From the NCBI GenBank assembly GCA_027014155.1, contig JALWEG010000011.1, forward strand, positions 1 through 51,326: DNA of 51,326 nucleotides. The letters run 5' to 3'. Position numbers and translations under genes: made by a program. The DNA is from Aquificaceae bacterium (lineage in GTDB: Bacteria; Aquificota; Aquificia; Aquificales; Aquificaceae). Of this stretch, positions 1 through 51,326 are shown in pieces; positions within the stretch are counted from its first letter, which is position 1; every line of letters begins with the position of its first letter. Under the pieces are notes generated by a model that was not told where the DNA came from, searched no databases, and worked only from the letters and a program-made list of their open reading frames with translations.

Positions 1-579
1 AAAATAAAGAGATTACTGAGGCACTATGCACACACGGTATCCAACCTAATACTTGAACTTGCACTCAAGTGCGGAGTTAGAAAAATCTATGTAGTAGATG
101 CGGTAAAGAACAAGAACAGGGAAAGCAATTTAAACTCAATAGCAGACCAGATATGGAGCTTGCTACCACACGGGAAAGTAAAGGAGTATTTAGAATACAA
201 AGCGGAAGAATACGGTATAGAAGTTGAGTATGTATCAGAGGCATACACTTCAGGAGTGGACTCTACACTAAGCTGTGGAGTTAACAAAGAGAACTACACT
301 CCTGAAGCGAGAATAGAGAGAGGGCTTTTTAAAAGCTCACTCGGTCTTCTCAATGCAGACGTGAATGCGGCAAGGAACATGCTAAAGAGGGTGGGTAAGT
401 TTGACCTGACGAGCGCTATGGGGATGCCTGTAAGGTTGAGGGTGTTTTGCAAGCTTAAGGAAAGTAGCTCCGCTATCCCGTTGCACAAAGGGATAGGTAG
501 GAGTAGAGGTGGAGTGAACCCGCCTGTTGTGGTAAGGGACACTACGAGTGTCCAACCCCACACGAAGCTCCGTCCGTGA
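1..579 (+). CDS. tnpB: TnpB-family RNA-guided nuclease / IS605 OrfB, C-terminal part
   Basis: The frame is open from base 1, so the N-terminal part is missing. The visible 192 residues match the C-terminal half of TnpB: a YAHTVSN helix region, a VVDAV strand, the IPFGK-like LLPHGKVKEYLEYKAEEYGI segment and the RuvC-III block NADVNAARNML with its catalytic Asp. The usual TSK-C-x2-C zinc ribbon is replaced by TSGVDSTLSCG, as in the TnpB branch with a degenerate ribbon and a conserved RGLF(K/V)SS segment. The last ~40 residues are encoded by the structured right end and are probably not under protein-level selection. The TGA stop (577-579) overlaps the GTG start of the next gene (576-578). Whether it is active cannot be judged from a fragment. 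Confidence 0.85.
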   Translation, partial: KIKRLLRHYAHTVSNLILELALKCGVRKIYVVDAVKNKNRESNLNSIADQIWSLLPHGKVKEYLEYKAEEYGIEVEYVSEAYTSGVDSTLSCGVNKENYTPEARIERGLFKSSLGLLNADVNAARNMLKRVGKFDLTSAMGMPVRLRVFCKLKESSSAIPLHKGIGRSRGGVNPPVVVRDTTSVQPHTKLRP

Positions 580-595
580 GAGCGGAGAGGTTCAC
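1..595 (+). mobile_element. IS200/IS605-type element, right part (partial)
   Basis: The element enters from outside the window and ends at TTCAC (591-595). Its last ~130 bp (from ~465) recur in inverted orientation at 51154-51326, including a segment with a GACACT/AGTGTC hairpin and a terminal stem CTCCG...CGGAG followed by AGAGGTTCAC. In TnpB elements the tnpB 3' end and right end encode the omega-RNA scaffold, with the guide taken from flanking DNA; by that rule the guide here would start at 596, inside the lipoate-ligase-like gene. No tnpA is visible. The left end lies outside the window. Confidence 0.8.
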
Positions 596-1223
596 GGAAG
601 TTCCGGCTTTATCTCCGCAGGACAATATGAGGCTGGACGAGGAGGGTTTCTGCGGGCTGGAGGGAGGAAAGGGAAGGCCCCTTTTCAGGATATACCGGTG
701 GAATAGGCTGTGTGTAAGCATAGGGAGGTTTCAGGAGCCGCCCCAAGGTATTGAGTGGGTCAGAAGACCCACCGGTGGGGGAGTTTTGCTGCACGGCTGG
801 GACATCTCCTTCAGCCTTGTGGACTTCAAAGAGCGTTGGGGAAGCTCTCCAAAGAATGTGTATATGAAGTTTTCAAGTAGGCTCTTGGGTGTCCTCAAGG
901 CTCTGGGGACGGAGGCAAAGGTGGAGAAATACGCAGGTAAGTACGACAGAAAGGCTCTGTGCTTCTTCACTCCCAGCCTCGGGGAGATAAAGGCGGGTTC
1001 AAGGAAGCTGGTGGCGCTCGCAATGAGAACGGGAAGGAGAGCCTTTTTAATTCAGGGAAGCGTTTATGAAGACTTTGATTACGAAAGAGCGAGCGAGCTT
1101 TTGGGAGTTGATGAAGTTCTTTTAAAGAGTAGAATTACCTCGCTTCGCGAGGTGGGTTTAGATAAAGAAAAATTCTTAAAGAAGTTGTGGCAAACCCTTG
1201 AGGAGTCAGTCCAGTCTTCCTAA
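576..1223 (+). CDS. Lipoate-protein ligase A family protein, 5' end replaced by IS
   Basis: 215 residues of the biotin/lipoate A/B ligase fold, which attaches lipoate (or octanoate) to lysines of target proteins. Visible motifs are the N-terminal SPQDNMRLDE segment, the signature RRPTGGGVLLH, and GSRKL followed by IQGSVY, which corresponds to the K-x-x-G-x-(A/S)-Q...LQHGS block. Residues 1-8 (MRAERFTE) are encoded by the IS right end, and native family sequence seems to start around residue 9, so the insertion replaced only a short N-terminus. An ATG at 627 (MRLDE) would be too late for the fold. The 3' end overlaps mnmG tail to tail by 18 nt. Whether it serves the glycine cleavage system or an sHdr-type lipoate-binding protein cannot be told from here. 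Confidence 0.75.
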   Translation: MRAERFTEVPALSPQDNMRLDEEGFCGLEGGKGRPLFRIYRWNRLCVSIGRFQEPPQGIEWVRRPTGGGVLLHGWDISFSLVDFKERWGSSPKNVYMKFSSRLLGVLKALGTEAKVEKYAGKYDRKALCFFTPSLGEIKAGSRKLVALAMRTGRRAFLIQGSVYEDFDYERASELLGVDEVLLKSRITSLREVGLDKEKFLKKLWQTLEESVQSS

Positions 1224-3059
1224 ATGGATTAGGAGAGCGGTTATGGTAGCCGGGGTTATGCCGTCTATCCTGCTCGCCTGACCTACGGTTATGGGTTTGA
1301 ACCTCTTCAGCTTCTCCCTCGCCTCGTTGGTCAGTCCCGCTACCGAGTCGTAGTCTATGTCCGGAGGAATTCTTATGTCTTCCAGCTTTCTCAGGCGTTC
1401 GTTTAGCTTTCTCTCCCTCTCTATGTAGGGTTCGTATTTCAGGGTTATCTCCACCTCTTCTCTGACGTATGGGTGCGAGGGAATTTCGTATCCCAGCTCC
1501 TCCTTTATCCTCTGCAGGTCGTAGTTGGCGGTCAGCAGGGTGGCTATCGTGTAGCTGCGCGTTCCCTCTCCCACCGCAACGCTCGTTCTCTCTTTTCTGT
1601 AGAACTCCGCCCACCGGTTTATCTCCTCCTCAACGTATTTCAAAAGTTTCACCTGCTCCTCGTTCAAAAGTCCCAGCTGTGCTCCCAAGTTGCCCAAGCG
1701 CAGCAAGGCGTTGTCCTGCCTTACGTAGAGCCTGTTTTCCGAACGGGAAGTAAAGAGGCGGTAGGGTTCCATAACTCCCTTGGTGGTAAGGTCGTCAACC
1801 ATGACTCCTATGTAGCTCTCGTCCCGTCTCAGGTATATAGGTTCCCTGCCCATTGCCCTGAGAGCGGCGTTGATGCCGGCAAGTATCCCCTGTCCCGCTG
1901 CCTCCTCGTAGCCGGTCGTTCCGTTGAAGTTGCCGGCGTGAAAGAGCCCCCTTATCCTCTTGGTCTCCAAGGTGGGGTAGAGTTCTGTAGGTGGGACTAT
2001 GTCGTACTCTATGGCGTAGGCGGGTCTTATCAGCTCCACCTTCTCAAGTCCGGGTATGGAGCGGTAAAGCTCCCACTGGACCTCCTCCGGCAGAGATGTG
2101 GAAAGCCCGTTGGGGTAAATCTCTATGGTGTCCAGCCCCTCGGGTTCCAAGAATACCGTGTGCCTGTCCTTGTCCGGAAACTTAACCACCTTGTCCTCTA
2201 TGGAGGGACAGTACCTGGGTCCCACGCCCTTTATGAGTCCGCCGTAGAGAGCCGTTCTGTGGAGATTCTTGCTTATTATCTCGTGGGTCTTGGGTGTGGT
2301 GTAGGTTATCCAGCAGTCCACCTGCGGTTTGCCTTCCTCAAACCAGTAGCTTCCTACGGGCTGCGTCCAAAAGGAGAACTTGGGTGGCGGGTCGTCTCCG
2401 GGTGCAACCTCAAGGGAGGAGAAATCTATCGTTCTCTTGTCCAGTCGTGCCGGCGTTCCCGTCTTGAACCTGAGCAGGGGAAAGCCGTGCCTCTTGTAGA
2501 ACTCGGACAAGCCCTCTGCTCTGGGTTCCCAAGCTCTCCCCGCGGGAAAGGTCTTATCGCCTATGTATATGAGTCCGTTCAAAAAAGTGCCGGTGGTTAT
2601 CACCACCGCCTTGACTCTGTATTCAATTCCCAGCTTCGTCTTTAGTGCCTGAACCTCCCCCTTGGAGTTAAGGATTATGTCCACCACCTCGTCCTGTCTT
2701 ATGTAGAGGTTCTCCTGCTCCTCGCAGACCTTCTTCATATACTCCCGGTATCTTTTCTTGTCAGCCTGCGCTCTGGGAGATTGAACTGCCTTGCCCTTTC
2801 TGGTGTTGAGCATCTTGAACTGAATCCCCGTTCTGTCTATGGCTTTGCCCATCTCTCCGCCCAGAGCGTCCACTTCCCTGACAACTATCCCCTTGGCTAT
2901 CCCCCCTATGGCAGGGTTGCAGGACATCTGCCCTATGTTGTCCGCATTCAGGGTAAAAAGAATGGTCTTGGCTCCCATTCTGGCGCTCGCCAAGGCAGCC
3001 TCTATGCCCGCGTGTCCCGCACCTACGACTGCAACGTCAAAGTCTTCTCCGAAGCTCAC
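1206..3059 (-). CDS. mnmG: tRNA uridine-5-carboxymethylaminomethyl enzyme MnmG (GidA)
   Basis: 617 residues, full family length. It is the FAD-dependent partner of MnmE that installs the 5-(carboxymethyl)aminomethyl group on wobble U34 of tRNAs. The N-terminus has the dinucleotide fold VVGAGHAGIEAALA and the MnmG signatures SCNPAIGGIAKG and GKAVQSPRAQADK; GYEEAAGQGILAGINAA and the C-terminal helical domain are also present. The start is GTG at 3059, overlapping the TGA of the upstream periplasmic gene (GTGA), which implies translational coupling. It is the last gene of the exbB-exbD-tonB operon, probably a positional rather than functional association. Confidence 0.97.
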   Translation of the reverse strand: MSFGEDFDVAVVGAGHAGIEAALASARMGAKTILFTLNADNIGQMSCNPAIGGIAKGIVVREVDALGGEMGKAIDRTGIQFKMLNTRKGKAVQSPRAQADKKRYREYMKKVCEEQENLYIRQDEVVDIILNSKGEVQALKTKLGIEYRVKAVVITTGTFLNGLIYIGDKTFPAGRAWEPRAEGLSEFYKRHGFPLLRFKTGTPARLDKRTIDFSSLEVAPGDDPPPKFSFWTQPVGSYWFEEGKPQVDCWITYTTPKTHEIISKNLHRTALYGGLIKGVGPRYCPSIEDKVVKFPDKDRHTVFLEPEGLDTIEIYPNGLSTSLPEEVQWELYRSIPGLEKVELIRPAYAIEYDIVPPTELYPTLETKRIRGLFHAGNFNGTTGYEEAAGQGILAGINAALRAMGREPIYLRRDESYIGVMVDDLTTKGVMEPYRLFTSRSENRLYVRQDNALLRLGNLGAQLGLLNEEQVKLLKYVEEEINRWAEFYRKERTSVAVGEGTRSYTIATLLTANYDLQRIKEELGYEIPSHPYVREEVEITLKYEPYIERERKLNERLRKLEDIRIPPDIDYDSVAGLTNEAREKLKRFKPITVGQASRIDGITPATITALLIHLGRLD

Positions 3060-3484
3060 TTAAACTCCTCCAGCAACCTTATGAGAGCTATATCTTTGAG
3101 CATTCTAAACTGCTCCTGTGTGAGAGTCTTTTTTAAGAACCTTAAACACTCGGCGTTCTTCAGGGAAAGCTCCCTTTTCAGGAGCATCACATCGGTCAAA
3201 AGCTCCTTTATCTCCTCCGGCGCAGCTCCCTCAAGCATGCGCCTCTTGGCCTCAATTTCTAAGTACCTGACCAGCTTTGCCCTCTTTTCTATCTCTCTCT
3301 CGTGCCTCAGGGCGTAATCCTTAATCTTTCTCTCCTGCTGGGGAGACAGTCCCAGAACGGAAGAGTACTCAAGTACAAAGGGAAGCAAGAGCACTCTATC
3401 AACCAGGAAAGCCCCCTTATAAAGCTCGTAAGAGAAGGAGAAAGAGAGCACCGTGAGGGTAAGTAGAGCTATCTTCCTGAGCAT
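3056..3484 (-). CDS. Small periplasmic helical protein, Spy/CpxP (LTxxQ)-like
   Basis: 142 residues with a signal peptide (MLRKIALLTLTVLSFSFS). The rest is charged and helical, with two LTxxQ-like segments: GLSPQQERKIKDYALRHE and TLTQEQFRMLKD. That pattern is typical of the Spy/CpxP/CnrX periplasmic chaperone or metal-sensor family. The ATG at 3484 puts the signal peptide at the N-terminus; a TTG at 3505 would add seven residues before it. It lies between tonB and mnmG, and downstream of an operon facing a copper receptor, so a role in envelope or metal stress is possible but only inferred from position. Confidence 0.55.
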   Translation of the reverse strand: MLRKIALLTLTVLSFSFSYELYKGAFLVDRVLLLPFVLEYSSVLGLSPQQERKIKDYALRHEREIEKRAKLVRYLEIEAKRRMLEGAAPEEIKELLTDVMLLKRELSLKNAECLRFLKKTLTQEQFRMLKDIALIRLLEEFK

Positions 3485-3511
3485 GGTGAAATATTCTACT
3501 CGCAAAAGGGT

Positions 3512-4300
3512 TCAAAAGAGCCTATAGACTATCGGGAGCTCAACCACAACCACCTCTTTGGGTTTGGGGAGCTTCCCCTCGCTTGCCTTTAGAGCTTCAA
3601 GAGCTTCGTTGTCAAGAACCTCGTAGCCGGAGCTTTTCAGAACGCTAATCTCCTCAATCTTTCCGCTCGGAGTTAGCTTAAACCTGAGAATCACAGTTCC
3701 CTCCCAACCCATACGCCGTGCTACGTAGGGGTACCTGAGGTTAGAGCTAACGATCTGTCTGATACTCTCAAGGTTTTCTCTCTCAAAGACCTCACCGTAT
3801 TCGGCAACCCTCTCCCGCTTATCCTCTGTCTCTGGAGCATGCATCGGTTTGTTGTTCCCGAGAGGTTTATTACTTCCCACGACAACCCTATTTGGCTCCG
3901 TCCTCTTATCTTCCGCTCCCCTTTTCGGGAAATCCGCAAGGAGGTCTGCGGCCTTTATAGAGTCAATTGATGGGAGTCTCTTCTTCTCTTTTTTGGGATT
4001 ATAAGAGGCTCTCTTTACCGGCTTGGGTTTAAGCTTTCTCTTTGAGACGGCTCTTTTGAGCTTTCTTCTGGGTTTCTTAACAAGCTTTTTCTTAATCTTC
4101 CTCTCGGTTGGCTTCCTTCTAATCTCAGCTTTAGGTTTCTCTGCAGGTTTAGGCTCTTTGTTTATAACCTTCACGTATTTAAGGGATACCTTGACCCTCT
4201 CGTCGGCTTTTCCAGAAGGCAGGGACAAGGCATAAAGGAGAAAAGCTGCCGCCAAGTGAACTACGAAAGACACCGTCAAAGCTAACGGCCTAACCCACAT
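3512..4300 (-). CDS. tonB: Energy-transducing protein TonB
   Basis: 262 residues. One N-terminal membrane anchor (residues ~8-27, with the HLAAAF segment carrying the usual TM His) is followed by a long Lys/Pro/Arg-rich periplasmic spacer and a C-terminal TonB domain (GWEGTVILRFKLTPSGKI ... LKSSGYEVLDNEALEAL). It transmits proton-motive energy from ExbB/ExbD to outer-membrane receptors. Its start overlaps the exbD stop by 11 nt, so exbB-exbD-tonB is a complete energising set. It is transcribed divergently from the copper-type receptor at 5165. Confidence 0.95.
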   Translation of the reverse strand: MWVRPLALTVSFVVHLAAAFLLYALSLPSGKADERVKVSLKYVKVINKEPKPAEKPKAEIRRKPTERKIKKKLVKKPRRKLKRAVSKRKLKPKPVKRASYNPKKEKKRLPSIDSIKAADLLADFPKRGAEDKRTEPNRVVVGSNKPLGNNKPMHAPETEDKRERVAEYGEVFERENLESIRQIVSSNLRYPYVARRMGWEGTVILRFKLTPSGKIEEISVLKSSGYEVLDNEALEALKASEGKLPKPKEVVVVELPIVYRLF

Positions 4301-4676
4301 CTCTCACCACCGCGAGGGATACGTTCCTAAAGCCCAGCCTGTTCAAAAGTCCCAAAACCTGCGTCAAGGTCTCTACCTTTGCTTTGGCATCGCTCCATAT
4401 CTCAACCGGAGTGTTCTTATCCCTATCCGATAGAACCCTCTCCAAGGCTTCCAGGTCGGTAGGCTTAGAGCCCAAAAAGAGCCTGCCCTCCTTGTCTATA
4501 CTGACCTTCAGAACGAAGTTTTGGGAAGAGGCCTCGGCGTGCTTGACCTCCGGAAGACTAACCGGTATATCACCCTTTGCCATAAAGGTGGCGGTCGTTA
4601 AAACTATGGTGAGCAAGACCAACATTATGTCCACCAGAGGAATTACGTTTATGTAATCAAACTCCCTGTCCTGCAT
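4290..4676 (-). CDS. exbD: Biopolymer transport protein ExbD
   Basis: 128 residues. A short cytoplasmic N-terminus (MQDREFDYINVIP) leads into a single TM helix with the essential Asp (PLVDIMLVLL), then a periplasmic domain (PVSLPEV, DKEGRLFLG, LGFRNVSLAVVRDVG). ExbD forms the proton channel with ExbB. The ATG at 4676 is preferred because the extra upstream residues (MHCGRAG) are only exbB overlap sequence. It overlaps exbB by 20 nt. Confidence 0.94.
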   Translation of the reverse strand: MQDREFDYINVIPLVDIMLVLLTIVLTTATFMAKGDIPVSLPEVKHAEASSQNFVLKVSIDKEGRLFLGSKPTDLEALERVLSDRDKNTPVEIWSDAKAKVETLTQVLGLLNRLGFRNVSLAVVRDVG

Positions 4677-5091
4677 TCCTGCTCTCCCACAGTGCAAGCT
4701 TTACCCTAACCTTCCTGAGAAGGAGGTTGTATAGAACGGTTGAAGGTATCGCCACTAAAAGCCCCGCTGCCGTAGCCTTCAGCGCCAAGGCGAGCCCCAT
4801 CATGACCTCCTTCGTATCAAGCATTCCCTTATCCCCTACGGTGTAGAAGGTGAGCATTATTCCCAGCACGGTGCCCAAGAGACCGACGTAAGGTGCGTTA
4901 GAGCCTACCGTAGCTATAAGGTGCAGTCCCTTGGTCAGCTCCACCTCAAGCTCCTGTCTTGAGGTGAACTCCGACTCCTTGAGCCTTGATATAGAAATCC
5001 ATCTCTCAACCGCTACGCTAAAAGACAGGAAGCTCATAAAGAGCAGAACCCCAATCACTCCGTAATCCACCGCCTCCTTTATCCCTTCCAT
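4657..5091 (-). CDS. exbB: Biopolymer transport protein ExbB (MotA/TolQ/ExbB family)
   Basis: 144 residues, the short form of the family. TM1 is near residues 9-28 (GVIGVLLFMSFLSFSVAVER), followed by a cytoplasmic segment and the conserved block ATVGSNAPYVGLLGTVLGIM and ALKATAAGLLVAIPSTVLYN. It forms the pentameric motor around ExbD. It is the first gene of the operon; the 73-bp gap to the divergent receptor gene contains the GTTAA dyad described separately. Confidence 0.95.
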   Translation of the reverse strand: MEGIKEAVDYGVIGVLLFMSFLSFSVAVERWISISRLKESEFTSRQELEVELTKGLHLIATVGSNAPYVGLLGTVLGIMLTFYTVGDKGMLDTKEVMMGLALALKATAAGLLVAIPSTVLYNLLLRKVRVKLALWESRNAGQGV

Positions 5092-5117
5092 ACTGTTAAT
5101 TTTATGATAAAATTCAC

Positions 5118-5151
5118 GTTAATTTAATGTTAAAGTTAACGGAAAATTAAC
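5118..5151. promoter_or_regulatory. Compound dyad operator candidate between exbB and copper receptor
   Basis: Four half-sites are arranged symmetrically: GTTAA (5118-5122), GTTAA (5129-5133), TTAAC (5136-5140) and TTAAC (5147-5151). The outer sites extend to GTTAATTT/AAATTAAC. Like-oriented sites are 11 bp apart, one helical turn, which is what a dimer or tetramer of a repressor would read. It lies in the only space from which both the exbB operon and the receptor gene can be transcribed and ends just before the receptor's ribosome binding site (AAGGAGGTG). The regulator is unknown; a metal sensor (copper or Fur family) is a guess from context. Confidence 0.5.
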
Positions 5152-5164
5152 AAGGAGGTGTGGT

Positions 5165-7147
5165 ATGACCCGCTCGGTTCTGTTGACGGTTCTGTTTGCC
5201 TCTGTGAGCTTTTCACAAATAACCCTGCAAGAGGTGGAAATCAAGGCCAAGAGGGAGTTGCTGACGCCCATGGACGTTATGGAGAGCTTTGCCAAGGACC
5301 CGGGTGAAGCCCTATCCCGCATGGCGGGAGTCTGGAAACTGAGAAAGGGAAGTATAGCCAACGACGTGGTCATAAGAGGCTTTCAGAGAGCCAATATAAA
5401 CCTCCTGTTCGACGGTGTCAGAATTTATGCGGCCTGTCCTAACAGAATGGATCCTCCCGCCTTCCACATAGACTTCTCCGAGGTAAAGGAGATAGAGGTG
5501 GTAAAGGGTGGCTTTGATGTGAGGAATTACGGCAGTCTTGGGGGCGTGGTAAACATAAGGACGGAGGAACCCCCTAAGGGCTTCAGCACGAGACTTAATC
5601 TATCTACGGGCTCCTTCTCTTACTTCAATCCATCGGCGAGGGTCTCTTACGCCGACGATAGGTTTTCCGTTCTGGCAGGATACTCCTACAGGTTCTCAAA
5701 GCCCTACAGGGACGGCAGAGGCAAAAGGTTCACCGAGTATGTAAACTACAGGGAGAAGGACACAACGGCATTCAGGGTAAACACAGCTTGGGCGAAAATA
5801 GGCTTCACCCCAACTAAAGACTCAAAACTGGAGCTATCCTACACGGCACAGAGGGCAAGGGACGTTCTTTATCCGTATCTCATGATGGACTCGCCCAAGG
5901 ACGATGCGGATAGGATAAGGTTGGGGCTGGAACTGGGCAATGTGCGTATTTCCCTTTACAACTCCCGTGTAGACCACCTTATGAACAACTCCAAAAGAAC
6001 GAGTTCCACCTTCATGGAAACGAGAGCGAAAACTAACACCTACGGCCTAAAGGGGGAATTTCTCTTGAAAAGAGATATATTGGTGGGCATAGAGGCCTTC
6101 AACTGGAACTGGAAAGCCAAAACCACCATGATGGACAAAAGCCAAAACACCATACCCGACGTTGACCTGAGAGACCTCGGGATATTCTTAGAGTACAAGA
6201 GAACTTTATCCTCCAAGCTGACCCTCTCCGCAGGCATAAGACTTGATACCACCAGAACCAAAGCGAGCAAAGGACTTGCAAACACGAGGCTGTATCGCAT
6301 CTACCACAACACCGAGAGCACCTCCAAGACGGACACATACCCTTCTGGAAACATACAGATAAGCTACAGGCCTTCTAAAGCCCTGAAGCTCTTTGCAGGA
6401 ATCGCCTACTCCGTCAGGGTTCCGGACGCCCAAGAGAGATACTTCGCACTCAACAGAATGGGTAGCTTGGAAAAGAAACTGGGCGATTGGGTAGGAAACC
6501 CTAAGCTGAAGCCCTCCAAGAACAGAGAGATTGACGTAGGAGTGGAATGGAGCTCGGGAAGGTTAAATGTAAAGGCGGAACTCTTTTACAGCAGCGTAAA
6601 GGATTACATAGTTCTATACAAACAGGAGGCTACGGTTAGGATAAGCTCCATGATGGACGCCAATACCTACGCCCGCTCTTACGCCAACGTTAACGCCAGA
6701 ATTTTGGGAGGTGAGCTAAAGGGAAGCTACGCCATAACGGATACCCTCTTCCTTTTGGGAAGCCTCTCGTACGTAAGGGGAACCAAAAACTTAAAAGCGC
6801 ATCTCGGCATAAAAGACAAGGATTTGGCTGAGATACCGCCGCTAAGAGCCGATATGTCCCTGAGATACGACAACGGCAGGTTCTTCTTCCAGGTGGAAGG
6901 CGTACTCAGTGCAAGCCAAAGCAACGTGGACAGCGACTTGGGAGAAGGGAAGACCTCCGGATACGGGGTTATAAACCTCAAAGCCGGAGGTAGCTACAAA
7001 GGTATTAGAATTACCGCCGGGGTGGAGAACCTACTGGACAAGTTCTACTACGAACACCTTTCCTATCTGAGAGACCCCTTCTCCAGCGGTGTTAAGGTCC
7101 CAGAACCCGGCAGGAGCCTTTACTTGAGTCTGAGCTACAGCTTTTGA
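5165..7147 (+). CDS. TonB-dependent outer-membrane receptor, OprC/NosA-like (copper)
   Basis: 660 residues. The signal peptide is residues 1-18, the plug domain about 20-135 (VVIRGFQRANINLLFDGVRI, then VKEIEVVKGGFDVRNYGSLGG), and a 22-strand-type barrel follows, ending in LYLSLSYSF with terminal Phe. CPNRMDPP in the plug gives a CxxxM pair (C91, M95), and HLM (H271, M273) gives an HxM. This is the Cys/Met/His/Met arrangement of copper receptors OprC and NosA. It probably imports copper, which a denitrifying or oxidase-rich microbe needs for NosZ or cytochrome oxidase. It has a strong SD (AAGGAGG) and is divergent from its likely energisers exbB-exbD-tonB. Ligand assignment is family inference. 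Confidence 0.85.
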   Translation: MTRSVLLTVLFASVSFSQITLQEVEIKAKRELLTPMDVMESFAKDPGEALSRMAGVWKLRKGSIANDVVIRGFQRANINLLFDGVRIYAACPNRMDPPAFHIDFSEVKEIEVVKGGFDVRNYGSLGGVVNIRTEEPPKGFSTRLNLSTGSFSYFNPSARVSYADDRFSVLAGYSYRFSKPYRDGRGKRFTEYVNYREKDTTAFRVNTAWAKIGFTPTKDSKLELSYTAQRARDVLYPYLMMDSPKDDADRIRLGLELGNVRISLYNSRVDHLMNNSKRTSSTFMETRAKTNTYGLKGEFLLKRDILVGIEAFNWNWKAKTTMMDKSQNTIPDVDLRDLGIFLEYKRTLSSKLTLSAGIRLDTTRTKASKGLANTRLYRIYHNTESTSKTDTYPSGNIQISYRPSKALKLFAGIAYSVRVPDAQERYFALNRMGSLEKKLGDWVGNPKLKPSKNREIDVGVEWSSGRLNVKAELFYSSVKDYIVLYKQEATVRISSMMDANTYARSYANVNARILGGELKGSYAITDTLFLLGSLSYVRGTKNLKAHLGIKDKDLAEIPPLRADMSLRYDNGRFFFQVEGVLSASQSNVDSDLGEGKTSGYGVINLKAGGSYKGIRITAGVENLLDKFYYEHLSYLRDPFSSGVKVPEPGRSLYLSLSYSF

Positions 7148-7233
7148 AAGTTTGAGTTATAGGTGAACCTCCCTACCCTTCGTCCGAGACTTCGTCAGCC
7201 GGTCGGTGGGGTTTTAGGCAATAGGTATCTCTC

Positions 7234-7347
7234 TTACCGGCTTTCCTTCTCTTTAGGTTCAGGCTTTGTGAATAGGATAATGCTGAGGAAGACGAGAGCA
7301 GGCCCTATCAAGAGGATAGCGTAGTAGATAAGCTCATCTTTCGTCAT
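7234..7347 (-). CDS. 37-residue single-span membrane peptide
   Basis: Reads MTKDELIYYAILLIGPALV..., one hydrophobic helix (residues ~7-26) followed by a charged tail TKPEPKEKESR. The ATG lies inside the last codons of the gene upstream on the same strand (GGC GAT GAC GAA AGA TGA contains ATGACG), so the two overlap by 14 nt and are probably translationally coupled. No family is recognised. The topology resembles small subunits of membrane respiratory or transport complexes, but nothing in the sequence names a partner. Confidence 0.6.
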   Translation of the reverse strand: MTKDELIYYAILLIGPALVFLSIILFTKPEPKEKESR

Positions 7348-7531
7348 CGCCCAACCTCTCTAATAAAATAATCCCAAGGGAAAGGAAAATCAAAAAGCCG
7401 GCAAAGGCTATAAGAGCTATCTGAATAGAAAGCCTCTCAGAAAGAATGGGCTGCACTACACCGAACACTATCCAAGCTACCGATACGGTGAGAGATGATT
7501 TCCCAAGCTCCTCAAAGGTTTTAGCCTTCAT
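7334..7531 (-). CDS. 65-residue two-span membrane protein
   Basis: After a polar N-terminus (MKAKTFEELGKSSL) come two hydrophobic segments (about residues 15-31 and 38-59) joined by a short polar loop (SERLS), then a charged end (LERLGDDER). It is the upstream member of a two-gene overlapping unit with the 37-residue peptide. It is separate from the lipoprotein gene by orientation-neutral spacing of 60 nt. The layout suggests an accessory pair for a membrane complex; no homology is recognised. Confidence 0.55.
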   Translation of the reverse strand: MKAKTFEELGKSSLTVSVAWIVFGVVQPILSERLSIQIALIAFAGFLIFLSLGIILLERLGDDER

Positions 7532-7591
7532 GTCTCAACGACATATCGCTAAGCCACTATTGTAATACCGTGCCTTAAAATACGCCTCCCT

Positions 7592-8131
7592 TTATCCTTG
7601 CGGAATCTCAAGCTCTTCAATGAAGAGTTCAAGCTTTTGGTCGTTAATCTTTAATAAAACCCTCTTAAAAAAGCCCTTCTCATCGTAGCTACTAAGGAAG
7701 GCCTTAATTTCGTAATCTCCCTTGAGCGTAAGGCTGACCGGCAGGTTTTCCCGATATACCACCTCTTTCTTGATGTTTCCCGATTTCTTCGTAAATACTC
7801 TAAAACCGTCTCTGCACACGACCCTCTCATCTCCCTCTAAGAGCCTGCCGAAAATCAAGTGTTCAACCGGCAGGGGGAGCTTAAAACACTCGTCCCCGTA
7901 GCACACCTCCTCGGAAGAGAGGTAAACCTCCCCTGCTCCACCTACCTTTAGAGCGTACTCCTGTCCCCTCTTTATCAGCAGGAAGGGTCTCTTTCCATAG
8001 ACGGAACCGATGTATCCGTAGAGTTTGAACTCCTCAGGGATAGATACCGCAAGCTCTGGGTAATCCTTGGGACACGTTTCCCTGTAAGCGCAGGCGGATA
8101 AGAGAATCAGGAGTAGAAGAAAAACCTTCAT
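7592..8131 (-). CDS. Hypothetical lipoprotein
   Basis: 179 residues. A lipoprotein signal peptide (MKVFLLLLILLSAC) has the lipobox LSAC, so the mature protein should start at Cys14. The body is beta-rich with four further Cys (CPKD, VCYGDECF, VVCRDG). The Asp-free +2 position (Ala) favours the outer membrane if Lol rules apply. Its ATG overlaps the hisD stop (ATGA), so it ends the rpiB-ftsW-hisD operon. I do not recognise a family. Confidence 0.7.
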   Translation of the reverse strand: MKVFLLLLILLSACAYRETCPKDYPELAVSIPEEFKLYGYIGSVYGKRPFLLIKRGQEYALKVGGAGEVYLSSEEVCYGDECFKLPLPVEHLIFGRLLEGDERVVCRDGFRVFTKKSGNIKKEVVYRENLPVSLTLKGDYEIKAFLSSYDEKGFFKRVLLKINDQKLELFIEELEIPQG

Positions 8132-9408
8132 TCTTCAAGTCTCACCTTTACGGCGAGACCGTGAGCCTCAAGTCCTTCCGCATTGGCCAAAAAGTAGGCC
8201 AAGTCCGCCAGCCTATCAAAGGCTTCCCTTGAGACGTATATTACCGAGCTCCTCTTTACGAAATCGTAGACTCCCAAGGGAGAGAAAAAGCGTGCCGTCC
8301 CGCCAGTAGGTAGCGTGTGGTTGGGCCCGAGTATGTAATCCCCGAGGGGTTCCGTTGCATACTTTCCGAGGAATATCGCTCCCGCGTGTTTTATGTATGG
8401 AAGAAGCTCAAAGGGGTCTTGGGTTATAACCTCAAGGTGCTCCGGAGCTATATGGTTTGCGACCTCACAGGCGTGATAGGTGTCCTCCACGAGGAATATG
8501 GTTCCGAACCTCTCTACCGAGGTCTTGGCTATATCTCTCCTGTGGAGAACCGACAGCAGTCTGCGTATCTCGTCCGAGACCTTGCGGGCCAGTTTCTCGG
8601 AAGGGGTTATCAGTATTGCCGCGGCCAGCTCGTCGTGCTCCGCTTGGGAGAGAAGGTCAGCAGCCACCCACGTGGGGTTGGCGGTGTCGTCCGCTATGAC
8701 CAGTATCTCGGAGGGCCCCGCTATCATGTCTATATCCACAACGCCGAACAGGAGCTTTTTGGCCAAGGCCACGTATATGTTGCCCGGTCCCACTATCTTG
8801 TCCACCTTGGGTACCGTTTGGGTTCCGAAGGCCAGAGCGGCTACCGCTTGAGCACCCCCTATCTGGAAAACCCTATCTATTCCCGCTATGTAGGCCGCTG
8901 CGAGGGTGTAGATATTGGGCTTTGGAGATACCATAATTATCTCTTTTACACCCGCAACCACCGCAGGGATAGCGTTCATAAGAACGGTTGAAGGATAAGC
9001 GGCCTTACCGCCGGGCACGTATATTCCTACCCTCTCCAGCGGGACCACCTTTTGACCCAAAAGTGCGCCTTCTTCCTCCTTGAAAAAGGAGTTTTCCAAC
9101 TGCTTTTCGTGGAACGTTCTGATTCTATCCTCCGCTATCTCAAGAGCCTCCCTAACATCGTCATCTATCTCTTCATAGGCGCTCTCCATCTCCTCGTAAG
9201 TTATCTCCATACTCTCGGGAGTAAGCTCTACACCGTCAAACTCAAGGGTGTAGTCTATGACGGCTCTATCTCCCCTTTCCTTAACCCGCTTTATGATTTC
9301 TCTTACCCTACCCTCATACTCCTCGCTCAGTATGTCTCCCCTCTTGGCCAAGTATCTGAGTCTATCGTTGAGCATCCAAGCGGAGTTTCTTAGGTCTTCT
9401 ACCTTCAT
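8128..9408 (-). CDS. hisD: Histidinol dehydrogenase
   Basis: 426 residues, normal length. It catalyses the last two oxidation steps of histidine synthesis, histidinol to histidine with 2 NAD+ and a zinc ion. Diagnostic blocks are VPGGKAAYPSTVLMNAIPA, KIVGPGNIYVALAKK, IAGPSEILVIAD, LLSQAEHDE and the C-terminal FLGKYATEPLGDYILGPNHTLPT. The His and Glu residues in AEHD and HIAPEHLE lie in the catalytic and zinc region. It starts 5 nt after ftsW and shares a stop/start overlap with the lipoprotein gene. Confidence 0.97.
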   Translation of the reverse strand: MKVEDLRNSAWMLNDRLRYLAKRGDILSEEYEGRVREIIKRVKERGDRAVIDYTLEFDGVELTPESMEITYEEMESAYEEIDDDVREALEIAEDRIRTFHEKQLENSFFKEEEGALLGQKVVPLERVGIYVPGGKAAYPSTVLMNAIPAVVAGVKEIIMVSPKPNIYTLAAAYIAGIDRVFQIGGAQAVAALAFGTQTVPKVDKIVGPGNIYVALAKKLLFGVVDIDMIAGPSEILVIADDTANPTWVAADLLSQAEHDELAAAILITPSEKLARKVSDEIRRLLSVLHRRDIAKTSVERFGTIFLVEDTYHACEVANHIAPEHLEVITQDPFELLPYIKHAGAIFLGKYATEPLGDYILGPNHTLPTGGTARFFSPLGVYDFVKRSSVIYVSREAFDRLADLAYFLANAEGLEAHGLAVKVRLEE

Positions 9409-9413
9409 AATCT

Positions 9414-10538
9414 TTACATTCTATCAATGTCGTAGGTTATCTGTCTTCTGTATATGGAACCCACCAGTCCCAAGCCCAGCATGTTGGCCACCATATTGCT
9501 AACACCGTAGCTTACGAAGGGCAAAGGTATGCCCTTGGGTGGGAGTATATTGGTGGCCATGTAGTAGTTCACCAATACAGATAGGAGTATGTTTACCACC
9601 ACCCCCACCACGATTATCTTCCCGAAGGTATCAAGAACCCTCGTGGATATGTAAAGTAGCCTTGACACCAGCAGAAAGTATAGGAAGGAGAGAAACAGAA
9701 CACCGATAAAACCCATCTCCTCACCTATTATGGCCAGTATGTAATCGGTGTCGGCTTGGGTCAGGTAGCCCAGCTTCTGGAATCCGAAGCCGGGACCCAT
9801 GCCAAAGAGCCCGCCGTTTATGAAGGAGAGCAAGGACTGGAGTATATGGTAGCCGCTGTCGTAGGGGTCCTGAAGGGGGTTCTTCCACGCCTGGAAGCGC
9901 CTCTCTAAGTATCCGCCTCCGAACTGGAGCATGAAGACGCTCAGCAAAGCAAAGAGCGCACCTACGGAAATGTATATCCTCGGAGACACGCCCCCGAACC
10001 ATATCAGTATGAAGGAGCTGACCAAGATGAAAATCGCCATTCCCTTGTCCGGCTGCAGGAACAGCAAAAGAGAGTGCAGCATCACTATGAAGGCTACCCA
10101 CATCAGGTAGGAATACCTGTCAATGAGACCCTTCTTGGATATGTAGTAGGCTATGAACACCACCAGTATTAGCTTTGACAGCTCGGAGGGCTGCAGGCTC
10201 GTTCCCAGGAGCCATCTGTTCACCTGCATGTGGAAGATAAGCTTTTTGCCGATGACGAGCACCAAGGACACCAGTGAAAAGGCTACGAGGGTGTATATGA
10301 GGTTTTTGTTGTTCAGCTTCCTGTAATTGAAGTTGTGAGACACAAAGCCGGCCAAGAAAATACCCACCAAGAAGGACAGAGCGTGCATCAGGGGTCTCTT
10401 TAGATTGCTCCAGGAGAGCCCTTCAAAGAGGTAGGGGAAGACCTTTATGCTCAGAATGGTTATCTCACCTATGAGAAAGATAAGCACGAGAAGGCCTAAG
10501 GTTATGGGGTCCGGATACAGCCTCCTGAACCTATCCAT
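9414..10538 (-). CDS. ftsW: SEDS peptidoglycan glycosyltransferase FtsW/RodA
   Basis: 374 residues, about ten TM helices. SEDS hallmarks are QPSELSKLILVVFIAYY, LQPDKGMAIFI, GLFGMGPGFGFQKLGYLTQA followed by DTDYILAIIGEEMG with the conserved Asp, and LPPKGIPLPFVSYGVSN. The final motif resembles FtsW (LPPKG...PFVSYG) more than RodA, but no cell-division or mre cluster is adjacent to settle it. It polymerises glycan strands from lipid II with a partner PBP. It starts inside the rpiB 3' end (8-nt overlap). Confidence 0.9.
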   Translation of the reverse strand: MDRFRRLYPDPITLGLLVLIFLIGEITILSIKVFPYLFEGLSWSNLKRPLMHALSFLVGIFLAGFVSHNFNYRKLNNKNLIYTLVAFSLVSLVLVIGKKLIFHMQVNRWLLGTSLQPSELSKLILVVFIAYYISKKGLIDRYSYLMWVAFIVMLHSLLLFLQPDKGMAIFILVSSFILIWFGGVSPRIYISVGALFALLSVFMLQFGGGYLERRFQAWKNPLQDPYDSGYHILQSLLSFINGGLFGMGPGFGFQKLGYLTQADTDYILAIIGEEMGFIGVLFLSFLYFLLVSRLLYISTRVLDTFGKIIVVGVVVNILLSVLVNYYMATNILPPKGIPLPFVSYGVSNMVANMLGLGLVGSIYRRQITYDIDRM

Positions 10539-10989
10539 CGGGTTGACACGCTTCCTTCTCTATGTCCCTTATGAGTTTTACCCTTACCTCGTGCCTTCCC
10601 CCTTCAAAGGGAGTGTTGAGCCACACATCAAGTATGGAGAGAGCCAGCTCCTGCCCCACGACCCTGTCCCCGAGGCACAGCACGTTGGAGTCGTTGTGCA
10701 GCCGGCTCATTCTCGCCATATACTCATTTAGGCACAGCGCCGCCCTTATTCCCTCAAACTTGTTGGCCGTTATGCACATGCCTATGCCGGTTCCGCAGAT
10801 GAGCACTCCTCTGTCAACTTCCGAGTTCTGCAATGCGAGGCATACCTCTTTGGCGAAGATGGGATAGTGGGTGGACTCCTCCGAGTGAGTGCCTAAGTCT
10901 CTTACCTCGTGTCCCTTTCTCTTCAAAAACTCAACGATTACGCTCTTTAACCTCAACCCTGCGTGGTCTGAACCTACCGCTATCCTCAA
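10531..10989 (-). CDS. rpiB: Ribose-5-phosphate isomerase B
   Basis: 152 residues, family length. It interconverts ribose-5-phosphate and ribulose-5-phosphate in the pentose phosphate/Calvin-type pool. Motifs are GSDHAGLRLK at the N-terminus, the active-site loop CGTGIGMCITANK with the Cys base, and LCLGDRVVGQELA. It follows the secreted-protein gene by 12 nt and overlaps ftsW by 8 nt. Confidence 0.95.
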   Translation of the reverse strand: MRIAVGSDHAGLRLKSVIVEFLKRKGHEVRDLGTHSEESTHYPIFAKEVCLALQNSEVDRGVLICGTGIGMCITANKFEGIRAALCLNEYMARMSRLHNDSNVLCLGDRVVGQELALSILDVWLNTPFEGGRHEVRVKLIRDIEKEACQPDG

Positions 10990-11001
10990 GCCGAGAGCCT
11001 C

Positions 11002-11472
11002 CTACTGAATCAGGTAATCAAAGTCAACCTTCTTTTCCCTGCCGCCGTCCTTTATTATCACACTTATGTGGTAGAGTCCCTTGTCGGACATGTTGAACCA
11101 GGCTCCGTAGTTGTCTCCGTACTGGTGGGGATACCTGCCCAGCTTCTTCCTTTCCGCCCTCATGAGTTGGGAGCGAACCTCCGCTTCCACATCAAAGTCG
11201 GAGAGGTACCTGAACTCTTTTCCTTCCTGTCTCCATATACTTACCGCAACGTGGTGGGTATCGGAAGCTGCGGGTTTGCCGTGGTGTTTCACCAAAAGCC
11301 TGTAAGCTCTGGGGAAGCTGTCTTTGAGCTGAGCTATCTCCACCACACCTATGCTCACATAGTAGCCGTCAACCTTTTTCGTGAGAGGGGTTGAAAGGGC
11401 GTCCTTATCTTGAGCTTTGACACCCGCAAGGGTAAGGAAAATTAAAAGAACCAAAACGCTGAGCCTCTTCAT
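11002..11472 (-). CDS. Hypothetical secreted beta-sandwich-like protein
   Basis: 156-residue precursor with a signal peptide (MKRLSVLVLLIFLTLAGVKAQ). The start at 11472 is fixed by an AAGGAGGG SD; longer reading adds non-signal residues. The mature part alternates hydrophobic residues as in an Ig-like beta sandwich (VSIGVVEI, HHVAVSIWRQ, YHISVIIKDGG) and carries several His (VKHHGK, DTHHV, PHQYGDNYG) that could bind metal. It heads the rpiB-ftsW-hisD operon. The overall look recalls FixH/YtkA- or Tp34-like periplasmic proteins, but I cannot assign a family. Confidence 0.6.
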   Translation of the reverse strand: MKRLSVLVLLIFLTLAGVKAQDKDALSTPLTKKVDGYYVSIGVVEIAQLKDSFPRAYRLLVKHHGKPAASDTHHVAVSIWRQEGKEFRYLSDFDVEAEVRSQLMRAERKKLGRYPHQYGDNYGAWFNMSDKGLYHISVIIKDGGREKKVDFDYLIQ

Positions 11473-11550
11473 GCCTATACCCTCCTTGCTGCCTATTTTA
11501 CTCCAAGTGCCGTCGGTCTCCTTAAGTATTAATTTAGGCCCGAAAATGGG

Positions 11551-11556
11551 TATAAT
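11551..11556 (+). promoter_or_regulatory. -10 box TATAAT, possible leaderless start of DUF1232 gene
   Basis: A perfect TATAAT ends 7 nt before the ATG at 11564, which would put transcription start on or next to the A of ATG. No Shine-Dalgarno precedes this ATG. A good -35 hexamer is not visible at 16-18 bp spacing, so the promoter is only a candidate. Confidence 0.4.
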
Positions 11557-11563
11557 TACTCCC

Positions 11564-11944
11564 ATGAGCGACAAGTGGGAAAGCTCTCTGGAAAAGTTCA
11601 GAAATTACCAACATTCGGATATAGAAAGCCTCAAGTCCGCCTTCCAGGAAAAGATAGAGGGAATCTCTCCCACGATGGAATACGTTAGGAATCTGATTCT
11701 TGACGTCAAGCTCCTGTATAGAATACTCACGGACGAGGAGTTTGATTTAGATAGGAAGGCCAGAGAAGACTTTATGGCGGCTCTGTGGTACTTTATTGAT
11801 ACGAAAGACCGTATCCCCGACTGGATACCCATAGTGGGCTACTGGGACGATTACAGGCTCGTTAGATACGTAAAAGAGAAGCACGCTTCCGAGATAGAGA
11901 GATACTTTGAGAGCACGCGGCACTTTATAGCCAACTACTTTTGA
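11564..11944 (+). CDS. DUF1232 (YkvA-like) protein
   Basis: 126 residues. The C-terminal half carries the DUF1232 signature: AALWYFIDTKDRIPDWIPI followed by VGYWDDYRLVRYV (family pattern YF..P.D.IPD..P..G..DD). The N-terminal half is helical. Function is unknown; many family members are membrane-associated. The frame is open upstream to 11417, but ATG 11564 is chosen because upstream sequence overlaps the divergent gene's leader and encodes an unrelated stretch. The next gene begins immediately after its stop (TGA ATG). Confidence 0.8.
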   Translation: MSDKWESSLEKFRNYQHSDIESLKSAFQEKIEGISPTMEYVRNLILDVKLLYRILTDEEFDLDRKAREDFMAALWYFIDTKDRIPDWIPIVGYWDDYRLVRYVKEKHASEIERYFESTRHFIANYF

Positions 11945-12919
11945 ATGCTCAGGTTTCTTTTGGTAAGGCTACTCCAAGCCCTGCCCACCCTCCTTGGAGT
12001 CACCTTCATATCCTTTGTGATAATCAAGCTCGCTCCCGGGGACTTCTTAGACCAGCTCAGGCTCAACCCGCAGATTTCTCCCGAGACCATAGACCGCCTC
12101 AAGAGGCTCTACGGCTTAGATCAGCCGCTTTTAGTTCAGTACCTAAGGTGGCTGAAGTCGGCTCTGCTCTTTGACCTGGGATACTCCTTCCAGTATCACA
12201 CCCCGGTGCTGGAGTTGATAAAGGAGAGGCTTCCCAACACCCTGCTGCTTTCTGTGAGTTCAGCCCTTCTGTCCTGGGTTATGGCCGTGCCTCTGGGAAC
12301 CTTAGCCGCTTTCAAAGAGGGTAGCCATATAGATAGGCTGATTAAAGCCTTTTCCTACTCTTTTATGTCAATTCCCAGCTTCTTCTTGGCTTTCTTGTTC
12401 CTGTTTCTGGCCTCAAAGACCGGCTGGTTTCCCATAGGTGGAGTTCAGAGTCCAAACTTCCACGAGCTATCCTTACCGGAAAAGGTGCTGGATTTGCTGC
12501 ATCACCTCTTTATCCCGGCGATGACCATAGCCTTGGTATCCCTCGCCGGACTCACGAGGCTCGTTAGAAGCTCGGTTCTTGAGGTGCTCCACAGTCCCAT
12601 GGTGCTCATGCTGAGAGCTAAAGGGGTGTCCAATACCACCTTGCTCAAGCACGTTCTTAAGAATGCCATGAATCCCTTTACCACGTTGATAGGCTACGAA
12701 ATTGCCGCTCTGATTTCCGGTGCCGCTTTAATAGAGATAATAGTGGGTTGGCCGGGCATGGGAGCCCTTATGCTGGACGCCGTTCTCTCCCAGGACCTAT
12801 TTCTCGTGATGGGAGGGCTTTATATAGGAACCATAATGCTAATAGTGGGCAATCTGATAGCGGACCTGCTGCTGGCATGGATAGACCCGAGGGTCAGGGA
12901 AAAGGAGATGGGAGTCTAA
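11945..12919 (+). CDS. ABC transporter permease, DppB/OppB type
   Basis: 324 residues, six TM helices. The N-terminus MLRFLLVRLLQALPTLLGV with FVIIKLAPGD is diagnostic of DppB/OppB permeases, and the EAA loop is present (RAKGVSNTTLLKHVLKNAMNP), where the ATPase docks. It should import oligopeptides, nickel or similar solutes. Oddly, no partner permease (DppC), ATPase or binding protein is adjacent; the following gene is on the other strand with overlapping stop codons. The rest of the transporter must be elsewhere. Confidence 0.88.
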   Translation: MLRFLLVRLLQALPTLLGVTFISFVIIKLAPGDFLDQLRLNPQISPETIDRLKRLYGLDQPLLVQYLRWLKSALLFDLGYSFQYHTPVLELIKERLPNTLLLSVSSALLSWVMAVPLGTLAAFKEGSHIDRLIKAFSYSFMSIPSFFLAFLFLFLASKTGWFPIGGVQSPNFHELSLPEKVLDLLHHLFIPAMTIALVSLAGLTRLVRSSVLEVLHSPMVLMLRAKGVSNTTLLKHVLKNAMNPFTTLIGYEIAALISGAALIEIIVGWPGMGALMLDAVLSQDLFLVMGGLYIGTIMLIVGNLIADLLLAWIDPRVREKEMGV

Positions 12920-14070
12920 GATTTGACTCTGTAGAACTTCCTGGCCATAAAGAAGGTAAGCAGGTGCAAGGGAAGCAGTGCGTCCCAGAAGTAGGTAAAG
13001 AGGGAAGCAGTTAAGTGAAGACCCAGGAGGAATAGGGAAGGAATGGCCACCAGCTGCTCTCTTTTTTGTAGCCTGAGCCCGAAAAGGGTTTTGAAAAAGG
13101 ATACGTAAATCACGAGTATCCCCAGAAGTCCTATCAGACCTCGCTCTATAAACTCGCTGAAGAAGACAAAGGATTCGTAAGAGCCTTCTCTATGGTCTCC
13201 CCTCTTAAGGTTCAGGCCGAAGCCGGGTCTGACACCGTGTCCTACCAGCAGGTTCATAACTCTGCCCTCCTTCCAATCTTCCTTTACCACCTCAAGCCCC
13301 CTTTCAAAGAGATACACTCTGTTGCTGAGTATCCTGTTCATGGTGTCTCTATCCGGCGAACTTTTCAAGGTGATGACCTCGTAGAGCCTTTGGAACCTCT
13401 CATCTCTGTCCTTCATATACATAAAGCCGACCCCGACCGCGAGCAGGAGCGCCGCGGAGCCTACGAAAACCAGCCGTAGGTTTATGAAACTCCTGAGCAC
13501 GAACACCAGAAGTCCCAAACATAGGATTAGAGCAAGGAGCGGAGAGCGCTTTGATATTATGAGGGTCAGGAAGGCGTAGGCCGTGCCGGCAGCAAAGAAG
13601 GCAATGAGCAGTTTTTTTTTCTCCTTGTAAATCACAGCGTAAACGAAGCAGCTCAGAGCGAGCAAAGAGGACAGAAAACCCGCTTCAAAGGGACCTCCCC
13701 ATATCGGCTTGAACTCTCCTTGAGTAAAGTATCTAATCAGAGCTACAAGAAGGCTCACGTTGCCCAGAACGAAGATTGTAAGGTTTATCCCTTTGAACAC
13801 ATCTTGCGAAGGGTTTACTTCCTTGCCTAAGATGCCGGCGAGGGGAAGCAGCGCCTGCTCAAGGGCCTTAGCGGAGGCTTGGGGGTTGAAGGCAAAGGTT
13901 CCCGCGAGGGTGGAAAAGCCGTAAACGACCAGCCCCAGCTCCGGTAGGCCTCTGCTCAGTAGCATCTTGGCTTTCCAAAACACACGTATCAACGAAATAC
14001 CGCAGAGAATCTCAAAGGCCGTCAAGGACAGAAAAGAGGAGACCACGAGGGTATAAACCAGCTTCACCAT
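12916..14070 (-). CDS. O-antigen ligase / polymerase-like membrane protein (WaaL/Wzy)
   Basis: 384 residues, about ten or more TM helices with one large periplasmic loop (about residues 220-310). Family-like segments are ISKRSPLLALILCL (the usual TGSR-x-x-L motif), NLLVGHGVRPGF in the loop and ESFVFFSEFIERGLIGLLG after it. Such proteins ligate O-antigen to lipid A core or polymerise repeat units. It is the last gene in an operon with two glycosyltransferases. Ligase versus polymerase cannot be told from the sequence alone. Confidence 0.78.
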   Translation of the reverse strand: MVKLVYTLVVSSFLSLTAFEILCGISLIRVFWKAKMLLSRGLPELGLVVYGFSTLAGTFAFNPQASAKALEQALLPLAGILGKEVNPSQDVFKGINLTIFVLGNVSLLVALIRYFTQGEFKPIWGGPFEAGFLSSLLALSCFVYAVIYKEKKKLLIAFFAAGTAYAFLTLIISKRSPLLALILCLGLLVFVLRSFINLRLVFVGSAALLLAVGVGFMYMKDRDERFQRLYEVITLKSSPDRDTMNRILSNRVYLFERGLEVVKEDWKEGRVMNLLVGHGVRPGFGLNLKRGDHREGSYESFVFFSEFIERGLIGLLGILVIYVSFFKTLFGLRLQKREQLVAIPSLFLLGLHLTASLFTYFWDALLPLHLLTFFMARKFYRVKS

Positions 14071-15410
14071 CTTCCCACGAGCTTTACCTCCTTCCCGAAT
14101 AGCCTGAAGCTCTCAAGCAGCCTGCCCTCTGCAGTGCCTTCCGTGCAGAGTATATTAACCTCCCATCTCTCCTCGTATCTGGATTTCCTAAGATACTTGT
14201 CTCCGATAAGGCTCACGTAAAGGCAAAGGGACTTTACCTCTTCACAATCGCAGGCAATTCTCTTATCTCCGTAAAGCTGAACTATCCGGGTGGCCGCCTC
14301 TTTGGCAGAACCCCTCTTCTCGTCTATAAGGGTCAAAGAGAAGCCGAAGATAAGCCGTGTCAAGATGAAGACAGATGCCAACCCTAAGAATAGCTTATAC
14401 GCACGTTCCTTTTGCACCACTAAGGGAGATAGAGACAGGGCCGTTAAGGGAAACAGGGGTAGTATGTACCTTCCCCTGCTGCCCGCGGCAAAAAGGTAAG
14501 GTAGGTAATTGAGAGCGAGGCTCAGTAAAATGGGATTCAGCTCCCTCGGTAAGGTGGGGAGCCTCCTATCTTTGAGCAGTATCACGATAAGCACCACGCT
14601 GGCGGGTAGTGTCTGCTTGAGGTTGAGCAGTGGGTAGGCTATCAGGTGCCAGATAAGCTTCCACAGGTTGAAAGAACCCTCAACCCTTGCGGAGCTCTCC
14701 AGAAAGAGCCTCTTAGCAAACTCTTCCGGATAATGGGTCAGGAGAAGCCACGTTAGGGGAAGCAAGAGAGAAAGTAGCGCTCCGCCCCAGCTATGAACGG
14801 ATTTTAGAACTTCGTACCTTTTTGAGTGCAGGAGAAAGGCAAGGAATGTAATCAGATAGAAGCCGTAGGCAGGCAGACCTTTGAGGAGAAAGGCTCCGGC
14901 CGTGAATAGACCCGCGAACCAAAAAAGGAACGTACTCTTATAGAAGCTCAGATACAAAGATACGGTTCCCAGAAGAATAAAGAAGGTAAAGGCGGCATCT
15001 ATCTCGCCGAGCCAGCCGTACCAAAAGAGAATGTCGGAAAAGGTTAAGTAGGTTAATCCGGCCAGCAGAGCGAGTTTGGCATCTTTCAGAAGGTAGTAGG
15101 CGAACATACAGACGGTAAGAGCCGAGAGACAGGAAAAGCTTAATGAGATGAGCCTCAGAGACAACTCTCCCCAGCCCAGCAGGCTTGATGAGAGCAGTAT
15201 GAGCCAGTTAAACAGAGGAGGCTTATTGAAGTAAGGTTCTCCCAAAAAGTAGGGTTGTAAAAACTCCCCCCTCTTTACCATCTCCCAAGCTATGAGAACC
15301 CTCCTGGACTCTTCCATTCGGAACTCGTAGCTTCCGAGGTTGGGCAGCATGGATACGGCCGCTCCGAGAATTAGGAAAAGCAAGAGGAAGGAACTTACTC
15401 TCTTTCCCAT
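14064..15410 (-). CDS. ArnT/PMT-like glycosyltransferase (GT-C fold)
   Basis: 448 residues, 11-12 TM helices. The first periplasmic loop has the acidic GT-C motif with the expected spacing (EFRMEESRRVLIAWEMVKRG), followed by EPYFNKPPLFNWL, a hallmark of ArnT-like enzymes that move a sugar from polyprenyl phosphate onto lipid A, protein or glycan. The GRYILPLFPLTALSL block is near residue 315. It overlaps GT2 by 16 nt and the ligase by 7 nt. The exact substrate is unknown. Confidence 0.85.
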   Translation of the reverse strand: MGKRVSSFLLLFLILGAAVSMLPNLGSYEFRMEESRRVLIAWEMVKRGEFLQPYFLGEPYFNKPPLFNWLILLSSSLLGWGELSLRLISLSFSCLSALTVCMFAYYLLKDAKLALLAGLTYLTFSDILFWYGWLGEIDAAFTFFILLGTVSLYLSFYKSTFLFWFAGLFTAGAFLLKGLPAYGFYLITFLAFLLHSKRYEVLKSVHSWGGALLSLLLPLTWLLLTHYPEEFAKRLFLESSARVEGSFNLWKLIWHLIAYPLLNLKQTLPASVVLIVILLKDRRLPTLPRELNPILLSLALNYLPYLFAAGSRGRYILPLFPLTALSLSPLVVQKERAYKLFLGLASVFILTRLIFGFSLTLIDEKRGSAKEAATRIVQLYGDKRIACDCEEVKSLCLYVSLIGDKYLRKSRYEERWEVNILCTEGTAEGRLLESFRLFGKEVKLVGRW

Positions 15411-16168
15411 ACTTTCTTCCCGAAACGCTCCTTAAGGTGCATCTCCAGCAGGAAGGCGTACTTCATGAAGGTGTAAAAGGCTCCCGAGGCGGATACGATT
15501 AGACCTCTACGACCCTCAAGAAAGGCTCTCTTTATGAAGAAGACCTTTATGAAGTGCCACGTGGGGTTGAGCAGGAGGTTAAGGTAGCCGGGCCTTTTGC
15601 CCCTTTTGTATAAAAGTTCCGATACCATGCGTGCGTACCTTATGTTCTTTGCAAAGTGTTCCTCAAGGCTCTCAAAGGAGTAGTGGTGTATGACGCCCTT
15701 TTTTATCTTTCCTACGCTGCCATCGCACCTGCACACGTCGTGCCCTTCGTCCACGAACACACCTTTACCCCTTCTGAAGAGTCTAAGCCTCCACTCCGGA
15801 AACCAGCCGTGCTCAAGGAACTTTCCCAGAAAGTAGGTCTGTCTGTTGAGCAGATAGCAATCGTAAGCGGGTTTGCTCAGTGTCCGCTCTATCTCCCGGG
15901 CAAGCTCCCTCGTCAGCTCCTCGTCGGCGTCCAAAGACAGCACCCACTCCCCCCGTGCCAGGCTAACCGCGTAGTTCTTCTGCTTGACGTAGCCCTCCCA
16001 CTCCCTTACGGCCACGCGGGCACCTAAGGACCGAGCTATCTGAAGGGTTCTGTCGGTAGAGCCGGAATCAACCACTATCACCTCGTCGCTTATACTCAGG
16101 ACGCTCCTTATGCATCTTTCTATGTTCCTTTCCTCGTTCTTGGTAAGTATTACCGCGGACAGCTTCAT
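15395..16168 (-). CDS. GT2 glycosyltransferase, WaaE/KdtX-like
   Basis: 257 residues. The GT-A fold is clear: AVILTKNEERNIERCIRSV, VVDSGSTDRTLQIA, the DxD-type motif LSLDADEEL, and a WFPEWRLRLFRRG segment typical of LPS inner-core beta-1,4-glucosyltransferases of the WaaE family. It is probably a cytoplasmic-face enzyme adding a sugar to LPS core. It starts inside the mscS stop (4-nt overlap), so the operon reads mscS, GT2, ArnT-like, ligase-like. Confidence 0.86.
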   Translation of the reverse strand: MKLSAVILTKNEERNIERCIRSVLSISDEVIVVDSGSTDRTLQIARSLGARVAVREWEGYVKQKNYAVSLARGEWVLSLDADEELTRELAREIERTLSKPAYDCYLLNRQTYFLGKFLEHGWFPEWRLRLFRRGKGVFVDEGHDVCRCDGSVGKIKKGVIHHYSFESLEEHFAKNIRYARMVSELLYKRGKRPGYLNLLLNPTWHFIKVFFIKRAFLEGRRGLIVSASGAFYTFMKYAFLLEMHLKERFGKKVWERE

Positions 16169-17265
16169 CTTTCTGCGTCGGGCATCTTCTCCACGTATAT
16201 AGACCTGCTGGGGAAGGCGAAGGAAGAGCCGTGCCTCTCTACGATTTCCATGATTTTCAGGTTCACGTCCTCACGTATCTCAAGGTATTTAGCCCAGTTG
16301 GCAGTGTTGGTAAAGCAGTATATGAACACGTCAAGGGAGCTGTCTCCGAACTTCTCAAAGAAGACCATTATGAGCTGATCCTTTGCGATACCCGGGTGGT
16401 TGTGTAGCATGTCCCTTATATCTTTGAGGATACCCTTCATCTGTTCCGAAGAGGTGTCGTAAGTGAGACCTATATACATCTTTATCCTTCTAACGCCCCT
16501 TCTGGAGAAGTTCTCCACGGGATTGTTGGCAAAGACCTGATTGGGGACGGTTATCAGGCTCTTCTCAAAGGTTCTGACCTTTGTAGTTCTCATACCTATG
16601 TCCTCAACTATGCCCTCAACGTCGTTAACCTTTATCCAATCACCTATACCCAGAGACTTATCCGCAAGTATGGTCAGACCCCCAAAGAGGTTTGCTGCGG
16701 TATCCTTGGCGGCCAAGGCGACCGCAAGACCTCCCACACCCAAAGAGGCTATCAGCGTGCTGACGTTTATACCCCACTCCTGCAGTATGGCCACCACTCC
16801 CACTACGAGGACGAAGGCCTTTGCCAGCTTAATCAGAAAGCTCCCTACCTCTTTGGCGAAGTCTCTGCCAAACTTTTCGGCAAACCTGTAAATCAGAGGT
16901 TCAAAGACCACAATAAGGTTGTAGGAAGTCCAGAAGACGGCCAGAATCAAGAAGCTCCTGAATAGCCTAACGATAAATCCCTTCTCTACACCAAGAAAGT
17001 AGAGTGCCAGAGATATACCTACGGCTACAAAGAGGTAGCTCACCGGCCTTTTAAGAGCTTCAAGGAATAGGTCATCTATCTCTGTGGCGGTCTTTTGGGT
17101 AAGCTTCTTGATGAAGCTCACCACTATTAGGACAAACAGCTTCCTCAAGAATATGAAGAAGAGGAAGATTATTACTGCCAGAGCTATTCTGTAAAGGGGC
17201 AGACCCAAGATCAGGTAATTGATATGCTCTTCAAATCTGGATACGAGCTGAAGGAAGCTTTCCAT
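16165..17265 (-). CDS. mscS: Small-conductance mechanosensitive channel, MscS family
   Basis: 366 residues. Four to five N-terminal TM helices lead into the pore helix (SLGVGGLAVALAAKDTAANL with Gly/Ala packing), then the beta domain (LADKSLGIGDWIKVNDVEGI and MRTTKVRTFEKSLITVPNQ) and the C-terminal vestibule. It releases solutes on hypo-osmotic shock. It is longer than E. coli MscS (286 residues) because of extra N-terminal helices. It is first in the LPS glycosyltransferase operon. Confidence 0.93.
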   Translation of the reverse strand: MESFLQLVSRFEEHINYLILGLPLYRIALAVIIFLFFIFLRKLFVLIVVSFIKKLTQKTATEIDDLFLEALKRPVSYLFVAVGISLALYFLGVEKGFIVRLFRSFLILAVFWTSYNLIVVFEPLIYRFAEKFGRDFAKEVGSFLIKLAKAFVLVVGVVAILQEWGINVSTLIASLGVGGLAVALAAKDTAANLFGGLTILADKSLGIGDWIKVNDVEGIVEDIGMRTTKVRTFEKSLITVPNQVFANNPVENFSRRGVRRIKMYIGLTYDTSSEQMKGILKDIRDMLHNHPGIAKDQLIMVFFEKFGDSSLDVFIYCFTNTANWAKYLEIREDVNLKIMEIVERHGSSFAFPSRSIYVEKMPDAER

Positions 17266-17307
17266 AGCTTAATATATGATAATGGACATTTTCACGGTGC
17301 AGACAGG

Positions 17308-17324
17308 TTGATAAAATTTATCAA
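17308..17324. promoter_or_regulatory. 8-1-8 inverted repeat upstream of tpx
   Basis: TTGATAAA-A-TTTATCAA is a perfect dyad with a one-base centre, about 37 bp before the tpx start. The geometry resembles Fur/PerR-family boxes (7-1-7). The half-site TTGAT also recalls FNR, but FNR needs a four-base spacer and here it is seven. A peroxide-responsive regulator would fit the gene. Confidence 0.45.
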
Positions 17325-17361
17325 TTGAAAATTAAAGAACACTATAAAAGGAGGTATCAAG

Positions 17362-17874
17362 ATGGCGGAAACTGTAACTCTTAAGGGTAATACAGTAAGT
17401 CTGGTTGGGCCCAGCTTGAGCGTAGGGGACGATGCTCCCGAAGCGGTCGTGGTTACCAAAGACTTGGAAGAGAAGAGGATAGGCGGTGCCAAAGGCAAGG
17501 TTCAGCTCATAATAACGGTTCCCTCCCTTGACACTCCCGTGTGCGAGACGGAAACGAAGAAGTTCAACGAGATGGTGGCAGACCTCGGAGATAAGGTTGA
17601 CGTCACCGTGGTGTCTATGGACTTGCCCTTTGCCGAGAAGAGATTCTGTGAGAGCTTCAGTATAGGAAATGTCACCGTGGCCTCCGACTTCAGATACAGG
17701 GACATGGAGAAGTTCGGAGTGCTTATCGGAGAGGGTGCCCTGAAGGGAATTCTGGCCAGAGCCGTTTTCGTTGTAGACGCCGAAGGAAAGGTGGCCTACA
17801 AGCAATTGGTGCCCGAGATAACCCAAGAGCCCAACTACGACGAGGTTATGGACAAAGTCAAATCCCTGATTTAA
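17362..17874 (+). CDS. tpx: Thiol peroxidase Tpx (atypical 2-Cys peroxiredoxin)
   Basis: 170 residues, full length. It reduces H2O2 and alkyl hydroperoxides using thioredoxin. The Tpx motif VPSLDTPVCETETKKFN holds the peroxidatic Cys61; the resolving Cys96 is in AEKRFCESF. LARAVFVVDAEGKVAYKQLV completes the family pattern. The SD AAAGGAGG lies before ATG 17362. The stop overlaps the stop of convergent aroK (TTAA). It is a stand-alone transcript with its own promoter region. Confidence 0.97.
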   Translation: MAETVTLKGNTVSLVGPSLSVGDDAPEAVVVTKDLEEKRIGGAKGKVQLIITVPSLDTPVCETETKKFNEMVADLGDKVDVTVVSMDLPFAEKRFCESFSIGNVTVASDFRYRDMEKFGVLIGEGALKGILARAVFVVDAEGKVAYKQLVPEITQEPNYDEVMDKVKSLI

Positions 17875-18419
17875 TTCCCGATATCGCCCTCGGTTTGAAG
17901 GCCGAGGGCTCTAATTATATCCTTCAAAGTCTCTTCCTTACTTTCCCGACTCTTTACCTTCACGTGAGCGTTAGCGTAAATGGCCTTCCTTGACTCAAAG
18001 AGGGCCTTAAGTTCCTCTTCACCTCTGCGAAGCAGAGGTCTGTTCTTATCCTTACCACACCTCCTTAAAAATTCTTCAAAGTCCACATCTATCCACACCA
18101 CCTTGCCTCTGGATTTCATGTATTCCATGGCTCTGTAGTTGGCACCTAAGCCTCCTCCGGTAGCTATGACTATGTCCTGAAGGGTTGATACCTCCTGCAG
18201 GGTTCTGAACTCAACCTCCCGGAAGTAGTCTTCCCCTTTCTCTTGGAATATCTCGGGTATGGTCATTCTTTCCCTTACCATGACCTCCTCGTCAAGGTCT
18301 ATAAACTTCCACCCCAGATGCTCGGCGAGACGCCGGGCTAAACTGCTTTTGCCGCTGCACATAAAGCCTACCAGATAGATTCTCAATATCCTACGTGCTG
18401 GGTCTTCCCGGTATGACAT
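17871..18419 (-). CDS. aroK: Shikimate kinase
   Basis: 182 residues by the ATG at 18419. It phosphorylates shikimate with ATP in aromatic amino-acid synthesis. The Walker A is GFMCSGKSS; the shikimate-binding region is FIDLDEEV, FREVEFRTLQEV and ATGGGLG; the lid Arg lies in KNRPLLRR. The ATG start overlaps the upstream cytochrome gene by 37 nt and has no SD. A TTG overlapping the cytochrome stop (TTGA, about 18386) would give a shorter protein beginning at LRIYLVGFMCSGK, equally good for the fold. The start is therefore unsettled. Confidence 0.93.
   Translation of the reverse strand: MSYREDPARRILRIYLVGFMCSGKSSLARRLAEHLGWKFIDLDEEVMVRERMTIPEIFQEKGEDYFREVEFRTLQEVSTLQDIVIATGGGLGANYRAMEYMKSRGKVVWIDVDFEEFLRRCGKDKNRPLLRRGEEELKALFESRKAIYANAHVKVKSRESKEETLKDIIRALGLQTEGDIGN
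17886..17909 (+). terminator. Hairpin after tpx, inside the aroK 3' end
   Basis: GCCCTCGG (17886-17893) and CCGAGGGC (17902-17909) form a perfect 8-bp stem with an 8-nt loop, 12 nt after the tpx stop. The following sequence, TCTAATTATA, is AT-rich but has no clean T run. It probably ends tpx transcription; it lies within the last codons of aroK on the other strand. Confidence 0.4.
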
Positions 18420-19348
18420 GCGGAGCAGTCCTTCCCTCCCTTTTTCACGAGACCGAAGCTGGCGGCTATCCTCTGATGTTTGGAATGTATTAGCTCCGAA
18501 GGCTTGAACTTCCTCAGCTTAGGTATTCCTATGCCTTGATGGCACCTGTAGCAGGCGAACATGGCTTCCTTCCAGAGAGCCACGGCCTTCTCTTTGTTTC
18601 CCTTTTTGAGAGCTTCTTTGAGTTCTTTGTACATTATGGCGTTTCGCCTCTTGACCACCTTCTTTACCTCGGGCTTGAACTTGGCCATCATGGGTGCCGC
18701 CAAAGACATATTTCTGCCGCAAGCCGAGAGTCCGTCTGGGTCCTCTATGAGCCTTACCGCGGCATCAAACTGCCCCTTCTCTATAAGGCCGCGCAATTTC
18801 ACGAAGCTGAAAAAGGTTCTGTACGCTCCCGCCTTGAAACCTATAACTCTGTTTGCCAAAAAGGATGCCGCCTCAATAACCTGCTTCTCGTTCTTTCCTC
18901 CCACTATCAGGGCCTTGGCCCCCGCGTAGTTCACCACCTTCAGGGTGGGCTTATCAAATTTGAGCTTCAACTCTTCAACTACTTTATTCTTGATTCCCAC
19001 CACGATTAGGTTCTTTCCTTTAACGCTGCTCAGCTCTTTGTCGGACACGAGGAGCTTGGGGAGTTTGCCTTCCTTGACCATCTTGGGCGTGAGTCCGACA
19101 CTGCTGACCCACTGACCTAAGAAAAAGGCCACGCTACCGGCCTTCGCCACCACGTTGTTGGATTCCTCTTTCCCATAGACCACCACGACGTTGGGAACGG
19201 AAACGTCCTTAGCCTGAGCCGGTGTTCCCGTCCACACGTCCCTGTAGGTTATAAAGGGGAACTTCTTAACACCCTCAAAGCTGTCAAGAACGGGTTTGGC
19301 TAAAGTGAGCGATGCTCCCAGCATTATGGACAGGAGGACTTTTCTCAT
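18383..19348 (-). CDS. Diheme c-type cytochrome with S-layer-like N-terminal domain
   Basis: 321 residues from ATG 19348 (SD GGAGGTAAGG). A signal peptide (MRKVLLSIMLGASLTLA) is followed by about 150 residues with nucleotide-fold-like alternation: NVVVVYGKEESNNVVAKAGS, then GKNLIVVGIKNKVVEEL and AKALIVGGKNEKQVIEAASF. This resembles the repeat domain of archaeal S-layer proteins. The C-terminal third is helical with two heme sites, CYRCH and CSACH, plus extra His and Met as distal ligands. It is a periplasmic or surface electron carrier of unknown partner. It lies between nadA and aroK in one operon, with no functional link evident, and 2 kb from the nap cluster. Confidence 0.75.
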   Translation of the reverse strand: MRKVLLSIMLGASLTLAKPVLDSFEGVKKFPFITYRDVWTGTPAQAKDVSVPNVVVVYGKEESNNVVAKAGSVAFFLGQWVSSVGLTPKMVKEGKLPKLLVSDKELSSVKGKNLIVVGIKNKVVEELKLKFDKPTLKVVNYAGAKALIVGGKNEKQVIEAASFLANRVIGFKAGAYRTFFSFVKLRGLIEKGQFDAAVRLIEDPDGLSACGRNMSLAAPMMAKFKPEVKKVVKRRNAIMYKELKEALKKGNKEKAVALWKEAMFACYRCHQGIGIPKLRKFKPSELIHSKHQRIAASFGLVKKGGKDCSACHTGKTQHVGY

Positions 19349-19368
19349 AGCCTTACCTCCGAGAGCGG

Positions 19369-20337
19369 TCAACTTAGCTCCAACATGCGCTCTATGGGTC
19401 TTCTCGCCCTCTCTATTATATCCGATGGCAACTCCACCTCGTTTATCTCCTCCTTTATGGTTTTGTAGAGCTTGGGTAGGGTTATACCCTTCATGGTGCA
19501 GCAGTAAACCGTCCCGCAGTAGTTCATGGACTCCGGAAAGATGTACTCCTTGTTGGGGTTCTTCTTCATAAGGGTGTGCTTTAGACCTACCTCCGTGATT
19601 ACTATCACCTTATCCGCCTCAACGCTCGTGGCATACCTTATTATCTGGGAGGTGGAACCTACAAAGTCTGCGATGTCTATAACCTTGGGGTGGCATTCCG
19701 GGTGAACGGCCACCTTAGCCTCAGGATAGCGTTCTTTAAGCTTCTCAACCTCACGCGCCGTGAACTCAAAGTGGGGCGGACAAAAGCCCTTCCAGAGGAC
19801 GAACTCCTTCTCGGGCACCTGGCGGGCTACCCATTGGCCGAGGGCTTGGTCGGGCATAAAGACTATCTTTTTTGCCTTCAGCTTCTTTATAACTTTGGGT
19901 GCGTTCGCCGAGGTGACGCACAGGTCTATCTCGGCCTTAACCTCCGCGGTGGTATTTATGTAAGCCACCAGCTCCGCATCGGGGTGCTCCTCTCTGAGCT
20001 TCCTGACCTGGGAGGCGTTTATCATATCCGCCATGGGACAGCCCGACTCAGGGTTGGGGTGCAGAACCTTCTTGTGGGGACTGAGTATCTTGGCCGTCTC
20101 ACACATGAACCTTACACCGCAGAACACGATTATGTCTGCGTCCGTGCTGGCCGCCTTGCGTGATAGCTCAAGGGAGTCGCCCACGAAGTCCGCTATATCC
20201 TGAACCTCAGGCCTCTGGTAGTAGTGGGCAAGAATCACGGCGTTCTTCTCTTCTGCGAGCCTCTTAACCTCCCTCTGGAGCCTCTCTATCTCCTGCACGC
20301 TCAGTTGTTCCTCTTCATTTATGGAAAGCTCAACCAT
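19369..20337 (-). CDS. nadA: Quinolinate synthase NadA
   Basis: 322 residues from ATG 20337, which has a good SD (AAGGAGGCCGG); an in-frame ATG at 20412 would add a non-conserved leader. A [4Fe-4S] enzyme condensing iminoaspartate and dihydroxyacetone phosphate to quinolinate for NAD synthesis. Motifs are ILAHYYQRPEVQDIADFVGD, FCGVRFMCETAKIL, HPNPESGCPMADM, HPECHPKV and YCCTMKGITL, which include the cluster Cys. It heads the nadA-cytochrome-aroK operon, divergent from the response regulator. Confidence 0.96.
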   Translation of the reverse strand: MVELSINEEEQLSVQEIERLQREVKRLAEEKNAVILAHYYQRPEVQDIADFVGDSLELSRKAASTDADIIVFCGVRFMCETAKILSPHKKVLHPNPESGCPMADMINASQVRKLREEHPDAELVAYINTTAEVKAEIDLCVTSANAPKVIKKLKAKKIVFMPDQALGQWVARQVPEKEFVLWKGFCPPHFEFTAREVEKLKERYPEAKVAVHPECHPKVIDIADFVGSTSQIIRYATSVEADKVIVITEVGLKHTLMKKNPNKEYIFPESMNYCGTVYCCTMKGITLPKLYKTIKEEINEVELPSDIIERARRPIERMLELS

Positions 20338-20410
20338 TCCGGCCTCCTTAAAGTGGGGTAATTTATAAGAATATGCGCATGTCCAGATTTTATCAATAGG
20401 AGTTTGCTTC

Positions 20411-21052
20411 ATGAAGGTCTTGCTTATAGAGGACGACGAGCTTTTGGGGGAGAGCCTGAGAGACTATCTGGAACTGAGCGGCATAGAGGTCAAGTGGATT
20501 TCGGACGATAGAGAGTTTTCTCCGGTTCTGTTGGACAGCTGCGATGTGGTCGTTCTTGACCTTATACTTAAGTTCGGAAGGGGAGAGGACATTTTGAAGG
20601 TGATAAAAGAGGAGCGCCCCGATATGCCGGTTCTCATACTTACCGCTAAGAACTCTTTAAGAGATAAAGAGGTATGCTTCAACTTAGGAGCAGACGACTA
20701 CCTTACAAAGCCCTTTGAACCCAAGGAGCTGCTTCTTCGGCTCAAAGCGTTGACATCAAGATATGGGAGAGTGAGAAAAGAGAGAATAGGCGACGTGATA
20801 GTGGATTTAGACTCCAAGCGCATCTACAGGGGAGATAAAGAGCTGAAGCTATCAAAAAACGGCTGGAACCTCTTAGAGTTTCTGCTCAAACACCGAGGAA
20901 AGGTGGTATCTACGGAGAGGATTCTCAACTACGTCTGGGACGACAAGGCGGTGGGAGAGGAGGTGGTAAGAGCTTACATAAAGGAGCTTAGGAGAGTCCT
21001 GCCCGAAGGCAGTATAGAGACCTTCAGGGGACGCGGCTATATGCTCCGGTGA
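20411..21052 (+). CDS. OmpR/PhoB-family response regulator (orphan)
   Basis: 213 residues. The receiver domain (1-115) has the acidic pair E7/D8-D9, phospho-acceptor D50 (VVVLD), T78 and K100 (LTKPF). The C-terminal winged helix (from ~130) has the DSKRIYRGDKELKLSKNGWNLLEFLLKHRGKVVS pattern in two parts and ends with FRGRGYMLR. No histidine kinase is adjacent, unusual for this family. Its TGA stop lies in GGTGACC, exactly at the right boundary of an IS605-like element, so a downstream partner could have been displaced, but that is speculation. Confidence 0.93.
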   Translation: MKVLLIEDDELLGESLRDYLELSGIEVKWISDDREFSPVLLDSCDVVVLDLILKFGRGEDILKVIKEERPDMPVLILTAKNSLRDKEVCFNLGADDYLTKPFEPKELLLRLKALTSRYGRVRKERIGDVIVDLDSKRIYRGDKELKLSKNGWNLLEFLLKHRGKVVSTERILNYVWDDKAVGEEVVRAYIKELRRVLPEGSIETFRGRGYMLR

Positions 21053-21284
21053 CCTCCTCTCTCCACTCCGAGTGGAGAGCTTCCCACTTCGCAGAAGGAT
21101 ATTCCCTCTCCACGGGCTTCAGTTCAGGGCGGTCCACCCCTACCACCCGTCAGGTGGGTGAACCCGATAACCTTGGTTATCGGCTCTCACAGATTAATTC
21201 ACAAGGCTCTTTCGGAAAATTCAACCCTTTCGGGGTGCGTCTGTATCTCCCCTTTAAAAAGGTAGAGGATTAGACGCAAATTTT
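21049..21284 (-). mobile_element. Orphan IS605/omega-RNA-like element, copy A (no ORF)
   Basis: A 236-bp structured sequence without coding potential, nearly identical in layout to copy B (33084-33316) read on the other strand. Read on the minus strand it begins AAAATTTGCGTCT, has hairpins CCCCGAAAGGG, GATAACC-AA-GGTTATC and CACCC...GGGTG, and ends in a 9-bp stem (21059-21079, CTCTCCACT/AGTGGAGAG) followed by AGGAGGTCAC. The GAAGCTC-stem-GAG-AGG-NN-TCAC layout matches the right ends of the tnpB elements at both window edges. It fills the space between convergent response regulator and napD; its terminal GTGA (plus strand) includes the regulator's stop codon. Confidence 0.7.
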
Positions 21285-21295
21285 TCCCTAAGGAT

Positions 21296-21637
21296 TTATA
21301 TCCTTCTCTTTACGTCGCCGTGATATACGATGTCCTCGGCGCGCACGTTCTCGTCCTGAAGAATCTTGGGCACCTCCTCAGGACTGAACATGTCGCCCGC
21401 CTGTTCCAACTCCTCGCTGTAGGTATAGACCAGGTCCACAGATAGAACGTGGGGAAGTGCCATCAAGGCTTTGGTCTTGTATATCTCCTCGTCGGTAGTT
21501 TCAGCCTCTATGGTAACTATAATCCTGCCCTTTTCGTCGTGGAAGTGGACATCGCACATGCCCGACTCCTCAAGGCTCTTTATGACCTCCTCTAAATACT
21601 TGGGATTGGTTCTTACGACAAGTCCCGATATGTTCAT
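21296..21637 (-). CDS. napD: Nap chaperone NapD
   Basis: 113 residues from ATG 21637, chosen because GGAGG stands 8 nt before it and the ATGA overlaps the stop of napL. NapD binds the Tat signal peptide of NapA and guides cofactor insertion. The fold is a small ferredoxin-like domain: MNISGLVVRTNPKYLEEVIK, GMCDVHFHDEKGRIIVTIEA, then MALPHVLSVDLVYTY, matching the family. The C-terminal ~25 residues are extra. It is the last gene of the nap operon. Confidence 0.9.
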   Translation of the reverse strand: MNISGLVVRTNPKYLEEVIKSLEESGMCDVHFHDEKGRIIVTIEAETTDEEIYKTKALMALPHVLSVDLVYTYSEELEQAGDMFSPEEVPKILQDENVRAEDIVYHGDVKRRI

Positions 21638-22587
21638 CTTTTCAACCTCCATACAAAAATCTTACCGTCATCGCAACCGACAATCAGCCTCTCTTTGAGC
21701 AGGAGCAGAACGCTTACCGTTGAGCTTTGGCCCTTAAGCACCTCCAGCACCCTGCCCGAACTTACCTCTATAACCTTTATATCGTTGCTCTCGTTAAAGG
21801 GAAATGCACCCAACTTCGCTTCCCGATCCATAGCCACGGAAAAGACCAGAAACTCCGCATCAATCCTCCTGCTCTTGCCCTCCTTGAGGTAGTATATGCC
21901 CACCCTCCTGTCCCTACCGCCCACCATGATTGTGTCTCTCTTATAGTCCAGCTTGTAGAGCTTATCCACGTTTACACCTTTGAGCCTTCTTACCACACTC
22001 CCATCTTTCAGGCTCACTAAGCTTACCACACCCGACTCGTCCGATACGGCAACCTTACTCCTGTCCTCGCTTAGGGCAATGTCCGAAAGGGAAGACATAC
22101 CCACCTGAACCCTGTACAGGGACTTAAGCTTATTCAAGTCAAAGAGAATTATCTCGTCGCTTATGAGACTGAGGACTACCTTGTCTTCGCTGACGAACCT
22201 GCCCTCGGAGAGCATCAGGCGGTTCTTGGTGGTCAAAATCTTCTTAAGACCGCCTTCGGCGGTGAGTAAGAAAACCTCCCTGTATCCGCCGCTTCCCTGA
22301 GCAACTATCAACCACAGTTTCCCCGAGGGGGAGATGTCCGTAGAGAATACCTTGGGGGGTATGTCCTCTCCGGTGAAATCCTTTATATCGGGAAGCCTAA
22401 GCTCCTTCTCCCTCTTTCCCGTGAGCAGGTCGTAGACCTCTACCCGTCCCAGTTCCGTTGATACGTAAAGCTTTCCGTCTCTGTGAACTATATCCGTTAT
22501 CGCTCCCCGAGCCTCTATGACTTTCTCTAAGTCCGCACAGAAGACCAGGCTCACGAGAAGGCCCAAAAGGAGACTAAGCGTCCTCAT
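21634..22587 (-). CDS. napL: NapL-like periplasmic beta-propeller protein
   Basis: 317 residues with a signal peptide (MRTLSLLLGLLVSLVFC). The rest is repeating beta blades of WD40 type (LYVSTELGRVEVYDLLTGK, KVAVSDESGVVSLVSLKDGS, VGCDDGKIFVWRLKR). In Wolinella and Campylobacter a protein of this kind, NapL, sits in the same place in the nap operon; its exact role in nitrate reduction is unclear. Position (napF-napL-napD) supports the name; sequence identity to NapL was not tested. It overlaps napF by 14 nt. Confidence 0.78.
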   Translation of the reverse strand: MRTLSLLLGLLVSLVFCADLEKVIEARGAITDIVHRDGKLYVSTELGRVEVYDLLTGKREKELRLPDIKDFTGEDIPPKVFSTDISPSGKLWLIVAQGSGGYREVFLLTAEGGLKKILTTKNRLMLSEGRFVSEDKVVLSLISDEIILFDLNKLKSLYRVQVGMSSLSDIALSEDRSKVAVSDESGVVSLVSLKDGSVVRRLKGVNVDKLYKLDYKRDTIMVGGRDRRVGIYYLKEGKSRRIDAEFLVFSVAMDREAKLGAFPFNESNDIKVIEVSSGRVLEVLKGQSSTVSVLLLLKERLIVGCDDGKIFVWRLKR

Positions 22588-23047
22588 TTACCACCACCTT
22601 TATGGCACCTGTGGGACACACGGAGACGCAAAAGCCGCAAGAGGTGCATCGGTCGGGCAGAATGAGGGGTTTGTAAAGTCCGTTGAACTTTATGGCATTG
22701 TCTAAGCAAGGCTCTTTGCAGGAGAAACACAGAACCCCATTCCAAGCGCTGCACCTTTGGGGGTCTATCTGCACCTTGGCTCTTATGGTCTGGGAACTCT
22801 CGGATATTACCCCGTGGGGACAGGCCTCAAGACACTTGCCGCAGTAGGAACACCCCCTTTTTTCAAAGGAGAGGGCCGGGACGCCCTCTCCGTCCCTGAA
22901 AAGCACCCCCTCCTCGCAAACTTCCACGCAAGGCGCATCGCACTCCTTACAGGACGAAAAGTCGGTCTGGGCAGAGGTGTAAGGGGGTCTGATAAAGCTC
23001 CGCTCTTTGCCCTTTACGAAACCGGTAAGCAGCTGTCTTCTGTTCAT
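22574..23047 (-). CDS. napF: Ferredoxin-type protein NapF
   Basis: 157 residues from ATG 23047 (ATGA overlap with the napB stop). Cytoplasmic iron-sulfur protein with a MNRRQLLTGF start. It has several [4Fe-4S] motifs: CKECDAPCVEVCEEG, CSYCGKCLEACPHG and CTSCGFCVSVCPTG, plus a Cys-rich segment CSAWNGVLCFSCKEPC that may hold another cluster. NapF is proposed to help load the iron-sulfur cluster of NapA before export. It is third from the end of the operon. Confidence 0.88.
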   Translation of the reverse strand: MNRRQLLTGFVKGKERSFIRPPYTSAQTDFSSCKECDAPCVEVCEEGVLFRDGEGVPALSFEKRGCSYCGKCLEACPHGVISESSQTIRAKVQIDPQRCSAWNGVLCFSCKEPCLDNAIKFNGLYKPLILPDRCTSCGFCVSVCPTGAIKVVVNEDA

Positions 23048-23592
23048 TTGTACTCGGGCACCTCGTTCCACTTCTGATACAGGATAGATTTTTGCTTAGC
23101 CTGCGGGTCTCTGAAGTAGGGCTTGAAGAGGTTCTTAACCACCGGCTTCGCGTTGGCCTGAGGCGTGTGGCACATGACGCACTGATACCTTGCGGGATCT
23201 ATCTTCAGCTTCTTCTTGTTGCCCCCTTTGGTAAACAGGTCAAGGGCATAGTGGGTCTTAGACATGGGCGTTGCACCTACCGCCTTGGCGTTTTCGGGCA
23301 TATGACAGCTCAAACAGGCGTTGTTGCCCGGCTTGATGGGAACCAAGCCTTCAACAGAGTGGGGGATTTGGGGAGGAGCGTTCTCGTAAGCCCTCGCGAA
23401 GCGTTTGCTGGCACCCGGCGGAGCCTTGGGATACTCAACCTTCGGTGGATTTACGGGCTTCTCATCGTAAAGGGTTTGATTCCTGTATCCCAGCTGCTCC
23501 TCGGGTATAGCGTCCTTGACGGCCTGAGCCAGGCCGGCCAGAGCGAGAGAAACTCCCACCGATACCGCCAACACCTTCTTACTTACCTTCAT
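23044..23592 (-). CDS. napB: Periplasmic nitrate reductase small subunit NapB (diheme cytochrome c)
   Basis: 182 residues with a signal peptide cleaved near residue 24. Two heme sites are visible: CLSCH (93-97) and CVMCH (138-142). The distal-His segments are PQIPHSV and SKTHY. NapB passes electrons to NapA. The N-terminal VKDAIPEEQLGYRNQTLYDE segment is typical of NapB. It overlaps napH by 14 nt and napF by 4 nt. Confidence 0.93.
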   Translation of the reverse strand: MKVSKKVLAVSVGVSLALAGLAQAVKDAIPEEQLGYRNQTLYDEKPVNPPKVEYPKAPPGASKRFARAYENAPPQIPHSVEGLVPIKPGNNACLSCHMPENAKAVGATPMSKTHYALDLFTKGGNKKKLKIDPARYQCVMCHTPQANAKPVVKNLFKPYFRDPQAKQKSILYQKWNEVPEYK

Positions 23593-24442
23593 GACTTACT
23601 GCCTCCTTACTTTTTTCTAAAAACCTCAAAGAGAAGTAAATAGCGTCGTCGTTGCAAACCTCCACGCAACGCCCGCAGTTTATACACTCCCCGGAGGAGA
23701 CCAAAGAGCTGTGCTTGCCCACCATGTGCAAAACCTGACTCTCTGGACATATCTTCACGCACTCCATACACTCGGTACACTTGCCGTAGTCGTAATCAAC
23801 CCGTATAAGGCTGGGCTTACTGACCAGAGAGTAAAAGCCCCCGAGCGGGCACACATGACCGCACCAGCCGTTCTTTATAACGAAGAGGTCAAAGAGGAAT
23901 ATAGCCAAAACCATAGTCCAGCCCAGCCCCATGCCGAATATCAGTCCCCTGTGGAGTATGGATATTGGACTCACAAACTCAAAGGCGGGCATACCGAGAA
24001 TCAGGGAAAGCGTAAGAGCCATAGCTATCGCCAAGTACCTCGTCTTGCGGGTAATCCTGAGCTGCCACTCCTCTCTGTGTATGTTGGTCTTTACCCTGAG
24101 CCAGTTAGCAAAATCCGTAATCATATTCATGGGACATACCCAGCTGCAGAAGGCTCTACCTCCTATCAGAGCGTAAAAGAGAAGTATGATTCCGGCACCT
24201 ATTAGAGCGTCCACAGCGACTATGGCTCCGGCAAAGAACATCTGCAGGACAGCAAAGGGGTCTGCGAGGGGTATCACATCAAAGAGTTTGGAGGAGCTAA
24301 GGTTGCCCTTGAGTATGTTCCAGCCGTAGATGTTGCCGCCTATGTAGAGGAGCATTATGGAAACTTGAGTAAGCCTTCTTCCCATCAAAAAGCGGTGCTT
24401 GTATAGGTAGTGCAGAAAGCCTTTCTTCTCTTCCTTACTCAT
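23579..24442 (-). CDS. napH: Quinol dehydrogenase membrane component NapH
   Basis: 287 residues, four TM helices. It has two cytoplasmic CxxxCP motifs (CSWVCPM and CGHVCPL) and two C-terminal [4Fe-4S] sites (CTECMECVKICPE and CINCGRCVEVCND). With NapG it oxidises menaquinol and sends electrons to NapB/NapA. As no napC is in the operon, NapGH is probably the only dedicated quinol route. It overlaps napG by 8 nt. Confidence 0.94.
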   Translation of the reverse strand: MSKEEKKGFLHYLYKHRFLMGRRLTQVSIMLLYIGGNIYGWNILKGNLSSSKLFDVIPLADPFAVLQMFFAGAIVAVDALIGAGIILLFYALIGGRAFCSWVCPMNMITDFANWLRVKTNIHREEWQLRITRKTRYLAIAMALTLSLILGMPAFEFVSPISILHRGLIFGMGLGWTMVLAIFLFDLFVIKNGWCGHVCPLGGFYSLVSKPSLIRVDYDYGKCTECMECVKICPESQVLHMVGKHSSLVSSGECINCGRCVEVCNDDAIYFSLRFLEKSKEAVSHEGK

Positions 24443-25277
24443 TCAGCAAATCCTCCGAGTTTAGATAGCTTTCGGGGCTTTTCCCTTTCTCCTTCTTCTC
24501 CTCCTGGGGTTCGTAGCCGTTTATCTCTTGATGCTCCTCCCAGCCTTTGAGATAGTGCTTGCCCGCTTTGCCCAGCGCCACCTCTCTGGGAAGGACGAAT
24601 ATGGCCGCCTTTTCCGTCACGCAGGCATGCTCGCACAGTCCGCAACCTGTACAGTGGTCCGGGTCAACCTGAGGAACCATGAAGGCGTGCTTACCCGTGC
24701 GGGGATTTCGCGATGGGACTATGTATATCGCCTCGTCCAGCAGTGGGCAGGCCCTATAGCAGGCGTCGCACTGGAGTCCCCAAAAGGCTATGCAGTTCTT
24801 GTGGTCTATTACGGCAACGCCCATACGCGCCTTATTGATGTCCAAGCTTTTCTTACCATCTACGAGGGAAGATACCAAGTCCGGCTCCAACGCTCCGGTA
24901 GGACACGCAACGACGCAAGGTATGTCCTCGCACATGTAGCAGGGAACATCTCGTGGAATGAAGTAGGGCGTTCCCAAGGGCTTATTGTCTCCCGGAGAGG
25001 CCAACCGCAGGGTAATCATCTTCTTGCCGTTTTTATAGGGAACCGTGGGTCTGTTGGCGCAGGCTTCAACGCAGAGACCGCACTTTATACACTTCTTTAG
25101 AAAATCGTCCCCGGGCAGGGCACCCGGGGGCCTTATAGCGAGCGGGTCGTAGGTGTTCTCCTTAACGAAGGCCCCCCAGACGACACCTCCTAAGATGGAT
25201 ATCCCTACCGCCTGCATACTCCTCACGAGGAACTTCCTGCGAGACTCGTTAACGGGGGGCTTCCTACCTTTGCTCAT
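24435..25277 (-). CDS. napG: Ferredoxin-type protein NapG
   Basis: 280 residues. A Tat signal (ESRRKFLVRSMQAVGISILG) exports the folded protein. Four [4Fe-4S] sites follow in order: CIKCGLCVEACANRP, CYMCEDIPCVVACPTG, CDACYRACP (with the preceding NCIAFWGLQ) and CTGCGLCEHACVTE. It partners NapH in quinol oxidation. It starts 11 nt after the napA stop. Confidence 0.94.
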   Translation of the reverse strand: MSKGRKPPVNESRRKFLVRSMQAVGISILGGVVWGAFVKENTYDPLAIRPPGALPGDDFLKKCIKCGLCVEACANRPTVPYKNGKKMITLRLASPGDNKPLGTPYFIPRDVPCYMCEDIPCVVACPTGALEPDLVSSLVDGKKSLDINKARMGVAVIDHKNCIAFWGLQCDACYRACPLLDEAIYIVPSRNPRTGKHAFMVPQVDPDHCTGCGLCEHACVTEKAAIFVLPREVALGKAGKHYLKGWEEHQEINGYEPQEEKKEKGKSPESYLNSEDLLNE

Positions 25278-25288
25278 AGGCCTCTACC

Positions 25289-28144
25289 TCACGCAGGGTA
25301 AATCTTCACCGCACACTTCTTGTAGTCCGTCTGTTTGGATATGGGACACCTTTGGTCAAGGGTGACCTTGTTGATATACACCCTTTCGTCAAACCACGGC
25401 ACGAATACGAGGCCCCTGGGCGGTCTGTTCCTTCCTCTGGTCTTCACCCTCGCCTTTATCTTTCCTCTCCTGCTCTCTACCCATACGAGGTCGTTGTCCT
25501 TGACTCCCAGCTTTTTGGCATCTTCGGGGTGCATGTAGCAGAAGGCCTGGGGCATGGCTCTGTAGAGTTCGGGGACCCTCATGGTCATAGTTCCGGAGTG
25601 CCAGTGCTCAAGCACCCTACCGGTGGCGAGCCAGAAGGGATACTCCTTGTCGGGCATCTCCGGGGGCTCCATGTAGGGTCTGAAGAATATCTTTGCCCTG
25701 TTGGTCAGGTCAACCTTGGTTCCCTTCTTGGGTCCGTAGAGGTCTCCCTCGGGAATCTTCTTGAGAGCCGGTCCGTAGAAGGCGAAGTCCTTGCCTTTTC
25801 CGTACTTCCTCGCGTAGGGGTCATACTTGGCGTTGAACCTCCAGAGGGTCTCTTTGCCGTCCACCACGGGCCATCTGAGTCCTCTGACCTTGTGATAGGT
25901 GTCAAAGTCCGCAAGGTCGTGGCCGTGTCCCAGTCCGAAGAGCCTGTACTCCTCCCAGAGAGCCTTCTGGATAAAGAATCCGTAGCCCTTCCACTCCTTG
26001 CCGTCAACTCCTTTTACGCCTCTCTTGTCTCCTTCGGCAGAGGTGTTGAGGTGTTTCTCCTTGGTTATCGGGTGGTAGGCTACCGGCTGAGGCCAGCTTA
26101 TGTCAACGTTGGGTATCGTCTTCTTGAAGGCCTCTTCGGAGAATAGAACGTCGTACAGTGTCATCTCGGGGTCGTAGCCCATCTTCTTGGCCTCTTCCAG
26201 AACGTTGGGCAGAACCGTTCCGTCGCTAAGCTTCCACTCCTTCCACACCTCCTTGAGCTTAAAGAACTTGGAAAACTCTATCAGATGCCACTCGTCGGGC
26301 ATAGCCTCTCCCGGCGGTGTAACCTGCTGCTTCCAGTGCTGGGTTCTCCTCTCGGAGTTTCCGTAGGCACCCCACTTCTCGTAAATCATCGCGGCGGGAA
26401 GTATGAGGTCTGCCACCTTTGCAGATATGCCGGGGTAGGAGTCGGACACCACTATGAAGTTGTCCATCTCCCTTGCCGCCTTTATCCAGTGGTTGGCGTT
26501 GGCCGTATCCTGCCAGGGGTTGCACACGTTGACCCACGCCCACTTGATTTTTCCGTCTTCCAAATCCCTCATTATCTGGACGATGTTGGCTCCAACCTTG
26601 GGGTTTATGGTTCCCTTAGGAACCCTCCAGATTTTCTCGGAGATTTCCCTGTGTTTGGGATTGAATACCACCATGTCCGCGGGCAACCTGTGGGCGAAGG
26701 TTCCTACCTCCCTTGCGGTTCCGCAAGCCGAAGGCTGACCGGTTAGGGAGAAGGCTCCGTTTCCGGGCTGGGCGTGCTTGCCCAAGAGCAGGTGTATGGC
26801 GTAGTTCTGCTCGTTTACCCAGGTTCCCCTCGTATGCTGGTTGAATCCCATGGTCCAGAAGGAGACCACCTCCCTGCCCTTCTCTATGTAGAGGTCAGCG
26901 AGAGCCTTGAGCTTCTTCTTGAACTCTTCCAGAGGCTCGTCGGGGTCTCCCTTTGCGACCCTTGCTACGTAGTCAAGGGTGTAAGGCTCCAGCGCCTTCT
27001 TGAACTCCTCAAAGGATATTACCCAGTGCTTGCCCGCCTGCTTCCTGTGCTTCATCTTGAGCTTGTCGCCGGGCTTGAGGTTCAGGTACTTGAGAGCCAC
27101 CGCCTCATCTTCGGAGATGGTCTTTACCACCTCTTTACGCATAGTTTGCTTCTCTTTCTCCGTGTATTTGGGGTGTTCTGGGTTGCCCCTCATTCCGTAG
27201 CCTATGTCCACGTATCCGGTGGCAAAGGTGCAGTAGTTCTTTACGAAGTCCCAATCTATAGCCTCGGGGTGGTTATACACTATCTCGTGGAGTATGTAGT
27301 TCTGTATCGCCAAGTCGGTGTTGGGCTTGAAGATTATGGGTATATCGGCAAGGTCTACAGACCTGTGGGTGAAGGTAGAGAGAACCACCAGCTTGACCTT
27401 GTCGGGATTTGAGAGCTTCCTGTCTATAACCCTCGCCCAGAGAACGGGGTGCATCTCCGCCATGTTGGAGCCCCAGAGGACGAAGGTATCGGTAAGCTCT
27501 ATGTCGTCATAACAGCCCGCAGGCTCGTCTATTCCGAAGGTTTGTATGAAGGCCGCCACTGCCGAAGCCATGCAGTGCCTCGCGTTGGGGTCTATGTTGT
27601 TGGACCTGAAGCCCGCCTTCATGAGCTTGGCAGCCGCGTAGCCCTCCATTATGGTGTACTGGCCTGAGGAGAATATGGCAACCCCTTCGGGACCAAGTTC
27701 GTTGTAGGCCTCTTTGAACTTCTTGACCATTATCTCGTAAGCCTTCTGCCAGCTTACGGGCTTGAACTTTCCTTTCTTATCAAATTCTCCCTTCTCGTTT
27801 ACCCTGAGCAGCGGTTTGGTCAACCTGTCCTCTCCGTACATTATCTTGGCCAAGAAGTATCCCTTTATGCAGTTGAGTCCCCTGTTGACCGGAGCCTTAG
27901 GGTCTCCCTTAACCGCAACCACCCTGTCGTCCTTGGTGGCAACCAGAACTCCACAACCCGTTCCGCAAAAACGACAGGCGGCCTTATCCCATCTCCAACC
28001 CGTCTCCGCCTCCGAGGCCTTGGCCAGAGCCTCTTTGGGAACGCTCATACCTACCGCCGTTGCGGCACTTACCGCGGCCGCAGACTTTAAAAAGTCTCTC
28101 CTTGAGAGGTTCAGAGACCTCTCTTCTTGGCTCACCTTAGCCAT
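25289..28144 (-). CDS. napA: Periplasmic nitrate reductase catalytic subunit NapA
   Basis: 951 residues from ATG 28144, which has GGAGG 8 nt upstream; the ATG at 28159 lies too close to that SD. It reduces nitrate to nitrite at a molybdenum bis-MGD centre. A Tat signal ([20 protein letters not shown]) is followed by the [4Fe-4S] site C57-C60-C64-C92 (CRFCGTGCG ... NRGLNC) and the Mo-ligating C191 ([13 protein letters not shown]). It is longer than E. coli NapA (828), as is typical of epsilonproteobacterial NapA, which carry internal insertions (here about 300-420 and 690-790). First gene of napAGHBFLD. Confidence 0.96.
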
Positions 28145-28161
28145 GGCAAAAACCTCCATAC

Positions 28162-28175
28162 CTGATTTGTATCAG
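28162..28175. promoter_or_regulatory. Dyad CTGAT-N4-ATCAG in the napA leader
   Basis: Five-base arms with a four-base centre give the spacing of the FNR/CRP family (TTGAT-N4-ATCAA). It lies downstream of the predicted transcription start, about +15 to +28, where binding would repress rather than activate, and 17 nt before the start codon. It may instead be a short leader hairpin. Confidence 0.4.
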
Positions 28176-28195
28176 TGATATACCTCATATAAGTA

Positions 28196-28224
28196 AGTAT
28201 AGACTTTTTAGAGTTGTAGGTCAA
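28196..28224 (-). promoter_or_regulatory. Sigma-70-type promoter of the nap operon
   Basis: On the minus strand TTGACC (28224-28219) and TATACT (28201-28196) are separated by exactly 17 bp. Transcription would start near 28189, about 45 nt before the napA ATG. The region upstream is AT-rich and contains TTTATCAATAA. Confidence 0.65.
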
Positions 28225-28257
28225 TAACAATTCAAAACTTATTGATAAATTGAAGGA

Positions 28258-29376
28258 TTAAACCGTCCCTTTTTCTTGTCTGCGCCTGTGTTTATCCATC
28301 TTCTCTCCGACGAACCGGGTAAACTCCCTGATAAACCTCTCTTTGCTAAAGCTCTCAGCCTTGGCTCTTATGTAATGTCTGTCTAAATTTCCCTCCAAAG
28401 CCTCAAAGCGCTCCAGAGCCTCCAGCAGGGCAGACGGCGTTTGCTCTTTGAATAGAACTCCGCTCTTGCCTTCCTCAACTATCTCCACCGCTCCCCCTCT
28501 GCCGAAGGCCACCACGGGCGTTCCGCAGGCCATAGCCTCCACCATGGATATGCCGAAGTCTTCTTCCGCAGCGTAAACAAAGGCTTTGGCCTCCCTTAGA
28601 TATCTTTTCATATCCTCCTCCCTCAAAGTCCCCAACCCCCTAACGTTGGGATAAGTCCCGTCAAACTTGTGAGTTCCTTCACCTATAAGGTATACCTTCC
28701 TTTTGGGTGTCTTTGCGAAAGCTCGGACTATAAGTTCCAACTTCTTGTAAGGCACGTGCCTTGATACGCACACGTAGAAGTCCTCCCTTCTGTTGGGATT
28801 AAACTCAAAGGAGCCGACATCAACCGGTGGGTATATCACCTTCGCCCTCCTTCTGTAAACGTTCCTGATCCTTCTGGCTACATACTTGGAATTGGCTACA
28901 AAGTGGTCAACCCTGACGGCCGTGCTAAGGTCCCACAGACGTATGTAGTGCAAGAATAGAGCGGCGATGGGCTTGAGCGGGGTCGCAACCGAGTCCATGT
29001 ATTGGTGATACAAATCCCACGCATACCTTATGGGCGTGTGGCAGTAGCATATATGGAGTTGCTCAGGGCGCTTTAGGACACCCTTGGCGACCGCGTGGGA
29101 AGAGGAAACGATAAGCTCAAAGTCGCTCAAATCAAACTGTTCTACGCACAAGGGCATCAGCGGCAAAAGGTATCTGTAAAGCCTTCCTACCGCAGGTATC
29201 CTCTGGAGCAAAGAGGTGTTGATGGAGATATCCCCGAGGTGTTCCCTCTCTTCACCCCTTAGCGTGTTCACCAAGGTAAAAATCTCCGCGTTAGGGACAC
29301 ACTCCACTATGGCCTCAAGAACCCTCTCCGAGCCGGCCCAGGTGGTAAGCCAGTCGTGAACGACCGCCGTCTTCAT
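28258..29376 (-). CDS. GT4-family glycosyltransferase (second of pair)
   Basis: 372 residues, GT-B fold. The N-terminus has AVVHDWLTTWAGSERVLEAI, the nucleotide-sugar domain has RHVPYKKLELIVRAF and the EX7E motif lies in EEDFGISMVEAMACGTPVVAF. It probably adds a hexose to a lipid-linked or surface glycan. The start overlaps the upstream GT4 stop by 4 nt. The C-terminus is rich in Lys/Arg, perhaps membrane-binding. Confidence 0.88.
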   Translation of the reverse strand: MKTAVVHDWLTTWAGSERVLEAIVECVPNAEIFTLVNTLRGEEREHLGDISINTSLLQRIPAVGRLYRYLLPLMPLCVEQFDLSDFELIVSSSHAVAKGVLKRPEQLHICYCHTPIRYAWDLYHQYMDSVATPLKPIAALFLHYIRLWDLSTAVRVDHFVANSKYVARRIRNVYRRRAKVIYPPVDVGSFEFNPNRREDFYVCVSRHVPYKKLELIVRAFAKTPKRKVYLIGEGTHKFDGTYPNVRGLGTLREEDMKRYLREAKAFVYAAEEDFGISMVEAMACGTPVVAFGRGGAVEIVEEGKSGVLFKEQTPSALLEALERFEALEGNLDRHYIRAKAESFSKERFIREFTRFVGEKMDKHRRRQEKGTV

Positions 29377-30446
29377 AAAAACTCCCTGAAAAGCTCGTAG
29401 TGGGAAAGTGCAGAGCTATCCCAGCTAAAGCTCCTCGCTCTCTTTATACCCTTTATTATCAACTCTTCCCTCAAACGGGAATCTTCTATCAGCCTTTGCA
29501 TAGCTTGGGAAACCTCTTCGTGCTCTCTCGGATTGAAGTAAAGCGCCGCATCACCGCACACCTCCGGCAGGCTTGATACATTTGAAACCGCCACGGGGCA
29601 GCCGCAGGCCATAGCCTCAAGGGGCGGGAAGCCAAAACCCTCATACAGCGAAGGGAAGACAAAGAGATAAGCCTTTCTGTAAAGCTTTGCCAACTCCTCA
29701 TCGCTTCTGACGCTGTCCATAACCTCTACCCTGTCTCCCAATTTACGTATGCCCTTAAACAGCTCCGAGCTTTTCCAGCTTTCGGCACCCACTATCTTGA
29801 GCTTAAACTCCCTCCTTACGTAATCGGGCAGCAATTTATAGGCATCAAGCAGAACTTTAAGGTTCTTTCTGGGCTGGAGGGAGCCGACGAAGAGTATAAA
29901 CTTCTCCTTCTCTGACTGCGAAGGAAAGAATACGGAGTCGTCTATTCCGTGATAGATTACCCTGACCTTGCCGGTATCAATACCGAACACTTCCACCAGC
30001 TCACCTTTGACAAACTCCGAGGGTACCACGAAGGCGTCAGACCTGCCTAAATACTTGGGAAAGTTCTCCTTGAAGAAGAGATATCTGTGTTCCGGAAGCC
30101 AATCTCTGCGCAAAAAAGATAGGTCGTGGACGGTAGTTATTACGGCTCTGCTTTTGACCCGCAGCATGGGTATGAAGTTAGGCTCAAAGTAAAGGTCAAA
30201 GCTCTGTGAGCTCCTTGAGAGCAGGCCGTAAGCTAACTTCTTGAGGGTATTCCAAAGAAGGGGGTACCTTTTAAGGAATCCTTTCAGCCCCTCTAACTCC
30301 TTTACTTCCAGTTCTCTGGTGAATCTGCCAGAAAAGAAGGTGGTGTCCTCGTTTAGCTCAGAGAGCCTTTTGGCTACGTTCAGAGTGTAAACCCCCACCC
30401 CCGTCTTGGGAGAAAGTAGGGTGGAGGTGTTTATAAGCAATCTCAC
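29373..30446 (-). CDS. GT4-family glycosyltransferase (first of pair)
   Basis: 357 residues, GT-B fold. Visible blocks are [50 protein letters not shown] and the donor-binding [19 protein letters not shown] with the conserved Glu pair. The pair with the next gene indicates stepwise assembly of a small glycan. Curiously it lies 6 nt behind a surface subtilase, so the three form one operon; glycosylation of the protease or of a surface layer is conceivable but unproven. Confidence 0.88.
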
Positions 30447-30452
30447 CCGCGG

Positions 30453-32297
30453 TTATGCTCTGTAAAACCTACCCCTCAGGAATATGGCCAAGAACATGAG
30501 AAGAACCAGCAGCATATCCCCGGCAACCTTGCCGCCTATGGGAGCTACGGAACAACCGCCACCCTTTGGAGTGGAAGTTGCCGCCAAGGCTCCGTTGACG
30601 CTCAGCTTTCCGTATCCCCAGTCGCTGTTGGGCGAGTTTTGAGTAAACATGTCATGGTAGGCGGTGGAGGTGAGTATGTTCTTAACCTCGTAGAGTTTGA
30701 GTCTGTAGTTCTTGCTGAGCATCAAGGCCACGGTTCCGCTAACGACAGGTGCCGCCATGCTGGTTCCCTGCAACGCCTTATATTCACTCTCACCACATAC
30801 GTCGTAGGCTCCATTAGAAATATACGTAGGAAATGCGGAACATATAAGCTCTCCGGGAGCGACGATGTCGGGTTTCACGAGAACGGGACAACCCTTGGAA
30901 CAACCTCTCGTGGGACCCCTACCGCTGAAGACCGATAGGTCGTTGAGGGTAGAGCCTGCGTTTACGTTTGAGGCTATCTTGCTGGTAAATGAGCCCACGA
31001 CGATTATGCCGTCAACGGCAGAATCAGAAGCGAGGGTATATCTGGGCGACGCGTTGGCAAACGCCAAACCCGCACCCCAAGCGTGATAGGTGCCCTTAAC
31101 TACGTTATCCCCCCTTATGTTTATGCTCCATATATAACTGGAGATGCCGGCGCTCTCTATCTCTATGGCTATCTCCTTGTCTCCGTTCAGGGGGTTTACG
31201 TCGCTGGAGCTGATGTTCACGGTTCCGCAGGTTCCCAGCTTGTAGGTTACCGTAGAGGCTACGGGAACAAAGGGAGTTGAACCGCAGGGGGAGGTTATCT
31301 GCACGGAAAAGCTATCGCTTCCGGGATACCACAGGTCTATGGCCGAATACTTGGAGCCTATAACGAAGCTGTGGGACACGGTGGCACCCTGCCCAACGCT
31401 ACCGCCGACGTGAATTCCATCTGCGGCACTGTTGCCCGCCGCCTTAACTATTATTACCCCTTCCTTTGAGAAGTTTTCCAAGGCTTTTGAAAAGAGGTCG
31501 GAGCCGTCGTGGGGACCTAAATCCGAACCTAAGCTCAGGTTTATCACGAACGGCTTCTTGAGAACTTCCGCCTTCTCGCGCACAAACCTGATTCCGACGA
31601 TTACACCGTCGGAAGAGACTTCATACTCGCCCACCTTAACGGCGATAATCTCGGCCGCGGGAGCCACCCCTACGTAGGAAGTTTGGCTGCCGTCGCTCCT
31701 TTTGCCGCTTCCGGCGGCTATACCCGCCACGTGGGTGCCGTGTCCTACGTTGTCCCTTTGCTTACACTGATTGGCGTCTATCTTCTTCTTATCGCACACC
31801 TCACCGGTGGTGGTGTCGTATATATAGACCACCCTTCCCGCTATTGAGGGGTGGTTGTAGTCCACTCCCGAGTCAAGTATGCCTATGATTACCCCGCTAC
31901 CGTTGTATTTGGCGAACTCTCCGTATCTGACCTTGTCGGCACCGCTGGCTATCGCAGCGCTGTCTAAGTCGTACCTGAGCTTTTTGGGCTTTTCTATAAA
32001 CTCAACCCTGTTATCTTCGGACAGTGCGGACAGAGCCTTTATATCAAACTTAGCCGTGAGCACGTCCCCAACCTGAGCTATAAACTCCCCCCCGTACTCT
32101 TTAACGAGAGCTTCTCCGTCTATATCTTCAGAGGAAAGCTTTATAAGAACGCCGGTTTTATAGACGAGCTTTGCCTCTCCTTCGCCCTGAAGCTTAGCCG
32201 CCTTGCTTACATCAATTTTAAGCCAAGGGTCTATCTTTTCCGCAGTCAGTCCGAGGGAAGCTAAAAAAAACGTTCCCAGTATTAATCTTTTTATCAT
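30453..32297 (-). CDS. Secreted subtilase (S8) with C-terminal GGGCS sorting-like tail
   Basis: 614 residues. A signal peptide (residues 1-19) is followed by an N-terminal propeptide-like domain, then the S8 catalytic triad D142 (ILDSGVDYNHP), H186 (GHGTHVAG) and S513 ([12 protein letters not shown]), with oxyanion N289 (AAGN). A ~150-residue insertion between Asn and Ser resembles a jelly-roll domain. The C-terminus reads GGGCS, then a TM segment (DMLLVLLMFLAIFL), then RGR..RA, a layout like known C-terminal sorting signals. SD GGAGGGATAAG precedes the ATG. Paralogous to the subtilase at 47221. Confidence 0.9.
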   Translation of the reverse strand: MIKRLILGTFFLASLGLTAEKIDPWLKIDVSKAAKLQGEGEAKLVYKTGVLIKLSSEDIDGEALVKEYGGEFIAQVGDVLTAKFDIKALSALSEDNRVEFIEKPKKLRYDLDSAAIASGADKVRYGEFAKYNGSGVIIGILDSGVDYNHPSIAGRVVYIYDTTTGEVCDKKKIDANQCKQRDNVGHGTHVAGIAAGSGKRSDGSQTSYVGVAPAAEIIAVKVGEYEVSSDGVIVGIRFVREKAEVLKKPFVINLSLGSDLGPHDGSDLFSKALENFSKEGVIIVKAAGNSAADGIHVGGSVGQGATVSHSFVIGSKYSAIDLWYPGSDSFSVQITSPCGSTPFVPVASTVTYKLGTCGTVNISSSDVNPLNGDKEIAIEIESAGISSYIWSINIRGDNVVKGTYHAWGAGLAFANASPRYTLASDSAVDGIIVVGSFTSKIASNVNAGSTLNDLSVFSGRGPTRGCSKGCPVLVKPDIVAPGELICSAFPTYISNGAYDVCGESEYKALQGTSMAAPVVSGTVALMLSKNYRLKLYEVKNILTSTAYHDMFTQNSPNSDWGYGKLSVNGALAATSTPKGGGCSVAPIGGKVAGDMLLVLLMFLAIFLRGRFYRA

Positions 32298-32318
32298 CTT
32301 ATCCCTCCGTTATCAAAT

Positions 32319-33080
<762 letters not shown>

Positions 33081-33083
33081 GAT

Positions 33084-33316
33084 AAAATTTGCGTCTGATC
33101 CTCTCCTTTAAAGGAGAGATACAGACGCACCCCGAAGGGGTTGAATTTTCCGAAAGAGCCTTGTAAATTAATTTGTGATAGCCGATAACCAAGTCTATCG
33201 GGTTCACCCACCTTACGGGTGGTAGGGGTGGACTGCCCCGAGCTTATGCCCGTGGAGGGAGCATTCGTTCCCTGTGAAGCGGGAAGCTCCTCAATTCATT
33301 GAGGAGAGGAAGTCAC
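33084..33316 (+). mobile_element. Orphan IS605/omega-RNA-like element, copy B (no ORF)
   Basis: A 233-bp structured, non-coding counterpart of copy A, inverted relative to it, 12 kb away. It starts AAAATTTGCGTCT, contains the palindrome CTCTCCTTTAAAGGAGAG, CCCCGAAGGGG and CACCC...GGGTG, and ends in an 8-bp stem (33287-33306, CTCCTCAA-TTCA-TTGAGGAG) then AGGAAGTCAC. The terminal stem differs in sequence from copy A at most positions yet still pairs. It fills the space between convergent rsmA and leuA; TCA of its terminal TCAC is the leuA stop codon. If it acts like a TnpB omega-RNA, the guide would be antisense to the leuA 3' end. Confidence 0.7.
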
Positions 33317-34884
33317 ACGGTTCCCTCTTTGCGCATATCGGATCTCTGGAGTATGTAGTCCTTGCGGACTATGGCCCTGTTCAGGGCGTCCACGAAGGCC
33401 TTAACGCTGGCCTTTATTATGTCCGTATCCACGCCTCTGCCGGAAGCTCTAACGCCTTCCAGCTCCAAGACTGTGCGTGCCTCCGCCTGTGCGTCCGTAT
33501 TGGGAGTCAGGGCCTTTATGGAGTAATCAACGAGCTTAGAATTTATGTTCAGAGCCTTCTGGATAGCCTTTATGGTGGCGTCCACGGGACCGTTGCCGGT
33601 AGAGGTGGCGGTTCTCTCTTCCCCCTTGAAGTAGAGCTTTACCGTTGCCGTGGGGACAAGGTTATCCCCACTCTGAACCTGAAAGTGCTCAACCCGTATA
33701 GGCTCCTGGTCTTCCAACTTCATAAACTCCTGATAAATCAGAGCCTCTATGTCCTCGTCGTAGATTTCCTTCTTCTTGTCCGCCAGCTCTTTGAGCTTTG
33801 CGAATATCCTCTCAACGTCCTCTTGGGTGTAGTTGATACCGTATTCGTCCAGCTTTAGCTTTAGAGCGTGCCTTCCCGAGTGTTTGCCCAAGACTATGTT
33901 CCTGCTCTTGGGAAAACCCACGTCCTCCGCGTTCATTATCTCGTAGGTGAGCCTGTGGCTGAGTACCCCGTGCTGGTGGATACCAGATTCGTGGGCAAAG
34001 GCGTTGTCCCCTACGATAGCCTTATTGGGAGGTACAAAGGAGCCGGTAATCCTGCACAAAAGCCTTGAAGTTTTGTAAATTTCCTTAGTATTTACACCGG
34101 TATACAGTCCTCCGAAGTAGTCGTGTCTTACCCTCAAGGCCATAACGATTTCCTCAAGGGCGGCGTTTCCGGCCCTCTCGCCTATGCCGTTTATGGTGCA
34201 TTCCACCTGCCGGACTCCGTTCTTAACTCCCGCAAGGGAGTTGGCTACCGCAAGTCCCAAATCGTCGTGGCAGTGGACGCTCAGGATTGCCTTATCTATA
34301 TTGGGAACGTTCTCCATTATGTCCCTTATGAGCCTGCCGAACTCCTCCGGTATGGCGTAGCCTACCGTATCAGGTATGTTTATGACCTTTGCCCCGGCCT
34401 TTATAACCTCCTCTATTATCCTGTAGAGGAACTCCCTCTCGCTCCTGGTGGCGTCCTCACAGGAGAACTCCACATCGTCGGTGAAGTTTCTCGCAAAGGC
34501 CACCGCATCTTTGGCTATCTCAAGAACCTCTTCCGGCCTTTTCTTGAGCTTGTATTCCATATGTATGGGAGAGGTGGCTATGAAGGTGTGTATCCTCTTC
34601 CTCTCGGCCGGCTCTATGGCCTGCGCCGCAGTCTCAATATCCCCACGGTTAGCCCTTGAGAGGGAACATATCACGGGACCCTTAACCTCTTGCGCAATCC
34701 TCCTTATGGCTTCAAAGTCCCCCTTGGACGCTGCGGCAAAGCCCGCCTCTATGACATCAACACCTAAGTTGGCAAGCTGATGAGCCATCTGGAGCTTTTC
34801 CTCCGCGGTCATAGAGAAACCCGGTGCCTGCTCACCGTCCCTCAGTGTGGTGTCAAATATGTAAACCCTCTTGCCGTCCTCCAT
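33313..34884 (-). CDS. leuA: 2-Isopropylmalate synthase
   Basis: 523 residues, full length with the C-terminal leucine-sensing dimer domain. It condenses acetyl-CoA with 2-ketoisovalerate, the first step of leucine synthesis. Blocks are [35 protein letters not shown] (metal ligands HxH) and [19 protein letters not shown] precedes ATG 34884. Its stop codon lies in the right boundary of element B, so its last residues (EGTV) may have been altered by the insertion. Confidence 0.96.
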
Positions 34885-34908
34885 GGCTTTCCTCCGAAAA
34901 ACCCGTTT

Positions 34909-34941
34909 AATTGAAAATAATTCTCAATTAGAATTTGTCAA
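34909..34941 (-). promoter_or_regulatory. leuA promoter with Fur-box-like dyad
   Basis: On the minus strand TTGACA (34941-34936) is a perfect -35 and overlaps the stop codon of the diguanylate cyclase gene; TATTTT 16 bp on is the likely -10. The 21-bp near-palindrome AATTGAGAATTATTTTCAATT (34929-34909, read minus; one mismatched pair) covers the -10, where a bound repressor would block initiation. It resembles Fur-family boxes. Confidence 0.5.
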
Positions 34942-35954
34942 CCTACTACCCTGTTCTTTCCTCTTCTCTTGGCCTCGTAGAGCCTATCGTCAGCCCTCTT
35001 AAAGAGCTCCTCCGGTGTCTCCATACCGTCATCTACCTGCGCAACGCCGAAGCTGGCGGTAATCCCGTATTCGTGTCCCTCATCGCTTTCAAAACTCTGG
35101 TTTTCTATAATGGCTCTCAGCTTCTCCGCCACGTGAAGGGCGTCCTTCTTCTCCGTTCCAGGAAGGAGTATTGTAAACTCTTCCCCTCCCCATCTTGCCA
35201 CTATGTCCCTCGCTCTGAGGTAGTTTCTGAGTATTGAGCCCACCTTTATTAGGACCCTATCTCCCTCAAGGTGTCCGTAGGTATCGTTTATATCTTTGAA
35301 ATTGTCTATGTCCATAATTATCAGAGACAAAGGGAAATTATTCTCCTTAGCGTACTTAAAAAGCTCCCTAAGAGAGCGTTCAAAGGAACGCCTATTCCTC
35401 AATCCGGTTAGAAGGTCGTAGCTGGACTCCTTTTCCTTCTCTCCCAGCAGGCGCTTGAGCGCTTTTAGCTCTCTCGTCTGGCTTTCCAGCTTCTTCACGA
35501 GGGCTTTGTTCTGTTCCCTCATGTTGTGAAGTATCTTCAGAATTCCCTTTATGTCCGCCTTTACCGAGTCAAAACCCTCCAGCCTCTTGCCCTCCTTGCT
35601 TATGGAGTCATCAAAGTCCTTTATGTTATCAACGGTGGTTCTTATGCTACCTATCACCTCAGAGAGAATGTTCTGCAAAGACAGCAAGCTCGCAGAGTTC
35701 CCTTTGCCCTCGGAAAAGCTTTTGACATATAGGTCTAAAAGCTCCTCATCGGAAGGCTCTATCCCCAATTCAACTATGTAGCAAAATATGTAAAACCATC
35801 TCTCAAAGTTCTTAGGCGTGGGAAGCACTCCTCGCCGTATCATGAACTCTAACTCTTGCTTCAGAATCTTCTTTATTCTCTCTTCGTCTTCCTTAGTAAG
35901 GGCTTCCCCTTCCTCTATCTTATCTAAGAGATTGCATTTAATTTTGTAGTTCAT
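34938..35954 (-). CDS. GGDEF-domain diguanylate cyclase
   Basis: 338 residues. The N-terminal ~160 residues are helical with a coiled coil (~125-170) and no recognised sensor domain. The GGDEF domain starts at DLLTGLRNRRSFERSL and contains MDIDNFKDINDTYGH, the active-site GGEEF and the inhibitory I-site RARD five residues before it, so it should make cyclic di-GMP and be product-inhibited. No TM segment or signal peptide is seen, so it is cytoplasmic. It is 25 nt from the divergent nitrilase gene. Confidence 0.93.
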   Translation of the reverse strand: MNYKIKCNLLDKIEEGEALTKEDEERIKKILKQELEFMIRRGVLPTPKNFERWFYIFCYIVELGIEPSDEELLDLYVKSFSEGKGNSASLLSLQNILSEVIGSIRTTVDNIKDFDDSISKEGKRLEGFDSVKADIKGILKILHNMREQNKALVKKLESQTRELKALKRLLGEKEKESSYDLLTGLRNRRSFERSLRELFKYAKENNFPLSLIIMDIDNFKDINDTYGHLEGDRVLIKVGSILRNYLRARDIVARWGGEEFTILLPGTEKKDALHVAEKLRAIIENQSFESDEGHEYGITASFGVAQVDDGMETPEELFKRADDRLYEAKRRGKNRVVG

Positions 35955-35979
35955 TTGGTAATATATTTTAGTCCCTAAG

Positions 35980-36735
35980 ATGAAAGCTTACACCCTTCAG
36001 TTAAGGGTATCAACCCAGGACTTTGCGCAGAACCTGAGCAAGATAGAAAGTTTCTTACCCTGTGTAGATGACGGCTCGCTGCTGCTGCTGCCGGAGATGT
36101 TCTCCTGCGGCTTTGATTACGAGAAGCTGGAAGCGGCAACCGAGTTCTCCGAAGAGGCACTGAGCTTTCTAAGAGCCGTTTCCGAAAGCAAGGCTCTCCT
36201 GGTTTGCGGCTCCTTGCCCGTGAAGGAAGGGGGAAGGATTTACAACAGAGCTTTCCTGCTACAAGACGGAGAAGTTCTGGGCTGGAAGGATAAGATGATG
36301 CTCTTCCCTCTAACAGAGGAGGATAAACACTTCGCCGCCGGTAGGGAAAATCCCGTTTTTAATACCAAGATGGGGAGGGTGGGAATACTTGTGTGCTTTG
36401 AGCTGAGATTCCCGGAGCTTGTGGCACAGCTCAAACAAAACAGGTGTGAGCTGGTACTCGTCCCCGCCCAGTGGGGATTGAAGCGCAAAGAACACTTAAT
36501 AGTTCTCTCAAAGGCAAGAGCTATAGAGACTCAAAGCTACCTTGTGCTTTCCAACAGCTGGGGAACATCCGGAGGACAGGATTACGCGGGCTGCAGTGCC
36601 ATATACTCCCCGTGGGGAGAAACCTTGGCTTTTGCGGAAAGGGGGGACGTGCTTCTGTACGCCGATATAGACCTGAAAGAGGTTAAGAAGCTCAGGAGGT
36701 ACCTACCCTTAAACGTATTAACCGTTGCAAGGTAA
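35980..36735 (+). CDS. Carbon-nitrogen hydrolase (nitrilase family, omega-amidase-like)
   Basis: 251 residues. The Glu-Lys-Cys triad is visible: E39 (LLLPEMFSCGF), K105 (WKDKMMLFP) and C139 (ILVCFELRFPEL). SNSWGTSGGQDYAGCS and IYSPWGETL match the omega-amidase/YafV branch, which removes the amide from alpha-ketoglutaramate-like compounds. The start is placed by the N-terminal beta strand; there is no clear SD. It heads a plus-strand run that continues to the DsrE-like gene. Confidence 0.86.
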   Translation: MKAYTLQLRVSTQDFAQNLSKIESFLPCVDDGSLLLLPEMFSCGFDYEKLEAATEFSEEALSFLRAVSESKALLVCGSLPVKEGGRIYNRAFLLQDGEVLGWKDKMMLFPLTEEDKHFAAGRENPVFNTKMGRVGILVCFELRFPELVAQLKQNRCELVLVPAQWGLKRKEHLIVLSKARAIETQSYLVLSNSWGTSGGQDYAGCSAIYSPWGETLAFAERGDVLLYADIDLKEVKKLRRYLPLNVLTVAR

Positions 36736-36774
36736 GGGGTTTTGTGAAACAATTTACATCGGGAGGTGAAAACC

Positions 36775-37212
36775 ATGAGGAGGTTTATATTTACCTTTTT
36801 GCTGCTGACAGCAGTATCCTTTTCCCAAGAAATAAAACCCCTGAAGGCGGTGTTTGATTGTGCCGTAGGAGACCTCAATTGGATAAGCCTGCGACTTTCC
36901 TTAATTAAGAAAACTGCCGAATCACTCATGAAGGAAGGTAAAGATTACAAATTCGTGATAACCATACACTCCCACTGCATACCCGTAGTTGATAAGGACG
37001 CCGCAAGCGGTAAGAGGGGTGAGAAGATAAAACTGATTCAGAGCCAGCTCAAGACCCTCAAAGAGTTCTACGGAGTAAAGGTAAAGGCGTGCAGTATAGC
37101 CATGAAGAGGGGTAAGGTTAAAAAAGTTCCCGAATTTATAGAGGTCGTCCCCAACAGCTGGATAACCTTGATAGAGCTTCAGAACTCCGGATACGCCTTC
37201 GTCCCCTTCTGA
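36775..37212 (+). CDS. Secreted DsrE-like protein
   Basis: 145 residues from ATG 36775, which has GGGAGG at good spacing (a GTG at 36766 is too close). A signal peptide (MRRFIFTFLLLTAVSFSQ) is followed by a DsrE/F-type alpha/beta domain: AVFDCAVGDLNW, FVITIHSHCIPV, LKEFYGVKVKACSIAM, VVPNSWITLIELQNSGYAFVPF. DsrE-like proteins act in sulfur transfer, and periplasmic forms occur in sulfur oxidisers. Several Cys (DCA, HSHC, KAC) could carry sulfur. Role unproven. Confidence 0.72.
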   Translation: MRRFIFTFLLLTAVSFSQEIKPLKAVFDCAVGDLNWISLRLSLIKKTAESLMKEGKDYKFVITIHSHCIPVVDKDAASGKRGEKIKLIQSQLKTLKEFYGVKVKACSIAMKRGKVKKVPEFIEVVPNSWITLIELQNSGYAFVPF

Positions 37213-37240
37213 AAGCTTTGCTGATATACTTTAAAGACCT

Positions 37241-38545
37241 ATGTCCGCACTGAGGATAATCCTCTTCTTAGGAGTGCTCTTGATGGGAAAGACTCTAATG
37301 GCTCAGGAGCTTTACATAAGAGACCTGCCCAACGGAATGAAGCTCATAGTCCAGCCCCGCCAGGACACGGAGGCAGTTGCCCTGCACGTGTGGTTCAGAG
37401 TAGGCTCGGTCTATGAGAAATACGACGAGAAAGGTATGGCCCACTTCCTGGAGCACATGCTCTTCAACGGCTCGGAAAAGTACGCTTACGGAGAGATAGA
37501 CTTCATAGTGGAGAGCTTGGGGGGAAACATAAACGCCGGAACCTCTAAGGACTTCACCTACTACCACATAGAGATAGCTCACCCCTACTGGAAAAAAGCC
37601 CTTGAGCTACTACACCAGCTCACCCTAAGGGCCACCCTTGACGAGGACATGATGAAAAAGGAAAAGGAAATAGTCATAGAGGAGCTAAGGAGAGGCAAGG
37701 ACAACCCGACCACGGTGCTCTGGGAGGAGTTTGAGAAGCAAGCCTACAAGGTATCCCCCTACAGATTTCCCATAATAGGCTTTGAAGACACCATAAGGAA
37801 GTTTACGAGGGATATGCTCCTTAACTTCTACAGAAGCTACTACCAGCCCAGAAACGGAGCGGTGGTGGTGGTAGGCAAAGTTGACCCACAAGAGGTAGAG
37901 GAGGAGGTTCTAAAAACCTTCGGCAGAGAGGAAGGCAGGAAGGTTCCAAAGCCCCAGATACTACCCGAACCCCCGCAGGAGGGAATAAGATTTAAAGAGA
38001 TTCGCGACCCCAGGATACAGAAGGCCTACTGGATTATAGGTTGGCGCGTCCCGCCCATACCGAGAAAGGAGTCCTACGCCTTGGCCGTGCTTGACCAGAT
38101 ACTCTCCGTCGGCAGGACTTCCATATTCTACAGAGAGCTCAGAGAAAAGGGAGTGGTCTATTCAGTGTTCGCCGGAGACTTGGGAAGGCCCAGAGACAAC
38201 ATGTTCGTCATAAGCGCCACCTTTGACCCGGACAGATACGAGGAGGTGAAGTCCAAAGTGTTCCAGCTACTGAAAGATACCTACTCCAACCTGACCGACG
38301 AGCAGATTGAGGAGGCAAAGAGGAGGATAGTAAACTCCAGAATCTTTGAGGAGGAAAGAGTTGAGAGCCAGGCCTACGACATAGGCTACGCCTACACGGT
38401 GGCAAGAGACCTTGACTTTTACAGATTCTACGAAAGCAACGTAAGCTCCGTCAGGAGAGTGGACGTCCAGAGAATATTTGAGAGGTTTCTAAAAGAGGAC
38501 AACTACGTGGAAGTCCTCATGCTTCCCGAGGAAAGCTCCAGATGA
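37241..38545 (+). CDS. M16 family zinc peptidase (active subunit)
   Basis: 434 residues. An N-terminal signal (IILFLGVLLMGKTLMAQ) indicates export. The inverted zinc motif HFLEH (in MAHFLEHMLFNGSEK) and the distal Glu in a VIEELRRG segment give an active site. The two-domain M16 layout is complete. It resembles processing-peptidase/PqqL-like proteins that pair with an inactive partner. Its last 4 nt overlap the start of the next gene, the likely partner. Confidence 0.92.
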   Translation: MSALRIILFLGVLLMGKTLMAQELYIRDLPNGMKLIVQPRQDTEAVALHVWFRVGSVYEKYDEKGMAHFLEHMLFNGSEKYAYGEIDFIVESLGGNINAGTSKDFTYYHIEIAHPYWKKALELLHQLTLRATLDEDMMKKEKEIVIEELRRGKDNPTTVLWEEFEKQAYKVSPYRFPIIGFEDTIRKFTRDMLLNFYRSYYQPRNGAVVVVGKVDPQEVEEEVLKTFGREEGRKVPKPQILPEPPQEGIRFKEIRDPRIQKAYWIIGWRVPPIPRKESYALAVLDQILSVGRTSIFYRELREKGVVYSVFAGDLGRPRDNMFVISATFDPDRYEEVKSKVFQLLKDTYSNLTDEQIEEAKRRIVNSRIFEEERVESQAYDIGYAYTVARDLDFYRFYESNVSSVRRVDVQRIFERFLKEDNYVEVLMLPEESSR

Positions 38546-39801
38546 TTTACCTGCTGACGCTGGTGGCACTGCTCTTACTAAACTTCGGAGGCAACGCAAA
38601 GATGGTAGAAAAACGGCTTGACAACGGAGTTAAGCTCATAGTAAAGGAAACGGAAGGCAAAGGGATAGTCTCGGCGGTGATGTTCATAAAGGCTGGCCAG
38701 TGGGGAGAAAAGCTAAGGGGAGAGACCAACCTGCTGATGAACCTCCTGATAAAGGAATCCAAAAACTTCTCCACCTACGAGGTGGCCTCAACCTTTGAGG
38801 ACTATGGAGGATACATATACGCCTCCTCCGCGGACGACTACTCGGAGATAGGATTCTCCACCCACAGGGACGGCCTTGAGAAGGCTCTGAAGGTCTTCAA
38901 AGACCTGCTCCTGAACCCTGCCCTCAAAGAGGAGGACATAGAAAGGGAAAAGAGAAACACGATAATCGCCATACGCTCCAAACGGGAGAAAGGCTTCCAG
39001 TACGCCATGGAACACCTCAGAAAGCTAACCTACGAAGGCACACCCTACGAGACCTCACCCTTGGGAACGGAGGAGGATATTCAGAAGATAGATAGAAACC
39101 ACCTGCTTCGCAGGTTAAAGGAGATACTCAAAGGAAAAAACGTGGTCTTCGCCCTCGTAGGAGACGTAAAGGCACAGGAGGTTCTTCCAAAGCTTGAGAA
39201 AATTCTATCCCTCATACCCCAAGGCGAATACGAACCCCCTGTAAAGGATTCGCAGATAAAAGAGGACAAAGTTCTAAAGGTCAAAAGGGAAGGAACGCAG
39301 GCAACGATACTCTGCGCCTTCAACGCCCCGCCCATCACCTCCGACGACTACTTCAGCTTTAAGGTTCTCGTCAGCCTCTTGGGGGACGGCATGACCTCCA
39401 AGCTCTTTAAGGAACTCAGAGAAAAGAAAGGCTACGCCTACGCCACGTTTGCATTCTACCCGACCCGCATCAGCTCACCGCGCATGTTCTCCTACATAGG
39501 CACCTCTCCCGACAAGAGGGAGAACGCCCTAAAAGACATGCTAAAGGTTATAAAGGAGCTAAAGGTTGAAGAGCAAGAGGTGGAGCTGGCCAAGAACAAG
39601 ATAATCGGCGACTTCCTGCTTGACCACCAGACCAGAATGAGACAGGCCTGGTATTTAGGCTTTTACGAGGTCGTAGGTTTTGGCTGGAAGATGGACTCCC
39701 AATACCCGGAAAGGATAAAAAAAGTGTCCGCCGAGCACCTCACAAAGGCCGCCGAGATATACACGAAGCTCCACCACTGCGTCATGGTTGAGCCATTCTA
39801 A
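38542..39801 (+). CDS. M16 family protein lacking the zinc motif (inactive partner)
   Basis: 419 residues with a signal peptide (MIYLLTLVALLLLNFGG). The fold follows M16 (DNGVKLIVKE, VMFIKAGQWGE, FKVLVSLLGDGMTSKLFKEL), but where HxxEH should stand the sequence is NLLMNLLI, so it cannot bind zinc. Tandem active/inactive M16 pairs form heterodimers. It overlaps the active subunit by 4 nt. Confidence 0.9.
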   Translation: MIYLLTLVALLLLNFGGNAKMVEKRLDNGVKLIVKETEGKGIVSAVMFIKAGQWGEKLRGETNLLMNLLIKESKNFSTYEVASTFEDYGGYIYASSADDYSEIGFSTHRDGLEKALKVFKDLLLNPALKEEDIEREKRNTIIAIRSKREKGFQYAMEHLRKLTYEGTPYETSPLGTEEDIQKIDRNHLLRRLKEILKGKNVVFALVGDVKAQEVLPKLEKILSLIPQGEYEPPVKDSQIKEDKVLKVKREGTQATILCAFNAPPITSDDYFSFKVLVSLLGDGMTSKLFKELREKKGYAYATFAFYPTRISSPRMFSYIGTSPDKRENALKDMLKVIKELKVEEQEVELAKNKIIGDFLLDHQTRMRQAWYLGFYEVVGFGWKMDSQYPERIKKVSAEHLTKAAEIYTKLHHCVMVEPF

Positions 39802-39858
39802 CAGTTCGCAGATACCGGTTCGTCCGTTCCGCAGTTGCAGGTTAATATATTTAAAGCC

Positions 39859-41595
39859 ATGAAAGAGATATTGAGCGGAAAGGTTAAGAAGGCCATAAAG
39901 AAGCTTTACGGTGTAGAAACGGACGGGATAAAGATAGAGAAGCCCAGAGAGGAAAAGCACGGGGATTACTCCACCAACGCCGCCTTTCTGCTGGCTAAGG
40001 AGCTAAGAAAAAGTCCCATGGACATATCCCAAGAGCTGTCCAACCGCCTTGCGGAGGACTTTGCCTTTGAGAGGGTAGTTCCGGAGAGGGGTTTCATAAA
40101 CTTCTTCCTGTCTAAGGACTTTATACTTCAAGAGCTTAAAAACCTGTTGGAGAGGGGAGAGGACTACTTCAAAGAGGACCTGGGTAAAGGTAGCAAGGTT
40201 CAGGTGGAGTTCGTCAGTGCAAATCCTACGGGACCGCTGCACTTGGGACACGGAAGGGGTGCGGTAGTGGGTGATACCTTATCCCGTTTGCTGGAGTTCT
40301 TTAATTACAAGGTCGTCAGGGAGTTCTACATAAACGACGCAGGCAGGCAGGTTTACCTCTTAGGGGTGTCCATCTTATTCAGGTATATGCAGGAGTTCGG
40401 GGAGGAGGACGCACGGATAAGAGAGGTCTTTGAGAGGGAAGGCTATAAGGGTGGATACATCGTAGAGCTTGCCCAAACGCTGAAGGAGATAGTAGGCAGA
40501 GACCTGCTTGATAGAAGGCCGAAGGAAGCCCTGGATAAGCTTCTGAAGGCGAATCTGCCATTTGAGACCGACTATCTAAGGAGTGTGAAAGAGGAAGATT
40601 TAGACGAGATAGCCCTGTGCTGCGCCTTTGGACTTGACGCCATGCTCCACGAGATTAAGAGAGACCTCTCGGACATAGGAATCTCCTTTGATGTGTGGTT
40701 CAGCGAGCGCTCCCTTTACACCGACGGACTCGTGGAAAAGATGATAGAGGAGCTAAGTAAAAAGGGATTTATATACGAGAAAGAGGGTGCCCTCTGGCTT
40801 AAAACTTCCCAACTGGGGGACGATAAGGATAGGGTCATAAGGAAGTCCAACGGAGATTACACCTACTTCGCATCGGACATAGCGTATCATTACGACAAGT
40901 TCAAGAGGGGGTTTGACAAGGTTATAAACGTCTGGGGAGCAGACCATCACGGATACGTTCCCAGACTGAAGGCGGTTCTAAAGCTCTTAGACATTCCCCA
41001 AGACTGGCTTGAGGTTTATCTGATACAGATGGTCAAGCTCTTTAAAGAGGGAAAGGAACTAAAGATGTCAAAGAGAGCAGGCAACTTCGTCCCCCTCAGA
41101 ACCTTCATAGAGGAGGTAGGCGAGGATGCGGTGAGGTTCTCCTTCCTAACCAAAAGGAGCGACACGCCGCTGGACATTGACGTGGAAAAGGTAAAGGAGA
41201 AAAGCTCGGAGAATCCCGTTTTCTACGTTCAGTACGCTCACGCCAGAATATCCGGAGTGTTCAGGGAGTATGAAAAGAGGTACTCCAAAAGCGTGGAGGA
41301 AATCGGTAGCGAGTGGCTCAGGTTTTTAGAAGAGGAAGCGGAGCTGCGCTTGATAAAGAGAATCTTAGGGACAAAAGACGAGCTAATCTCCGCCGCTCTA
41401 AAGAGGGAACCGCATACGATAACCTACCTTTTGATAAACACCGCCGCGCTGTTTCACAACTACTACAACCACCACAGAATCTTGGGAATGCCGGAGGAAG
41501 TTATGAACTCAAGATTGCTACTTCTCAAAGCCTTGAGAATATTTATAAGACTTGGATTAAAATTAATAGGTGTGAGTGCGCCTGAAAGGATGTAA
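39859..41595 (+). CDS. argS: Arginyl-tRNA synthetase
   Basis: 578 residues from ATG 39859 (MKEILSGKVKKAIKK); a TTG at 39835 would add eight residues. Class I synthetase: HIGH-type motif GPLHLGHGRGAVVGD, KMSKS-type KMSKRAGNFV, NVWGADHHGYVPR and the C-terminal anticodon-binding DALR domain (YYNHHRIL). It charges tRNA-Arg. It is followed after 12 nt by the SPOR gene. Confidence 0.96.
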   Translation: MKEILSGKVKKAIKKLYGVETDGIKIEKPREEKHGDYSTNAAFLLAKELRKSPMDISQELSNRLAEDFAFERVVPERGFINFFLSKDFILQELKNLLERGEDYFKEDLGKGSKVQVEFVSANPTGPLHLGHGRGAVVGDTLSRLLEFFNYKVVREFYINDAGRQVYLLGVSILFRYMQEFGEEDARIREVFEREGYKGGYIVELAQTLKEIVGRDLLDRRPKEALDKLLKANLPFETDYLRSVKEEDLDEIALCCAFGLDAMLHEIKRDLSDIGISFDVWFSERSLYTDGLVEKMIEELSKKGFIYEKEGALWLKTSQLGDDKDRVIRKSNGDYTYFASDIAYHYDKFKRGFDKVINVWGADHHGYVPRLKAVLKLLDIPQDWLEVYLIQMVKLFKEGKELKMSKRAGNFVPLRTFIEEVGEDAVRFSFLTKRSDTPLDIDVEKVKEKSSENPVFYVQYAHARISGVFREYEKRYSKSVEEIGSEWLRFLEEEAELRLIKRILGTKDELISAALKREPHTITYLLINTAALFHNYYNHHRILGMPEEVMNSRLLLLKALRIFIRLGLKLIGVSAPERM

Positions 41596-41607
41596 GGGGG
41601 GATATGA

Positions 41608-42228
41608 ATGAAGAAGCATAGGACGATTCTTTTACTCGGTATTCTCGTGGCCTTGGTGTTTTTTTACTTCGGACTCAATACATGGATGAACTCCCAGAAG
41701 GAGGAGAAGTTTGTCCCGCCACCGGTGGTTAAAAAGGACATAGTTAAACCTCAACCTAAACCTCAAACTCAGCCTCAACAGGTAGCAAAACAGGAAAAAC
41801 CCTCTCCTGCAGAAAATCAAGCGCAAAAGAAGGAAGAAAGTAAAAACCTGCAGGCAAAAAAGGTTCCTCAGCCTCCCAAAGAGGAAAAGCCTATAAGCAA
41901 GAAAGAACCCAAAAAGGTAGAAAAGCCTAAAATGGCTAAACCCAAGAAGGCGGTGGCAAAACTACCTAAGAAACAAGCAAAGAAACCCCAGGTTAAGGCT
42001 AAGGAAGGGACGAAGTCCCTAAAGAGCTTTATAGTTCAGATAGGAGCTTACACCAAAAAGGCAAACGCATCAAGGGCTTTGAAAAAGGCCAAAGCCATGG
42101 GATACAGAGCCTTCATAGTTGAAGAGGACAACTTTTACAAGGTTAGAGTTAAGCTTACAACCTCTAACCTAAAAACGCACCTTGCAAAACTTAGAACTAA
42201 ATTCCCGGGGGCTTACAGGATAAGGTAG
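41608..42228 (+). CDS. SPOR-domain membrane protein
   Basis: 206 residues. A TM helix (TILLLGILVALVFFYFGLN) is followed by a ~100-residue Lys/Pro/Gln-rich spacer and a C-terminal SPOR domain (FIVQIGAYTKKANASRALKKA, FIVEEDNFYKVRVK). SPOR domains bind denuded septal peptidoglycan. The layout resembles FtsN-like or DamX-like proteins. It is 1 nt from the next SPOR gene. SD AAGGGGGGAT precedes the start. Confidence 0.85.
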   Translation: MKKHRTILLLGILVALVFFYFGLNTWMNSQKEEKFVPPPVVKKDIVKPQPKPQTQPQQVAKQEKPSPAENQAQKKEESKNLQAKKVPQPPKEEKPISKKEPKKVEKPKMAKPKKAVAKLPKKQAKKPQVKAKEGTKSLKSFIVQIGAYTKKANASRALKKAKAMGYRAFIVEEDNFYKVRVKLTTSNLKTHLAKLRTKFPGAYRIR

Positions 42229-42229
42229 A

Positions 42230-43387
42230 ATGAAACTCCTTTTACTTTTGCTCTCCGCTCTCCTTCTGAGCACATCTTGCGGTGTAAAACCTAAACCTGC
42301 AGCGTCGCTTGAGAGCGACAACTGGCGCTACTACTACGATTTGGGAATGTCCTCCTTCTACGCAAAGAACTTCTCCGATGCCATATCCAAGCTCTACAAG
42401 GCCAGCTTGCTTGCTCCGTCGGAACCCAAGGTTTGGAACGCCTTGGGACTTACCTACATGGAAGTAAAGGAGTACGAGAAGGCAGACAGAGCCTTTAAAA
42501 AAGCTCTGGAGGTTGACCCGACCTTCACAGAGGCAAAGATGAACTTGGGAATATTGAATCTGAAGACGAAAAACTTTAAAGAAGCCGCCAACTACCTGAA
42601 GGAGGCACTGCAGGACGAGTCCTTTGATAAGAAACACATAGCCTACTTTTACTTAGCCAAGATTCATAAGGAGCTGGGAAACACGAGAGAGTATCTCAAG
42701 AACCTTGAGAAGGCCACCGCCTACAACCCGATGTTTATAGAGGCTCAGCTGGAGCTGGGAAACGCCTACATAGAGCTTAAGGAGTATGACAGGGCACAGG
42801 AACTTTACAACAACCTCCTTTCCAACAACGTGGAGCTTCCGGAAATCTACCTTAACCTCGCAAGGATTTACTACGAGAAGGAACACTTTGAGGACGCCAA
42901 GGCCATGATTAAGTTCGTCCTTGAGAATAAGATGACCAGCAATATCCAAAGGAGCCAAGCTTACGACCTCCTCAGCAAGGTGCTAATAAAGGAACAGGAA
43001 AAGCTGGTGGTATCCAAAGTTCCCAAGTTTGAAGATGAGAGATTAAAAAGACCACGCAAGACAAAGGAGGTGGCAAAGGGCAAAGAGCAAAAAGCGCAAG
43101 ACGAGAAAGAGAAACCTAAGGAAGAGAAAAAGGCAGAAAATAAAGAAGAGAAAAAGAAAGAAGAAGGAAAGTACGCCATACAGATAGCGGCCTTTTCCAG
43201 CGAGAAGAGGGCACAGAAACTCGCAGACAATCTCAAGAATAAAGGTCTTTCCAATATACGAGTCTTAAATGTAAGAGGTATATACAAGGTTGTTTACGGC
43301 TCCTTCAAAGACAGGAAGGAGGCCAAGAGGGAGCTAAACAGGCTAAAGAAGCTGGAAATCTACGGATTTATAGTTGAGGTTAAGTGA
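42230..43387 (+). CDS. Lipoprotein with TPR repeats and SPOR domain
   Basis: 385 residues. A lipobox (LLSTSC) at Cys17 follows the signal peptide. Six or so TPR repeats occupy ~30-250 (YYDLGMSSFYAKNFSDAISK, ALGLTYMEVKEYEKADRAFK, and so on, PilW/PilF-like). A Lys/Glu-rich linker (~275-315) precedes a C-terminal SPOR domain (YAIQIAAFSSEKRAQKLADN). It probably links an envelope complex to peptidoglycan; partner unknown. The last 28 nt overlap folD tail to tail. Confidence 0.85.
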   Translation: MKLLLLLLSALLLSTSCGVKPKPAASLESDNWRYYYDLGMSSFYAKNFSDAISKLYKASLLAPSEPKVWNALGLTYMEVKEYEKADRAFKKALEVDPTFTEAKMNLGILNLKTKNFKEAANYLKEALQDESFDKKHIAYFYLAKIHKELGNTREYLKNLEKATAYNPMFIEAQLELGNAYIELKEYDRAQELYNNLLSNNVELPEIYLNLARIYYEKEHFEDAKAMIKFVLENKMTSNIQRSQAYDLLSKVLIKEQEKLVVSKVPKFEDERLKRPRKTKEVAKGKEQKAQDEKEKPKEEKKAENKEEKKKEEGKYAIQIAAFSSEKRAQKLADNLKNKGLSNIRVLNVRGIYKVVYGSFKDRKEAKRELNRLKKLEIYGFIVEVK

Positions 43388-44241
43388 ACCTTTTCCCTCA
43401 TCTTGAAGGCCTTTAGCGTGTTAAGGAGTAGCGCCGAGACTGTCATAGGTCCCACCCCTCCGGGAACGGGAGTTATCGCAGAAACTTTGTTTTTTACTCC
43501 ATCAAAGTCCACATCTCCCACTATCTTGCCGTTCACCTTGCTTATTCCCACATCAACCACCACCGCACCCTCCCTCACCATATCCTCCTTTATGAGGTGG
43601 GGAACGCCTGTGGCCGAGATAAGAACGTCCGCTCTGACGGTATACTCCCTTATGTCCTTCGTGTGTATATGGCAAACGCTGACGGTCGCGTTTCTCTTAA
43701 GCATCAGAACGCTTAAAGGTCTTCCGACGATAAAACCCGCACCCACTATTACGACCTCTTTCCCCTTAAGCTCAACCCCGTAATGGTTAAGTAGCATGTC
43801 TATACCCAGAGGAGTGCAGGGCACGAACCCCTCATCAAGGAAGGCCAACAACCGTCCCAAGTTCTGCGGATGGAAGCCGTCAACGTCCTTGTCGGGAGAT
43901 ATGGCGGTAATGACCTCCTGCTGGTCAATCTGCGATGGGAGGGGCAACTGAACCAGTATTCCGTCCACCTTGGAGTCGGAGTTCAGTTCCGCCACCAGCT
44001 CAAGCAGTTCCTGAGTCGTGGTGTTTTCCGGAAGGTGGTAAAGGAGGGACTCCATCTCTACCTTTTCGCAAGCCTTTCTTTTGTTGTTTACGTAAACCTC
44101 GCTGGCAGGGTCGTCCCCCACTAAGACCACGGCAAGGGTGGGAGTCCTGTATCCTGCCTCTCTTAAGGTCTGAACTTCTCTTTTTATACCTTCCCTTATC
44201 TTTTCCGAAAGCTTCTTTCCGTCAAGAATGAGCGGCTCCAT
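43360..44241 (-). CDS. folD: Methylenetetrahydrofolate dehydrogenase/cyclohydrolase FolD
   Basis: 293 residues from ATG 44241 (TGATG overlap with the cysS stop). It interconverts 5,10-methylene- and 10-formyl-THF. Visible: YVNNKRKACE with the catalytic Lys, ILVQLPLP, KDVDGFHP, CTPLG and TPVPGGVGPMT. The usual GRSxIVGxP dinucleotide motif reads GAGFIVGRP, a variant lacking Arg-Ser, which could alter NAD/NADP preference. It is translationally coupled to cysS. Confidence 0.93.
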   Translation of the reverse strand: MEPLILDGKKLSEKIREGIKREVQTLREAGYRTPTLAVVLVGDDPASEVYVNNKRKACEKVEMESLLYHLPENTTTQELLELVAELNSDSKVDGILVQLPLPSQIDQQEVITAISPDKDVDGFHPQNLGRLLAFLDEGFVPCTPLGIDMLLNHYGVELKGKEVVIVGAGFIVGRPLSVLMLKRNATVSVCHIHTKDIREYTVRADVLISATGVPHLIKEDMVREGAVVVDVGISKVNGKIVGDVDFDGVKNKVSAITPVPGGVGPMTVSALLLNTLKAFKMREKVHLTSTINP

Positions 44242-45719
44242 CACCCCATCCTTTTCCACTTGGTTCCTGCAGGCGTGTCTTCCAGCTCTATACCCAGCTC
44301 TCTGAGTCCCTCTCTGACCATGTCGGCTATATCGTACTGCTTGCTGCGACGGGCACGGCTTCTGACCTCTATCAGAAGCTCAATCAAGCGTGTATCCATA
44401 ACTTGACCGGCCTCCAGCTCCTTGCTTACCACCCTCTCAACCTCGCATTCGGGGTATAGGTCTTCCATGAGGCCGAATATCTTCTTTAAAACCTCCAGAA
44501 GCGAATCCGCCACCTGTTCGTACGCCTCCAGCTCTCTTTTGTCTATCTCCTTGGCTTCAAAGGCTCTGTTCTTTACCTTGTTTAGCTCACCCACGAGGGT
44601 AAACACGTGGGAAAGGGCTTCCGGAGTGTTGAAGTCATCGCTTAGAGAGGAGAAAAAGCTCTCCTGAAGCTCCTTGGCTCTTTCATAGAGAGAGGGTGTC
44701 TCCGTCAGCTTTTCGCTGACCTTGAGTTTTTTTAGAAGCTCTTTATTGGTTATAGCGTCCTTGAGCCTTTCGTAAGCCCTTTGAGTTTCTTCCATCTTCT
44801 CCCAGGAAAAGTCAAGGGGACTCCTGTAGTGAGTAAACAGCACCAGAAGTCTGAGTATATCCGGGTGATACTTCGTGTAAATCTCCTTAAGACTTACGTA
44901 ATTGCCTAAGGATTTAGACATCTTTTGTCCACCAACGGTCACGAGTCCGTTATGCATCCAGTAGCGGGCAAAGGGCTTACCGGTTATAGCCTCCGCCTGA
45001 GCTATCTCGTTCTCGTGGTGTGGAAAGATTAGGTCTAAACCCCCCCCGTGTATGTCTATGGTCTGGCCCAGGTGCTTGAAGGCCATAGCCACGCATTCCG
45101 TATGCCAGCCGGGCCTACCTTTACCCCAAGGGCTGTCCCAAAAAGGCTCACCCGCCTTTGCCGCCTTCCAGAGGGCAAAGTCCATAGGGTCCCTCTTCTT
45201 CTCCGAAGGCTCCACCCTCGCACCGGCTTCCATCTCCTCAAGGCTCCTTTTAGATAGCTTTCCGTACTCCTTGAAAGCTTTAACGGAAAAGTAAACGTCC
45301 CCTTCAACCTCGTAGGCCACACCGGCATCTATAAGCTTGCTTATCACCTCTATTATCTCGTTCATGTGTTCCGTCACGCGAGGCTCCACATCTGCAGGTC
45401 TTACCCGTATGGCCTCCATGTCCTGGTAGTAGCGGGCTATGTATCTGTTGGCTATGGTCATGAAGTCGGTACACTCTCGGTTGGCTCTGTTTATTATCTT
45501 GTCGTCCACGTCGGTGAAGTTGCGAACGAACTTAACTCTGTAGCCCAGGTGTTCCAAAAATCTTCTGAAGGTATCAAACACGATGAGACTTCTTCCGTGT
45601 CCTACGTGGGAGTCGTCATAAACGGTAACCCCGCAGGTGTATATGAGAACGCTCGGTGGATTCAGAGGAACGAACTCTTCCACCTTGCCGCTGAGAGTGT
45701 TATGTATCCTCAAACTCAT
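44241..45719 (-). CDS. cysS: Cysteinyl-tRNA synthetase
   Basis: 492 residues from ATG 45719 ([16 protein letters not shown]); the longer frame to 45842 adds an unrelated leader. Class I synthetase with the zinc site C (YTCGVTV), [10 protein letters not shown] and HHENE, HIGH-type HVGHGRS, and KMSKSLGN. It charges tRNA-Cys. No SD is present: TATAAT ends six nt before ATG, consistent with a leaderless transcript. Its ATG overlaps the ATG of the divergent gene at 45718 (CATG). Confidence 0.96.
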
Positions 45720-46614
45720 GAAATTATTATATGATATTTTAAGGGTGAGAAAATCCACACAAGATATATTCCTTGGGGCGAGATTATTGGTATCCATATA
45801 CTTTATCCTTTTGGGTTTCTTTCTGGAAAATTTAATAGGCAACGTTCTCGTTTTTACATCGGCTCTTTATCTGGGAATATCGGTTCTGATGTTTTTCTAT
45901 CCCCCGAGAAGGGGTATTTTAGTCAGTCTGAGCGATTTGACATTTCCGCCACTTCTGGTATTCCTCTCTGGCACTCCCACGGCGGTTTACTCTTTACTTC
46001 CTTTCGTAGTCCTTTACGTAAACAGGGGATTCAGGTATTCCCTAATTCTGCTAACCTTTTCAATCGCTCTCAGTTTTTATTACATGCATGACACACCAAA
46101 GGAGCTGTTCCCCACACTTATTCTCTTGACTACGGGACTGATTTCCGGGTTAGCTCCGGACTTAACGGAAGCCTTGAGTAAAAAGAGAAAGTCTATGCTG
46201 AACCTTAAAAACTCCTATAACCTGCTCATGAGGGACTTCTCCAGGTGGGAAAGGGAAAGAAGGGAGCTGAAAATATACGAGTTTCTAATGGATGCAGCTT
46301 TGTCCAGTGAAGGCTTAGAGGATTTCATGTCCCAAGTAAAAGATGGGTTTGATGTAGGAAAGATATACATATTACCAAAGAAAAGGGTAGAGGATACCGA
46401 ACCCTCAAGGGACTTTGAGAATGGAGCGCTGCTGGTTCCGGTCAGACTTGAGAGGGGCTACGCCGTAGTAGTTTTTGAGCTCAAAGACCCATTCCAACTC
46501 AAAGATGAACTGTTGGTAAGCTTCTTAATTCGTGCGGCAAGTATGCTCTCCCTCTTCGTGGAGGACTTCTCAGAGGAGTATTACACCAAGTTTAAGGTTC
46601 TAAAAATAGTGTAA
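45718..46614 (+). CDS. Membrane protein with N-terminal TM bundle and C-terminal GAF-like domain
   Basis: 298 residues from ATG 45718; GTG at 45745 is an alternative. Six or so TM helices occupy residues 1-~150, then a coiled coil (~160-195, [18 protein letters not shown]) and a C-terminal alpha/beta domain ([38 protein letters not shown]) that resembles a GAF domain. It looks like the sensory half of a signalling protein with no kinase or GGDEF output. No family is recognised. It precedes the TusA-DUF3343 gene by 14 nt. Confidence 0.6.
45726..45731 (-). promoter_or_regulatory. -10 box TATAAT for cysS, possible leaderless mRNA
   Basis: On the minus strand TATAAT is followed by AATTTC and then ATG at 45719, so transcription would begin at the start codon. 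A weak TTTTCT lies about 16 bp upstream as a possible -35. Confidence 0.4.
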
Positions 46615-46628
46615 ACTTTCTCCTTGCC

Positions 46629-47210
46629 ATGAAGGTTGATAAGGAGTTAGACCTTAGCGGCCTGTCCTGTCCCCTTCCCATAGTTATGACCTCCGAAGCC
46701 GTGAAAAAGTTGGAAGAAGGAAAGGTCATCAAGGTAGTTTCCACAGACCCAGGCTTTGAGAGGGACGTGTGGAACTGGAGCAATCAAACTAAGAACAAAC
46801 TCCTTGACCTCCAAAAGGAAGGAGACAAGATAGTGGCCTACATAAAGAAGGAGGGCGAAGGTAGCGAACCCTCCCTGTGGTACTGGATAAAGTTCCACTC
46901 CTTAGGAGTGAAGCTGCACCTGAGACTGATACTCATGCATCTGAACCCCTTTGCAGATAAGCCGGACCACTTCATAACCTTCGTGGCTATATCGGAGGGC
47001 ACCAGAGCGGAGAAGCACCTCAAGAAAATAAATAAGAAAGCTAAGCTCATTCCCATACCGGACGAGATAGACCCCCGATGCGGTGTAGTTCTTGCGGTAA
47101 AAGGATTTGAAAGGGCCAAAGATATATACGAGCACCTACTTAAGGAAAACTACGGAGTTGAAGCTATATACAGAAAGGAAGGCGAGAGCTATAAAAAAGT
47201 ATTTCCCTAA
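46629..47210 (+). CDS. TusA-like sulfur carrier fused to DUF3343
   Basis: 193 residues. The TusA domain (1-73) has the sulfur-carrying Cys14 in LDLSGLSCPLPIV and the DPGFERDVWNWSNQ segment. A linker containing a hydrophobic helix (~83-110, WYWIKFHSLGVKL) leads to a DUF3343 domain (~115-185: FVAISEGTRAEKHLKK, PIPDEIDPRCGVVLAV with Cys151). Fusions of these two domains handle persulfide or selenium transfer. The organism's context suggests sulfur metabolism. No sulfur oxidation genes are adjacent. Confidence 0.82.
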   Translation: MKVDKELDLSGLSCPLPIVMTSEAVKKLEEGKVIKVVSTDPGFERDVWNWSNQTKNKLLDLQKEGDKIVAYIKKEGEGSEPSLWYWIKFHSLGVKLHLRLILMHLNPFADKPDHFITFVAISEGTRAEKHLKKINKKAKLIPIPDEIDPRCGVVLAVKGFERAKDIYEHLLKENYGVEAIYRKEGESYKKVFP

Positions 47211-47220
47211 AAACCTGCTT

Positions 47221-49176
47221 ATGCTTATAGTAGTAGCTTACTTAATCTTACTGAGCCTGGTTTCTTCCTTTGCCGGTAAGATAGACCCTTTACTGAAGTT
47301 TGAGCTGGGAAGCCTGGAGCTTAGCTCAAGGGATTCTGATTCTATAGGACAGGGAATATACCGGGACGTTCTGATAAAGCTGTCTTCCCAAAAGGTAAAC
47401 GGCGAAAGCCTCGTAAGGGAGTACGGAGGCATTCCGGGAGTTCAGAAGAGGGACATAATAACGGCTAAGGTCAAGAAAGATACTATATCCTTTCTGGCTC
47501 AAGACGATAGGGTTCTGTTCGTAAGCGCATCAAAAAAGGTTAAGTACCACCTTGATGCCGTATCTGCAGCTACCGGACTCTTTAAGTTAAAGGAAGGAAA
47601 CTCCCGAAGGTTCACAGGCAAGGGCGTAATCGTAGGCATAGTTGATTCCGGTATAGACTACAGACACCCGGCCTTTGAGAACAGGATACTTTACATATAC
47701 GACCTCTCCAGCGGAGAGGTTTGCGACAAAGAAAAGATAAAAAATCTAAGATGCAACCAAAGAGACAGAATAGGACACGGCACCCACGTGGCCGGTATCG
47801 CGGCGGGCAACGGAAAGGCACCTGCCGGTGAACAAACCCCCTACGTGGGCATAGCTCCCGAAGCAGAGATAATTATGGTTAGTTTGGGGGTAGAAAGCGG
47901 CATAGAGGAAGACGACGTAATAAAGGGAATAGAGTTTATAAAAAACAAAGCTAAGGAGTTGGATAAGCCCCTCGTAGTTAACCTCAGCTTAGGAACGGAC
48001 GTAGGACCCCACGACGGCACCGACCTGTTTTCCCAAGCGCTAAGGAAGTTCATAGACGAGGGTGTAATAATTGTCAAGTCGGCCGGAAACAGCGCCTATT
48101 TCAACTTGCATATCTCCGGAAATGTAGCTCAAGGGGAAGAAAAGACATACCCCTTTAGAATGAAAGAAAATCTGAATCTAATAGACATCTGGTATCCGGG
48201 AAGCGATAAGTTGGAAGTTAAGGTATCTACGCCCTGCGGAGATACGGATTTTATAAGGGAAGGCAGCCACGTTCGTTATAGAGGCAGCTGTGCTCAGGTG
48301 GAGATACTGTCCGACGATGTGAACCCTCTAAACGGAGATAAGGAAATCCTTATAGGCATCCTCACATCACCCCAGTACCTTTCTTATAAGTGGGCCATCA
48401 CCGTAAAAGGAAGCCTAATTAAGAAGGGTGGTTTTCACGCCTGGGGAACGGCTTCGGAATTTGACGACGGAGATAACAACTACTCCGTATCCTCCGATTC
48501 CACCCTAAAAGAGCTAATCGTGGTAGGCTCATTCTCTTCTAAGGTTATAAAGGAGGTAAACTCTTACGCTAAACCTTACGAGATATCCATATTCAGCGGC
48601 AGGGGACCTACAAGGGAATGCTCCGCCGGGTGTAGAAGCGTAATAAAACCGGATTTGGCAGCCCCCGGAGATACGGTATGCTCCGCATACTCCTCTATGG
48701 CTCCGGTAAGGAGAAAGTATATTCAACTCTGCGGCTTTATCAATTACGTACCTCTGTCCGGCACCAGCATGGCGGCCCCGGTGGTGGCAGGCACCGTAGC
48801 CCTGATGCTTAGCAAGAACCCAGGGCTTACACCCTCCCAGGTTAAGGAGATACTAAAGACCGCTACCTATTCGGACAGCTTTGTCAACGGTAGCCTAAGC
48901 TTTGCATCGCCTTCTGTCCTTCCCAACAACGTGTGGGGCTACGGAAAACTGGAGATAGCTAAAGCCCTTGAGTTTACACCATCTCCCGAACCGCCTAAAG
49001 AAGAAACACCTCCACCACCGGAGCAGGCACCTGAACCAACTCCCCAACCTCCTGAAGAACAAGCCCCCGAGCTTGTTTCCTCCGGTGGAGGTGGAGGCTG
49101 TTCTACGGCTACATCTTCTTACCTCTTAGCTCTGCTTCTCTTAGCTCTACTGCTCAAAGCCCGAAGAACTCTCTAA
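47221..49176 (+). CDS. Secreted subtilase (S8) with Pro-rich linker and GGGCS tail
   Basis: 651 residues from ATG 47221, which begins the signal peptide ([19 protein letters not shown]); there is no SD and the frame is open upstream, so the true start may lie up to 20 residues earlier. Paralog of the subtilase at 30453: DSGIDYRHP (Asp), GHGTHVAG (His), SAGN (Asn), [12 protein letters not shown] (Ser), with the same insert domain. It differs in having a Pro/Glu-rich linker ([18 protein letters not shown]) before SGGGGGCS, a TM segment ([12 protein letters not shown]) and KARRTL. It overlaps ribE tail to tail by 23 nt. Confidence 0.88.
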
Positions 49177-49783
49177 TCTTATCTTCCGAGCTTTTAGCTC
49201 CGACCTTGCGGAGGTAGTTCACCACATACTTGCCAAGAATGTCCAGTTCCACGTTCAATAGGTCGCCCTCCCTTTTGAATGCGAGATTCGTGTTTTCGTA
49301 GGTATGGGGTATAACGTTTATTGACAGCTCACCTTCCCTTACGTAGTTTATCGTTAGACTTATGCCGTCAAGAGCTATTGAACCCTTCTCTACCACGTAG
49401 ACCTCGTAGTCCGCCGGAAGCTCTACCACCAGTTCCCTGTGCTCTCCCACATTCTTAAAGGACCTTATCCTCGCGGTAAAGTCCACGTGTCCCAAAACCA
49501 GATGTCCGTCAAGGCGGGAATCTGCCCTCATAGCCCTTTCAAGATTGACCCTGTCCCCCCTCTTGAGAAAGCGCAGGTTGGTTCGGAGCAAGGTTTCCTG
49601 AGATACCTCAAAGCTCAAATAGCTCTCACCCTCGCTTACCACCGTCAGGCACGCACCGTTTACTGCAACGCTGTCTCCCAACTTAATACCGTTAAGGCTT
49701 GAAGATACCTCCAGCCTTCCACCGGCGGACGAAGTGCTCAGCCTTAGAACCTGCCCTACCTCTTCTATAAGACCGGTAAACAC
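49154..49783 (-). CDS. ribE: Riboflavin synthase alpha subunit
   Basis: 209 residues with two homologous lumazine-binding barrels. N-terminal [10 protein letters not shown] is diagnostic; the repeats read [14 protein letters not shown] and [14 protein letters not shown], with GHLVLGHVD between. It dismutates two 6,7-dimethyl-8-ribityllumazine molecules to riboflavin. It starts 2 nt after the pyrK stop. Confidence 0.96.
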
Positions 49784-49785
49784 GG

Positions 49786-50559
49786 TTAGAGCCTCACGCT
49801 TTCGGCGTTAAAGACGGGACCCTCATAGCAAACTCTGAGAAACTTCCCCTCTGAGCTTTTTATAACACATCCCAAACACACGCCCCAACCGCACGCCATT
49901 CTGGACTCCAAAGAAAGATAGAGCCTGTGGCCGGTTTTCTTAGCTTGAGAATACAGCGCCTTTAGCATGGGATATGGTCCGCAGGCGGAGATTTGCCAAT
50001 CCTTACCGAAGTCTCTCAAGGCCTCTACAACGTAGCCCCTTCTGCCAACGGAGCCGTCGTCGGTATAAAGTATATACTCAAAGCCCTCCCTCTTCAGCCA
50101 CTCCAACATGCCCAAGTGCTCTTTGGACTTGGCCCCGTAAACGAAGACCACCTCCTTCCCTAAGGTTCTAAGCTCTTTGCCCAAGAGGGTCAATCCCGCA
50201 AGTCCCACACCCCCACCGATGAGAAGATGCCTATCTCCCTCGTAATTGAACAGCCCTTTTCCCAAAGGCAGAAAAGCTCTAACCTCTTTACCTTCCCGGA
50301 AGAGACTCATAAGTCCGGTTCCCCTTCCGACCACATCGTAGTATATCCAGAGGGATTTATCGTCGTAATCGGCAATCGCAAACGCCCTCCTGCCCATAGG
50401 GTCGTATGTGGAAGAAACCTCAAGCATTAAAAACTGCCCGGCCTTTGGTTTGGGAACAGACCCAAGGGGTTCCAAACGCATGAACCAAAGTTTGCCCGAT
50501 ATAAACCTATTCTCTGCTACACGAACTCGGACATCTCTAAAGTCCCTTTCGGACATCAC
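49786..50559 (-). CDS. pyrK: Dihydroorotate dehydrogenase electron-transfer subunit PyrK
   Basis: 257 residues, ferredoxin-reductase fold. FAD site RRAFAI (in [12 protein letters not shown]), NAD site [15 protein letters not shown], and the C-terminal [2Fe-2S] motif with four Cys ([13 protein letters not shown], then VCYEGPVF). It passes electrons between DHODH and NAD. No pyrD is adjacent. It overlaps yajC by 4 nt, forming yajC-pyrK-ribE. Confidence 0.9.
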
Positions 50560-50897
50560 TTTGCAGATTTCTCTTCCTTCCTCTCCTCGTACTTAGGCTG
50601 ATAGCCCGCTATAGCCTCCTTTGTAAAGGTTATACGGGCGTTGCTGTCCACCTTCAGGGTTATAGTTTGTTCACCTATATCCGTGATGGTTCCCCATATA
50701 CCGGAAGAGGTGATAACCTTGTCGCCCTTCTTCAAGCTGGCTAAGAACTCCTGATGCTTCTTCCTCTGCTTCTGCTGAGGACGGATTATGAGCAGGTAAA
50801 AGACCAGAAATATACCTACCAAAAATATTATCTGAAACAGAAAGGCTCCCGTTGGACTTTGATGTCCGGCACCCTGTGCAAACGCCACGTCTATCAT
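50556..50897 (-). CDS. yajC: Preprotein translocase accessory protein YajC
   Basis: 113 residues. A single TM helix (LFQIIFLVGIFLVFYLLIIRP) is followed by the diagnostic RPQQKQRKKHQEFLASLKKG, then VITSSGIWGTI. YajC binds SecDF in the inner membrane. SD TTGGAGG precedes ATG 50897. It is first in the operon with pyrK and ribE. Confidence 0.96.
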   Translation of the reverse strand: MIDVAFAQGAGHQSPTGAFLFQIIFLVGIFLVFYLLIIRPQQKQRKKHQEFLASLKKGDKVITSSGIWGTITDIGEQTITLKVDSNARITFTKEAIAGYQPKYEERKEEKSAK

Positions 50898-51023
50898 ACC
50901 ATTCCTCCAAATGTTAGGCAGATATATGATACATCAAATATAGCCCTCTAACCCTCATAGCTCGGTCGGAGATTTGAACTGATACGGGTATCAACTTACC
51001 AAAGCGCCGAACCCTACGCTTGT

Positions 51024-51173
51024 TCAGGATAAAGCGGAAGGTAAAGCTATGTTTAGCTCTTTACCCTCTCTTTGAAATTCCTTCCAGTCAAGTATCTCAA
51101 GACCTACGATTTCCCCCCGCTTGTTGTAGTCAATAACAACACCGAGTTCTTCAGTGAACCTCTCCGCCCTCAC
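51024..51173 (-). pseudogene. DUF2283 fragment fused to IS start codon
   Basis: 49 codons. The first eight (MRAERFTE) come from the IS right end. From residue 9 on, EELGVVIDYNKRGEIVGLEIL matches the C-terminal half of DUF2283 proteins; the usual N-terminal strand (Y-D-x-x-A-D-A-L-Y) is missing, so about 25-30 residues were lost or lie beyond the IS. The GTG (51173-51171) overlaps the stop of the tnpB right-end frame. Probably a broken gene, perhaps still translated. Confidence 0.65.
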
Positions 51174-51326
51174 AGACGGAGCTTCGTGTGGGTTTGGACA
51201 CTCGTAGTGTCCCTTACCACAACAGGCGGGTTCACTCCGCCTCTACTCCTGCCTACCTACCCGAAGATAGGTAGTGGAGCTACTTTCTGTTTCTTCGTTC
51301 TTCTTCTACCCCACCTTAGAGCTTTT
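51154..51326 (-). mobile_element. IS200/IS605-type element, right end (partial, inverted copy)
   Basis: From the window edge inward on the minus strand, this repeats the last ~130 bp of the element at 1-595 with scattered changes: GGAGTGAACCCGCC, the GACACT/AGTGTC hairpin, CTCCGTCTGTGAGGGCGGAG and AGAGGTTCAC. Its right boundary is 51154. The frame has an internal stop at 51257-51259, so any tnpB would end there (KVAPLPIFG) rather than at the right boundary. Confidence 0.75.

Follow-up and report, generated by a model that had tools for sequence, protein, structure and literature searches.

A Cys-tailed subtilase of an Aquificaceae bacterium as a probable client of a myxosortase-type sorting pathway

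The subtilase Sub1, encoded in a 51,326-nucleotide stretch of Aquificaceae DNA (hereafter the window), is likely a client of a protein-sorting pathway of the myxosortase type, a reading to which we assign a probability of about 0.8. Comparison of sequences and gene order establishes a C-terminal tail shared by seven proteins of the genome, a single CPBP protease, and a linkage of this protease to tailed proteins and to genes of the type II secretion system (T2SS). In the pathway that we propose, one dedicated membrane enzyme probably trims the tails of an exported set of proteins, keeping them at the cell surface of this heat-loving bacterium.

The subtilase gene and its glycosyltransferase neighbours

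Sub1 is a protein of 614 aa that matches Peptidase_S8 (PF00082, E 6.5e-45) and possesses the D/H/S motifs of an S8 subtilase, namely D142, GHGTH (from residue 185) and GTSMA (from residue 511). The initial annotation had described a subtilase with a GGGCS-TM-Arg tail, followed after 6 nt by two GT4 genes. Both parts of this description were borne out, as the tail was located on the minus-strand gene product and the two downstream genes run in the same direction, each with a Glycos_transf_1 domain. The features are as follows.

30453..32297, minus strand: Sub1, S8 subtilase with signal peptide, D/H/S triad and C-terminal Cys-TM-Arg tail
30456..30563, minus strand: putative sorting tail of Sub1, residues 579-614, GGG-Cys582-S, a short linker, a TM helix and RGRFYRA
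29373..30446, minus strand: GT4-1 glycosyltransferase, Glycos_transf_1 (PF00534, E 3.3e-38), 6-nt gap downstream of Sub1
28258..29376, minus strand: GT4-2 glycosyltransferase, Glycos_transf_1 (PF00534, E 3.1e-24), 4-nt overlap with GT4-1

The close spacing of Sub1 and GT4-1 is what one would expect if the subtilase belonged to a glycan or surface-polymer pathway, in which the two GT4 genes would glycosylate it or make its polysaccharide anchor. The order subtilase then GT4 is kept in two genera (g1 and g7), where it occurs in our genome, G063, G040 and G047, and further GT- and ligase-like genes were seen by eye elsewhere in the window. Both GT genes follow the subtilase in the same-genus genome G063, in the order found here, while one opposite-strand ORF separates the subtilase from GT4 in G047, and G043 offers for comparison, at a contig end, a truncated ORF whose start is similar. 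However, the flanks read, mostly of 1.5 kb, were without GT4 in 18 of the 22 genomes that have a subtilase homologue, and we saw no oligosaccharyltransferase next to the genes. We therefore regard a role in a glycan pathway as distinctly unlikely. Glycan attachment, as suggested in the initial annotation, is not supported overall; what speaks for it is genomic, in that GT4 follows the subtilase in 4 of these 22 genomes, a minimum given the 1.5-kb flanks of most loci. The association of subtilase and GT4 is mild but real, and the GT4 genes are as likely to have a role in LPS or polysaccharide formation as in glycosylation of the protease, to which nothing seen points.

A separate three-gene run on the minus strand of the window (12916-16168) encodes, judged by eye, an O-antigen-ligase-type membrane protein, an ArnT-like glycosyltransferase and a GT2 enzyme, and is a possible lipopolysaccharide cluster.

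The tail and the proteins that carry it

A profile made from three tails, searched against the genome, retrieved four further proteins, with every match at the end of an ORF (E 1.7e-6 to 0.07). The profile of all seven tails gave seven matches at E <= 1.2e-11, these being its own seeds, and the next match had an E-value of 1.24. Besides Sub1, the tailed set consists of a second subtilase, also in the window, and five other proteins.

47107..49176, plus strand: Sub2, second S8 subtilase, a Sub1 paralogue with 49% identity over the aligned part
49084..49173, plus strand: putative sorting tail of Sub2, GGGGG-Cys665, a TM helix and KARRTL
Contig C15: tailed Ig-domain protein with a PF22544 (HYDIN/VesB-like) match
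Contig C65: tailed PKD-domain protein
Contig C65: tailed right-handed beta-helix protein
Contig C63: tailed PKD/InlB-repeat protein of 1384 aa
L105:4637-7477, minus strand: tailed C4 protein of 946 aa with an N-terminal GT2 domain

The true start of Sub2 is probably internal, at MLIVVAYL. By eye, a signal-peptide-like N-terminus is present in six of the seven proteins, the C4 protein being the one without. The C-terminal region of the C4 protein looks lyase- or beta-helix-like by eye and is followed by the tail, in which the final basic residue is Lys, not Arg. Because of its start and this Lys, the C4 protein is the least certain client, and it is an odd one as well, since a GT domain would be expected in the cytoplasm. 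Together the seven clients would equip the surface with proteases and with adhesin- or lyase-like proteins.

When each tail was left out of the profile in turn, all seven scored above the best non-tail ORF among 506 ORFs. Five did so clearly (15.4-39.4 bits), whereas the tails of Sub1 (7.3 bits against 4.4 for the best non-tail ORF) and of the C4 protein (6.3 against 4.6) were weak. A regular-expression rule found the tail on two of the 52 genes of the window. Despite its weak score we accepted the tail of Sub1 because it is conserved in its orthologue and homologues. The orthologue from the same genus (L128, GGGCYVLPAGSKVLGDMLLVSLLLIGILLRGRLYR) retains GGGC, the helix and RGR..YR. Twenty-four homologues were matched in 22 of 64 genomes of the family, and the same kind of rule recognized a Cys-TM-basic tail in 20 of them. 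The four that fail the rule are L130, whose tail, recognized by eye, has a longer end, L147, which ends at GGGC, the tail-less L134, and L146, whose reading frame lies at the edge of the locus and shows no tail.

These features could also be read as simple anchoring of the C-terminus, in which the helix would stay in the inner membrane, the Gly-rich linker and the Cys would be incidental, and no cleavage would take place. A helix and an Arg suffice for anchoring, the distance from the Cys to the end varies between 24 and 32 residues, and some tails score weakly, as noted above. However, a Cys immediately after the Gly run is invariant in all seven tails and is seen again in tailed subtilases from other genera, and both the protease and the T2SS genes show linkage to tailed proteins (see below). 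A plain anchor is thus unlikely, and we regard the tail as a real, shared signal. The proposal in the initial annotation that it is a sorting signal has gained support, with six other tailed proteins in the genome, seven with Sub1, and one CPBP (CAAX-like) candidate protease near one of them. The refuting condition that the annotation had set, an absence of both further tailed proteins and a candidate enzyme, therefore does not hold.

Two adjoining M16-like peptidase genes, recognized by eye and with an HFLEH motif in the first, are also present in the window (37241-39801, plus strand). Pairs of similar look lie near the T2SS-protease locus of G043 and G047 (L095, L096).

The candidate sorting enzyme and known sorting systems

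Exactly one protein of the genome matches PF02517 (CPBP, Rce1-like). It consists of 169 aa, is encoded on contig C15 and scores 60.8 bits against a cut-off of 22.4. Across 18 homologues, residues E86, E87, R91, H111 and H147 do not vary. The AF2 model (mean pLDDT 94.8) was aligned by VIA-align with the CAAX protease MmRce1 (4cad; Z 12.7, rmsd 3.4, 164 residues, 21% identity) and with SpdC (Z 13.0, rmsd 3.7, 165 residues), the next entry having a Z of 3.7. Foldseek alone returned weak matches, of which SpdC was the best (E 0.13), and no chain was matched in a PDB sequence search with the CPBP protease profile. With the catalytic EE..R, two His and an Rce1 fold in the model, the predicted structure assigns the protein to the CPBP family. 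No relatives were found when the genome contigs were scanned with the single CPBP sequence, and an alignment query was used for the second scan.

Myxosortase models rank first among the NCBIfam matches of this protein, although none of their cut-offs is reached. The best is Mrt_core NF040914 with 67.7 bits (cut-off 100), followed by MrtP with 63.5 (250), MrtS with 61.4 (130), MrtC with 50 (195), MrtX with 44.9 (180), MrtZ with 43.2 (325) and MrtJ with 39.8 (75). We did not file the system as MrtX, MrtJ, MrtS or Mrt_core, since it fell short of each of those cut-offs when tested. The protein does show the functional mark of a myxosortase, which is co-occurrence or neighbourhood with exported proteins that bear Cys-TM-Arg tails.

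In Myxococcus xanthus, the MYXO-CTERM/MrtX report (PMC11980579) presents an invariant Cys as the mark of myxosortase signals and an experimentally supported model that comprises Sec export, a precursor held by its helix, acylation of the Cys, a cut distal to the Cys, and T2SS transport to the surface. According to that report, the Cys-modifying enzyme of Myxococcus is unidentified, with Lgt as the authors' candidate, and the link between myxosortase and T2SS is based on experiments in one organism (PMC11980579). Our system resembles the one described there in its tripartite tail with an invariant Cys, its CPBP glutamic intramembrane protease and its many exported clients, and the T2SS dependence seen in Myxococcus (PMC11980579) has T2SS gene linkage as its counterpart here. 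It differs in having a Gly-run-Cys motif instead of GCGC, a protease of about 170 aa, a protease gene within or beside T2SS operons, and another phylum as host. Membership in MYXO-CTERM/MrtX was rejected, as tails alone scored 18.8, 15.3 and 13.6 bits against the TIGR03901 cut-off of 20, and the enzyme falls short of MrtX as given above.

Two further systems resemble ours in part. The Sub1 tail alone passes the JDVT-CTERM model NF033191 with 29.2 bits (cut-off 27; 22.6 on the whole protein), and as in JDVT-CTERM/MrtJ the enzyme is a CPBP protein whose gene stands beside a client; however, seven clients are found here, whereas MrtJ has one dedicated client. Membership was rejected on the MrtJ score listed above, on the Sub2 tail (10.9 against 27) and on the lack of a dedicated pair. 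Similarly, the tail of the Ig-domain client alone passes the Synerg-CTERM model TIGR04564 (25.3 bits, cut-off 22.5), and among the named models MrtS scores best on the Hydrogenothermaceae proteases tested. Here the enzyme's MrtS score, which rises to 76.3 in relatives, stays below 130, and the Sub2 tail reaches 11.8 against 22.5, so that membership in Synerg-CTERM/MrtS was likewise rejected. For the exosortase/PEP-CTERM system, the best match to PF09721 had 10.8 bits against a cut-off of 25.7.

GlyGly-CTERM signals are not known to have an invariant Cys, and the peptidase family of Vibrio cholerae VesB, a GlyGly-CTERM/RssP client, differs from that of the subtilase client. The two systems are alike in a surface serine protease, a C-terminal tripartite tail and T2SS export, which is predicted here, and the PF22544 match of our Ig-domain client points to a HYDIN/VesB-like domain. 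The sorting protease of GlyGly-CTERM belongs to the rhomboid serine class, so a rhombosortase could in principle cut the Gly-rich tail, and the tail does have a Gly-rich motif ahead of the helix, while the genome has one rhomboid. However, this sole rhomboid has no NCBIfam match at E <= 1e-5 and does not classify as a rhombosortase, its short locus (L231) holds no tailed gene, and it is myxosortase signals that an invariant Cys marks, as given in the Myxococcus report (PMC11980579). We consider a rhombosortase system highly improbable. The initial annotation had pointed to either a rhombosortase or a CAAX-like protease as the enzyme to expect; the latter was found, as the one CPBP protein near a tailed protein, and the former was not.

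Gene order, distribution and the proposed pathway

On contig C15, one strand carries a run of T2SS pseudopilin genes, for GspG (178 bits, cut-off 89) and for GspI-like and GspH-like proteins, followed by genes for a small protein whose start resembles that of a lipoprotein and for the tailed Ig-domain client, and by a gene that is aroD-like by eye. The CPBP gene is convergent with the aroD-like gene and overlaps it; it is two genes away from that client and outside any T2SS operon. The tail end, the aroD-like gene and the CPBP gene have the same order in the same-genus genome G063. In G040 and G047, the Ig-domain client stands immediately before a GspE homologue (that of G040 identified by NCBIfam). 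In G028, G029 and G047, a GspE...GspK operon (GspE 606-621 bits; GspK by NCBIfam or T2SSK) closes with the CPBP gene, which judged by gene order likewise ends the T2SS operon of G043. In G104, the CPBP gene closes an operon that also holds GspG and GspK, and a tailed subtilase gene lies convergent to it. In G082, G088, G091, G092 and G104, the neighbour of the protease is a tailed protein some 600 aa long, which Pfam confirms as S8 in G082 and G104.

Among the named loci, some of which may be identical to genomes of the phylum set, T2SS genes lie upstream of the protease in 5 of 24 Aquificota loci (L161 from Hydrogenobacter, L166 and L170 from Thermocrinis, L167 and L179 from Aquificaceae), and a tailed S8 homologue is near the protease in L164 (Persephonella) and in L166 and L170. 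Four of eight Nitrospirota loci (L172, L175, L178 and L183) contain a tailed subtilase homologue at most about 6 kb from the protease. Relatives from Aquificaceae and Hydrogenothermaceae thus have the protease gene at the end of a T2SS operon, beside a tailed subtilase, or both. The distinctive feature of this myxosortase-like system is a protease encoded with the T2SS in many relatives.

The neighbourhood regions are a non-random sample, since 8 of the 20 had been picked because closeness was already visible. The unbiased count of proximity is therefore that of tail matches in protease-bearing genomes, of which 10 of 84 lie within 10 kb of the protease (genera g1, g7, g18 and g21), with about one expected.

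Two observations concern other tails near proteases. The subtilase homologues of Nitrospirota MAGs near a CPBP protease end in a tail with GGGGGCS(I/V)G. In G080, an ORF of 199 aa (L088:5120-5719, minus strand) with a GGRCS-helix-RKLK tail lies just past the end of the protease gene, in the same orientation, and is perhaps a small dedicated client.

Across the phylum, 96 of 136 genomes have an Mrt_core match at E <= 0.01, none of the 136 exceeding the cut-off, and 52 have a tail profile match. The protease was detected in 47 of the 52 tail-positive genomes and in 49 of the 84 tail-negative ones; the Fisher tests of co-occurrence (p 3.5e-5 and 0.002) ignore phylogeny, and related genomes are not independent counts. 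Tail-positive genomes without a detected protease are G017, G055, G072, G073 (96% complete) and G130. About half of the protease-positive genomes lack a tail at E <= 0.01, including most Desulfurobacteriaceae. Therefore, either the clients there have a different signature or the tail model misses it. Family f5, identified as Desulfurobacteriaceae by comparison with named loci, combines the best-scoring proteases with few tail matches.

The f5 proteases (L098-L100, L022-L038) have the top Mrt_core scores, up to 83.8 bits, and in three that were aligned the last catalytic Asn position is Asp (FHWLSD). No tailed neighbour of the protease was seen in L098-L100.

In a tree of 96 proteases, those of Aquificaceae and Hydrogenothermaceae fall into one clade of 34 (support 100/98), which mixes T2SS-linked, subtilase-linked and unlinked sequences. 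The Desulfurobacteriaceae proteases (a clade of their own) and those of Nitrospirota and Myxococcota are all outside it. As the tree is midpoint-rooted, with long branches among the distant groups, we use the 34-row clade alone. On a broader reading, which we hold at even chances, Aquificaceae and Hydrogenothermaceae share a myxosortase-like clade built into the T2SS, with the protease gene last in the gsp operon; trimming of Cys-tailed clients would be integral to T2SS export to the surface in this phylum, a surface subtilase would be the core client, and the protease-subtilase pair of Nitrospirota would be a parallel case. A title-level search of the literature found no such system in Aquificota or Nitrospirota, and an earlier mention of Aquificota is possible.

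The myxosortase-type pathway that we prefer would proceed as follows. By analogy with MrtX, the client would be exported by Sec through its N-terminal signal peptide. The C-terminal helix would then hold it in the inner membrane with the N-terminal side out and the Arg in. The invariant Cys is probably acylated, and by analogy Lgt appears as the leading candidate for this step; the genome has one, ordinary Lgt, and no acyltransferase linked to the system was found beyond it. A cut by the CPBP protease C-terminal to the Cys would release the protein from the helix. Finally, the T2SS may take the folded protein, probably anchored by a lipid, to the outer surface.

That gene order connects the protease, the T2SS and the tailed clients in a second phylum lends independent support to the proposed order of steps. 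With one enzyme and seven clients, the system is small, and the acylation step would be open to testing in it. The tail would also predict which proteins of Aquificaceae sit on the cell surface.
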